IMG/VR virus record: IMGVR_UViG_3300028393_000186
Location: 1 to 35,669 of that record
DNA from: a virus
Direction: 5' to 3' (one strand)
DNA: 35,669 nucleotides
The notes below the pieces were generated by a model. The model made no database searches. It was not told the DNA's origin and was given only the letters and a program-made list of their open reading frames with translations. This document shows positions 1 to 35,669 of this stretch, in pieces (the stretch's first letter is position 1; the number at the start of each line of letters is the position of its first letter). The translations under genes were made by a program, and so were the position numbers.

Positions 1-295
1 CACTCCACATTTTTTTGTTGTACTTATTGTCTTTTATTTCGTTAGAACATTTAGGGCAGACATCAGGCATTCTTAATTCTTTTAAAGCAGCTCTAATAGC
101 ATCTAATGCTTTAGTGGTGTTACTTTTAAATCCTTTAAATTGTTCCCATTCTACACCATTACCGTCAACCCAAACATCTCCCACTTCATGTGTTTCTTTA
201 GTAGCTTCATAACCTACAGATGTTTTATTTTGAGTTCGGTGTGACCCGTCCAACATTTGTCGGATAGCTTTAATATTTTGTAATTTCTTTGCCAT
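1..295 (-). CDS. Small zinc-ribbon protein, partial (runs off left edge)
   Basis: The reading frame opens with ATG at 295 (protein start MAKKLQNIKAIRQML) and stays open to the window edge, giving about 98 residues without a stop. The visible C-terminal part has a CPKC pair near residues 80-83, which suggests half of a zinc ribbon whose second cysteine pair lies outside the window. The middle is rich in W, E and K (DVWVDGNGVEWEQ). I do not recognise a specific function; similar small proteins starting MAKKLQNIKA occur in T4-like marine phages as far as I recall. A TATAAATA octamer lies 29 bases upstream of the ATG, so it is probably transcribed late. It is separated from the preceding gene by 42 bases. 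Confidence 0.8.
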   Translation of the reverse strand, partial: MAKKLQNIKAIRQMLDGSHRTQNKTSVGYEATKETHEVGDVWVDGNGVEWEQFKGFKSNTTKALDAIRAALKELRMPDVCPKCSNEIKDNKYNKKMWS

Positions 296-324
296 AACCT
301 TTTATATAATTATTGATTGATTGA

Positions 325-332
325 TATTTATA
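325..332 (-). promoter_or_regulatory. T4-type late promoter box TATAAATA
   Basis: The minus strand reads TATAAATA, the T4 late-promoter octamer, ending 29 bases before the ATG at 295. A second copy at 26649-26656 sits 28 bases before its ATG, and the window encodes a gp55-like late sigma factor, so the match is unlikely to be only AT-rich noise. Confidence 0.55.
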
Positions 333-337
333 TACTT

Positions 338-2896
338 TTATAGTACATCCGCTACTTTATCTAACGCTCTTAATTTTGCATTTCCTTTCGGAGTACCTGC
401 TTCGCCAGAATTAATTACTAACATAGATTTAAACGTTCCTTTGATTCTATTTTTAGATCTAGTGTTCTTAACTTTTCTTACTATATCATATAATAGCTCT
501 TCAAAGCTACCGTTTATATCGTAATTTTGAAATAATTTTTCTACATCGGACCATTTATATGATGACCAAATATCTGTTCTGTTTAGCTCTTTAAAACCAT
601 CCAAAGTAACAACTCTTAATGTCAATCCTTTTGGAGATAGAACAAATTCAAATTCTTGGTTATCTTCTAGTTCCGGTATATTTGTAATATTTAACCTTTT
701 AAAGATATCATATGGATTTTCTTCAATACACATTGCTTTAGCTAATCCAATTAATAATGCTTGACGCTCTCCTGGAATATCTAAGAATGTAGATCTGTAT
801 GTTAATTCTTCTGGAGATACAACTATCATGTTATCTATTTGAACTGTTAAATCTGGATAACCTTCTATCGGATATTGAGTGATTACTATATCTCCGGTTC
901 CTGCTGTTTTCTTTCCTACGTGTCTGCCACTTCTAAATGGAACAATAACATTATCAGGAAGTGATTTTAAATAATCGGCAAAATCAGCTTTTATTTGTTT
1001 TGTATTAGATTTATCACCGGTTAATTCAATTACTAAATCAATATCTCCATGCCCTTCTTTCTTTTCATGACCTCCAACTACTTCACCATTTTCATCTTTT
1101 GGAATTATATTATATGACCCGGTAATTTTATAGCCTTTATATAATGGATAGGGCTTTAAAACTTTATTAACAAATGAATCAACCGTCGCTTTAACTGCCA
1201 TACTTGGAATTCTGTCTGCGCCAATAGATCCGGATTCTGATAATATTTGATATGATAATAATTTAGAATCATCAGGTAAAAACTTGCCTTTTAATCCCAA
1301 TCTTGCTTGATTAGCGATCCAATAATCTTGTAAATTATCAGGAATGTCTGTTCTGGTAGAATCTAATATCTTTAAATATCTATCCATAATAGCATTATAT
1401 TCTTCTTGAGATAAATTTGCTTTAAGGAATTCCTCTAATTTAAAATAATCATTTAAAATGTCTTTACTTAAATTAAATCCATATATTCTATTCAATAAAT
1501 CAATTGCTTCTTGAGAATTACTTGCAACTTGATTTCCTGTTTCTTTATCTACTACTCCCGTTCCATGTCCAAATGTATAATTCTTATTCGCAAATAATGA
1601 TAACATTAATTGAGTTCTGTGAAGACCTTTTACATTACCAGCATAAGTATTAGAATAATAACTAAATGTAAGCCAATCTAAATTACCTATATTAATATCT
1701 GCTTGCACATATTTAGGAAGTGGAGTTTTATTTGAATCATATTGTTGAATACTACAGAATAATGCACCTGATCCTGATCCTTTTGTATCTACTTCAATAT
1801 CATCGTAAGCATTATTAATTTTGTCTCCTACTAATGCTATTATTGCTCTTAAGTTAATTTTTTCTGGAGATGCATTCTTAGCTCTTTTAGTAAAGCCAGC
1901 AACTAATTCATTATATTTATTTTCATCTAAACCCCATCCTTTAAGATCTGGTGTTTTGCCATCAGGGAAGAAGTTCTTAACATCATATGCTAAATCAATG
2001 TCTCCTGATATTTCCTTTTTACCTACAGACCCTAATTTCTCAAATTGCTTAAAGCTCGCTGCTTTTGCAGGAAATAATTTAGCAAGTCTATCTGAAAACA
2101 CTTCTAACGTAGGTTCTATATCAGATTTTGCTATTGGACCCGTCGTTCCAAATACATTACCGCCTTCACTAATAGGTACACAATTAGGAACTTGCCTTTT
2201 TCCTTTTTTCTTCATACCAACTTGTTTATATCCATCCCAACAATCTTCTTTTAGCAGTTCTTCTAACCACCAATCTTTACTAAATGCTTCTGTCATTGTA
2301 TTTTCTAGTTTATCAAATATATAGTTAGCCATCTTATCAGAATACCATCCAAATATATCTTTAAATAATTGAGTTTTTTCTTCTCTAGTTTTTGTAGTAT
2401 CTCCCAATACTTGCCTTATCATTGACCCTGACATTTCTTTATCAACGTCCGGAATTTTTAAAGATATATGAGGGCCAGTAAGTAAATAACCATGCTTAGA
2501 TAACGGTTGCATATTATTTTGGTTAGATTTATAGTCTTGAAAAAAGCTAAGACTACCATCTTTTTTAGGTCCTATTTTAAATCTAGGATCATTTCCCATA
2601 TCTTTATCGCCAACCATTATTACTGCATCGGTAGTATTACCATCAAATTGGTTATATAGCTCAACTGGGTTGTACGGATTCTTAACTTCAATAATATTAT
2701 CAGGGTTAATACCATAAAGCTCTATAATGGCTTTCTTTTCGGCGAAATTGAATGGTGATTTATCATCAGTTTTATTTGATGTTACGATATAAGTATTTTC
2801 TTTTCCAAATTTGTTTTGAAGCCACATAAATGAAGCTGCGTGATGTTTTCCAAAGGGTTGAAATCTTCCCGGAAAAAGTGCTATTATTTTATTCAT
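338..2896 (-). CDS. Three-domain nucleotidyltransferase fusion (NMNAT-like plus two GDIDL-type NTase domains)
   Basis: 852 residues. Residues 1-165 look like a cytidylyltransferase-fold (HIGH superfamily) domain: PGRFQPFGKHH at 9-19 corresponds to the GRFQPxHxGH nucleotide-binding motif and SGSMIR at 156-161 to the ISxTxIR motif of NadM/NadR-type adenylyltransferases. A Cys-Lys-rich linker follows (219-241). Two regions then resemble polymerase-beta-type nucleotidyltransferases: GS at 289-290 with GDIDL at 298-302 and a possible third acidic residue in VQADINI (397-403); and TGSYN at 592-596 with GDIDL at 617-621 and a later VQIDN. The first domain probably transfers AMP in NAD-type metabolism; the targets of the other two are unknown. 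It follows the tail protein gene at 2912 by 15 bases. The domain calls are motif-based inference. Confidence 0.75.
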   Translation of the reverse strand: MNKIIALFPGRFQPFGKHHAASFMWLQNKFGKENTYIVTSNKTDDKSPFNFAEKKAIIELYGINPDNIIEVKNPYNPVELYNQFDGNTTDAVIMVGDKDMGNDPRFKIGPKKDGSLSFFQDYKSNQNNMQPLSKHGYLLTGPHISLKIPDVDKEMSGSMIRQVLGDTTKTREEKTQLFKDIFGWYSDKMANYIFDKLENTMTEAFSKDWWLEELLKEDCWDGYKQVGMKKKGKRQVPNCVPISEGGNVFGTTGPIAKSDIEPTLEVFSDRLAKLFPAKAASFKQFEKLGSVGKKEISGDIDLAYDVKNFFPDGKTPDLKGWGLDENKYNELVAGFTKRAKNASPEKINLRAIIALVGDKINNAYDDIEVDTKGSGSGALFCSIQQYDSNKTPLPKYVQADINIGNLDWLTFSYYSNTYAGNVKGLHRTQLMLSLFANKNYTFGHGTGVVDKETGNQVASNSQEAIDLLNRIYGFNLSKDILNDYFKLEEFLKANLSQEEYNAIMDRYLKILDSTRTDIPDNLQDYWIANQARLGLKGKFLPDDSKLLSYQILSESGSIGADRIPSMAVKATVDSFVNKVLKPYPLYKGYKITGSYNIIPKDENGEVVGGHEKKEGHGDIDLVIELTGDKSNTKQIKADFADYLKSLPDNVIVPFRSGRHVGKKTAGTGDIVITQYPIEGYPDLTVQIDNMIVVSPEELTYRSTFLDIPGERQALLIGLAKAMCIEENPYDIFKRLNITNIPELEDNQEFEFVLSPKGLTLRVVTLDGFKELNRTDIWSSYKWSDVEKLFQNYDINGSFEELLYDIVRKVKNTRSKNRIKGTFKSMLVINSGEAGTPKGNAKLRALDKVADVL

Positions 2897-2911
2897 ATTA
2901 TATTATAATTA

Positions 2912-5086
2912 TTACGCTAAGGCATATTTGAAAGATACAATACCATCTACGCATTGAATTTGTAAATTATATGTCTTAGTATCGCCCGCGGAGCAAGGAA
3001 TGTTACCAAATAAAGTTTGGTAATATGCTGCCGTTTGCATATTAATTATATTAGCAGTGGCTGTACTTAAACTACTATTAATAGATGCTATAGATGAGTC
3101 TGTAGAGCTTGTATAAGAATTAAATGTAGCGTTTGAAACTCCACCCGATCCTGGGCTGCCGTCAGATACTATTTCTATTTTACCACCATAAGCTGCTTTA
3201 ATAGAATGATAATATGGAGCGCCAGTTTCTATAATCATTCCTGATCCTGATTGTATACTCCCGCTAATACTTTGACTCCCCGACCACATTGCAAATCCAT
3301 TACCTGCTGTATACCCGTAAGTCGATATTTTACTAAGATTGCCATTAAATACTATTCCTGATGTAGATGTTTTCCCTAGATTAAATGAGCCAGGGACTAA
3401 ATTATCTGTACCCTCTAAATAAAAATTACTTCCTGATATTTGTACATTAGTTGCATTACCAGAATCAAATTCATAACTAGTTATTTGACCATTATCATCT
3501 ATAAAATCTACTTTAAAATCAAGAACGTCATTTCTGCTCTTTACGTTTATTGGAAAGTATGAATTAAAGTTCGAAGGATTAAATCCTTGCTCAACACCCG
3601 ATTTTAATGAAATATCGCTAATATAAAAACTACCAGTTATAATTTTAAATACTAAATTAGCAGTACCTGTTTGGGACGCTAAAAAATCAATAGGTAAATT
3701 TTGATAATTTGGGCCATATAAAGATGAATCTAAATAAAATATTCGATCTCCATATCCAGCACTATCATTTTTAAATGCTGACCCTGACATATATACTTCA
3801 ACTATGAAATCCGAATCTTTCTTGTAATTTAAGAATAATCTATAAGGAGACCCTTTTTGAAAGTTAGTAGATATTTTACTAGTAAAAGTTATTGAAGTAG
3901 TTGCTGGGTCTACTATCGGAGTCAATCGTAAAGCATTAAATAAAATAGATGAATCGTATGTTGGGGTTAATAAACCAGCATCATAACTCCAAAAACTATT
4001 AAAAGAACTATTATCTAAAAAATATCCGACATTTTTTCTGTCGTATTGTTGTAATGAAGATGCATTAATTAATAGCTCATTATTTGCTGTAATAGATTCT
4101 CCTACTATTTCATATTGATCTAAACTACCTTGGCTTTTACTATATAGTTTAAGTTTATTTAAATATCCAGATGCGGGATCTAAATTACTTATCTTTAAAT
4201 TAATAAATGATTTATAGTTTTCTGTAGCTGTATTTGTTTGAGCAGGATTATATGTTAAATCATAAGCTGATACTGTTGCTCGTGAAACTAAGGCTTTAAT
4301 TGGATCTGAACCTAAATTAGATATAGATGCTTGCCAAGGAATAGATAATTGAGCTGTCTGAGAATTTATAAAATTAACTATAGATGCTGTAAAAGTATTA
4401 TAACTGCCTGTTGTATATCCCTCAAATGTCGGAGAAAATTCCGTACCCGTCATTTGAATAGTCCCATTTAACATATCATTATTAAATGTAGAACCTATTG
4501 GTATTTCTAATATTGGATATGTATGTTGATATCTATATGTTCCTGTACCAGATACTGTTACTGTAGTAGGAGTACTTAAACTTCTGCTTACATAAGCCAT
4601 TCTAGCTTCGGTAATAGAAATTGTCGGCGGCTGAGCGAATAATACTCTAGAGGTATTTTTTTGGAATCTATTAAAATCTACTATTGTAGAATAACGAATA
4701 CTAAATCTATTTTTAAATTCTTCTGGTATCGGAGATCCATCATAATCTAATTTAGCATGACCTACAAATGTAATTTTTAACGGGCCATTAACTATATTAT
4801 TATAAATATAAACTGTTAATACTCTAATATTTGCTTCATCAGACTGTGAATATTCTGGTGTTTCATAGTATACAGTATTACCATAAGAATCTATAATTTC
4901 AATATTCACATCATTATAGATATCAATATTATTCTCATTTAAATTAAATCGTAATGAGTTCTTTCCAGGGCCAAATATCTTAGGAATATCAACAATATTA
5001 AAATAATATGGCGAATTTGGTAAAGTATCTTCTATGTAAATAGGTATTTGATCTAATCCTCTATAAAATAACTGCTTATTATACAT
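2912..5086 (-). CDS. Large tail/baseplate-associated structural protein
   Basis: 724 residues, beta-rich, full of Ser, Thr, Asn, Gly and short SGS/TGS turns, with no enzymatic motif I can see. The N-terminal 150 residues (starting MYNKQLFYRGLDQIPIYIED) look like an attachment domain. The last 130 residues contain a low-complexity Ser/Thr-rich segment followed by a compact C-terminal end with two cysteines. Composition and position near other tail genes suggest a tail fibre or baseplate-peripheral protein. It lies between the gp47-gp46 fusion (30-base gap) and the nucleotidyltransferase fusion, outside the main tail operon. The start at 5086 follows an AT-only leader without a Shine-Dalgarno site. 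Exact role unknown. Confidence 0.7.
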   Translation of the reverse strand: MYNKQLFYRGLDQIPIYIEDTLPNSPYYFNIVDIPKIFGPGKNSLRFNLNENNIDIYNDVNIEIIDSYGNTVYYETPEYSQSDEANIRVLTVYIYNNIVNGPLKITFVGHAKLDYDGSPIPEEFKNRFSIRYSTIVDFNRFQKNTSRVLFAQPPTISITEARMAYVSRSLSTPTTVTVSGTGTYRYQHTYPILEIPIGSTFNNDMLNGTIQMTGTEFSPTFEGYTTGSYNTFTASIVNFINSQTAQLSIPWQASISNLGSDPIKALVSRATVSAYDLTYNPAQTNTATENYKSFINLKISNLDPASGYLNKLKLYSKSQGSLDQYEIVGESITANNELLINASSLQQYDRKNVGYFLDNSSFNSFWSYDAGLLTPTYDSSILFNALRLTPIVDPATTSITFTSKISTNFQKGSPYRLFLNYKKDSDFIVEVYMSGSAFKNDSAGYGDRIFYLDSSLYGPNYQNLPIDFLASQTGTANLVFKIITGSFYISDISLKSGVEQGFNPSNFNSYFPINVKSRNDVLDFKVDFIDDNGQITSYEFDSGNATNVQISGSNFYLEGTDNLVPGSFNLGKTSTSGIVFNGNLSKISTYGYTAGNGFAMWSGSQSISGSIQSGSGMIIETGAPYYHSIKAAYGGKIEIVSDGSPGSGGVSNATFNSYTSSTDSSIASINSSLSTATANIINMQTAAYYQTLFGNIPCSAGDTKTYNLQIQCVDGIVSFKYALA

Positions 5087-5116
5087 TATATATTAGTTTT
5101 ATTATATATAAATATA

Positions 5117-8100
5117 CTACATGATAGATACTTTAGAAAATCCATCCTCCTTTTTAATATCAATAAAATGCTCAACCATATCTCTCATTATATCTATATG
5201 GGAAATAACCATCATAAAATCAAATTGTGTCTTAAGATAATTAAATAGCAAATATACTTGACCCATATTTTCAGCATCTAACTGAGTAAATCCTTCATCA
5301 ATTGCAATACAATTAGGTTTTGGTAAGCTCGTAATATTGATTAATGAACTTCTAATTGCTAATGATGAAATAAATCTTTCCATTCCCGATGTTAAATCTA
5401 ATGGCCAATAATTATCATCATCATATACTATAAAAGCATTAATATTTTTTTCATCTGTTTGAAGCATAATGCTAAAATCTACTATTTGACCTAATACATT
5501 ATTTATTTCCTGCTCGATTTGAGGCATTACTTTACAAATTAAATCATAAGGAACGCCATTTCTATTTGTTGCAGATAAATATAATTCATAAAATCTATAT
5601 TCTTGCTCTAAGTTTTTTAGTTGATTAATATTTTCGATAGCTAAATCTTTATCTTTCTTCGCTAATTCAATTTCAGTAGATAACGTCGTCATAAAAGAAT
5701 TAATTAATGATACTTCAGACTTTTGATCTTTAAGTAATAGTTTATAAGACTCAATCTTTTTATTAAGATCTAAATTATATTCAACGCTATCTTTATTTTT
5801 ATTATATTCATCAATGCTAAAATCAACAGATTTATATTCGGTCATTAAAGATACTACTTTACTCTTTAATCGTTCAATCTCTAATTCTTTAGCAGATTTT
5901 AATTTATCATAGGACTGCTTTTTAGATAATATGGACTTATATTCATCGCTTAATTTAACATAAGGTAATAAACCTGTTTCTTGTTCTAGTAGAATATCTT
6001 TACTACGGTTTAAATCATCAATTAAAGAATGATGAATATGAATATTTTCCTTTGTTTGAATAGCATCTTTAACAAATATATTATTCATACAATACTTGCA
6101 AGATTCATCGTATTCCAAATCATTCAATTTTCCCATCTTATCTAGAACATGATTCAGTTCTACTTCTTTAATCTGTATTTCTGTTTCAATAGATTTACGA
6201 TCTTGAATGGTTGTATTTAGTGCATTTAACGATCTTTCTATAGACGAAATATCATAAGTATTTACTTTATCTGTTAGAGTTAATATATGATCATTAAAAC
6301 TAGTAATTTCACCATTTAATGCGGTTAAGTTAGTTTTAAGTCCTTCTAATTCTTGATAAATAGACTTCTTTTTCAATTCTAAAGAATTAATATCATAGTT
6401 CGTAATACTTAATGGAATGAGCTTTTCAGCTAATGCAAACATTTCTATATCATTCTTCGTAATATCTGATTCTACAATATCTTTTTGTGATTTGTATTTT
6501 TTAAGCTCTGCAGATTTACTTTTAATGGTTTTATCTGAATCTGCTATCTTTGAGCTAAAGTCTCTTTTTTGATAATCCTTTAATAGTGCCAAAACGTCTT
6601 TAATTTCTTCAGCCGCTATTCTTTGTAAATCATCAAATATATTAATATCCAAAAATTGAGAAAGAAGATCTTTACGTTCTTTTTGAGACATTTCTATAAA
6701 TCCAGAGCTATTATTTTGAGTTATTACTGACGTTAAAATAAAGTCTTTATATGTACCTACATAACCTCTAATAATAGAATTAGTGTCATCTCTTTCTTGA
6801 CCATTTAAAGAAGTAATATTTCCTAGATCATCTACTGAATAAAAATTTACAGTTACTTTAACGTGACCTGTTTTATTCTTAACGCCACTTCTTTCAATAA
6901 AATACTTCTTATTATTAATATCCAATTCCAATTTACATTTAAAGGTCGTCTTTTTATTATTTAAAACATAAGAAGCTTTATCTGTCTTAGTAGATTTATC
7001 AAATATACAATATAATAATGAATCTAGTAATGAACTTTTACCTGCTCTGTTAGAAGCAAATAATCCATAAATACCATTCATTTGTCCAAAATCAATAACA
7101 TTATTTTCGCCATAACTAAACATATTAGAAAATTCAAATCTTCCTAAATTATAAGTTATATTTTTAGATGTATCTATACTTTGAAGCTTAGAATTAATAG
7201 TTCGATTAATATGACGCACCCCATCCAACATAGAATCTTCATCAATATCTAATTTATTAACTAGGTATTCGGTAATAAGAGAATTTTGATATTCTATATC
7301 TCTTACATTACCTAAAGATATTTTTGTTACGTTAGATGAGTCTTTATGAAAGTCTTTTACTTTTTGTGTTACAATATCCAGAACATTATATTTAGATTTT
7401 AAATCAGCTACTAATGTCTTTAATTGAGATGATGTAGTATTTTGAAGTTTTAACTTTACCCTTGCTTTTTTAGGGAATTTAGCTGGATATGAATTTATTA
7501 AACCTGCAGTCGCTTCTAAAGTAATATAACCATAGTCATTTTCTATCTCTACGAATTTTGATTCGCAGGTTTCAATATCCCAAACCAATAATCCGTGGAA
7601 GTTTAAAGTTTCGCCAAAGTTTTGTTGAATAAGACTTGATGCATACGCTATTGTTTTATTAGCATTTAGATATTGAAATTTATGAATATCTCCTAATAAA
7701 GTAATAGCATGATCTGCGAATGTATCTGTATTTACTAAATCATTAGTTAATTGAAATCCTGCATCTGTAGAAGCTTGATTAACTGCCCCGTGATGAAGTG
7801 CTATCTTTATTTTGTCATTTGGAATTTGATTACCTCTAATAAAACTAACTGGCCTATCAGCTACTCCCATAACATTAAAATAAACATTACTAAATTCATA
7901 TACTCCAGTATCTTTTAAATAAAATAGATTAGGATGTTTAATAGCATTAATAATAGGCTCTAACGCATCTAATCTGGTTTTATTATTTAGATTCATATCA
8001 TGATTACCGGTAATTACAATTGTGTCTGTAATATCTGCTAATGATCTAAAGAAGTCTTGAATCAAATTAATTTGTTCAGGCGACATATCTGTTTTAGAAT

Positions 8101-8296
8101 GAGCTATATCTCCTGCTACATAAATAATGGTATTAGGATTTTTATCTTTAAAGTTTTTACAGTATGAATATAACCTAGAAAATACTGTTCTATATTCTTC
8201 ATGTCTTTTTTGAAGTCTGATATGGATATCTGCAAGATGAATAATATACTTAATATTTTCTACAGATGCTCCTTCTATTTTATGAATTGTAATCAT
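5117..8296 (-). CDS. gp47-gp46: Recombination endonuclease, SbcD-SbcC (T4 gp47-gp46) single-chain fusion
   Basis: 1059 residues joining the two subunits of the Mre11/Rad50-type nuclease that T4 encodes as separate gp47 and gp46. The N-terminal metallophosphoesterase has LADIHI (D23, H25), AGDIAH (D63), GNHD (97-100), HHG (168-170) and GDIH (202-205). The Rad50-like half begins near 385. It has a Walker A ASNRAGKSS (414-422, unusual: ASN replaces the common GPN), a Q-loop near 527, a coiled-coil region with a zinc-hook CKYC (733-736), a signature TSGMERF (969-975) and Walker B CIAIDEG (996-1002). The complex resects DNA ends for recombination-dependent replication. The start overlaps the primase stop by 4 bases, so the two are translationally linked. 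Confidence 0.93.
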   Translation of the reverse strand: MITIHKIEGASVENIKYIIHLADIHIRLQKRHEEYRTVFSRLYSYCKNFKDKNPNTIIYVAGDIAHSKTDMSPEQINLIQDFFRSLADITDTIVITGNHDMNLNNKTRLDALEPIINAIKHPNLFYLKDTGVYEFSNVYFNVMGVADRPVSFIRGNQIPNDKIKIALHHGAVNQASTDAGFQLTNDLVNTDTFADHAITLLGDIHKFQYLNANKTIAYASSLIQQNFGETLNFHGLLVWDIETCESKFVEIENDYGYITLEATAGLINSYPAKFPKKARVKLKLQNTTSSQLKTLVADLKSKYNVLDIVTQKVKDFHKDSSNVTKISLGNVRDIEYQNSLITEYLVNKLDIDEDSMLDGVRHINRTINSKLQSIDTSKNITYNLGRFEFSNMFSYGENNVIDFGQMNGIYGLFASNRAGKSSLLDSLLYCIFDKSTKTDKASYVLNNKKTTFKCKLELDINNKKYFIERSGVKNKTGHVKVTVNFYSVDDLGNITSLNGQERDDTNSIIRGYVGTYKDFILTSVITQNNSSGFIEMSQKERKDLLSQFLDINIFDDLQRIAAEEIKDVLALLKDYQKRDFSSKIADSDKTIKSKSAELKKYKSQKDIVESDITKNDIEMFALAEKLIPLSITNYDINSLELKKKSIYQELEGLKTNLTALNGEITSFNDHILTLTDKVNTYDISSIERSLNALNTTIQDRKSIETEIQIKEVELNHVLDKMGKLNDLEYDESCKYCMNNIFVKDAIQTKENIHIHHSLIDDLNRSKDILLEQETGLLPYVKLSDEYKSILSKKQSYDKLKSAKELEIERLKSKVVSLMTEYKSVDFSIDEYNKNKDSVEYNLDLNKKIESYKLLLKDQKSEVSLINSFMTTLSTEIELAKKDKDLAIENINQLKNLEQEYRFYELYLSATNRNGVPYDLICKVMPQIEQEINNVLGQIVDFSIMLQTDEKNINAFIVYDDDNYWPLDLTSGMERFISSLAIRSSLINITSLPKPNCIAIDEGFTQLDAENMGQVYLLFNYLKTQFDFMMVISHIDIMRDMVEHFIDIKKEDGFSKVSIM

Positions 8297-9240
8297 ATAT
8301 TTAATTTATACCTTATCAAATCTGAAAATGATAATGGCTTAGTTTCTTTAATAATTTTAATCATTGGTTCAAATCCAATTTCATTTGGATCTTTTTCTTG
8401 AAGATTTACGAAATATACTATAATGCCTTCTTTCATAAATTCTTCTGCTACTGCTAATGCTTGTTTTTGAGCATCTTTATCTAAGCAAACATAAATTGCT
8501 TTTACCTTTTTCTCTATTAATCTTTTACGCAATTCATCTGGTATTGTTTTTCCAAATAAAGGTATAGCATTTCTTTTAATTGTCATTGCATCTATTGCGC
8601 CTTCAACTAATATTACTGGTAAATTCCAATTTATATAAAGCTCAAATCCAATTATATCTTTACTTACATTTGGATTCTTATGTTTAAATGATGAATCATA
8701 AAAATCTCTACCAACAAAGAAATTTAAACTTCCAGATATATTATAACTAGGTATAATAATCTTATGTTTATATTGACCTGAATTACAATATCCCAAATGA
8801 TATTTAATAATATCAAAATTATTAAATCCTCTATCTTCCCTTAAATATTTTAAAGCATTTCTATAATCCGGAGTATTTTCAGCATCTAAAAAAGACTTAT
8901 ATTCTTTTGGTAATGATAAGTAAGATGATTTATTTCCATGATATTCTGTGAATAGATTATTAATATCCTTTGTAATAACTCCTAAAGCATTATTTAGCTC
9001 TACGATCTTTTCATAACCAGTATTTAATTGTTTATAAAGATTTATTAGTTTACGCCCTTTTCTTTGACAAGTCCAACAATTCCAAGGATTTTCTCCTTTA
9101 CTGTTAGTCACCATTTGTATTTCTAATTTACGTTTATGGTGATTACAGAAAGGGCAGAAATGAGCTACATTACCATTTGAGGTTTTTTTGCCTTTTCCCA
9201 GAACTGATTCTACAGAAGAAATTAATTTAACATTATCCAT
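8293..9240 (-). CDS. DNA primase (DnaG/T4 gp61-like, zinc ribbon plus TOPRIM)
   Basis: 315 residues. An N-terminal zinc ribbon is formed by CPFC (29-32) and CWTC (55-58). A TOPRIM domain follows at about 208-290 with the invariant glutamate in LVEGAIDAM (E213) and the acidic pair LDKDA (D254, D256). This is the layout of bacterial and phage primases that make RNA primers for lagging-strand synthesis; at 315 residues it is close to T4 gp61 and lacks the helicase-binding extension of DnaG. No helicase is fused to it. It overlaps the gp47-gp46 fusion gene by 4 bases and is preceded by the endonuclease I-like resolvase (24-base gap), forming a compact replication/recombination cassette. Confidence 0.9.
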   Translation of the reverse strand: MDNVKLISSVESVLGKGKKTSNGNVAHFCPFCNHHKRKLEIQMVTNSKGENPWNCWTCQRKGRKLINLYKQLNTGYEKIVELNNALGVITKDINNLFTEYHGNKSSYLSLPKEYKSFLDAENTPDYRNALKYLREDRGFNNFDIIKYHLGYCNSGQYKHKIIIPSYNISGSLNFFVGRDFYDSSFKHKNPNVSKDIIGFELYINWNLPVILVEGAIDAMTIKRNAIPLFGKTIPDELRKRLIEKKVKAIYVCLDKDAQKQALAVAEEFMKEGIIVYFVNLQEKDPNEIGFEPMIKIIKETKPLSFSDLIRYKLNI

Positions 9241-9264
9241 CTATAGTAATATAATAAAAATTTT

Positions 9265-9690
9265 CTATTCTTCAAGCCATGCAGCAGGAATTTCTTTTGC
9301 TGCCCATAAATATCCATTTTTATCAGCCCAATTAGCATATGTAGTTTTAGATGCTTTTGATAATTTATTATTGGGAGTTTGAAATAATAAACGAAGATCT
9401 ATATCAGGATTGCTAATTTTTACTAGTAAATGCTTTTTTCTATCAACAGCCGTAAACCTACCTTTAGTTTCGATATACATCTTTTCTCCGTTCCTTTTTA
9501 TTAATATAAAATCTGGAGTATATGATGCTATTCTTTCTGGAATCGTATATTTTAACTTTTCAGATTCATAACTCCATGTATTATCAGTCCTTTTAAGTTG
9601 TTCTGATATTGTATCTTCTAATCCACTACGAAACCCTTTAGATCTTGCTAATGCTCGTATTGAAAATTTCTTAAATGCTTTCTTTGCCAT
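9265..9690 (-). CDS. Holliday-junction resolvase, T7 endonuclease I-like
   Basis: 141 residues, similar along its length to T7 gp3 endonuclease I (149 residues). It has RSGLEDTISEQL around E25, YTPDFIL with D60, YIETKGR with E74 and K76, then DRKKHLL, and ends with an IPAAWLEE tail matching IPAEWIKE of T7. The four residues correspond to the T7 catalytic set E20, D55, E65 and K67. The enzyme cuts branched DNA such as Holliday junctions and replication forks. In T4 this role is filled by the unrelated endonuclease VII, so its use beside T4-like replication genes is a mosaic trait. It lies directly upstream of the primase. Confidence 0.93.
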   Translation of the reverse strand: MAKKAFKKFSIRALARSKGFRSGLEDTISEQLKRTDNTWSYESEKLKYTIPERIASYTPDFILIKRNGEKMYIETKGRFTAVDRKKHLLVKISNPDIDLRLLFQTPNNKLSKASKTTYANWADKNGYLWAAKEIPAAWLEE

Positions 9691-9708
9691 AACTTATTTT
9701 TATTGTTT

Positions 9709-11694
9709 TTAAGATCGATCGAAGCTTACTTCAAAATTTAAATCTAACCCACTACTTTTTGGAATCGGAGTACCTAATTTTGCAATTGCAACTAAATCAT
9801 AATCTTTATCATATAATCCTATTGTAGTAATATATGGAGTAAAGTCAGTGTCAATTGCAAATGGCATTAATGAACCGGTAGCATCATATAATGTAGGATT
9901 AGTACTAGTATTATAATCATTCATAGGAACATTAATAAAATATTTATACTGATCTATATTTATACTGCTTTTATATTTTAATGAAAAGTCTTTAGTTTTG
10001 AATGAGCCAGTAATTAATTCGTTTTGGAAAGGAGAATAAACTATCATTCCTTGCTCATAAAATACATTACCAACTTTATTAGTTTGAAGAGCTAAATAAT
10101 TGGTGTTAGTTAAAGTAGATAAAGATGTTATTTCTGATTGGGTTAATGATTTTCCATAAATCCTTACTTCATCAATTGCCCCATTAAATGGACTTTGAGA
10201 TGCCATAGAAGATGATGAATATCCCTTCGCACCTACAAATATACTATTATTATTAGATACTTTATTTACTGTCGTATCTGCTACCGTACTTATTAAAGTA
10301 CCATCTCTATATATTTGTAAATTACTGCCCGTTTTTTGATATACGATATGATAATTTTGATTAAGATTATTAATAGATGCTGATAATGTTGAAGTATATA
10401 TACCATCATATCTTTTAACGTTTAATGAAGCACTAGTATAATACATATCAAATGGATATGATGCTAATCTCGTGGCTGTATTATTGCTAATATAATATGC
10501 TTTACTAATAATTGATTGTGTAACTGCTGTAGAATATGGAGTCATCCATAAAGATATAGCAAAATCATTATCAAAAGTATTAAACCAATTATTAGTAGTA
10601 TTATTTATTTCGATAGCAGAATTTGTTCCATTAAACTTAGCTTGATAACCATTAGTATATGCAAATCTACTCCAATTTATATTATTGAAATCGTTAGGCG
10701 TTGCTAAGGCAAATCCTGCATTAGATAAATCAATATCAAGACTACCTGCCGTATCTCCCGTTAATGGTACTATTATTCCATTATATAAATCTGTATTTGT
10801 TAGATTTGAACGCGAATACCAATTCATGGTTACTGCATTATACACCCATAACGTATTATTGTTAGGATCTATTGAACCTGAAGGAGATAAATTTATCCAA
10901 TTAGATGTTACGGGTAAATTATTAAACGTAAATATTATTTGATTTGCATTATCAAGAGCAGCCGTATAATTTGTAGCAGGCCCTAATTCTGTATGATAGC
11001 TTCCTGATGTACCCTGTATATATATACTAAAATTAGAATTTAACGGAAATGGGCCATTAATAAATCCTATAGATCCTGACGCCCCTGATTTAAATGTAGT
11101 AGTTGTGCTTCCACTATGAGGTATAGATATACCTGGTATAAATTCAATATTATATGGCGTATATGTATTTGTTATTTTACTTAAATCAAACTCATCATTA
11201 AATCCTAAATATGTAAGATGTCCTGATACGAAGCTTGAAGTATTAATTCTAAGATCAGTTAATTCATAATTTCCATTATCTTGTAAAGTAATAGATTCAT
11301 TTTCAACTCCCGTTAAAGTCAAATAAACACTACTAGGTTTAACTCCATCTCCTACTTTTATACGAGGTAAAGAATAAGTAATTAAATCATAATTTAGTTT
11401 TCTAGAAAAGTTGCCTGCGCCATAATTTATATATCCATATGGATTATAAAAATTATAGTATAGATGATTAATACCATAATAAGTATTTTTCATAAACGAC
11501 CCGTCTGAATTTTTTAATTCCGAGCCCGTTAAAGAACTACTAATAGGAATTAATATATTATTCGGATAAATACCTCTTAAATATGTATAGCTAGAACTAG
11601 TAAATGACGCTGAGGTTAAACTCCAGTTTTTATGAGCCGTATATTTAGTTATATTTGAGTCTCGTATTGAGCCTATTGATTTATAGTCTGACAT
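9709..11694 (-). CDS. Tail fibre-like protein with LamG/concanavalin-like domain
   Basis: 661 residues, rich in Ser, Thr and Asn. Residues of about 350-520 look like a LamG (concanavalin A-like) domain: FNGTNSAIEI at its start, DFAISLWMTP, YRDGTLI and the characteristic GAIDEVRIYGKSLTQSEI near its end. Such domains bind carbohydrate and are common in receptor-binding tail proteins. The C-terminal 45 residues (YITTIGLYDKDYDLVAIAKL) closely match the end of the neighbouring protein at 11787-12893. A terminator-like hairpin lies upstream, so this gene may start its own transcript or depend on read-through. A role in host-surface binding is inference. Confidence 0.75.
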   Translation of the reverse strand: MSDYKSIGSIRDSNITKYTAHKNWSLTSASFTSSSYTYLRGIYPNNILIPISSSLTGSELKNSDGSFMKNTYYGINHLYYNFYNPYGYINYGAGNFSRKLNYDLITYSLPRIKVGDGVKPSSVYLTLTGVENESITLQDNGNYELTDLRINTSSFVSGHLTYLGFNDEFDLSKITNTYTPYNIEFIPGISIPHSGSTTTTFKSGASGSIGFINGPFPLNSNFSIYIQGTSGSYHTELGPATNYTAALDNANQIIFTFNNLPVTSNWINLSPSGSIDPNNNTLWVYNAVTMNWYSRSNLTNTDLYNGIIVPLTGDTAGSLDIDLSNAGFALATPNDFNNINWSRFAYTNGYQAKFNGTNSAIEINNTTNNWFNTFDNDFAISLWMTPYSTAVTQSIISKAYYISNNTATRLASYPFDMYYTSASLNVKRYDGIYTSTLSASINNLNQNYHIVYQKTGSNLQIYRDGTLISTVADTTVNKVSNNNSIFVGAKGYSSSSMASQSPFNGAIDEVRIYGKSLTQSEITSLSTLTNTNYLALQTNKVGNVFYEQGMIVYSPFQNELITGSFKTKDFSLKYKSSINIDQYKYFINVPMNDYNTSTNPTLYDATGSLMPFAIDTDFTPYITTIGLYDKDYDLVAIAKLGTPIPKSSGLDLNFEVSFDRS

Positions 11695-11740
11695 TAACCG
11701 TTACCTTTATTATAAATATCGATATGATCATATATTCAGT

Positions 11741-11767
11741 AAAAAAGCCCATCTTAATGAGCCTTTT
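11741..11767 (-). terminator. Rho-independent terminator after the tail operon
   Basis: Read on the minus strand, AAGGCTCAT and ATGGGCTT pair around a short TAAG loop with one bulged G and one G-U pair, and the stem runs into TTTTTT. It lies about 20 bases beyond the stop codon at 11787. The + strand context TTCAGTAAAAAAGCCC is repeated at the terminator at 27721. Confidence 0.7.
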
Positions 11768-11786
11768 ACATTTATCTTGAATTTTA

Positions 11787-12893
11787 TTAAAAGTCTAACT
11801 TAACCTTAATTAAAAGTTCTCTATCGAATGATTTTAATAATGGCCTACTTAATTTTGCTACTGCTACTAAATTATAACCAGCATCATATAATCCTACTGA
11901 AGTAATATATACTTGGGGATTACCTAAAAATGTAGGTTGTGCGAATGTATTAGCTGAGCCTGATGTAGTTACAAAAGAAGGATTACCTGTAAAGTTATAT
12001 TCGTTATTAAATGCTCTTACAAATACTATCTGAGATTTTATAGATTCTTGGTTTCTAGCAGTAAACCCATTTGATGCATTAATTGCAGCAGCTCCAGATA
12101 TCGATGTATATAATTTCCAAGCATTATCTCCTCCTGGTACTGGTGAAGATCCTGTTACTGTATAAGATGCCGTTACTGTATTAAATGATGCACTCTTATT
12201 TAACATATCTCCATTTAAAACTATTAATCCTAAATCTGGGTATACTATTCCATAAGTATTTCCTGCGCTAATACTTCCACCAAAAATTCCTCCATTAACT
12301 GATCCTGAAACTATATTGTATATTTTACCACCATTTGCACTATTTACTGTAGAAGTATTATTACTATCATCTATTAAGGTAATAACTCTATTTGATGAAG
12401 ATACTGCTACATTACTTCCGGTATATGCAATATTAGCATAAGAACTTCCATTTAATTGTGCTAAGCTTAATTGCCATGTACCAGCATTTAATCTTTCTTT
12501 TAGTCTAGATCTATTAACGGCTATAACATAAATATTATCTGAATTAACCCCACCATAAAATGTAAATTGTGTATCCGTAGGCGTTAATAAAATATTTTTG
12601 TATTGTGAATATATTGCTCTTGTAGGAGAGTCGTTTAATGATCCGCCTCCAGAATAACTTCCACTTCCTAGCCTATTACCATATGTAATTGCAAATTGAC
12701 CGCTAGCTGATGTGCTAGTGTCACTAACTACATCATAGTAATATTGCTTTTGCGTAGCCGTCATTAATGAACTAGTAAAATACGTAGTTAATGTACCAGT
12801 ATTATTAGCCCATAATGGGGCTGTTACTATCTGACCTGCTGAATTATTTACAATATCTGATGTTTGATTAAGCGTTTTAAATGTTGTTGCCAT
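11787..12893 (-). CDS. Tail structural protein with shared C-terminal module
   Basis: 368 residues, Ser/Thr/Asn/Gly-rich, with no recognisable catalytic motif. It starts MATTFKTLNQTSDIVNNSAG. Its last 45 residues, including YITSVGLYDAGYNLVAVAKL, align with the end of the 661-residue LamG protein encoded just downstream, so the two share a C-terminal domain, perhaps for docking on the same partner. The upstream leader is A-rich (AAAAAAATAAAAATG) without a Shine-Dalgarno motif. It is the last gene before a terminator in the long tail operon. Probably a fibre or baseplate-decorating protein; the precise role is unknown. Confidence 0.7.
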   Translation of the reverse strand: MATTFKTLNQTSDIVNNSAGQIVTAPLWANNTGTLTTYFTSSLMTATQKQYYYDVVSDTSTSASGQFAITYGNRLGSGSYSGGGSLNDSPTRAIYSQYKNILLTPTDTQFTFYGGVNSDNIYVIAVNRSRLKERLNAGTWQLSLAQLNGSSYANIAYTGSNVAVSSSNRVITLIDDSNNTSTVNSANGGKIYNIVSGSVNGGIFGGSISAGNTYGIVYPDLGLIVLNGDMLNKSASFNTVTASYTVTGSSPVPGGDNAWKLYTSISGAAAINASNGFTARNQESIKSQIVFVRAFNNEYNFTGNPSFVTTSGSANTFAQPTFLGNPQVYITSVGLYDAGYNLVAVAKLSRPLLKSFDRELLIKVKLDF

Positions 12894-12935
12894 TTTTATT
12901 TTTTTAAAAGAAGGTTATATTATTGTTAAATAGTA

Positions 12936-13634
12936 TTATATAAATGTAACTACTACCGGAATAGTTACGCTTCCGCCTAATTCATTACCTTGAGCAATTA
13001 TATTTAAAGTAGTTGAACTTCCAGGAAAGTCTGTCGATAATGCATATCTTTTAGGGTATACTTTAAATGCTGAAAATGTAACTATGCTAGATAAAGATGC
13101 TGCAGAATCACCTATGGTTGCGGTTGCTGCTGCGGTACCGGCTGCAGAATTTGTAAGGTTTGTACCCGTAACGCCAATTTCAAAATATCTAGAATCATAA
13201 TATACGGTATATCCTAATACATCATTATTAAATGAACTAGGCTCCAATCCTAATGTAACTTGAATTCCGTTACCGCCAGCAAGAATTAAAACATCGTTCG
13301 TAGTACGCTGAAATTTAAAATCTGTAAGTGTAGCAGGTAATGCTATAGTTTTAGCTAAAACTCTAGTGTCTTTCGGTAAAGTAATTAACTTACTTTTTAA
13401 ATTTTGTTCTGGTATAGGAGATGCTTCTAATACTGGCATATTTTCTATAACGATACCATAATAATCACTTCCTAAAGGATGGGCTGGATTCCATAAATCA
13501 TAATTTATCTCATCATCTCCTAATGCAAAGTAAGTTATTCCTAAACCATTAGTAGTACCTGCTGCTAATTTTTGACGACCTTTTGTAGTTAATATAGCGT
13601 CTACAGTCACGCTAGCGTTATTTAAATATCCCAT
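12936..13634 (-). CDS. Putative tail structural protein
   Basis: 232 residues. The N-terminal half (MGYLNNASVTVDAILTTKGR, then ITYFALGDDEINYDLWNP) resembles a conserved N-terminal region that I associate with structural proteins of large marine tailed phages. The C-terminal half is a beta-rich, Ala/Thr-rich segment ending in GGSVTIPVVVTFI, which could be an Ig-like fold. No enzymatic motif is visible. It lies between the 1286-residue tail protein (59-base gap) and the 368-residue protein (42-base gap), in the same direction. The structural call comes from context. Confidence 0.65.
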   Translation of the reverse strand: MGYLNNASVTVDAILTTKGRQKLAAGTTNGLGITYFALGDDEINYDLWNPAHPLGSDYYGIVIENMPVLEASPIPEQNLKSKLITLPKDTRVLAKTIALPATLTDFKFQRTTNDVLILAGGNGIQVTLGLEPSSFNNDVLGYTVYYDSRYFEIGVTGTNLTNSAAGTAAATATIGDSAASLSSIVTFSAFKVYPKRYALSTDFPGSSTTLNIIAQGNELGGSVTIPVVVTFI

Positions 13635-13693
13635 ATTGATATATCTTCTATTTTTAAATAATTATATGTTATCATTAATTGTTATTGGTTTAT

Positions 13694-16600
13694 TTACCCA
13701 CCGTTATTTAAGTTAGTTCTAGGTGCTGGTGATGTTGGTAATGTACTTGGTGTTGCTGATCTTACTGGGCTAGTAGGTAATGTAGTTGGATTGCTTACAG
13801 GTAATGTACTAGGCGTTGCTGATCTTACAGGGTTAGTAGGTAACGGCGTATTAGTTACTGGCTGTATACTTGGTGTTGTTGCTCTTGGCACTACTGCAGG
13901 ATTGGTGCTAGGTACTGGGGCTATATTTCTTTGCGGATTTGCAGGCGTTATTGCAGGATTATTTCTTACAATACCTGGAGTTACTCTAGTTACTATTATA
14001 ACAGGTGATTTATCTGGTAAATCATTACTTCCGACATTATATCCTGGCGCTGATATTTTAGTCCCATCAAATTTAGAATTCTTATATCCTCTAGATTCAT
14101 AAATATAATCTTGAACTTCTGCTGCACGATATGAACTAGATAATGGATTGTACTTATTAATACTAGCACTATATTCCGTGTCATATATCGGATAAAATAC
14201 TTGACGTGTTCTAGATAAAGAATTTTGTAATATTACTGCTCCCGTAGCTTCAAATCTAATCATTATAGGCACTACACCAGATCCAGATACATATTTACTT
14301 GAACTATAATTATAAACACCTGTATTTTTTAATATACTAGAATAATCAATACTTGCGCTATATACAGGATATTCTCCAGTTAATTTTATATTTTTATTTA
14401 TATTAATGTAACTATCATACATTGGTCTTACTGCATTTACATCGTCATTAATTATAATTTTATTACGCTCTAATATATTTTGCTTAATTACAATACTATT
14501 ATCTAGTATTACTCTTGCTGGTAATAATTGCTTTAGTTGATCAAAGAAAGAATAATCATATACCGATAATAACTTTAATAATAAAGGCATGCTGTTTTTA
14601 TTCTTATACTTCTTCCAATATTGGAATTGAATTGTTCTTAAATCAGTATAATATGAATTATTTTGATCTCCTGGATCACCAATATAATCATCCATATCAA
14701 AATATCCTAATTGATTATAGATGTCAGCATTTACTATTTCTTGAGGAGATAAATAAACACTTACTACATTAGTATCTTTTGGTGTTTGTTCTGATGTTTT
14801 AACCTCAGAAGATATATCTGTATCTAAAGCTGCACTTAATGAATTATCAATAAGTCTAATTTTTTGACTCATGATATTATCGCTTCCCAAACTAGGAACT
14901 GCTACATATGTCGTATAATCTTCGCTTCCTAAATCCGTAGCTACAAATCCTTTTAATGTTGCTTTAGATGCTATTGATCCGGAAAAACTAGGTCTTCCTT
15001 GGTCAGGATGTACTGATGGATAACTTCCTGTGATATCTGTTAAATATGAAAATGGAGCTCTAAAATCTAAATATGTAAAAGCGTCTGGATCTGTATTACC
15101 TCCGTAAAATAATGGATTTTTGGCATATTGTACCATAGAATCATTATTTAAAGTATATGACCAATACCTAAATTCGCTCATATTACCGTCAAAGGCTTTA
15201 TTAGAAGCACTATAACTAGCAGAACCTATAATTATATTACTTGAGCTATTATAGTATAAATTTGTGGCTGTAAAGGAGCTAGAAGAATTATAAATTATAT
15301 TATCATATTTCTTAACAACAGCCGTTATTGTATAATTAGTAGATACTGTAGAATTAGTTAATGGATCTCTTGTTAATAATATTGATGTCCAATCTTCATT
15401 AAACATAGGAACATTATTTAAAGTACCGCTTACATAAGTATTTCCGCTTTGTCTAACATAATACGTTAATTGACCTTCTTTAGAACTATATCCCGATGGC
15501 TGATCGTAATTTATATAAAAGAATGGAGATCCAATATTATCAGTTCTTAATAATGTTCTAGGAAATAAAACAACGGTAGGGTCTGGCTTAATTCTAAATT
15601 GAATCGAGTCTGGATTTCTATTTGATGAATATAATTTAGTCCAAGGTATAGAAACTGAACCAATATTATTTCCAAATTCTAATGAATACAAAAACTTATC
15701 AACTTGCCAATCTGGTCTAGTATCTGCTACTGAAGGTCCTCCATATTCTTTAATATTAATAATAGTAGAAGGAATTCCATAACAAGACATTAATGCTTGA
15801 ATAGATCTTCTCGTACCTTTTGTTTTTAGTAAATACGGTAAGTTATTTACGATACGATTCCAAATTTCTAAAGTATATTGTTCTGTAGATATTGTTGGTA
15901 AACTACCTGATTGAAGATAATTTCCGTTAGCATTTAATCCAGTTACATATTGCCATAAACTATCTTTCTTTTTAGAGTTTGTTAATTTCCATCCAAAAGA
16001 ATCTGCAACCGTGGTTAATAATTCTTTACTTATACCATCTAAAGGATGTTCTTCTCTAGAATGTATCGAGCTTAAATGATTAACATAAGTATATATAATA
16101 TCAAAGTGATGGCCAATCATATTCACGAATATAAAGTATTCTGAATTTCTGTCATCTAAAGATAATGCTGCTGGTATTGTTTTTATTAGAGAATTGATAT
16201 TTTTTCTATCATAATCTAACATGATTGCTAATGTATCTTCTGCGTATGTTTTAACAATATTAGATTTAGTACTTTGTAAAGTATATCCTGTATTAGGATT
16301 TAAAGACCCTGTAGTATAATTATCTACCCAAAAGTTATATGATTCTAACCAATTTAAACTACCTGTTGTAGTTTTTGGCCAAGGACTAATACTACCAGTA
16401 TAGAAAGTATATAAACTACCTGACGCTGTTCCAAAATATAAATACTTCTCAAAATCGTCAAATCCATTAATAATTTTATTACGCTTTTTAGCAACATCAA
16501 TAATATTTGATTCTTTAATAGTTTGATTAATATTATTAAGACTCGTTAATTGAGCATTATAATCTTCTAATAACTGAACCTTATAATAAAAATTATTAAA

Positions 16601-17554
16601 TCTTTCTTCTGCTGAACTATAAAATATAAATTGCTCTGGTTTACTGTAATCGATATTTAACTTAATACCAGTTAATGATTGCCCAAAATACGTATCTATA
16701 ATTTGTTGCGAAGTAGATAAATTTACATCTAATAAATCATTCCATGTTTGAAATCCCGTTACCGATCCTTTAAAAATATCTAAATCTATATCAAAGTTCG
16801 GTGGCTGAATAAGTACCGAAGGATCTATTATTTCTATATTTTGTACATACTCTGCTATATCACCATATCTAAATACTACATCATCTATTTGGCAAAGCTG
16901 TTTAATTTCAAGACCTATTGGTAATGGTTCATATAATTTTACTAAAATATCGTACGCCGGTGCTGGCCCTAAATCTATATTAATAACTCTTATAAATCTA
17001 TCTTGACCAAAATTTACATATAAATTATTAAAATTAGTACCCGTCGTTAAATATTGTACAAACTGTGATCTTGTAATTATAGGACCTGGCGTAGTATTTG
17101 AACTAGTCGTTGCAAACACATTATCCTTCAAAGTCATACTATTCGGATCAAATGTCGCAGTATCCGTTTTAGGTAATATCTTACGCCCTAACTTTATCTC
17201 TGTTCTAGTAGAAGAAATTTCTTGAATAAATAAATTATCAAATCTAGTAGTATATGAATTAACTGTATAATAATATTTTCCTGAATTTAAATTTGATTGG
17301 TCAAAGTACTTATTAAAATTTGGAATATCTAAATATTTAACAGACCCCGAATTTCTTAAAGTAGAAAAAGTATTATATACAAAACTATTAAGTAATAAAC
17401 CATTAAAACTATAAATATTTACTTCATAGTTAAGGGCTACTTTTGGTGTAGTAGTCGAGATTATATTAGAGCTACCAATAATTTGAATATCAGCATCACT
17501 AAAACCGGTATCATATACGGGTTGATCTGTTTGAAGTAATTTATCTATTGTCAT
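13694..17554 (-). CDS. Giant tail/baseplate protein with LamG-like domain and Pro-rich repeat tail
   Basis: 1286 residues, the largest product here. The central region has GTRRSIQALMSCYGIPS followed by NIKEYGGPS. A LamG-like domain lies roughly at 650-840 (QLTYYVRQSG, NEDWTSILLTRD, AFDGNMSEFRYW). The last 90 residues are a Pro/Thr/Ser-rich tail in which NPVRSATPSTLP and SPVRSATPSTLP recur, matching a 44-base direct repeat in the DNA. It follows the 273-residue protein gene by 3 bases. Size, domain content and position after gp6 suggest a baseplate-peripheral or fibre-connecting protein. The repeat tail could vary in length between isolates. Confidence 0.75.
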   Translation of the reverse strand: MTIDKLLQTDQPVYDTGFSDADIQIIGSSNIISTTTPKVALNYEVNIYSFNGLLLNSFVYNTFSTLRNSGSVKYLDIPNFNKYFDQSNLNSGKYYYTVNSYTTRFDNLFIQEISSTRTEIKLGRKILPKTDTATFDPNSMTLKDNVFATTSSNTTPGPIITRSQFVQYLTTGTNFNNLYVNFGQDRFIRVINIDLGPAPAYDILVKLYEPLPIGLEIKQLCQIDDVVFRYGDIAEYVQNIEIIDPSVLIQPPNFDIDLDIFKGSVTGFQTWNDLLDVNLSTSQQIIDTYFGQSLTGIKLNIDYSKPEQFIFYSSAEERFNNFYYKVQLLEDYNAQLTSLNNINQTIKESNIIDVAKKRNKIINGFDDFEKYLYFGTASGSLYTFYTGSISPWPKTTTGSLNWLESYNFWVDNYTTGSLNPNTGYTLQSTKSNIVKTYAEDTLAIMLDYDRKNINSLIKTIPAALSLDDRNSEYFIFVNMIGHHFDIIYTYVNHLSSIHSREEHPLDGISKELLTTVADSFGWKLTNSKKKDSLWQYVTGLNANGNYLQSGSLPTISTEQYTLEIWNRIVNNLPYLLKTKGTRRSIQALMSCYGIPSTIINIKEYGGPSVADTRPDWQVDKFLYSLEFGNNIGSVSIPWTKLYSSNRNPDSIQFRIKPDPTVVLFPRTLLRTDNIGSPFFYINYDQPSGYSSKEGQLTYYVRQSGNTYVSGTLNNVPMFNEDWTSILLTRDPLTNSTVSTNYTITAVVKKYDNIIYNSSSSFTATNLYYNSSSNIIIGSASYSASNKAFDGNMSEFRYWSYTLNNDSMVQYAKNPLFYGGNTDPDAFTYLDFRAPFSYLTDITGSYPSVHPDQGRPSFSGSIASKATLKGFVATDLGSEDYTTYVAVPSLGSDNIMSQKIRLIDNSLSAALDTDISSEVKTSEQTPKDTNVVSVYLSPQEIVNADIYNQLGYFDMDDYIGDPGDQNNSYYTDLRTIQFQYWKKYKNKNSMPLLLKLLSVYDYSFFDQLKQLLPARVILDNSIVIKQNILERNKIIINDDVNAVRPMYDSYININKNIKLTGEYPVYSASIDYSSILKNTGVYNYSSSKYVSGSGVVPIMIRFEATGAVILQNSLSRTRQVFYPIYDTEYSASINKYNPLSSSYRAAEVQDYIYESRGYKNSKFDGTKISAPGYNVGSNDLPDKSPVIIVTRVTPGIVRNNPAITPANPQRNIAPVPSTNPAVVPRATTPSIQPVTNTPLPTNPVRSATPSTLPVSNPTTLPTSPVRSATPSTLPTSPAPRTNLNNGG
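13737..13843. repeat. Two 44-base direct repeats (63-base period) in the tail gene 3' end
   Basis: Bases 13737-13780 and 13800-13843 are nearly identical and encode the recurring PVRSATPSTLP segment of the giant tail protein. The intervening 19 bases encode a shorter related piece. The period is 21 codons, so copy-number change would keep the frame. Confidence 0.85.
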
Positions 17555-17557
17555 TTG

Positions 17558-18379
17558 TTATTCTGGTAATATTGTAAATGTAGATCCTGGATATATTTCC
17601 ATTATAAAATTATCTGGCATCTTTATTACTGGTAAATAAATAAAGTCTGTTAGACCACCTAATTGCTGACCTGTATCTAATAAATTTATTGTATATAGAC
17701 CGGTAGTATCTCCAGGGTTATATGTAGCTGCTATATTATCTACTCTTTCAACACCGCCAAACTGACCACCCAAACCTATCGAAGTATTACCGTAAGCCTT
17801 CCAGAATTGTATTTTAGTTGTAGCATTACCTTGATTAATCGGATTCAATCCTACATATCTATATCGATATTTTATAGTAGCTTTTAAAGTATAATATGCC
17901 GCACTATTAGCATCTTCATATAATGTGCCTCCTTTAAGATTTATGTCATATACTGGCTTACCATTTGTTTGTATAGCATTATAATATACTCCATCTGCGC
18001 TTGATAAAATATCAAATCCAATTTTTTCTTGATATTGTATTCCTTTATAAGTTTTATAAGAAAGCCCGGTTCCTTGAGTAGCTGCTGCGGATGATGATAC
18101 TCTAATACCTACATTACATCCACCTAAAGCATTAATTTTTTCTTGAGTTAAATTAGAACTTAATACATTTATAGTTTTATTTGCTGATGCTATATCATTC
18201 TCTAATTTATTAATTAATGCATCTTTATCAATAGTAGGAACTAATTCAGTAAATTCTCGTTCATCTAATAAAAATCTATCGTATGTTTTAATAGATATTG
18301 TACTTGTTATACATGATATACTTAATAATAAAGAACCACTTTCTTTAATTATAACTTGACCTGCGCTATTTCTTTGCAT
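17558..18379 (-). CDS. Putative tail/baseplate structural protein
   Basis: 273 residues beginning MQRNSAGQVIIKESGSLLLS. The first 40 residues are hydrophobic/beta-like, residues of about 50-80 form a probable short helix (KLENDIASANKTINVLSSNL), and the rest is beta-rich with many Tyr and Gly. There is no known catalytic motif. The gene is tightly packed: 1 base after the preceding gene and 3 bases before the giant tail gene, which argues for co-translation and a shared structural complex. I do not recognise the family. Confidence 0.65.
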   Translation of the reverse strand: MQRNSAGQVIIKESGSLLLSISCITSTISIKTYDRFLLDEREFTELVPTIDKDALINKLENDIASANKTINVLSSNLTQEKINALGGCNVGIRVSSSAAATQGTGLSYKTYKGIQYQEKIGFDILSSADGVYYNAIQTNGKPVYDINLKGGTLYEDANSAAYYTLKATIKYRYRYVGLNPINQGNATTKIQFWKAYGNTSIGLGGQFGGVERVDNIAATYNPGDTTGLYTINLLDTGQQLGGLTDFIYLPVIKMPDNFIMEIYPGSTFTILPE

Positions 18380-18380
18380 A

Positions 18381-19460
18381 TTATATTATACTAAAAACCT
18401 CATCACTTTTAAAATATTTTATTGTTCCGCTATTTAAAATCTTAAACGTAAATCTATAAAATCTATTTTTCTGTAATGTATTAAAATTAAATAAAAAGAA
18501 GTTACTTGTACTATCGCAACTTATTTTTGTATAATTGCTATATGGTATAAGTGCTTCGCCAGTATAATAATCCTCTACTTGATAATATGAAGTTTGAGGA
18601 AGATATTGTACTATATTATAAGAACTGCCTGTAGCAAATGTCCTTACTGGAAATAATGGTCTGCTAACTATTCTTAATTTTTCAATTGAATCTTGGTCGT
18701 ATTGTTTATTAAGATTTTTAGTTACAATAGTATATTTATCTGTATTTATCGGTGGTAAAGATCCGGTAGTAAATACTGAATCGTCCCATGCTAACTCTAA
18801 TCTTGGAGGATATATAGTATTAGTCTCGCTACTAAAAAATTGAATAGGCCCGTAAGTATCTGTACTATACTCTAATGAACCTGATATTTTTATTATAAAT
18901 CCTTGTTCTTTTAAAGAACCACTTAACCAAGCATTTACGATATTAGATACATTTAAATTTAAATCTTGGGTAATAGGAGAATATTCAAATGCTTGTTTTG
19001 AACTTGATGCTTGATACCAATTACACCCGCCTGCTGTCGTAAAATAACTAGCGCTTACTCCCGATGCTAATGATCCGGTTTGCCACTTAATAGAATCTGT
19101 TGCATATTTCCAAGAAACTCCATTTGTTAATACTGGAATATAATTAACTTTACCTGTTCCTAAAGTCCATGATTGTGATATCGGATAACATTCTATTGAA
19201 TATTCTACTGGAGTATTTACTGCTTCTAAACTATATAACTTCAACGTCGAATTTAAACTTCCTGTAGTTAAATATCCGTTAGTACGAAGGTCTGCTACTG
19301 ATTGACTTACCTTAAAATTTATTAAAATTCTAGATACTTCAATCATCGTATCACTCGTAACTAATTTTTTTAACTCCAATATTTCATCTAACCCTGCATT
19401 TAAAGTAGGATCGCTTTCATAAATTGTAGCGTCTTGATTTGAATATAAATGATAAATCAT
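18381..19460 (-). CDS. Tail structural protein, possible DNRLRE-like domain
   Basis: 359 residues. The start (IYHLYSNQDATIYESDPTLN followed by AGLDEILELKK) resembles DNRLRE-type domains, which begin with a D-A-T-I-Y/D segment and a tandem Asn-Ala-Gly turn and often precede carbohydrate-binding or fibre modules. Further on are ISQSWTLGTG and a long beta-rich body. The gene sits 17 bases after gp6 and 1 base before the next gene, within the baseplate and tail operon. It could be a baseplate-attached fibre adaptor. The domain call is tentative. Confidence 0.65.
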   Translation of the reverse strand: MIYHLYSNQDATIYESDPTLNAGLDEILELKKLVTSDTMIEVSRILINFKVSQSVADLRTNGYLTTGSLNSTLKLYSLEAVNTPVEYSIECYPISQSWTLGTGKVNYIPVLTNGVSWKYATDSIKWQTGSLASGVSASYFTTAGGCNWYQASSSKQAFEYSPITQDLNLNVSNIVNAWLSGSLKEQGFIIKISGSLEYSTDTYGPIQFFSSETNTIYPPRLELAWDDSVFTTGSLPPINTDKYTIVTKNLNKQYDQDSIEKLRIVSRPLFPVRTFATGSSYNIVQYLPQTSYYQVEDYYTGEALIPYSNYTKISCDSTSNFFLFNFNTLQKNRFYRFTFKILNSGTIKYFKSDEVFSII

Positions 19461-19477
19461 ATTTTTATTTAATTACT

Positions 19478-21352
19478 TTATGAAACTACTCTACCTTTAA
19501 TATCTTTATTTGGATATTTAATTTCAAAGATACAAGGATCTAAACTAGGATAAATTACTCCATTCCTTATAGCTTTAGTTATATCATATTTATTATTTGA
19601 ATATCCTATATCATTACCTGTTAAATTAGTAATAGTAATATTTGATACTGTTTGTACGCCATCAACATTATCTAATTCAGAATATAATTTTGATATTACG
19701 ATAGGCTGATTAACTTGCCATTTAGTAATATCGAAAATTTCTTTTAACTTAGCAATACACTTTAATAATACTTCATTACTATTATATCCTGGTAATGCTA
19801 TAATACTAAAATCTAATCCTATATTTACAATATAAGCATCTTTAATATTAACTGCATCAGTAATCATTCTATATTGCTCTAAATACGTTTGTAAATTAGT
19901 TTTAATGATAGAATTTAAAGGAGTTAAGTTTGTATTATTATCATAACCTAAAACATATAAATCCAGCGCCAATTGATTATCGCTAACATTACCACCATTG
20001 GTTACTTTATCTTTTGCTTGAGTAATATATGCTTTTGCTACAGACCCAAATCTTTGTGGCAATGAATAAACTCTAATAATATAATCTTCTACTGTTACAG
20101 CTCTATTTTGAGATGCAAAGTTTGCAATTGCATTATATCTAATTTCATCAATAGTCTCTAAACTTTTACCGCCTACTGCAGGCATTGGATTATTAACTGC
20201 TATTGAGTTTTTAATTCTAGTAAATAAAGCTTGATTTAATCCAGTACCATCAGAATCAAAAGTTACACTTGTAATTCCGGTTAATGTATCAGACTGAACA
20301 TTTGATTCAATTCCTCCGCCTGTAGTATATCTAATTGTTAGTGTAGTATTTGCAGGTGCTAATCCATAAGTTTTAGAATATAAAAAATTACTAGGATCTA
20401 TCGAATAGTCTATAATAGATGAATATAACGAACTACCTACTAAATCTGGATTTGGAATTAATTCCTCATCTGCTGAAGTTGAAACCCCTGCTCCAAATTG
20501 TAAAGTAATTGTATTATCAGCATTTACTCTAGTCTCAAATCTCCTAGATACTTTCTTTAACTTTAATAAATAAGGAGATACCCCCGTCGATTTAGTATAA
20601 TCTATATTTGAATATTGATCATTCTTAACTTCATCAAAAATTGTATCTTGGGCTAAATAAGGAACTTCATACCATTTATTGTTATCTGAATCTACTACAT
20701 CTAATATCTCTATAATATTAGTTTCATTTAAAATAATCTTATCATATCTTTTAGGAGTACCAAAAGTAAATGTTTGAGATTGAATTGTTCCAGCTACTGC
20801 TCTAGCTTTTTTCTTTAATAAATAATATACTGGATTGTTATTATTATCTACTTGATAAACTGATAATGCATCTGCTCCTGCTAATGCTATTGAACTAGAA
20901 GTATAAACTACAGGATCAATTGTTCTAAATTGAACATTTGAATTAGTAGCGCTAATAATCATTTCTTGATTTACAGATAAAGAATAATTCCAATCTGGAT
21001 AATAAGTTGACCCTGACTGAATTGCTGGCAATAATTGAAATACTTCTAATTCAACTGTTGCAGGTACTGTATTTTTTGGTTTATATCCTCTTTCTTGGGC
21101 TAATTGTAATAAATTAGATCTTTCAGTTGCGTAAGATAATAAACTTTCTTTTAATTGATTATCTGTATAATATGAAAGAACATCGCCAACATACGACGCC
21201 ATTTCAATAAACATCATACCTGGTGAAGTTTCGTTGAAATCATTATATGTATTAGGGAAATAGCTCTTAGCAAACTCTATAAGAGATTGTCTAAAATTGC
21301 TAAAGTCCTTATTAATATACTTTATATCTTTTTTTGTATTGTTATTTAACAT
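19478..21352 (-). CDS. gp6: Baseplate wedge protein, T4 gp6-like
   Basis: 624 residues, close to the 660 of T4 gp6. The N-terminus has the pattern typical of gp6/baseplate J proteins: FPNTYNDFNETSPGMMFIEM, then ASYVGDVLSYYTDNQLKES and LLQLAQERGYKPKNTVPA. In T4, gp6 dimers form the inner ring that links the wedges and controls sheath contraction. Its start overlaps the stop of the gp25-like gene by 1 base (shared at 21352), the same gp25-gp6 order seen in contractile tails. The late-gene cassette around it (gp55-like sigma, gp5-like hub) supports the call. Confidence 0.92.
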   Translation of the reverse strand: MLNNNTKKDIKYINKDFSNFRQSLIEFAKSYFPNTYNDFNETSPGMMFIEMASYVGDVLSYYTDNQLKESLLSYATERSNLLQLAQERGYKPKNTVPATVELEVFQLLPAIQSGSTYYPDWNYSLSVNQEMIISATNSNVQFRTIDPVVYTSSSIALAGADALSVYQVDNNNNPVYYLLKKKARAVAGTIQSQTFTFGTPKRYDKIILNETNIIEILDVVDSDNNKWYEVPYLAQDTIFDEVKNDQYSNIDYTKSTGVSPYLLKLKKVSRRFETRVNADNTITLQFGAGVSTSADEELIPNPDLVGSSLYSSIIDYSIDPSNFLYSKTYGLAPANTTLTIRYTTGGGIESNVQSDTLTGITSVTFDSDGTGLNQALFTRIKNSIAVNNPMPAVGGKSLETIDEIRYNAIANFASQNRAVTVEDYIIRVYSLPQRFGSVAKAYITQAKDKVTNGGNVSDNQLALDLYVLGYDNNTNLTPLNSIIKTNLQTYLEQYRMITDAVNIKDAYIVNIGLDFSIIALPGYNSNEVLLKCIAKLKEIFDITKWQVNQPIVISKLYSELDNVDGVQTVSNITITNLTGNDIGYSNNKYDITKAIRNGVIYPSLDPCIFEIKYPNKDIKGRVVS

Positions 21353-21807
21353 TATAATATAGCTATAGTTCCTGATTGATTAATATCTAACACGATAGTT
21401 TGATTAGCGCCTTGATTTGAAACTCTAAAATTAATAGTTACTGATAATCCGTGTTCTGCTTGAGCACCTAACGAGTCTATTTTTTGTTTTATATCTATGT
21501 TATTTATTATAATATATGGCATCCAAAAAGAAATGGCAGAACTTATTTCATCTTTTAAATTTTCGCCTACCTCTGTTGTATTTGGATCAAATAATAAATT
21601 CATTATACCTGTTCCAAATGTCGGTAAATATCTTCGCTCTCCTTTACTTGTTAGCAAAAGGTTTTTTAAGTTAGATACTGCCTGATCTTCAGTACTGTAA
21701 GATAGTTCAAATAACCCTTTACTAGCGTTATTAAGTGGTAATTTAATACCTACTGCGACATCTTTTTCAGTATCTATTACAGGAATCTTACTTAAAATTC
21801 TTGCCAT
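21352..21807 (-). CDS. gp25: Baseplate wedge protein, T4 gp25-like
   Basis: 151 residues, the usual length of gp25/W proteins (T4 gp25 is 132). The core contains AVSNLKNLLLTSKGERRYLP, then FGTGIMNLLFDP and an acidic helix with an EVGENLKDEI segment, which are the typical gp25 features. gp25 joins the wedge to the sheath and starts sheath assembly. The gene overlaps the gp6-like gene by one base and lies 2 bases after the 168-residue protein, so the three are translated together. Confidence 0.93.
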   Translation of the reverse strand: MARILSKIPVIDTEKDVAVGIKLPLNNASKGLFELSYSTEDQAVSNLKNLLLTSKGERRYLPTFGTGIMNLLFDPNTTEVGENLKDEISSAISFWMPYIIINNIDIKQKIDSLGAQAEHGLSVTINFRVSNQGANQTIVLDINQSGTIAIL

Positions 21808-21809
21808 CT

Positions 21810-22316
21810 TTATTTACCTTTTTTAGCATTAATGGCTTTCATTAATGCGGTATAATCCTTTGTTAAAGCTTTTTCAACCGAAGGATCTAAATTTTCTATT
21901 TGAACTGGACGACCATCTATATCTGTTTTTGGTATTGCTACTACTGGACTAGATGACATCGTCGACATATTTCTCATTGAAGGCCATTCATCATAATCAT
22001 TATGATTCATTTGAACTGGATTATATTCTTCTTCTAAAATACCATGAAATTCTTTATTAGAGAATCCTGAATTAGCAGTCTCATTTAAAATTTCATTAAG
22101 TAACGGATTACTAGAAAACAATTCCTTTTTAGTATTAGGTACTGGTTTTTTCGCTGTATTTAATGTTGGTTGAGCTTGACGCTGTGGTGCTTGAGTTGTT
22201 TTTGACGAAACTTTATCTAAGCTTTCATAAAGATAGTTCATTTCAGAGTGAACGGCTGCTTGAACTTCTTCTTTAATAATTTGTCTTAATTGCTTAAAGA
22301 ATTTACTTGTATCCAT
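21810..22316 (-). CDS. Conserved tail-cluster protein of unknown function
   Basis: 168 residues. The N-terminal 35 residues form a predicted amphipathic helix (KFFKQLRQIIKEEVQAAVHS), followed by a Gln/Pro/Lys-rich linker and a mostly disordered remainder ending in a short helix (VEKALTKDYTALMKAINAKK). No enzymatic motif is visible. It lies between the gp5-like hub gene (37-base gap) and gp25 (2-base gap). Such helix-plus-linker proteins often act as tail assembly helpers, but that is only a guess from position. Confidence 0.65.
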   Translation of the reverse strand: MDTSKFFKQLRQIIKEEVQAAVHSEMNYLYESLDKVSSKTTQAPQRQAQPTLNTAKKPVPNTKKELFSSNPLLNEILNETANSGFSNKEFHGILEEEYNPVQMNHNDYDEWPSMRNMSTMSSSPVVAIPKTDIDGRPVQIENLDPSVEKALTKDYTALMKAINAKKGK

Positions 22317-22353
22317 ATTGATTCTTTATTATAATTATCTATCTAAGTAAAGA

Positions 22354-23430
22354 TTACTGTAGTTTTACTTTCGTAGATTTATGAAAGCCCGAATTAAGCA
22401 ATGTTTGAGCTGTAGATATAACTGGTGTACTTGTGCCAGGGGCGTTAGTTACTTTATCTATTGCAGTTAATGCAATAAGTATTTGAGTTAAAATATTATC
22501 TAAGGGTTCTCCATTGACTGCTGAATATGCTGCCGGAAATCCTAAATTAATTGTAGATGCTTCTAAAGTAATATCGTTAGATGATTCTAAAACTATACCA
22601 CCTTTACTAGATATTGATATTCCATTTTTAGATGATAGCGCTATTTCTTTTTCTTTAGCATTTAATACTATTCTATCTGAACTCATTACAATTTGTTTTC
22701 CGGATAAATTTGTGCTAAATGTACCTATTTTAATATTAGTAGTTCCTAATGGACCTGCCAATACTAAAGATATTCTTTGGGTTGAGGTTAAGTAAATAGA
22801 TGAATCATCTTCATTAATATCTTCAATTCTAAATCCTTTATCTTTAGTTGATGTATTTTTTTTAGTGTTAGATATAATTAGTATAGGATCTCCAGGATCT
22901 CCTAATGTCCAAGTTGGTTGTTTTGTTACTCTTGATGTATTATTTATTGTTGAACTTAATCTAACTGAATTACCACTTCTCCCTTCTATTACTACATCAC
23001 CTTCAAATAATTGTAAAGCATTTTGACTATCTAATAATTTAAATGTTTTTGTTGCCCTTTCTGGAGTAGAAATATTAGGGGAGGTGGCTACTCCTCTTGA
23101 CGAATTTTGATAACTAACATTATTTGGTCGAGTAATTTCGCTAGAAGTAGGTATTCCATTATAATTAATACTTGATTGAATATTTACAGTTGATAAATAA
23201 TAGTTAGTACCTTCTTTACGGAAATTACCTGCAAATGCTGAAGCTGCTGTTACTATTAATACTATTTCTCCAGGAACAGGAATAGTCCTTATATGAGTAT
23301 CTAAAGGTATTGCGGTGCTAGCATTTGCATCGCTACTGCCAGGACGACTTAAATACTTAAATCTGATAGTATAATAATTGTGTATAGTATCTACTAGAAA
23401 TACTTCTATTACTTCAGCTGATTCAAACAT
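22354..23430 (-). CDS. gp5: Baseplate hub/tail-tip protein, gp5-like (OB fold plus beta-helix)
   Basis: 358 residues. The N-terminal region (AEVIEVFLVDTIHNYYTIRF and PVPGEIVLIV) fits an OB-fold hub domain. The middle contains DVVIEGRSGNSVRLSS and GDPGDPILIISN, which are typical of gp5-like hub proteins of marine T4-like phages. The C-terminus has repeating short strands (RIVLNAKEKEIALSSKNGIS, GGIVLESSNDITLEAS), the signature of the gp5C/VgrG triple beta-helix needle. Unlike T4 gp5 there is no visible lysozyme domain, so cell-wall digestion must come from elsewhere. It overlaps the preceding 128-residue gene by one base. Confidence 0.87.
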   Translation of the reverse strand: MFESAEVIEVFLVDTIHNYYTIRFKYLSRPGSSDANASTAIPLDTHIRTIPVPGEIVLIVTAASAFAGNFRKEGTNYYLSTVNIQSSINYNGIPTSSEITRPNNVSYQNSSRGVATSPNISTPERATKTFKLLDSQNALQLFEGDVVIEGRSGNSVRLSSTINNTSRVTKQPTWTLGDPGDPILIISNTKKNTSTKDKGFRIEDINEDDSSIYLTSTQRISLVLAGPLGTTNIKIGTFSTNLSGKQIVMSSDRIVLNAKEKEIALSSKNGISISSKGGIVLESSNDITLEASTINLGFPAAYSAVNGEPLDNILTQILIALTAIDKVTNAPGTSTPVISTAQTLLNSGFHKSTKVKLQ

Positions 23431-23816
23431 TATTTAATGGTTTTAGATAAAGATTCTTCTATATCTTTATTGATTTGTGTTATTCCTTTTAAATCGCTTT
23501 GAATTTGTTTTAATTCATCTGGAGATAAAATCCAATCTGCAGGCTGGTCTGCTTTTTGTTTAGCGTCAGTCGCTAACAGTCGTTGAACGACGGAAGTCAT
23601 TTTAATTAACTGCTCGTCGTTCTTAACTCCTACATCTAAATATTCTTTTATAAGCGGAACTACAACTGCTGCATCATTAATATTTTTTACTAATGGTGAT
23701 AGTTGCTGAATTAAATTATCTATCTGCTTATTTTTTTCTTTTTGATTTCCATGAATTTCTTTAAATACATCTGCTAAAGAAACGTTACCATAGATTGAAT
23801 CATTTATATTTGCCAT
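23430..23816 (-). CDS. Small helical protein of unknown function in the baseplate operon
   Basis: 128 residues, almost entirely predicted alpha-helical, acidic/polar, starting MANINDSIYGNVSLADVFKE. There is a long helix over residues 20-60 and another over 65-90; the end is a Lys/Glu/Ile-rich helix. No known motif. Its last base overlaps the gp5-like start, so it is translationally coupled to the hub protein and may be a hub or chaperone partner. That role is inference from coupling only. Confidence 0.65.
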   Translation of the reverse strand: MANINDSIYGNVSLADVFKEIHGNQKEKNKQIDNLIQQLSPLVKNINDAAVVVPLIKEYLDVGVKNDEQLIKMTSVVQRLLATDAKQKADQPADWILSPDELKQIQSDLKGITQINKDIEESLSKTIK

Positions 23817-23833
23817 AATTATCTTTTAAATAA

Positions 23834-24577
23834 TTATCTCTTAGTCTTAGTCTTTTGTATTCTAATTAATTCTTGAACTTTATATGGATCTAATCTTATC
23901 GAATCATATATTTGATAATTCTTATATAAGATAGCATATATAATCTTAATATTATTGACTGTTTTAGTTATTATTTGAGTCTTTAATCCGGTCCTTTCTC
24001 TTATTAAAATATATAAAGCCTTCTTATTAAAATTTTCTATATTATCTCTTGTTCTAAATAACTCTAATACTGAATCTGCTACCATCATTTCTTTTTGTGA
24101 TTCAAATAAAATAGGTAAATTTGCATCTACGAAAGTTATAAATGCCTCAACAAAGTTATGCGTTTCTTCTACGAAATCCTTGTATGCTTCTTCATTTATT
24201 AAATTACGCTCAATATCTATATTTTCTGTATCTACATTACTCTTTAATTTTTTATGACTCTTATTAATAAATAAGATTAAATAATTTCTAGCAATAACTG
24301 AGAAATAAGAAAATGCTTTACCACTTGCATGTACATACTTTCCTAATCTTTCAGCTAAAAAAGTAATAGTATCATTAGATAATTCTTGATATGATTCTGT
24401 ATATTTCCACGCTTGTAATTTAAAAATCCAATTTTCAACTATCTTTTCAAATGGGGCTTTTATACTTTCATTATATATTCTACTCTTCTCTGCAAAGTCT
24501 GTTGATTGAATATAACTACATATAGCATCTTCCGTTGCTTGAGTAAAATACTGTTTTTTATCTACTACTACTTCCAT
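23834..24577 (-). CDS. gp55: Late-transcription sigma factor, T4 gp55-like
   Basis: 247 residues. The segment GKAFSYFSVIARNYLI (86-101) with the preceding FLAERLGKYV is the conserved sigma region-2-like core found in gp55 homologues of marine T4-like phages; the N-terminus KKQYFTQATEDAICSYI is also typical. gp55 directs host RNA polymerase to TATAAATA late promoters. Two such octamers lie in the window at the same distance from a start codon (325-332 and 26649-26656), which supports the call. T4 gp55 is shorter (185 residues); the extra length is C-terminal and Lys/Arg-rich. The gene overlaps the upstream membrane-protein gene by 20 bases. Confidence 0.85.
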   Translation of the reverse strand: MEVVVDKKQYFTQATEDAICSYIQSTDFAEKSRIYNESIKAPFEKIVENWIFKLQAWKYTESYQELSNDTITFLAERLGKYVHASGKAFSYFSVIARNYLILFINKSHKKLKSNVDTENIDIERNLINEEAYKDFVEETHNFVEAFITFVDANLPILFESQKEMMVADSVLELFRTRDNIENFNKKALYILIRERTGLKTQIITKTVNNIKIIYAILYKNYQIYDSIRLDPYKVQELIRIQKTKTKR

Positions 24578-24851
24578 CTTCTTTTTCTATTTTAAGTATT
24601 AATTCTTTAGCATCTTCAACTGCTGTCTTTAGCATACCAAACGTTTCTCCAACTTCATCATCAGTCTCAAACATTTTTTTTCTGTCTATCTCTTGCATTT
24701 TTTCAAGCAATGTCGTAAATTGATATTGAAGAAATAAAATATCATCTGTCTTAGTTAATATAGCTTCTTCTTGTTTCTCTACTTTAATAAACAACTTGAA
24801 TATCATGTACCAAGATGTTAAAAGTAATAGGGTTAATATTGTATATATCAT
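24558..24851 (-). CDS. Small membrane-anchored coiled-coil protein
   Basis: 97 residues. Residues 2-21 (IYTILTLLLLTSWYMIFKLF) form one N-terminal membrane segment. The rest is a charged helical domain likely to form a coiled coil, with DRKKMFETDDEVGETF near residue 60. No cleavage site is evident, so it is probably anchored with its C-terminus in the cytoplasm. Its end overlaps the gp55-like sigma gene by 20 bases. The function is unknown; placement between an HD enzyme and the sigma factor does not settle it. Confidence 0.72.
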   Translation of the reverse strand: MIYTILTLLLLTSWYMIFKLFIKVEKQEEAILTKTDDILFLQYQFTTLLEKMQEIDRKKMFETDDEVGETFGMLKTAVEDAKELILKIEKEDGSSSR

Positions 24852-24856
24852 ATAAG

Positions 24857-25612
24857 TTATTTTTTAAAGAAGTCTTTAAATAAATCATCTATAGATGCTT
24901 CGCTTGAAGTAAACACTGCTGCCGTAGTTGCTTTATTAGATTTAACTATTGTTGTTGGTATTGTTTTATCTTTTGGTAGTTTATTATCGTGCTCTATTCT
25001 ACTAGCTAAATGATCTGCATGATGCAAAATAAATGTAAGATTACTTTTTAATCCGAATTCTGGTTTAAATGCCATATAATAACCTTTATTAGCTTCTGAA
25101 TACATACCATCATGTAATTTAATTGCTAAATATTCTGATTCTGTTACTTCAATACCATATTTTTGTAAAGTATATAAACTTCTATCTGGCACTTTCATAT
25201 AATGTAATTTACCATTAAGTTCATATAATGAACCTTGGTTTTTACGGTGCCAATCTGAAGGATTAGGTATATAATAAGGTTCTTTAGGTGCTCCTGCTTT
25301 TCCTAAATCATGATTGATAGCTGAAAAAATTAATTCTTCTTTAGTAAAACCTTCTAAACTTGCTCCCATTTCTCCCCATGTGTCATATAATTTTTCTGAG
25401 CATTTTACTACTCTAATAACGTGGTCGATATAACCTCCTACAAAGCAGTTATGATAATTTTCATTACTAGCTGCTGGTGCAAACATTAAATCGCTTTGAA
25501 AATCTCCGTACATTGTTATTAAGGCTGATTTTCTAGGCTCTTCTATATTTGTCTCGATAATCGAAATAAATTCATTCCAATTATTCAATAAATCATTTTC
25601 TGTAAATTCCAT
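24857..25612 (-). CDS. HD-domain phosphohydrolase
   Basis: 251 residues. The metal-binding histidines and aspartates of an HD domain are visible: H54 and H64 in NYHNCFVGGYIDHVIRVV, the HD doublet H101-D102 in NHDLGK, H167-D168, and HHAD at 197-200. The GGYIDHVIRV segment resembles the GGLLEHT segment of YhaM-type 3'-5' exoribonucleases and related nucleotide phosphohydrolases. The substrate could be RNA ends, (d)NTPs or signalling nucleotides; the sequence does not tell which. It sits between the ClpP-like protease gene (3-base gap) and the small membrane protein gene (5-base gap). Confidence 0.82.
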   Translation of the reverse strand: MEFTENDLLNNWNEFISIIETNIEEPRKSALITMYGDFQSDLMFAPAASNENYHNCFVGGYIDHVIRVVKCSEKLYDTWGEMGASLEGFTKEELIFSAINHDLGKAGAPKEPYYIPNPSDWHRKNQGSLYELNGKLHYMKVPDRSLYTLQKYGIEVTESEYLAIKLHDGMYSEANKGYYMAFKPEFGLKSNLTFILHHADHLASRIEHDNKLPKDKTIPTTIVKSNKATTAAVFTSSEASIDDLFKDFFKK

Positions 25613-25615
25613 ATA

Positions 25616-26272
25616 TTATATTATTTTATCTATTAATTTTAAAGTTAAAGCTTCTTCTGCGGTAAGATACCAATCTTGTTTACATTTATCTTCCCAAAAC
25701 TTAGATTCGATTCCTGTTTTTTCTTCTAACATTTTATAACCTATCATTTCTAAATGCTTAAAATGTTCTAAAGAAGTTTTCATGTTATGAAATTTATCTT
25801 CCATCGAATAAGAACCTTCATGTAACATTAAAGTAGAATATTTACTCATAGCCCTTAATCCAGTTCCCATTGCTAAAATCCAAGCTCCTGCTGAAATTGC
25901 TTGACCTCTACAAACAACATTTACTTTAAATGATAGAGAATTTATATAATCTATAATTCCATTCATTTCATAAATGTCACCCCCTGGAGAATTTAAAGAA
26001 ATAGTAACTGGGTTATTTTTTTCCTCTTCTGTTCTATATTTAGTAAATACTCTAATTGCAGTCATTATACCATACAAAGTTTCATTTCCTTTTATAGGGC
26101 CATGTAAATAAATTATTTCATCATCTATATTAAATCCATAATCTATTTGTTTAAATAAATACTCTGGAGTATTAATATCATAATCTGATTCATATACTTC
26201 TGTAATTGATGATTGATCTGCTAATTGATTAATGTTATTTTCCTTGTAAGGATCATATTTTTTTTCTGTCAT
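25616..26272 (-). CDS. ClpP-like serine protease
   Basis: 218 residues from the ATG at 26272; an in-frame ATG at 26299 would add nine hydrophobic residues and is less likely. The ClpP/crotonase fold is shown by ISLNSPGGDIYEMNGIIDYI, then RGQAISAGAW holding the nucleophile S127, LMLHEG with H151, and KQDWYLTAEEA with D200, which together make a full catalytic triad. ClpP-like proteins in T4-like phages may act in prohead maturation or in degrading host proteins; no portal or scaffold gene is in view to decide. It is the second gene of the operon that starts at 26620, and a terminator-like hairpin separates it from the first. Confidence 0.88.
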   Translation of the reverse strand: MTEKKYDPYKENNINQLADQSSITEVYESDYDINTPEYLFKQIDYGFNIDDEIIYLHGPIKGNETLYGIMTAIRVFTKYRTEEEKNNPVTISLNSPGGDIYEMNGIIDYINSLSFKVNVVCRGQAISAGAWILAMGTGLRAMSKYSTLMLHEGSYSMEDKFHNMKTSLEHFKHLEMIGYKMLEEKTGIESKFWEDKCKQDWYLTAEEALTLKLIDKII

Positions 26273-26304
26273 ATATATAATATAATAAAATATTTTCAAT
26301 TAAA

Positions 26305-26342
26305 CAAAAAAAATCTTCACTGAATTAACAATGAAGATTTTA
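26305..26342 (-). terminator. Rho-independent terminator between the 61-residue gene and the clpP-like gene
   Basis: On the minus strand, a perfect 10-bp stem (AAAATCTTCA with TGAAGATTTT) encloses a 12-base loop and is followed by a T run. It lies about 90 bases after the stop codon at 26435, so the late-promoter transcript of the small gene may end here or be attenuated before the protease-baseplate operon. Confidence 0.75.
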
Positions 26343-26434
26343 TGGTTTAGATTAATTTTAATAATCTCTAAATAATATTCAATACCTTTATATTACTTTC
26401 TGATAAAAGGCTCATTACGTTCGTTAGAATGTAT

Positions 26435-26620
26435 TTATTGATAATCATTAGGCTCTAACTCTATCATAGAAATAACACCTTCTACTTTAGCCCTTACTTG
26501 TTGAATAACATCTATTACTCCATCAGCACTTAACGTACGAGTATCTAACCCTTTTACGATAGTTAATAACTGGTTATTTATTGCTTCCAGTTTTGTTTGT
26601 GTTTGTTGTTTATATCTCAT
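26435..26620 (-). CDS. Small conserved helical protein of unknown function
   Basis: 61 residues, helical, starting MRYKQQTQTKLEAINNQLLT. Two helices are separated by LSADGVIDVIQQ. No known motif. The reading frame is supported by a TATAAATA late-promoter octamer 28 bases upstream and a strong terminator downstream, so it may form its own late transcript unit, unusual for a gene this short. That suggests it is made in quantity. Confidence 0.72.
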   Translation of the reverse strand: MRYKQQTQTKLEAINNQLLTIVKGLDTRTLSADGVIDVIQQVRAKVEGVISMIELEPNDYQ

Positions 26621-26648
26621 AAATTTTTACTTTGTTTTATAACTGCCG

Positions 26649-26656
26649 TATTTATA
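26649..26656 (-). promoter_or_regulatory. T4-type late promoter box TATAAATAC
   Basis: The minus strand reads TATAAATACGG, extending the T4 late consensus by one base (C). It lies 28 bases upstream of the ATG at 26620, almost the same distance as the box at 325-332. The surrounding 130 bases (26621-26752) hold no gene, only extremely AT-rich sequence. Confidence 0.6.
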
Positions 26657-26752
26657 TTAATAATATATAATATAATAATATATATATAATTAATGTAGTT
26701 TCCATATTTTATGTCTCCCTATTCATATTATAATAGATTTTTACCATATTTC

Positions 26753-27673
26753 CTAATCTTTTAGCAAAATACTTTTTCTAAAATTTAAAAGTCCTTGCTC
26801 TTTACCCTTACATTCTATCATAACATCTACATTAATACCGTAAGTTTCTACAGGACCGTTAATAAATTCGCTATGAGCTTGAGGTCTAATCGTAGAATCA
26901 TTAAGATGAACTGACTTACCTTCAGAATAATGTACTACAGGTATAATATCATATGGCCAAGTCCTAGTTGCTGTCTGTAAAGCTTCAAATTCTGAAAGAC
27001 CTCCCGTGCAAAAAGAATGATGATGATAATCAAAAACGATAGGGACGCTACATTCTGAATGAACCATTTCGTATAATTCTTTAACAGACCACATAGACTC
27101 TCTATCATCATTCTCTACAGTTAATCTAGATAAACATACATCGCTAAGACGTCTTATATTTTTCACCCAAGTATTAGCTGCTAGCTCTTTATTATTATAT
27201 GTAGCGCCAATATGTATATTAATTTTATTGTATACTGACTCCGACAATTCTAATAAATCAAAAACCTTAGAATGGTTTTCAAGCTCTATAAGCGTCTTTT
27301 TAACTACAGCTTCATTAGGAGATGCTAATAAATTAAACGGTCCAGGATGAGCAGATAATCGGTGGTTATGAAGTCGAACATAATGCGCTATCCTCTCCAT
27401 AACTTCTTTTATTTTATGATAATCTGGAAGTTGGGTAAATTCATACTCGCTACACCAAGGAAAAATATCACTACTAATACGAAAAAACTTAATGTCATTT
27501 TCTTCATTCCAAATAATAACTTTTTCAAGGTCAATTACATTCTTCAGTGCTAATTCAGATGCATAAGGTAAACCCTTTGCTAAGAATGTAGCGCGTTTCA
27601 TTCCACGATTCGTGGTTATTTTACTTTTTTGCAAGTGCATATTAATGCAAGCATATCCTAAGTTTCTAATCAT
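26753..27673 (-). CDS. uvsE: UV DNA-damage endonuclease UvsE (UVDE)
   Basis: 306 residues, the family length. It folds as a TIM barrel like endonuclease IV, and the metal ligands can be seen: H109 in LSAHPGPF, H154 in IHIGA, E187 in TVENDDRE, D215 and H217-H219 in VFDYHHHSF, and a late VHYSEGK. The N-terminus IRNLGYACINMHL is typical. UvsE nicks DNA 5' of pyrimidine dimers and other lesions, beginning light-independent repair. It is directly preceded by a promoter-like module whose last bases join its ATG, and follows the terminator at 27721. It therefore appears to be transcribed from its own promoter. Confidence 0.95.
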   Translation of the reverse strand: MIRNLGYACINMHLQKSKITTNRGMKRATFLAKGLPYASELALKNVIDLEKVIIWNEENDIKFFRISSDIFPWCSEYEFTQLPDYHKIKEVMERIAHYVRLHNHRLSAHPGPFNLLASPNEAVVKKTLIELENHSKVFDLLELSESVYNKINIHIGATYNNKELAANTWVKNIRRLSDVCLSRLTVENDDRESMWSVKELYEMVHSECSVPIVFDYHHHSFCTGGLSEFEALQTATRTWPYDIIPVVHYSEGKSVHLNDSTIRPQAHSEFINGPVETYGINVDVMIECKGKEQGLLNFRKSILLKD

Positions 27674-27707
27674 ACTTAAAGATAATGATAATATTTCAAA
27701 TAACCTA
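27674..27707 (-). promoter_or_regulatory. Repeated promoter-like module before uvsE
   Basis: Minus strand: TTTG, 12 bases, then TATCTTTA, followed directly by AGTATG whose ATG is the uvsE start. The same TTTG-N12-TAnnTTTA arrangement precedes the thioredoxin gene (30813) and two tRNA units (34476, 35598). TAnnTTTA is near the Bacteroidota -7 box TAnnTTTG. Confidence 0.6.
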
Positions 27708-27720
27708 ATTATTTTTCAGT

Positions 27721-27740
27721 AAAAAAGCCCTTTCGGGCTT
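27721..27740 (-). terminator. Rho-independent terminator overlapping a stop codon
   Basis: AAGCCCGAAAGGGCTT on the minus strand forms a 6-bp perfect hairpin with a GAAA tetraloop, followed by TTTTTT. It overlaps the TAA of the 159-residue gene (27739-27741) and isolates uvsE from the operon upstream. Confidence 0.9.
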
Positions 27741-28218
27741 AATTTAAACTTGTCGGATGAACTACTTCTAATAAGTCAAATACTTCTAAATGCCTGAATC
27801 GTTTTTTGAGTTCATGTATTTCGATATCTAATAACAAATTCTCTTTCGTAGCAGTTAAAAAAATATAACCATCATTAAATAAGAAGTTTTTAGTGGAATT
27901 CATTGAAAATTTATTGTTAGTTGCAATTACTAAAATGTCAGGCAATAATACAATATGAACGTAATTTGGATCTTTGCTATTTTCATCTATAAACTTAAGC
28001 ATTTTTTTAGAAAATAGCTCAGGAACTTCATCATCTTCTTCATTTTCATAATCTAAATCCTCTGAATCTTCATCATTATTTATATCCGAAGGATTTTCAA
28101 CCTCTAAACATAAATCAAATAAAAATAAAAGTTTTTCGCGATTAGGTAAACTACTAAAAAAGTCATAATCTGCTTCACTAAGGAAGATGCTGTCATATAC
28201 TAAAGATGTTTGTGTCAT
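27739..28218 (-). CDS. Acidic protein of unknown function
   Basis: 159 residues starting MTQTSLVYDSIFLSEADYDF. A strongly acidic stretch (about residues 43-68, including DNDEDSEDLDYENEEDDEV-like composition) separates an N-terminal helical part from a C-terminal alpha/beta part (IVLLPDILVIATNNKFSM). No catalytic motif is recognised. Its start overlaps the stop of the 87-residue gene by 4 bases (28215-28218), and its stop is inside a terminator, so it is the last gene of the small-protein operon. Confidence 0.65.
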   Translation of the reverse strand: MTQTSLVYDSIFLSEADYDFFSSLPNREKLLFLFDLCLEVENPSDINNDEDSEDLDYENEEDDEVPELFSKKMLKFIDENSKDPNYVHIVLLPDILVIATNNKFSMNSTKNFLFNDGYIFLTATKENLLLDIEIHELKKRFRHLEVFDLLEVVHPTSLN

Positions 28219-28478
28219 TGAAAATTAACTTTAAGGGCGATTGAATTAAGAATTTCTTTAGTCTCAGATGATAAAGATTTATCAAAGTCTTCGATATATG
28301 TAATAATATCGTCAACAATCTTTAAATCAAAGACAATATTTTTATTTTCTAGTTTAGCTTGAAGATTATATAGCTTATCTAATACTTCTTGTTTATCTTT
28401 ATTAGAAGTATATTTATCACCCATACCATTTTTAATAGCAATAGGTCCCATTATTCCTGATAAGTCTATATTTTTCAT
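28215..28478 (-). CDS. Small helical protein of unknown function
   Basis: 87 residues, starting MKNIDLSGIMGPIAIKNGMG, then a Lys/Glu/Asp-rich helical region. There is no known motif or membrane segment. It overlaps the following 159-residue gene by 4 bases (ATGA-type coupling) and follows the 111-residue gene by 9 bases. The coupling suggests the two products are needed in fixed ratio; the function is unknown. Confidence 0.62.
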   Translation of the reverse strand: MKNIDLSGIMGPIAIKNGMGDKYTSNKDKQEVLDKLYNLQAKLENKNIVFDLKIVDDIITYIEDFDKSLSSETKEILNSIALKVNFQ

Positions 28479-28487
28479 ATCTTCATC

Positions 28488-28823
28488 TTAATCAATAATA
28501 AATATCTTTGACTTATTATTTGATCTAGAAGAATGTATTTTTGTTGCTCTCGTTTTTAATCGATCTATCTTAATTTCATCCTCATTAGTAATTCTTTCAG
28601 GATGGGTTCTATTAAAGTTTTGGGTGGTTCTGCAACATATAAGAGCCTTATTCCAAGCTTCTTCTTCTGTATTAGTGCTCTCAATTAAATATTCTTCAAA
28701 TAAATTGATAATAGAATCATCAGTTATATCAGGAATACCGATATAATATTGCCCATACTCTTTAAAAGACTTAGCTTTCGGATAGTATTTTTTTACGCGG
28801 TTAGTTACCGTTTCTATTTTCAT
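28488..28823 (-). CDS. Small basic protein of unknown function
   Basis: 111 residues. The N-terminus MKIETVTNRVKKYYPKAKSF and the segment EEAWNKALICCRTTQNFNRT are the most distinctive parts; the C-terminus is basic and Ser/Asn-rich (HSSRSNNKSKIFIID) and may be disordered. I see no fold signature. The next gene upstream ends 1 base away (28825), so translation is probably coupled. Confidence 0.62.
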   Translation of the reverse strand: MKIETVTNRVKKYYPKAKSFKEYGQYYIGIPDITDDSIINLFEEYLIESTNTEEEAWNKALICCRTTQNFNRTHPERITNEDEIKIDRLKTRATKIHSSRSNNKSKIFIID

Positions 28824-28824
28824 A

Positions 28825-29088
28825 CTAAGATAAATTATCTAAAATATTTGTTAATGAATTAAGATCTATTCCACGATTAACTGCACTAAAAAATGCTTCT
28901 TTTGCTGTTTGGAAATTTTGAGTATTTCGTATATAACCATCAACGCTGTCATCATCTTCTTCTAATTCTTCAAGAACTGCATCTTTAATTTCCTGCAATT
29001 CTTTTTTTGACCAGCAATTTCCAATGTATTCTAATACATCATCTAATTCTACATCGATGTCTGCTTCTATTTCTCTTGAAATTCTCAT
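28825..29088 (-). CDS. Small acidic protein of unknown function
   Basis: 87 residues, Asp/Glu-rich and helical, starting MRISREIEADIDVELDDVLE and containing CWSKKELQEIKDAVLEEL. No known motif. It lies 14 bases after the metallophosphoesterase gene and 1 base before the 111-residue gene. Acidic proteins of this size in phages are sometimes DNA mimics or inhibitors of host enzymes, but nothing here proves that. Confidence 0.62.
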   Translation of the reverse strand: MRISREIEADIDVELDDVLEYIGNCWSKKELQEIKDAVLEELEEDDDSVDGYIRNTQNFQTAKEAFFSAVNRGIDLNSLTNILDNLS

Positions 29089-29102
29089 AACTTTATTTGT
29101 TT

Positions 29103-29756
29103 TTAATTTAATTTATATTCTATTATTATTGGTTCATTTATCGGTCTATATCCTACTGTGCAAGAGCTGGCATTAATAAAATCTATACCATTAGCACTTG
29201 TTATACCATATCCTTCATGAATATGACCAAATACATGTATTTTAGGTTTAACAATATCTACTCTATCTAATAAATCTTTACACCCAACATTTAACTGGTC
29301 TCTTAATGTAAAATCGCACATATATTTTGGAGGACCATGAGTAATAAGTATATCAGTATCATCAGGAATTAATTTCCATTTTTCTGCTAATTCAGGGCCT
29401 CTAGGTAAATTAAATGCCCAATTATGAAATTCAGGCTGCCAAGGCGACCCATAAAATTTAATACCATCAATTACTATTTCTTGATCTTTTAAATAATAAA
29501 TATTATCAGGTAATTTAGATAACAATATTGATATCCAATCTGGTTTAGCTTCAAAAGATAAATCATGATTACCGGCAATAAATATAATATGTTCAAACTC
29601 TTTAGATTGTCTTTCTAACCACCCAAAAAAATCAGACACTTCATACTTATTCCCTCTTCCTGTAAAGTCTCCGGCATGAATTAAAATATCACCTTTAGGT
29701 AATATAATATCTTCATGCATTGTATGAGTGTCGCTAATTAAAACTATTTTTTTCAT
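29103..29756 (-). CDS. Calcineurin-like metallophosphoesterase
   Basis: 217 residues with all motifs of a dinuclear metallophosphoesterase: LISDTHT (D9, H11), HAGDF (D29), GNHD (64-67), ITHGPP and FGHIHEGYG near the C-terminus. The order and spacing resemble the MPPED/YfcE-like single-domain class, not the Mre11 type. It is separate from the phosphoesterase domain in the gp47-gp46 fusion. The substrate is unknown (cyclic nucleotides, nucleotide phosphates or RNA ends are possible). It lies 12 bases after the 90-residue gene. Confidence 0.88.
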   Translation of the reverse strand: MKKIVLISDTHTMHEDIILPKGDILIHAGDFTGRGNKYEVSDFFGWLERQSKEFEHIIFIAGNHDLSFEAKPDWISILLSKLPDNIYYLKDQEIVIDGIKFYGSPWQPEFHNWAFNLPRGPELAEKWKLIPDDTDILITHGPPKYMCDFTLRDQLNVGCKDLLDRVDIVKPKIHVFGHIHEGYGITSANGIDFINASSCTVGYRPINEPIIIEYKLN

Positions 29757-29768
29757 CTTAAATGATTA

Positions 29769-30041
29769 CTAATAAACATTTAACATTACAGAGTCTTTAG
29801 AATATAACTTAGTAATAATTATCTTTGTATTTTCAAAATATTGCATAGATATTTCAAAGGCTCTTTGAAGCATTTGCATACTAATAGGATTACCTTGCTG
29901 AAGCATAAAATCCATTAAAGGTTGTTGAATACTTCCTTTAGTATCAATCATATACTCAGTTATTAAATCTATTGCATCTTGCATTTGCACCTGGCCTTTA
30001 TAACCTGATACTATTATATTTTTCATTCTATCTAATTCCAT
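29769..30041 (-). CDS. Small helical protein of unknown function
   Basis: 90 residues from the ATG at 30041; a second ATG five codons in (MKNIIVSGYKGQ) is also possible. The body has Gln- and Met-rich helices (PLMDFMLQQGNPISMQMLQR). No recognised domain. It lies 1 base after the phosphoribosyltransferase gene and 12 bases before the metallophosphoesterase gene. Confidence 0.62.
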   Translation of the reverse strand: MELDRMKNIIVSGYKGQVQMQDAIDLITEYMIDTKGSIQQPLMDFMLQQGNPISMQMLQRAFEISMQYFENTKIIITKLYSKDSVMLNVY

Positions 30042-30042
30042 A

Positions 30043-30555
30043 TTAATCTATATTATGTTCAAAATACTTTATATCTTCTATTGTTCTTCTTTTACCTTTC
30101 CAATCCAACCCGTAACCAAAAATCCATTCATCATTAATTTGAAATCCATAATAATCTACTAAATGAGAACTGGTAGGTCTGCTTATTAATGCTACGGTAT
30201 AAACTTCTTCAGCCCCTAAATTAAAATAAATCTCTTCTAAGTTTTTAAAGGTATTTCCGCTATCAACGATATCATCTACTAACACTATTATTTTATCTTT
30301 GATATTTTTATTAAACGTAGAGCTAATAGATAATCCTTGAGATATAGTCTCATTAGCATAACTAGATACTTGAATAAATTCTGTTTCGATATCTAAATCT
30401 AATTTACGAACTAAATCAGTATAAAACATAAATGCTCCGCGCAATACACAAACAAATACTACATCCGATTTATTTTTAAATTTCTTAGATAATTCCTTAG
30501 CTAATGAATCTATGCGCAATTGAATTGCTTCTGGCGATAATAATGTTAACTCCAT
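30043..30555 (-). CDS. hpt: Hypoxanthine/guanine phosphoribosyltransferase
   Basis: 170 residues, the size of bacterial Hpt. The PRPP-binding loop is seen in IIVLVDDIVDSGNTF (about residues 88-102), and FVCVLRGAFMFYTDLVR supplies the loop that contacts pyrophosphate. It would salvage hypoxanthine or guanine to IMP/GMP with PRPP, supporting nucleotide supply during infection. Other 6-oxopurine phosphoribosyltransferases cannot be ruled out. It overlaps the thioredoxin gene by 10 bases. Confidence 0.9.
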   Translation of the reverse strand: MELTLLSPEAIQLRIDSLAKELSKKFKNKSDVVFVCVLRGAFMFYTDLVRKLDLDIETEFIQVSSYANETISQGLSISSTFNKNIKDKIIVLVDDIVDSGNTFKNLEEIYFNLGAEEVYTVALISRPTSSHLVDYYGFQINDEWIFGYGLDWKGKRRTIEDIKYFEHNID

Positions 30556-30812
30556 TTTTCTATAATACTTTGAATGTCCTTAATTGATTTAACTCCTGAA
30601 AATGAATCTACCTTTTCTGAATCTTTAATAAAGATAAATGTAGGTATAGACTGCACTTCATATTTAGATACTAGGTTAGGATTATCATCTATATTAATCC
30701 TATTAATAATTACTTTAGAGCTATCTAATTCCAACTCTAATTTATCGATTGCAGGTTTTAAAGCTCTGCAAGGGGCACACCACGGAGCACTCATATATAA
30801 TACTTCTAACAT
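30546..30812 (-). CDS. Thioredoxin
   Basis: 88 residues, a short thioredoxin. The redox motif is WCAPC (W11, C12, C15), and VQSIPTFIFI has the cis-proline segment. It would reduce disulfides, for example for ribonucleotide reductase, although none is encoded in this window. The ATG at 30812 follows directly on the TTTAAGTATG end of a promoter-like module, and a terminator lies further upstream. It is the first gene of the operon running down to 27739. Confidence 0.93.
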   Translation of the reverse strand: MLEVLYMSAPWCAPCRALKPAIDKLELELDSSKVIINRINIDDNPNLVSKYEVQSIPTFIFIKDSEKVDSFSGVKSIKDIQSIIEKWS

Positions 30813-30842
30813 ACTTAAAAATAATAAATTTTCTTCAAAGAT
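30813..30842 (-). promoter_or_regulatory. Repeated promoter-like module before the thioredoxin gene
   Basis: Minus strand: TTTG, 12 bases, TATTTTTA, then AGTATG with the ATG being the thioredoxin start. It follows the terminator at 30857-30884, as expected for a new transcription unit. Confidence 0.6.
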
Positions 30843-30856
30843 CCTAATAAAAAGAT

Positions 30857-30884
30857 AAAAAAACAGCGATTTTTAGTCGCTGTT
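30857..30884 (-). terminator. Rho-independent terminator after the endolysin gene
   Basis: Minus strand ACAGCGA and TCGCTGT form a 7-bp stem with a 7-base loop and lead into a T run. It lies about 25 bases after the endolysin stop at 30909. Confidence 0.9.
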
Positions 30885-30908
30885 CTTGAATATCAATGAA
30901 TTAAAATT

Positions 30909-31727
30909 TTATGATAATAATGAATAATATTCTTTAAAATGCTTAATACGATCTGCTAATCCAATAGTACCGCCATTAACTCTTTTAGTTACCGCAGTGA
31001 TTGTTGCATCATCAGAACCTTTATCACATAAAGACCATAATTTATTAGAATCAAAGAAAAAAGCTGCTGATGCTAATGGATATTTAGTAGCAACTAAATC
31101 CGGATTAGCTACGCAATCTTCACCAATAAATTTAGTGAATCCTTGATAATTTGATTTTCCGGTTAATTGAATATAACCACGACCTCTAAATTTATATCCA
31201 TCCTTAGAAGCTTCATCTCCATTACCCATTCTTGATGCATATACTTTAGATGCAATTTTTTCTGGGTTACGAGCATAACCTTCAGCTATAGTATCAGGGA
31301 AGTATTTAGGAAATATCTTCTTTAATCCATCCGCAGAATAATTAATGTTTTCAGATACTGCTTTAAATCCACCTGATTCATGACCGCATTGAGCTAAAAA
31401 ATGAGCTAACCTTAAAGTATTGGTGATATTGAATTTTTTAGCAGTGTCAGCTATTTGAGAAATAACTGAATCAGGTATATGGCCTTTCAATTTATCCAAT
31501 TTAAATTCTGAGGTTGATACTGGAGCAGCTGCTACTACTGGCGCTGCACCGAACATTTTAGTCCAAGTACCATCACTTACTAAACCATCGGCAGTTAAAC
31601 CATTTGCGTCTTGCCATTCTTTTACTTTAGCTTCTGTGCCTGACCCAAATGCACCATCGGCTGCTAATCCTAATTTTGTTTGAAGTTTTTTAACGTCTTC
31701 ACCATTTGATCCGTTTTTTAGTAACAT
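30909..31727 (-). CDS. Endolysin: peptidoglycan-binding domain plus GH19 chitinase-like lysozyme domain
   Basis: 272 residues. Residues 1-58 form a PG_binding_1 domain (GSNGEDVKKLQTKLGLAADG, then TWTKMFG). An Ala/Pro/Val linker follows. Residues from about 78 form a glycoside hydrolase family 19 domain, with catalytic Glu candidates E117 in CGHESGGF and E172, and the substrate segment YKFRGRGYIQLTGKSNY. It would cleave glycan strands at lysis. No signal peptide is present, so it needs a holin; none is recognised here. It is preceded by an AT-rich gap (31728-31770) and ends at a terminator, so it may be transcribed alone. Confidence 0.93.
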   Translation of the reverse strand: MLLKNGSNGEDVKKLQTKLGLAADGAFGSGTEAKVKEWQDANGLTADGLVSDGTWTKMFGAAPVVAAAPVSTSEFKLDKLKGHIPDSVISQIADTAKKFNITNTLRLAHFLAQCGHESGGFKAVSENINYSADGLKKIFPKYFPDTIAEGYARNPEKIASKVYASRMGNGDEASKDGYKFRGRGYIQLTGKSNYQGFTKFIGEDCVANPDLVATKYPLASAAFFFDSNKLWSLCDKGSDDATITAVTKRVNGGTIGLADRIKHFKEYYSLLS

Positions 31728-31770
31728 AATGTATTCTATAATAATATATTATAAATATACACCAATATAA

Positions 31771-32241
31771 CTATTTACAGATTTGATCTGCTACACGAAC
31801 ACTAAAAGCATTATGAGGTTTCCATCTTGCTTTAAATCCGTAAGATTCAACATAACCAATAGCAGATCTTAATATAGTATTTGATTGCCATTTTGGATCT
31901 TCATTAAAATCTAAATCAATATTTTTTATATCCAATCCTAAATCTGATAGCATAATTGATACTTCTACTGAACGCTCAACTTCTCCCCATAATCTAGTAA
32001 ATCTATCTTTATATTTAGGTAATATATCTTTAGTATATAATACATGACCCCCTTTTCCAGAATCATTTTCATTATAATGTAATACTATAACTGTAGCATA
32101 CGTGGTTTTTTTAGGAGAATTTTGAGAATCTGTACCTACATATAGTTTAGTATCTGGCTTTAGCTTTATTATGTCATTAATATATTTAAATATATCATCC
32201 ACAATTTCATGCGTTCCTAAAGATTTAAATTGTAAGTTCAT
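31771..32241 (-). CDS. YkuK/DUF458-like RNase H-fold protein
   Basis: 156 residues from the ATG at 32241 (MNLQFKSLGTHEIVDDIFKY). An upstream in-frame ATG at 32286 lies inside the tRNA-His-like gene and is rejected as the start. LYVGTDSQN near residue 34-42 is the first strand and acidic residue of an RNase H-like fold; DLDFNED and VRVADQICK supply later features of the YkuK (DUF458) family. The biological role of that family is not established; nucleic-acid processing is plausible. The gene follows the tRNA array by 20 bases and is probably co-transcribed with it, which suggests a link to RNA. Confidence 0.75.
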   Translation of the reverse strand: MNLQFKSLGTHEIVDDIFKYINDIIKLKPDTKLYVGTDSQNSPKKTTYATVIVLHYNENDSGKGGHVLYTKDILPKYKDRFTRLWGEVERSVEVSIMLSDLGLDIKNIDLDFNEDPKWQSNTILRSAIGYVESYGFKARWKPHNAFSVRVADQICK

Positions 32242-32261
32242 GATTTCATTAGTTTTATTAG

Positions 32262-32349
32262 TGTGAAAGGTGGGGGTCGAACCCACATTAGATAATTAAA
32301 TCATTCCAGGACCACAACCTGGTCGGCTACCTTTACCGGCTACAATCAC
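32262..32349 (-). tRNA. tRNA-His-like (anticodon GTG), atypical
   Basis: Anticodon arm CCAGG-TTGTGGT-CCTGG gives GTG. The T arm GTGGG-TTCGACC-CCCAC is perfect. Oddities: the 5' acceptor GTGATTG pairs with CTTTCAC at only five of seven positions, the best D stem (CGGT/GCCG) is shifted by two bases, and the variable region is 19 bases long, as in class II tRNAs. A G at -1 is encoded, as His tRNAs need. It may be functional or decaying. 3' CCA is not encoded. Confidence 0.65.
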
Positions 32350-32364
32350 CATATATTATATTTG

Positions 32365-32436
32365 TGCTTTTTAAGGGACTCGAACCCCTATCCCACCGTC
32401 CGTAGCGGCGTACTCTATCCTTTGAGCTAAAAAAGC
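32365..32436 (-). tRNA. tRNA-Arg(ACG)
   Basis: Acceptor GCTTTTT/AAAAAGC; D stem GCTC/GAGT; anticodon arm CGCCG-CTACGGA-CGGTG giving ACG; T loop TTCGAGT. A34 would need host adenosine deaminase to read CGN codons other than CGU. CCA not encoded. Confidence 0.93.
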
Positions 32437-32552
32437 AAGTTGCTAGGTCACCGATGCTACCTAGCGCGAAGGGTAAAGTTTTGTCTAATTTATCTTTCGA
32501 TACATAGTCGCAGGCTCCCTTTTATTCTTTAACCCGAATCGGTATTAAGGTG
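32437..32552 (-). ncRNA. Structured spacer A in the tRNA array (candidate RNA)
   Basis: No tRNA or coding frame. The minus strand holds a 7-bp hairpin GCTAGGT/ACCTAGC (32442-32465), a TATC-GAAA-GATA tetraloop hairpin (32491-32502), and an AAGGG/CCCTT pair that encloses the latter. Such structure is unusual for AT-rich spacer. Confidence 0.35.
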
Positions 32553-32625
32553 TAGTCCTAACAAGATTCGAACTTGTATCAAGCCCTTAGAAGGGGCGTA
32601 TGCTAATCCGTTGCACCATAGGACT
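32553..32625 (-). tRNA. tRNA-Arg(TCT)
   Basis: Acceptor AGTCCTA/TAGGACT; anticodon arm CGCCC-CTTCTAA-GGGCT giving TCT (AGA/AGG codons); T arm ACAAG-TTCGAAT-CTTGT; discriminator A. Flanked by complementary sequences (32541-32548 and 32638-32646). Confidence 0.95.
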
Positions 32626-32826
32626 AATTTAAATAAGTTAATAGCCGCGATTTTGTATCTCTTCTATCATTTATCTTTGCCACAACCCGACTTCATAGAA
32701 AAACCGACATTCTCAATCTGTTTGTGTTGCTGCTTATAAGGTAATAACGATTTAGTTTAAATCTCCCTTAGTAGGTTTTGCAGTCGCGAACTTCCTCTGT
32801 TACCAGCGATAGACTTACTTATTTTG
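32626..32826 (-). ncRNA. Structured spacer B in the tRNA array (candidate stable RNA of about 190 nt)
   Basis: A 201-base gap without tRNA or gene. Its two ends are complementary (AAATAAGT at 32817-32824 with ACTTATTT at 32631-32638, 8 bp), so the whole gap can close into one domain. Inside are GATTTA-AAC-TAAATC (32749-32763) and a CTG-GTAA-CAG GNRA hairpin. Confidence 0.35.
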
Positions 32827-32913
32827 TACCCCAGGAGAGACTCGAACTCTCACGCTACTATTATTTCGCGCCTGCTTCTAAGGCAGGCATGACTACCATT
32901 CCAACACCAGGGC
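32827..32913 (-). tRNA. tRNA-Leu(TAG)
   Basis: Class II: anticodon arm CCTGC-CTTAGAA-GCAGG giving TAG; variable arm with CGC/GCG stem; T arm GAGAG-TTCGAGT-CTCTC; acceptor GCCCTGG pairs with CTGGGGT using G-U pairs; D stem three pairs as in other Leu tRNAs. Confidence 0.93.
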
Positions 32914-33130
32914 ATAATTCCCTACTCTGAGATTATAAGTAAGTAGATATTCCCGGTTTCCTATTTGTAACCCTGTGGTTCTTACACCTTGTAAACTTCA
33001 ACCATTACTGGGAGCAAGGATGATCTTCCAGCTTTATTCCCACGAAAGAGGCGTTAACGATGTCCTCTTTAGTACCGACCATAGATTAAATGAGTCTTTG
33101 ATTAGACTGCTGAGTACCTCTTACTCATCG
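32914..33130 (-). ncRNA. Structured spacer C in the tRNA array (tandem hairpins, candidate RNA)
   Basis: 217 bases without tRNA. Consecutive hairpins on the minus strand: GAGTA/TACTC (33112-33126), AGTCT/AGACT (33093-33108), AAAGAGG/CCTCTTT (33045-33070), and GGTT...AACC containing TTACA-AGG-TGTAA (32977-33003). The small frame on the + strand here is not a gene. Confidence 0.38.
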
Positions 33131-33203
33131 TTGCGCAGATTAGGAATTGAACCTAATAGTCTTTTATATAAATATAAACGAGTTACCATTACTCCATCTG
33201 GCA
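33131..33203 (-). tRNA. tRNA-like element with AT-only anticodon arm, identity unclear
   Basis: D arm GAGT-AATGGTA-ACTC and T arm TTAGG-TTCAATT-CCTAA are good. The anticodon arm is TTTAT-ATTTAT-ATAAA with only six loop bases; read with a seven-base loop it would show TTA, but two stem pairs then fail. The acceptor TGCCAGA pairs with TCTG(C)GCA only with one extra base. Possibly a decaying tRNA. Confidence 0.5.
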
Positions 33204-33204
33204 A

Positions 33205-33286
33205 TATTTCTCGTCTTTCCGAGATGTCAAGTAAATTTTATAACTTAACCGAATGGATACCATATCGGAAGATTACTATCTCTTTG
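33205..33286 (-). ncRNA. Structured spacer D in the tRNA array
   Basis: Between the tRNA-like element and tRNA-Leu(TAA). Hairpins at 33249-33268 (CCGA and ATGG pairing with CCAT and TCGG, one bulge) and 33209-33224 (TCTCG/CGAGA). No tRNA or gene. Confidence 0.32.
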
Positions 33287-33371
33287 TACTCCCATTCAGA
33301 CTCGAACTGAAACGCCCATCACTGAGCACTGAGGCTTAAACCCAGCGTGTCTACCATTCCACCATAGGAGC
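33287..33371 (-). tRNA. tRNA-Leu(TAA)
   Basis: Class II: acceptor GCTCCTA/TGGGAGT, D arm with GGTAGACAC, anticodon arm CTGGG-TTTAAGC-CTCAG giving TAA, long variable arm, T arm TTCAG-TTCGAGT-CTGAA, discriminator A. Confidence 0.94.
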
Positions 33372-33379
33372 ATTTATTG

Positions 33380-33467
33380 CGGAAAAGAATGGACTCGAAC
33401 CATCACACCCCCATTCGGCGATGAACTGTTTAGCAAACAGCTGCAGTACCATTATGCTTACTTTTCC
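33380..33467 (-). tRNA. tRNA-Ser(GCT)
   Basis: Class II: perfect acceptor GGAAAAG/CTTTTCC, discriminator G, anticodon arm GCTGT-TTGCTAA-ACAGT giving GCT, long variable arm, T arm GATGG-TTCGAGT-CCATT. Confidence 0.94.
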
Positions 33468-33478
33468 TGAGTACTTTG

Positions 33479-33551
33479 AGGGCACGATTGGATTCGAACC
33501 AATGTAGCACGATTTTGCAGACCGGCACTTAAACCACTCAGACACATGCCC
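33479..33551 (-). tRNA. tRNA-Cys(GCA)
   Basis: Acceptor GGGCATG/CGTGCCC; loop CTGCAAA giving GCA; T arm ATTGG-TTCGAAT-CCAAT; discriminator T, the usual U73 of Cys tRNAs. The D stem is weak and one anticodon-stem pair is mismatched. Confidence 0.9.
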
Positions 33552-33563
33552 TTTTTATTTTTG

Positions 33564-33653
33564 AAGAGGAAGGCGGACTCGAACCATCACACCCATTTAA
33601 CCTGATGACTAGTTTTCAAGACTAGGCCGATACCAATTTCGGTTGATTCCTCT
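33564..33653 (-). tRNA. tRNA-Ser(TGA)
   Basis: Class II: acceptor AGAGGAA/TTCCTCT, anticodon arm CTAGT-CTTGAAA-ACTAG giving TGA, 22-base variable arm, T loop TTCGAGT. One T-stem pair is mismatched and the discriminator appears to be T, not the common G. Confidence 0.9.
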
Positions 33654-33660
33654 GTATTTG

Positions 33661-33736
33661 TAGTACTTCACGGATTCGAACCGCAGATCTTCTCTGTGTA
33701 AAAGAGACGCTTTAAACCCAGCTAAGCGAAAGTACT
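33661..33736 (-). tRNA. tRNA-Val(TAC)
   Basis: Acceptor AGTACTT/AAGTACT; D stem GCTT/AAGC; anticodon arm TCTCT-TTTACAC-AGAGA giving TAC; T loop TTCGAAT; discriminator A. Confidence 0.95.
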
Positions 33737-33740
33737 ATAT

Positions 33741-33814
33741 GAGCTCAATACCGGTTACGATCCGATGACCCTTGGTTACAAATCAAGAGTTTTACCAATT
33801 AAACTAATCGAGCT
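33741..33814 (-). tRNA. tRNA-Thr(TGT), T loop ATCGTAA
   Basis: Acceptor AGCTCGA/TTGAGCT; D stem AGTT/AACT-like; loop TTTGTAA giving TGT. The T arm ATCGG-ATCGTAA-CCGGT has A at 54 and T at 58, a swap of the universal T54-A58 pair that is also seen in tRNA-Phe here. Confidence 0.9.
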
Positions 33815-33825
33815 TACTACTTTTG

Positions 33826-33898
33826 TATCGACGGTGAGACTTGAACTCACATTGACCACCTTATCAGGATGGTGACTAAACCATTCATCCACATCGAC
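33826..33898 (-). tRNA. tRNA-Ile(GAT)
   Basis: Acceptor GTCGATG/CGTCGAT; anticodon arm CCATC-CTGATAA-GGTGG giving GAT; T arm GTGAG-TTCAAGT-CTCAC; discriminator A. Confidence 0.95.
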
Positions 33899-33910
33899 AT
33901 ATTTTTGTTG

Positions 33911-33992
33911 CTGATTAAAAAGGAATTGAACCTTAATCCTGCGGTCCATTTCACTACCGTCAAGGGCTTCCTGCCCTTCGTATAGCTAATCA
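33911..33992 (-). tRNA. tRNA-like element without a normal D arm
   Basis: Acceptor TGATTAG/TTAATCA (extendable to 8 bp) and T arm TAAGG-TTCAATT-CCTTT are good. Between them are only AAGGG-CAGGAAG-CCCTT (GGA at the anticodon position, but A instead of U33) and CGGT...ACCG, like a Ser-type variable arm. A D arm is absent. Perhaps a remnant of tRNA-Ser(GGA) or a non-tRNA RNA. Confidence 0.4.
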
Positions 33993-34020
33993 GGACCACT
34001 GTGCCCCATACACCATAATC

Positions 34021-34073
34021 ATTCTGCAGTTTCGAACCTGCGAGGTCTTAAGGTAATTACTCCTAAGACTTTG
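34021..34073 (-). other. T-arm-like fragment with flanking hairpin
   Basis: The minus strand has GCAG-GTTCGAAA-CTGC, a T-arm look-alike with a 4-bp stem and 8-base loop, preceded by a hairpin GTCTTA/TAAGAC. No matching 5' half lies directly adjacent; a D-arm-like 5' half lies beyond the next tRNA-like element (34141-34167). Confidence 0.35.
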
Positions 34074-34145
34074 TAATGCGTATAGGATTCGAACCTATGT
34101 CTACCTCTTCCGCGAGGCAATCCTGATCCACTAGACGAACGCTTC
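34074..34145 (-). tRNA. tRNA-like element with six-base anticodon loop, identity unclear
   Basis: D arm GTCT...AGGA of the Glu/Gln type and perfect T arm ATAGG-TTCGAAT-CCTAT. The anticodon arm is GCCTC-GCGGAA-GAGGT with a six-base loop lacking U33, so the anticodon cannot be read. Acceptor GAAGCGT/ACGCATT has one mismatch. Confidence 0.5.
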
Positions 34146-34160
34146 TACCTACTAAGCTAC

Positions 34161-34201
34161 CTGCAAGAAAACTTATATAGGCTCTGATTTAAGTATTGCA
34201 G
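34161..34201 (-). other. Long hairpin upstream of the tangled tRNA-like elements
   Basis: CTGCAA at one end pairs with TTGCAG at the other, continued inside by TACTTA with an ATAAGT-type strand. Part of it overlaps a tRNA 5'-half look-alike (acceptor plus D arm, 34141-34167). Confidence 0.4.
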
Positions 34202-34215
34202 TACCTTTATCATAG

Positions 34216-34289
34216 TATTCCGTACGGGACTTGAACCCGCAATCTCCTCCTTGAAAGGGAGGTGACTTAACCAATTTGTCCAACGGAAC
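34216..34289 (-). tRNA. tRNA-Glu(TTC)
   Basis: Acceptor GTTCCGT/ACGGAAT; D stem GAC/GTC; anticodon arm CCTCC-CTTTCAA-GGAGG giving TTC; T arm GCGGG-TTCAAGT-CCCGT; discriminator A. Confidence 0.95.
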
Positions 34290-34303
34290 ATTTTATTAAA
34301 TTG

Positions 34304-34377
34304 TGGACCATATAAGACTCGAACTTATAACCTTCTCGTTATGAGCGAGCTGCTCCAACCAATTGAGCTAAAGGTCC
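34304..34377 (-). tRNA. tRNA-Met(CAT) or tRNA-Ile2 (CAT), first copy
   Basis: Acceptor GGACCTT/ATGGTCC; D stem GCTC/GAGC; loop CTCATAA giving CAT; T arm ATAAG-TTCGAGT-CTTAT. No initiator features (the acceptor starts with a G-C pair). A second CAT tRNA at 34536 suggests that one of the two is the lysidine-modified Ile type. Confidence 0.93.
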
Positions 34378-34386
34378 GATTTATAG

Positions 34387-34457
34387 TTCCCACCCAAGGA
34401 CTCGAACCTCGATTCATAGGCTCAAAACCTACTGTCCTGCCATTAGACGAAGCGGGA
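34387..34457 (-). tRNA. tRNA-Gln(TTG)
   Basis: Acceptor TCCCGCT/GGTGGGA; D arm GTCT-AATGGC-AGGA; anticodon arm GTAGG-TTTTGAG-CCTAT giving TTG; T arm CGAGG-TTCGAGT-CCTTG; discriminator A. First tRNA after the internal promoter-like module. Confidence 0.94.
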
Positions 34458-34475
34458 ATTTAATTCTTAAATCCT

Positions 34476-34518
34476 ATACATAAATATAAGATCTTTATTT
34501 CAAATAAACAACCTTTTT
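34476..34518 (-). promoter_or_regulatory. Repeated promoter-like module inside the tRNA array
   Basis: Minus strand: TTG-N20-TATATTTA, equally readable as TTTG-N12-TATATTTA. The upstream 23 bases (34496-34518) are identical to 35619-35641 before the first tRNA. It would start a second tRNA transcript at tRNA-Gln. Confidence 0.62.
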
Positions 34519-34535
34519 CTTTATTTATTTTTTGG

Positions 34536-34609
34536 TACCGAATAACAGATTCGAACTGTTGTCTGAGCCTTATGAGAGCCCCGTAAGAAACCAACTCTAC
34601 TAACTCGGC
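34536..34609 (-). tRNA. tRNA-Met(CAT) or tRNA-Ile2 (CAT), second copy
   Basis: Acceptor GCCGAGT/ATTCGGT; D stem GTAG/TTAC; anticodon arm GGGCT-CTCATAA-GGCTC giving CAT; T arm AACAG-TTCGAAT-CTGTT; discriminator A. Differs from the other CAT tRNA in all stems. Confidence 0.92.
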
Positions 34610-34618
34610 ATTTTTTTG

Positions 34619-34692
34619 TGGATACATCCGAGCCTCGAACTCGGGACTGAAGTTTGCAAAACTCCTGTGATCGCCTACTTCACCAATGACCC
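34619..34692 (-). tRNA. tRNA-Ala(TGC)
   Basis: D stem GTGA/TCAC; anticodon arm GGAGT-TTTGCAA-ACTTC giving TGC; T arm CCGAG-TTCGAGG-CTCGG. The acceptor GGGTCAT pairs with ATG(T)ATCC only if one T is bulged; that alignment restores a G3-U70 pair, the Ala identity element. Confidence 0.9.
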
Positions 34693-34792
34693 AAAAAATT
34701 TAGGAGATGTTACTGTACTTCGCATCTCCAAAGTCCTTAAGACTTACAGCATTCCGTCAATTGTTTATGCTGCTAACTTATTCATGAAAGCG
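34693..34792 (-). ncRNA. Structured spacer E: three consecutive hairpins (candidate RNA)
   Basis: Minus strand order: CAGCAT/ATGCTG (34747-34772), AAGTC/GACTT (34731-34745), GGAGATG/CATCTCC (34703-34729), then TAAATTTTTT just before tRNA-Ala. The last hairpin and T run look like a terminator or a processing signal. Confidence 0.42.
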
Positions 34793-34864
34793 AGCGAATA
34801 CTCAGACTCGAACTGAGATCTCAGGTTTGGAAGACCCGAGCACTAACCATTGTGCTATACTCGC
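34793..34864 (-). tRNA. tRNA-Gly(TCC)
   Basis: Acceptor GCGAGTA/TATTCGC; D stem GCAC/GTGC; anticodon arm CGGGT-CTTCCAA-ACCTG giving TCC; T arm CTCAG-TTCGAGT-CTGAG; discriminator T, usual for Gly. Confidence 0.95.
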
Positions 34865-34873
34865 ATGATATTG

Positions 34874-34946
34874 TAGCGTAGACCGGACTCGAACCGACAT
34901 CGTCTTCATCCCAAATGAAGTACCTCAACCATTAGGCTACTACGCT
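34874..34946 (-). tRNA. tRNA-Pro(TGG)
   Basis: Acceptor AGCGTAG/CTACGCT perfect; D stem GCCT/AGGT; anticodon arm CTTCA-TTTGGGA-TGAAG giving TGG; T loop TTCGAGT; discriminator A. Confidence 0.95.
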
Positions 34947-34959
34947 ATTTAATTTATTG

Positions 34960-35033
34960 CAGTCCCGAGGGGATTCGAACCCCCACCTCAACCGCAGACA
35001 ACGGCGTATCCTAAACCATTGGACCACGGGACT
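34960..35033 (-). tRNA. tRNA-Asp(GTC)
   Basis: Acceptor AGTCCCG/CGGGACT perfect; D stem GTCC/GGAT; loop TTGTCTG giving GTC; T arm with GGGGG/CCCCT; discriminator G as in Asp tRNAs. Confidence 0.94.
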
Positions 35034-35064
35034 ATTTATTTCATTATGTCAAAGAATATAAGGG

Positions 35065-35139
35065 TGCGCCCGGTTGGATTCGAACCAACGACCCCTCGGT
35101 TAAAAGCCGAGTGCATCTATCCAGCTGAGCTACAAGCGC
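35065..35139 (-). tRNA. tRNA-Lys(TTT)
   Basis: Acceptor GCGCTTG/CGGGCGC with G-U pairs; anticodon arm CTCGG-CTTTTAA-CCGAG giving TTT; T arm GTTGG-TTCGAAT-CCAAC; discriminator A. Confidence 0.95.
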
Positions 35140-35228
35140 ATATTGTATTTAATTCAATTTTACGTATAAGCTCATCCTAGATGCAACTCATACCTTTAAG
35201 GTTTTCGTTTCATATTTTTATTTTTTAG
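35140..35228 (-). ncRNA. Structured spacer F in the tRNA array
   Basis: Between tRNA-Lys and tRNA-Tyr. GTATGAG and CTTATAC form a 7-bp outer stem (35164-35193), with an inner CATC-TAG-GATG hairpin. No tRNA or gene. Confidence 0.35.
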
Positions 35229-35301
35229 TGGGATACACTAGACTCGAACTAGATTGGAGTTCGGTTTTACAGACCGTCTCACCTAACCTTGGCAATATCC
35301 C
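35229..35301 (-). tRNA. tRNA-Tyr(GTA)
   Basis: Acceptor GGGATAT/GTATCCC; loop CTGTAAA flanked by CGGT/ACCG giving GTA; T loop TTCGAGT; discriminator A. The variable arm is short for a bacterial Tyr tRNA and the D stem is weak. Confidence 0.9.
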
Positions 35302-35308
35302 AATTTTG

Positions 35309-35380
35309 CTGTGATGGAGAATTTCGAAATCTCGACTCTTTGCTTAACAGGCAAACACTCTTCCTCTGAGTTACATCACA
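35309..35380 (-). tRNA. tRNA-Asn(GTT)
   Basis: Acceptor TGTGATG/CATCACA perfect; D stem ACTC/GAGT; anticodon arm TTTGC-CTGTTAA-GCAAA giving GTT; T loop TTCGAAA; discriminator G. Confidence 0.94.
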
Positions 35381-35395
35381 TTATTATTATTTTCG

Positions 35396-35466
35396 CGCAA
35401 GTACTAGGATTCGAACCTAGATCGGAAGTTTTGGAGACCACCGTGCTACCATTGCACCATACTTAC
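35396..35466 (-). tRNA. tRNA-Trp(CCA)
   Basis: Acceptor GTAAGTA/TACTTGC; D stem GTGC/GCAC; loop CTCCAAA giving CCA; T arm CTAGG-TTCGAAT-CCTAG; discriminator G. Confidence 0.94.
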
Positions 35467-35493
35467 GAATTAAAAATTTCGTTTACTTTTTTG

Positions 35494-35566
35494 TGCGAGG
35501 AATTGGTAACGATCCAATATCTCAGGTTTTTCAGACCAGCGCATAAGCCATCTTTGCTATCCCCGC
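35494..35566 (-). tRNA. tRNA-Phe(GAA), T loop ATCGTTA
   Basis: Acceptor GCGGGGA/TCCTCGC; D stem GCA/TGC; loop CTGAAAA giving GAA; T arm ATTGG-ATCGTTA-CCAAT with A54 and T58, the same swap as in tRNA-Thr. First tRNA of the array in transcription order. Confidence 0.9.
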
Positions 35567-35597
35567 ATTTTATATTTTACTTTACTACCTAACTTAC

Positions 35598-35641
35598 TAT
35601 ACTTAAAAATAATGATTATATTTCAAATAAACAACCTTTTT
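35598..35641 (-). promoter_or_regulatory. Repeated promoter-like module before the tRNA array
   Basis: Minus strand: TTG-N20-TATTTTTA, also TTTG-N12-TATTTTTA. It lies about 35 bases upstream of tRNA-Phe and shares an exact 23-base block (35619-35641) with the module at 34496-34518. Probable promoter for the array. Confidence 0.65.
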
Positions 35642-35669
35642 TTTTATTTTTAGACGATCATATACGCAC

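Follow-up and report, generated by a model that had tools for sequence, protein, structure and literature searches.

A phage tRNA array that serves all 20 amino acids holds, in one of its spacers, what is very probably a minimal RNase P RNA. The locus lies in a 35,669-base IMG/VR virus fragment, named here the window (30% G+C, against 42% in the tRNA array part). We consider it likely, judging from sequence, that the array is a tRNA-punctuated transcript carrying its own catalytic-domain RNase P RNA, used together with the RnpA of the host. The original prediction overlooked the most unusual feature of this locus, namely that the spacers hold this one RNase P RNA and four other conserved RNAs (Table 1).

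Table 1. Features of the tRNA array and its surroundings (window coordinates)
Feature	Position	Strand	Support
AT-rich repeat, further partial copy	27672-27716		
RNase H-like protein, PF04308, YkuK type	31771-32241	-	Pfam E=1.2e-20
tRNA array, 24 genes, 20 isotypes	32261-35566	-	ARAGORN; Rfam RF00005; shuffle control
tRNA-His	32261-32349	-	Rfam 35.9 bits
ncRNA-A, pseudoknotted, ~115 nt, core CCTGCGACTATGTATCGAAAGATAAATTAGACAAAA	32437-32551	-	Homologue groups; helices
Minimal RNase P RNA, candidate	32626-32825	-	Homologues L022-L025 and L051; Rfam on homologues; reciprocal covariance model; pair counts
Candidate P1	32824-32817 with 32638-32631	-	
Candidate CR-I	32799-32780	-	
Candidate P4, U32789 unpaired	32792-32784 with 32650-32643	-	
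Candidate CR-V	32679-32640	-	
S3, conserved RNA, 218 nt	32914-33131	-	Homologues L021, L022, L076, L033, L082
tRNA-like RNA, anticodon loop too short	33132-33202	-	Rfam 33.6 bits; 98.6% in L021
tRNA-Ser(UGA)	33563-33653	-	Rfam 28.2 bits
S5, tRNA-like RNA	33899-34073	-	Homologues L022, L013, L033, L051, L111, L046
tRNA-like RNA, 6-nt anticodon loop	34074-34145	-	Rfam 34.3 bits; 77% in L021
tRNA-Ile2(CAU), most likely	34303-34377	-	UAU anticodon in positional homologue
AT-rich repeat AAAGGTTGTTTATTTGAAATA...TATAG, promoter-like, inside array	34458-34532	-	Repeated copies
tRNA-Met(CAU), elongator type, by exclusion	34533-34609	-	
ncRNA-B, 99 nt, three hairpins	34693-34791	-	97% in L021, 94% in L019, 82% in L022 and L023
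tRNA-Tyr(GUA)	35228-35301	-	Kept in five relatives
AT-rich promoter-like repeat, second copy, upstream of the window's first tRNA	35594-35652	-	Similarity to 34458-34532

Consistent with the original prediction of 23 well-formed tRNAs and a deviant tRNA-His, all on one strand and covering 20 isotypes, ARAGORN returns 24 calls, all on the minus strand, and none in total from 200 dinucleotide-preserving shuffles of the array. In order of transcription these are Phe, Trp, Asn, Tyr, Lys, Asp, Pro, Gly, Ala, Met(CAU), Gln, Ile2(CAU), Glu, Ile, Thr, Val, Ser(UGA), Cys, Ser(GCU), Leu(UAA), Leu(UAG), Arg(UCU), Arg(ACG) and His. Covariance scores reach or exceed the RF00005 gathering score of 29 for 22 of the 24; Ser(UGA) lies just below it, and Tyr(GUA) has no Rfam match up to E=10. 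Since Tyr(GUA) is conserved in five relatives (L010, L019, L021, L022 and L023), it reads as a real if atypical tRNA-Tyr with a short variable arm rather than as noise. The deviance of tRNA-His is borne out by an insertion in its variable region and by mismatched acceptor pairs. One of the two CAU tRNAs is most likely a lysidine-type tRNA-Ile2, because the homologous tRNA at the corresponding place in L022 and L023 has the anticodon UAU, and the other would therefore be the elongator Met. The array is probably cut off at its upstream end, as the window stops short of the place where relative L021 has an initiator-type tRNA (GGGCUCAUAACCC stem) upstream of its own array.

The candidate RNase P RNA fills the 200-nt gap between tRNA-Leu(UAG) and tRNA-Arg(UCU). 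Helix P1 (AAATAAGT with ACTTATTT) closes the molecule (86.9% of cells paired, double changes at 5 of 9 pairs), and P4 lies between CR-I and CR-V with its bulged U outside the helix (RNAalifold; 98.2% of cells paired, double changes at 4 of 8 pairs). Calculated over all pairs together, 94.3% of cells are paired and 31 of 50 pairs show double changes, values matched by none of 500 shuffles. Covariation is used here as evidence because folding energy is at shuffle level for both the window RNase P RNA (z +0.31) and ncRNA-A (z -0.11), whose predicted folds are no more stable than those of shuffled sequences. The letters of CR-I (GAGGAAGU) and CR-V (AGAUAAAUGAU...ACAAAAUCGCGGCUA) agree with those of Bacteroidales rnpB (GAGGAAAGUCC and AGATTGATGATAGGACACGACAGAACCCGGCTTAT). 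The distance from CR-I to CR-V is ~122-161 nt in the phage RNAs, against roughly 280 in a Bacteroidales rnpB, and the full specificity domain of bacterial type A/B RNase P RNA, with CR-II and CR-III, is replaced by a stub hairpin only.

The window copy itself gives no RNase P or other Rfam match, even at E=10 (251 bases searched). Homologues in other phages match Rfam RNase P models (L051, RNaseP_arch, E=1.1e-3; L076, RNaseP_bact_a, E=2.5e-12, or RNaseP_arch, 8.2e-13; LR756508, E=7.9e-15), all below the gathering scores. A covariance model, R2, built from the window and three relatives only, with L076 and LR756508 kept out, recovers these two RNAs, which Rfam independently calls RNase P, at E values of 6.5e-24 and 2.8e-11, respectively. 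R2 also matches L010 (6e-21), LR745206 (2.8e-27), and L142 and L143 (~1e-48); in 1.24 Mb it finds nothing below E=1 beyond L076, LR756508, L010, the training sequences and duplicates. The spacing to the tRNAs on both sides is ~0-6 nt in the window, L051, L076 and L010, and L142 and L143 have no tRNA neighbours. When ncRNA-A and the RNase P RNAs are compared by BLAST with public phage records, nothing beyond the two huge-phage records themselves is returned, and searches of open-access papers turned up no report of a phage-encoded RNase P RNA, though subscription journals may contain one. Homology to RNase P RNA is well supported at the level of sequence and pairing; catalysis and a benefit to infection are inferred.

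The locus may be pictured as a single transcription unit, punctuated by tRNAs, in a large tailed phage whose host is probably Bacteroidota-like, with the array supplying a near-minimal decoding set of tRNAs. If expressed, the phage RNase P RNA, cut down to its catalytic domain, would fold into the usual core of P1, P4 and its bulged U, CR-I and CR-V, would most likely be bound by host RnpA, and could then cut the 5' leaders off phage pre-tRNAs. As a tRNA adjoins it on either side, a cut at the leader of the next tRNA would also release its own 3' end. In bacterial RNase P the specificity domain holds the T loop, and the near absence of this domain in the phage RNA argues against this reading, as do the missing Rfam match and the shuffle-level fold of the window copy, the lack of a copy in close relative L021, the want of flanking tRNAs in L142 and L143, and the failure to find RnpA in most of the phages. 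That loss would also suit a decoy, an RNA that keeps the RnpA-binding fold but cuts poorly and draws host RNase P off host pre-tRNAs; no RnpA is found in most of the phages that carry the RNA, so that it would have to take the host's. We regard such a decoy as unlikely, since it would not need a catalytic core, which is the best conserved part of the molecule, and since the gene is located within a tRNA array. Moreover, among the phages in which R2 finds unannotated copies, one of 634 kb (LR745206) encodes RnpA and a CCA-adding enzyme as well.

A captured host rnpB in decay, devoid of present function, is a still less probable explanation. Its presence is indeed patchy: R2 finds no copy in the 197-kb record of close relative L021, so the RNA is dispensable, and the window copy escapes Rfam altogether. 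However, a decaying gene would lose pairs rather than preserve pairing through the double changes described above, the same loss of the specificity domain recurs in many phages, and the core, made up of P4 and its bulged U together with CR-I and CR-V, is invariant among the window, L051, L142 and L143.

Four further spacer RNAs (ncRNA-A, ncRNA-B, S3 and S5) are conserved, structured or tRNA-like, and belong to no Rfam family: searched against 4227 families with E up to 10, they give tRNA-type and weak chance matches only. ncRNA-A takes up the spacer that separates Arg(UCU) from Arg(ACG), and has about ten distinguishable homologue groups, every one of them in phage tRNA clusters, in which the helices stay paired through sequence changes. 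Hits in L017 and in genome_contigs (L100-L104) were set aside as chance pattern matches that model R1 does not support. ncRNA-A shares AAAGATAAAT and ACAAAA letters with the RNase P RNA; its pseudoknotted helix arrangement is different and R2 does not match it, and it was rejected as a relative. S3 is located between the tRNA-like RNA at 33132-33202 and Leu(UAG), and the position of ncRNA-B among the tRNAs shifts between relatives. S5 retains an acceptor and a T arm, its anticodon arm is replaced, and it has an extra 5' hairpin and a T-arm-like hairpin; a tRNA intron at ~33909-34020 was discarded, as the insert varies in length among relatives and takes the place of the anticodon arm. Two tRNA-like RNAs also score above the Rfam cut-off with defective anticodon loops, and for the one at 33132-33202 an ochre-suppressor role is not supported, its loop being too short for reading.

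These spacers bear on the original prediction taken alone, in which a full tRNA set stands in for host tRNAs, such as those that a host defence cuts, and the spacers are incidental. The 20 isotypes and a near-minimal, U34-rich set that fits an AT-rich genome speak for it, and there are known cases of phage tRNAs that counteract tRNA-targeting defences (PMC10264068, PMC11555353). Several spacers nevertheless equal or exceed the tRNAs in conservation (ncRNA-A ~90%, S3 97%, ncRNA-B 94-97%), unlike incidental ones, so that as a complete account it is about as improbable as decay; as a reason for the tRNAs it is incomplete, yet compatible with the RNase P finding. Least probable of all is that the element is an unrelated structured RNA whose likeness to RNase P RNA arose convergently or by accident, for while the Rfam matches are in homologues only and below gathering scores, the match and reciprocal match (E=1e-11 to 1e-27), the Bacteroidales-like CR-I and CR-V letters, and a helix order and spacing as in the catalytic domain all argue against it.

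The array comprises a near-minimal set of one tRNA per codon box, mainly with the U34 that the original prediction noted as matching an AT-rich genome. If U34 reads entire four-codon boxes, all codons in the window's genes are readable with the sole exception of CGG, whose share of their Arg codons rounds to 0.00. The accompanying statement that very few phages carry a full isotype set is too strong. Complete or near-complete sets are usual in this lineage, with 20 isotypes in one array at nine other fetched loci (some duplicates of one another); in phage XacN1 the tRNAs serve all 20 amino acids (PMC5852040), and in huge phages their number goes up to 67 (PMC7162821). Given such arrays in IMG/VR relatives and published phages, a full isotype set by itself is unsurprising. 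XacN1 and huge-phage arrays are, as here, large one-strand clusters with a full isotype set (PMC5852040, PMC7162821), whereas the present one is a near-minimal set of 24 whose spacers contain the RNase P RNA along with further conserved RNAs; RNase P goes unmentioned in both papers. Near-independence from host tRNAs, also proposed originally, is weakened because nearly all array tRNAs have no encoded CCA end and the closest relatives' records yielded no CCA-adding enzyme.

Comparison with known ribozymes places the phage RNA close to rnpB of bacteria and archaea (RF00010, RF00373), with which it shares P1, P4 and its bulged U, the letters of CR-I and CR-V and the helix order of the catalytic domain, its homologues matching both the bacterial and the archaeal Rfam models below the gathering scores. 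It differs in being phage-encoded, ~195 nt long, below Rfam detection in the window copy and reduced to a stub in its specificity domain. In Pyrobaculum and its relatives, RNase P RNA of type T has lost nearly the whole specificity domain and keeps the catalytic domain (PMC7191817, citing Lai et al. 2010), as the phage RNA does; the type T RNAs described there are archaeal chromosomal genes, whereas in CR-V the phage RNAs are similar to Bacteroidales rnpB. As the window copy has no Rfam match and the CR-V letters of the L076 homologue are nearest to Bacteroidales among the rnpBs compared, the letters do not place the phage RNA in the archaeal type T lineage. Theta ribozymes, which are HDV-like, adjoin phage tRNAs and self-cut at tRNA 3' ends (PMC10879173), are likewise phage ribozymes at tRNA borders for tRNA maturation, but RNase P works in trans and on 5' ends, and Rfam finds no HDV-like match in the window. 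GOLLD and ROOL are also structured phage RNAs in or near tRNA islands (PMC12286853), and relative L010 carries a GOLLD; in contrast, ncRNA-A, ncRNA-B, S3 and S5 are of smaller size and have no match in Rfam, neither to GOLLD nor to any other family.

The PF04308 gene lies downstream of the array, and is near tRNA clusters in many relatives too. The AT-rich promoter-like repeat has similar copies in L015/L021, L022, L023 and L019. A scan for sigma-70 promoters and terminators yields nothing above shuffle level, and the repeat shows no sigma-70 enrichment.

Nearly all cells have RNase P and, to our knowledge, viruses have been assumed to borrow the cellular enzyme. If the preferred reading of a phage-carried, host-RnpA-dependent RNase P RNA is true, viruses possess the ribozyme component of tRNA maturation, and the phage RNA, devoid of its S-domain, would be a non-archaeal counterpart of the archaeal minimal enzyme. 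It would also suggest how large tRNA arrays get processed once host functions are shut down. Huge-phage genomes would then be under-annotated: in one study of megaphages Rfam found tRNAs and a tmRNA only (PMC8172020), the outcome to be expected if RNAs of this type fall below threshold. The other conserved array RNAs are new families to test. More broadly, and with somewhat less confidence, we favour the view that large phages own a catalytic-domain-only RNase P that matures polycistronic tRNAs and is itself freed by punctuation, sometimes accompanied by a phage RnpA and a phage CCA-adding enzyme. This would, if true, amount to a virus-encoded tRNA maturation pathway and to the independent evolution of a minimal, type-T-like RNase P.

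The original prediction of a tRNA array serving all 20 amino acids holds: ARAGORN places 24 tRNA genes of 20 isotypes at 32261-35566, on the minus strand only, makes no call in 200 dinucleotide shuffles of the array, and 22 of the 24 reach the Rfam curated threshold. The tRNA-Ser(UGA) lies slightly under it (28.2 bits against 29), and the tRNA-Tyr has no Rfam match yet is kept in relatives. This conserved tRNA-Tyr is atypical, with a short T stem and no long variable arm, and ARAGORN also misses the relatives' copies. Both CAU tRNAs announced as Met/Ile2 are present; one is probably tRNA-Ile2, because its homologue in the phage loci L022 and L023 has UAU, and the initiator tRNA probably lies upstream of the contig end, since the relative L021 has one there. 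The set is near minimal: given U34 reading of four-codon boxes, it decodes all codons of the window's genes except CGG. An AT-rich repeat, GGTTGTTTATTTGAAATA...TATAG, of phage-promoter-like appearance and common to relatives, occurs ahead of and inside the array. A YkuK-type RNase H-like protein (PF04308), which many of these phages encode close to their tRNA arrays, is a possible RNA-processing partner.

The accompanying claim that very few phages carry a full set was not upheld. Using the array-adjacent PF04308 protein as query, 80 loci were gathered; 20 isotypes occur in nine fetched loci besides the window (some mutual duplicates) and 18 or 19 in many more, and full-isotype phage arrays are already published (PMC5852040, PMC7162821). 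The window is a 35,669-base virus fragment whose genes include phage head-protease, baseplate and endolysin, the baseplate protein being nearest to those of Microcystis phage Mel-JY01 (52.5%), the huge uncultured phage LR756508 and Flavobacterium phages immuto (42-43%). In this lineage a full set is not very unusual, and the tRNA set alone is of an ordinary, already known type.

Compared with relatives, several array spacers match or exceed the tRNAs in conservation, and some are flanked by different tRNAs from phage to phage; those with homologues in other arrays are listed in the table. One of them, 200 nt long, is, judging from sequence and covariance modelling, very probably an RNase P RNA. 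Its relatives show 87-88% identity in L022, L023 and L024 and 74% in L051. The two ends of the RNA are paired, AAATAAGT with ACTTATTT; CR-I corresponds to CAGAGGAAGTTCGCGA, close to the 5' end, and CR-V to AAAGATAAATGAT...ATACAAAATCGCGGCTA, close to the 3' end, and these two conserved regions form helix P4 with a bulged U. In a letter comparison, AGATTGATGATAGGACACGACAGAACCCGGCTTAT of a Bacteroidales rnpB aligns with AGATTAATGATAGGATAAAACAAGATCCTGGTTAC of phage L076. The window copy has no Rfam RNase P match; matches were obtained for L051 (RNaseP_arch, E=1.1e-3), the L076 array element (RNaseP_bact_a, E=2.5e-12; RNaseP_arch, 8.2e-13 in another search) and LR756508 (RNaseP_bact_a, E=7.9e-15), all under the gathering score, as expected because the RNAs are shortened.

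A covariance model (R2) trained on the window, L022, L023 and L051 only and run on 1.24 Mb of phage loci recovers L076 (6.5e-24), L010 (6e-21) and LR756508 (2.8e-11), with nothing else below E=1 apart from training sequences and duplicates. It also matches L142 and L143 (~1e-48) and, in whole records, the 634-kb huge-phage record LR745206 (2.8e-27), the next unexplained matches being ~0.01 or weaker. R2 misses the full-length rnpB in three bacterial genomes, although RF00010 detects it there at E below 1e-75; R2 therefore models a reduced form of the RNA. Across seven distinct sequences 94.3% of cells are paired and 31 of 50 pairs show double changes, in an alignment whose fitting to the structure is a bias in its favour but hardly large enough for this result; none of 500 shuffles reaches this level, and pairing falls to 33-42% when the partner is shifted by 1-3 columns. 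These comparisons document the presence, homology and structure of the RNase P RNA. The two main rivals, a decoy for the RNase P protein RnpA and a captured gene in decay, are both opposed by the conservation of the core and its covariation.

CR-I and CR-V are separated by ~122-161 nt in the phage RNAs against roughly 280 nt in the one Bacteroidales rnpB compared, so only a stub of the specificity domain is left. Type T RNA of archaea lacks this domain as well and is still active, according to PMC7191817 with reference to Lai et al. 2010. Four copies of the gene (window, L051, L076 and L010) border tRNAs on both sides at ~0-6 nt, and tRNA processing would therefore generate the ends of the RNA; its 3' end would be released by the cut that the RNA itself makes at the following tRNA. 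The L142 and L143 copies are exceptions without bordering tRNAs. The R2 search finds no RNase P RNA in the 197-kb record of L021, and its absence from so close a relative marks it as dispensable. The array of the relative L010 combines GOLLD RNA, ~27 tRNAs, RNase P RNA and tmRNA within one 8-kb stretch.

Features of the array and of related phage loci
Feature	Location	Strand	Homologues
ncRNA-A	window 32437-32551	-	L009 319-431, L016 5225-5350, L019 7703-7810, L115 1501-1616, others
RNase P RNA	window 32626-32825		L022, L023, L024, L051
S3 (218 nt)	window 32914-33131	-	L076 10238-10455, L033 5833-6057, L082 about 9650-9780
S5	window 33899-34073	-	L022, L013, L033, L051, L111, L046
ncRNA-B (99 nt)	window 34693-34791	-	L019 5803-5895
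Probable tRNA-Ile2 (CAU)	window 34303-34377		L022, L023
Atypical tRNA-Tyr	window 35228-35301	-	relatives
AT-rich repeat	window 34458-34532, 35594-35652, 27672-27716	-	relatives
YkuK-type protein (PF04308)	window 31771-32241	-	many of these phages
tRNA-like units	L096 about 1961-2345 (-), L019 about 7680-7702		
HDV-like ribozyme match	L051 768-830		
Array with GOLLD, tRNAs, RNase P RNA and tmRNA	L010 677-1102 and 7524-7887		
RnpA gene of LR745206	L137 1465-1812		

The four other conserved spacer RNAs have no Rfam match. About ten distinguishable groups of phages carry ncRNA-A; it lies within tRNA clusters wherever context was inspected, and its neighbours are different tRNAs in different phages. 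Its core is almost invariant, and its four flanking helices, of which two interleave into a pseudoknot and one spans a long range, still pair despite changes (44/45, 45/45, 59/60 and 49/51 pairs, with the register set by hand). Directly upstream of ncRNA-A lie repeated tRNA-like units with a shared acceptor stem, AGTCAGG/CCTGACT, one L096 pair of which flanks a small membrane-protein-like ORF. S3 is kept in several phage tRNA arrays. S5 is tRNA-like, with acceptor and T arm but other hairpins in place of the anticodon arm, and may, as a guess, serve as a substrate for processing or resemble a tmRNA that has no reading frame. ncRNA-B is 94-97% conserved and its position among the tRNAs shifts between phages. 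A weak match to HDV-like ribozymes (33.1 bits, E=0.025) lies immediately before a tRNA-Val in L051 and is possibly a theta ribozyme.

The search for RnpA (PF00825) was negative in the records of L021, L024, L051, L076, L010, L046, L055 and L097 and in LR756508, Mel-JY01 and immuto, many of these records being fragments. RnpA is present in LR745206 (E=2.9e-13; 115-aa frame with RNR motif), which has RNase P RNA, RnpA and a CCA-adding enzyme; chimeric assembly is a concern there because a Clp protease gene and a receptor-like ORF adjoin rnpA. In most of these phages the RnpA is presumably supplied by the host.

The open-access literature yielded no description of an RNase P RNA encoded by a phage: the P finder paper leaves phages and viruses unmentioned and gives minimal type T for archaea only (PMC7191817), the huge-phage paper does not mention RNase P (PMC7162821), and in megaphages Rfam is reported to have yielded only tRNAs and a tmRNA (PMC8172020). 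Against that literature the phage RNase P RNA is a new form of a known RNA class. We infer its expression, catalysis and benefit; in the best-supported view, the transcript of the tRNA unit would carry its own 5'-processing ribozyme, working with the RnpA of the host.
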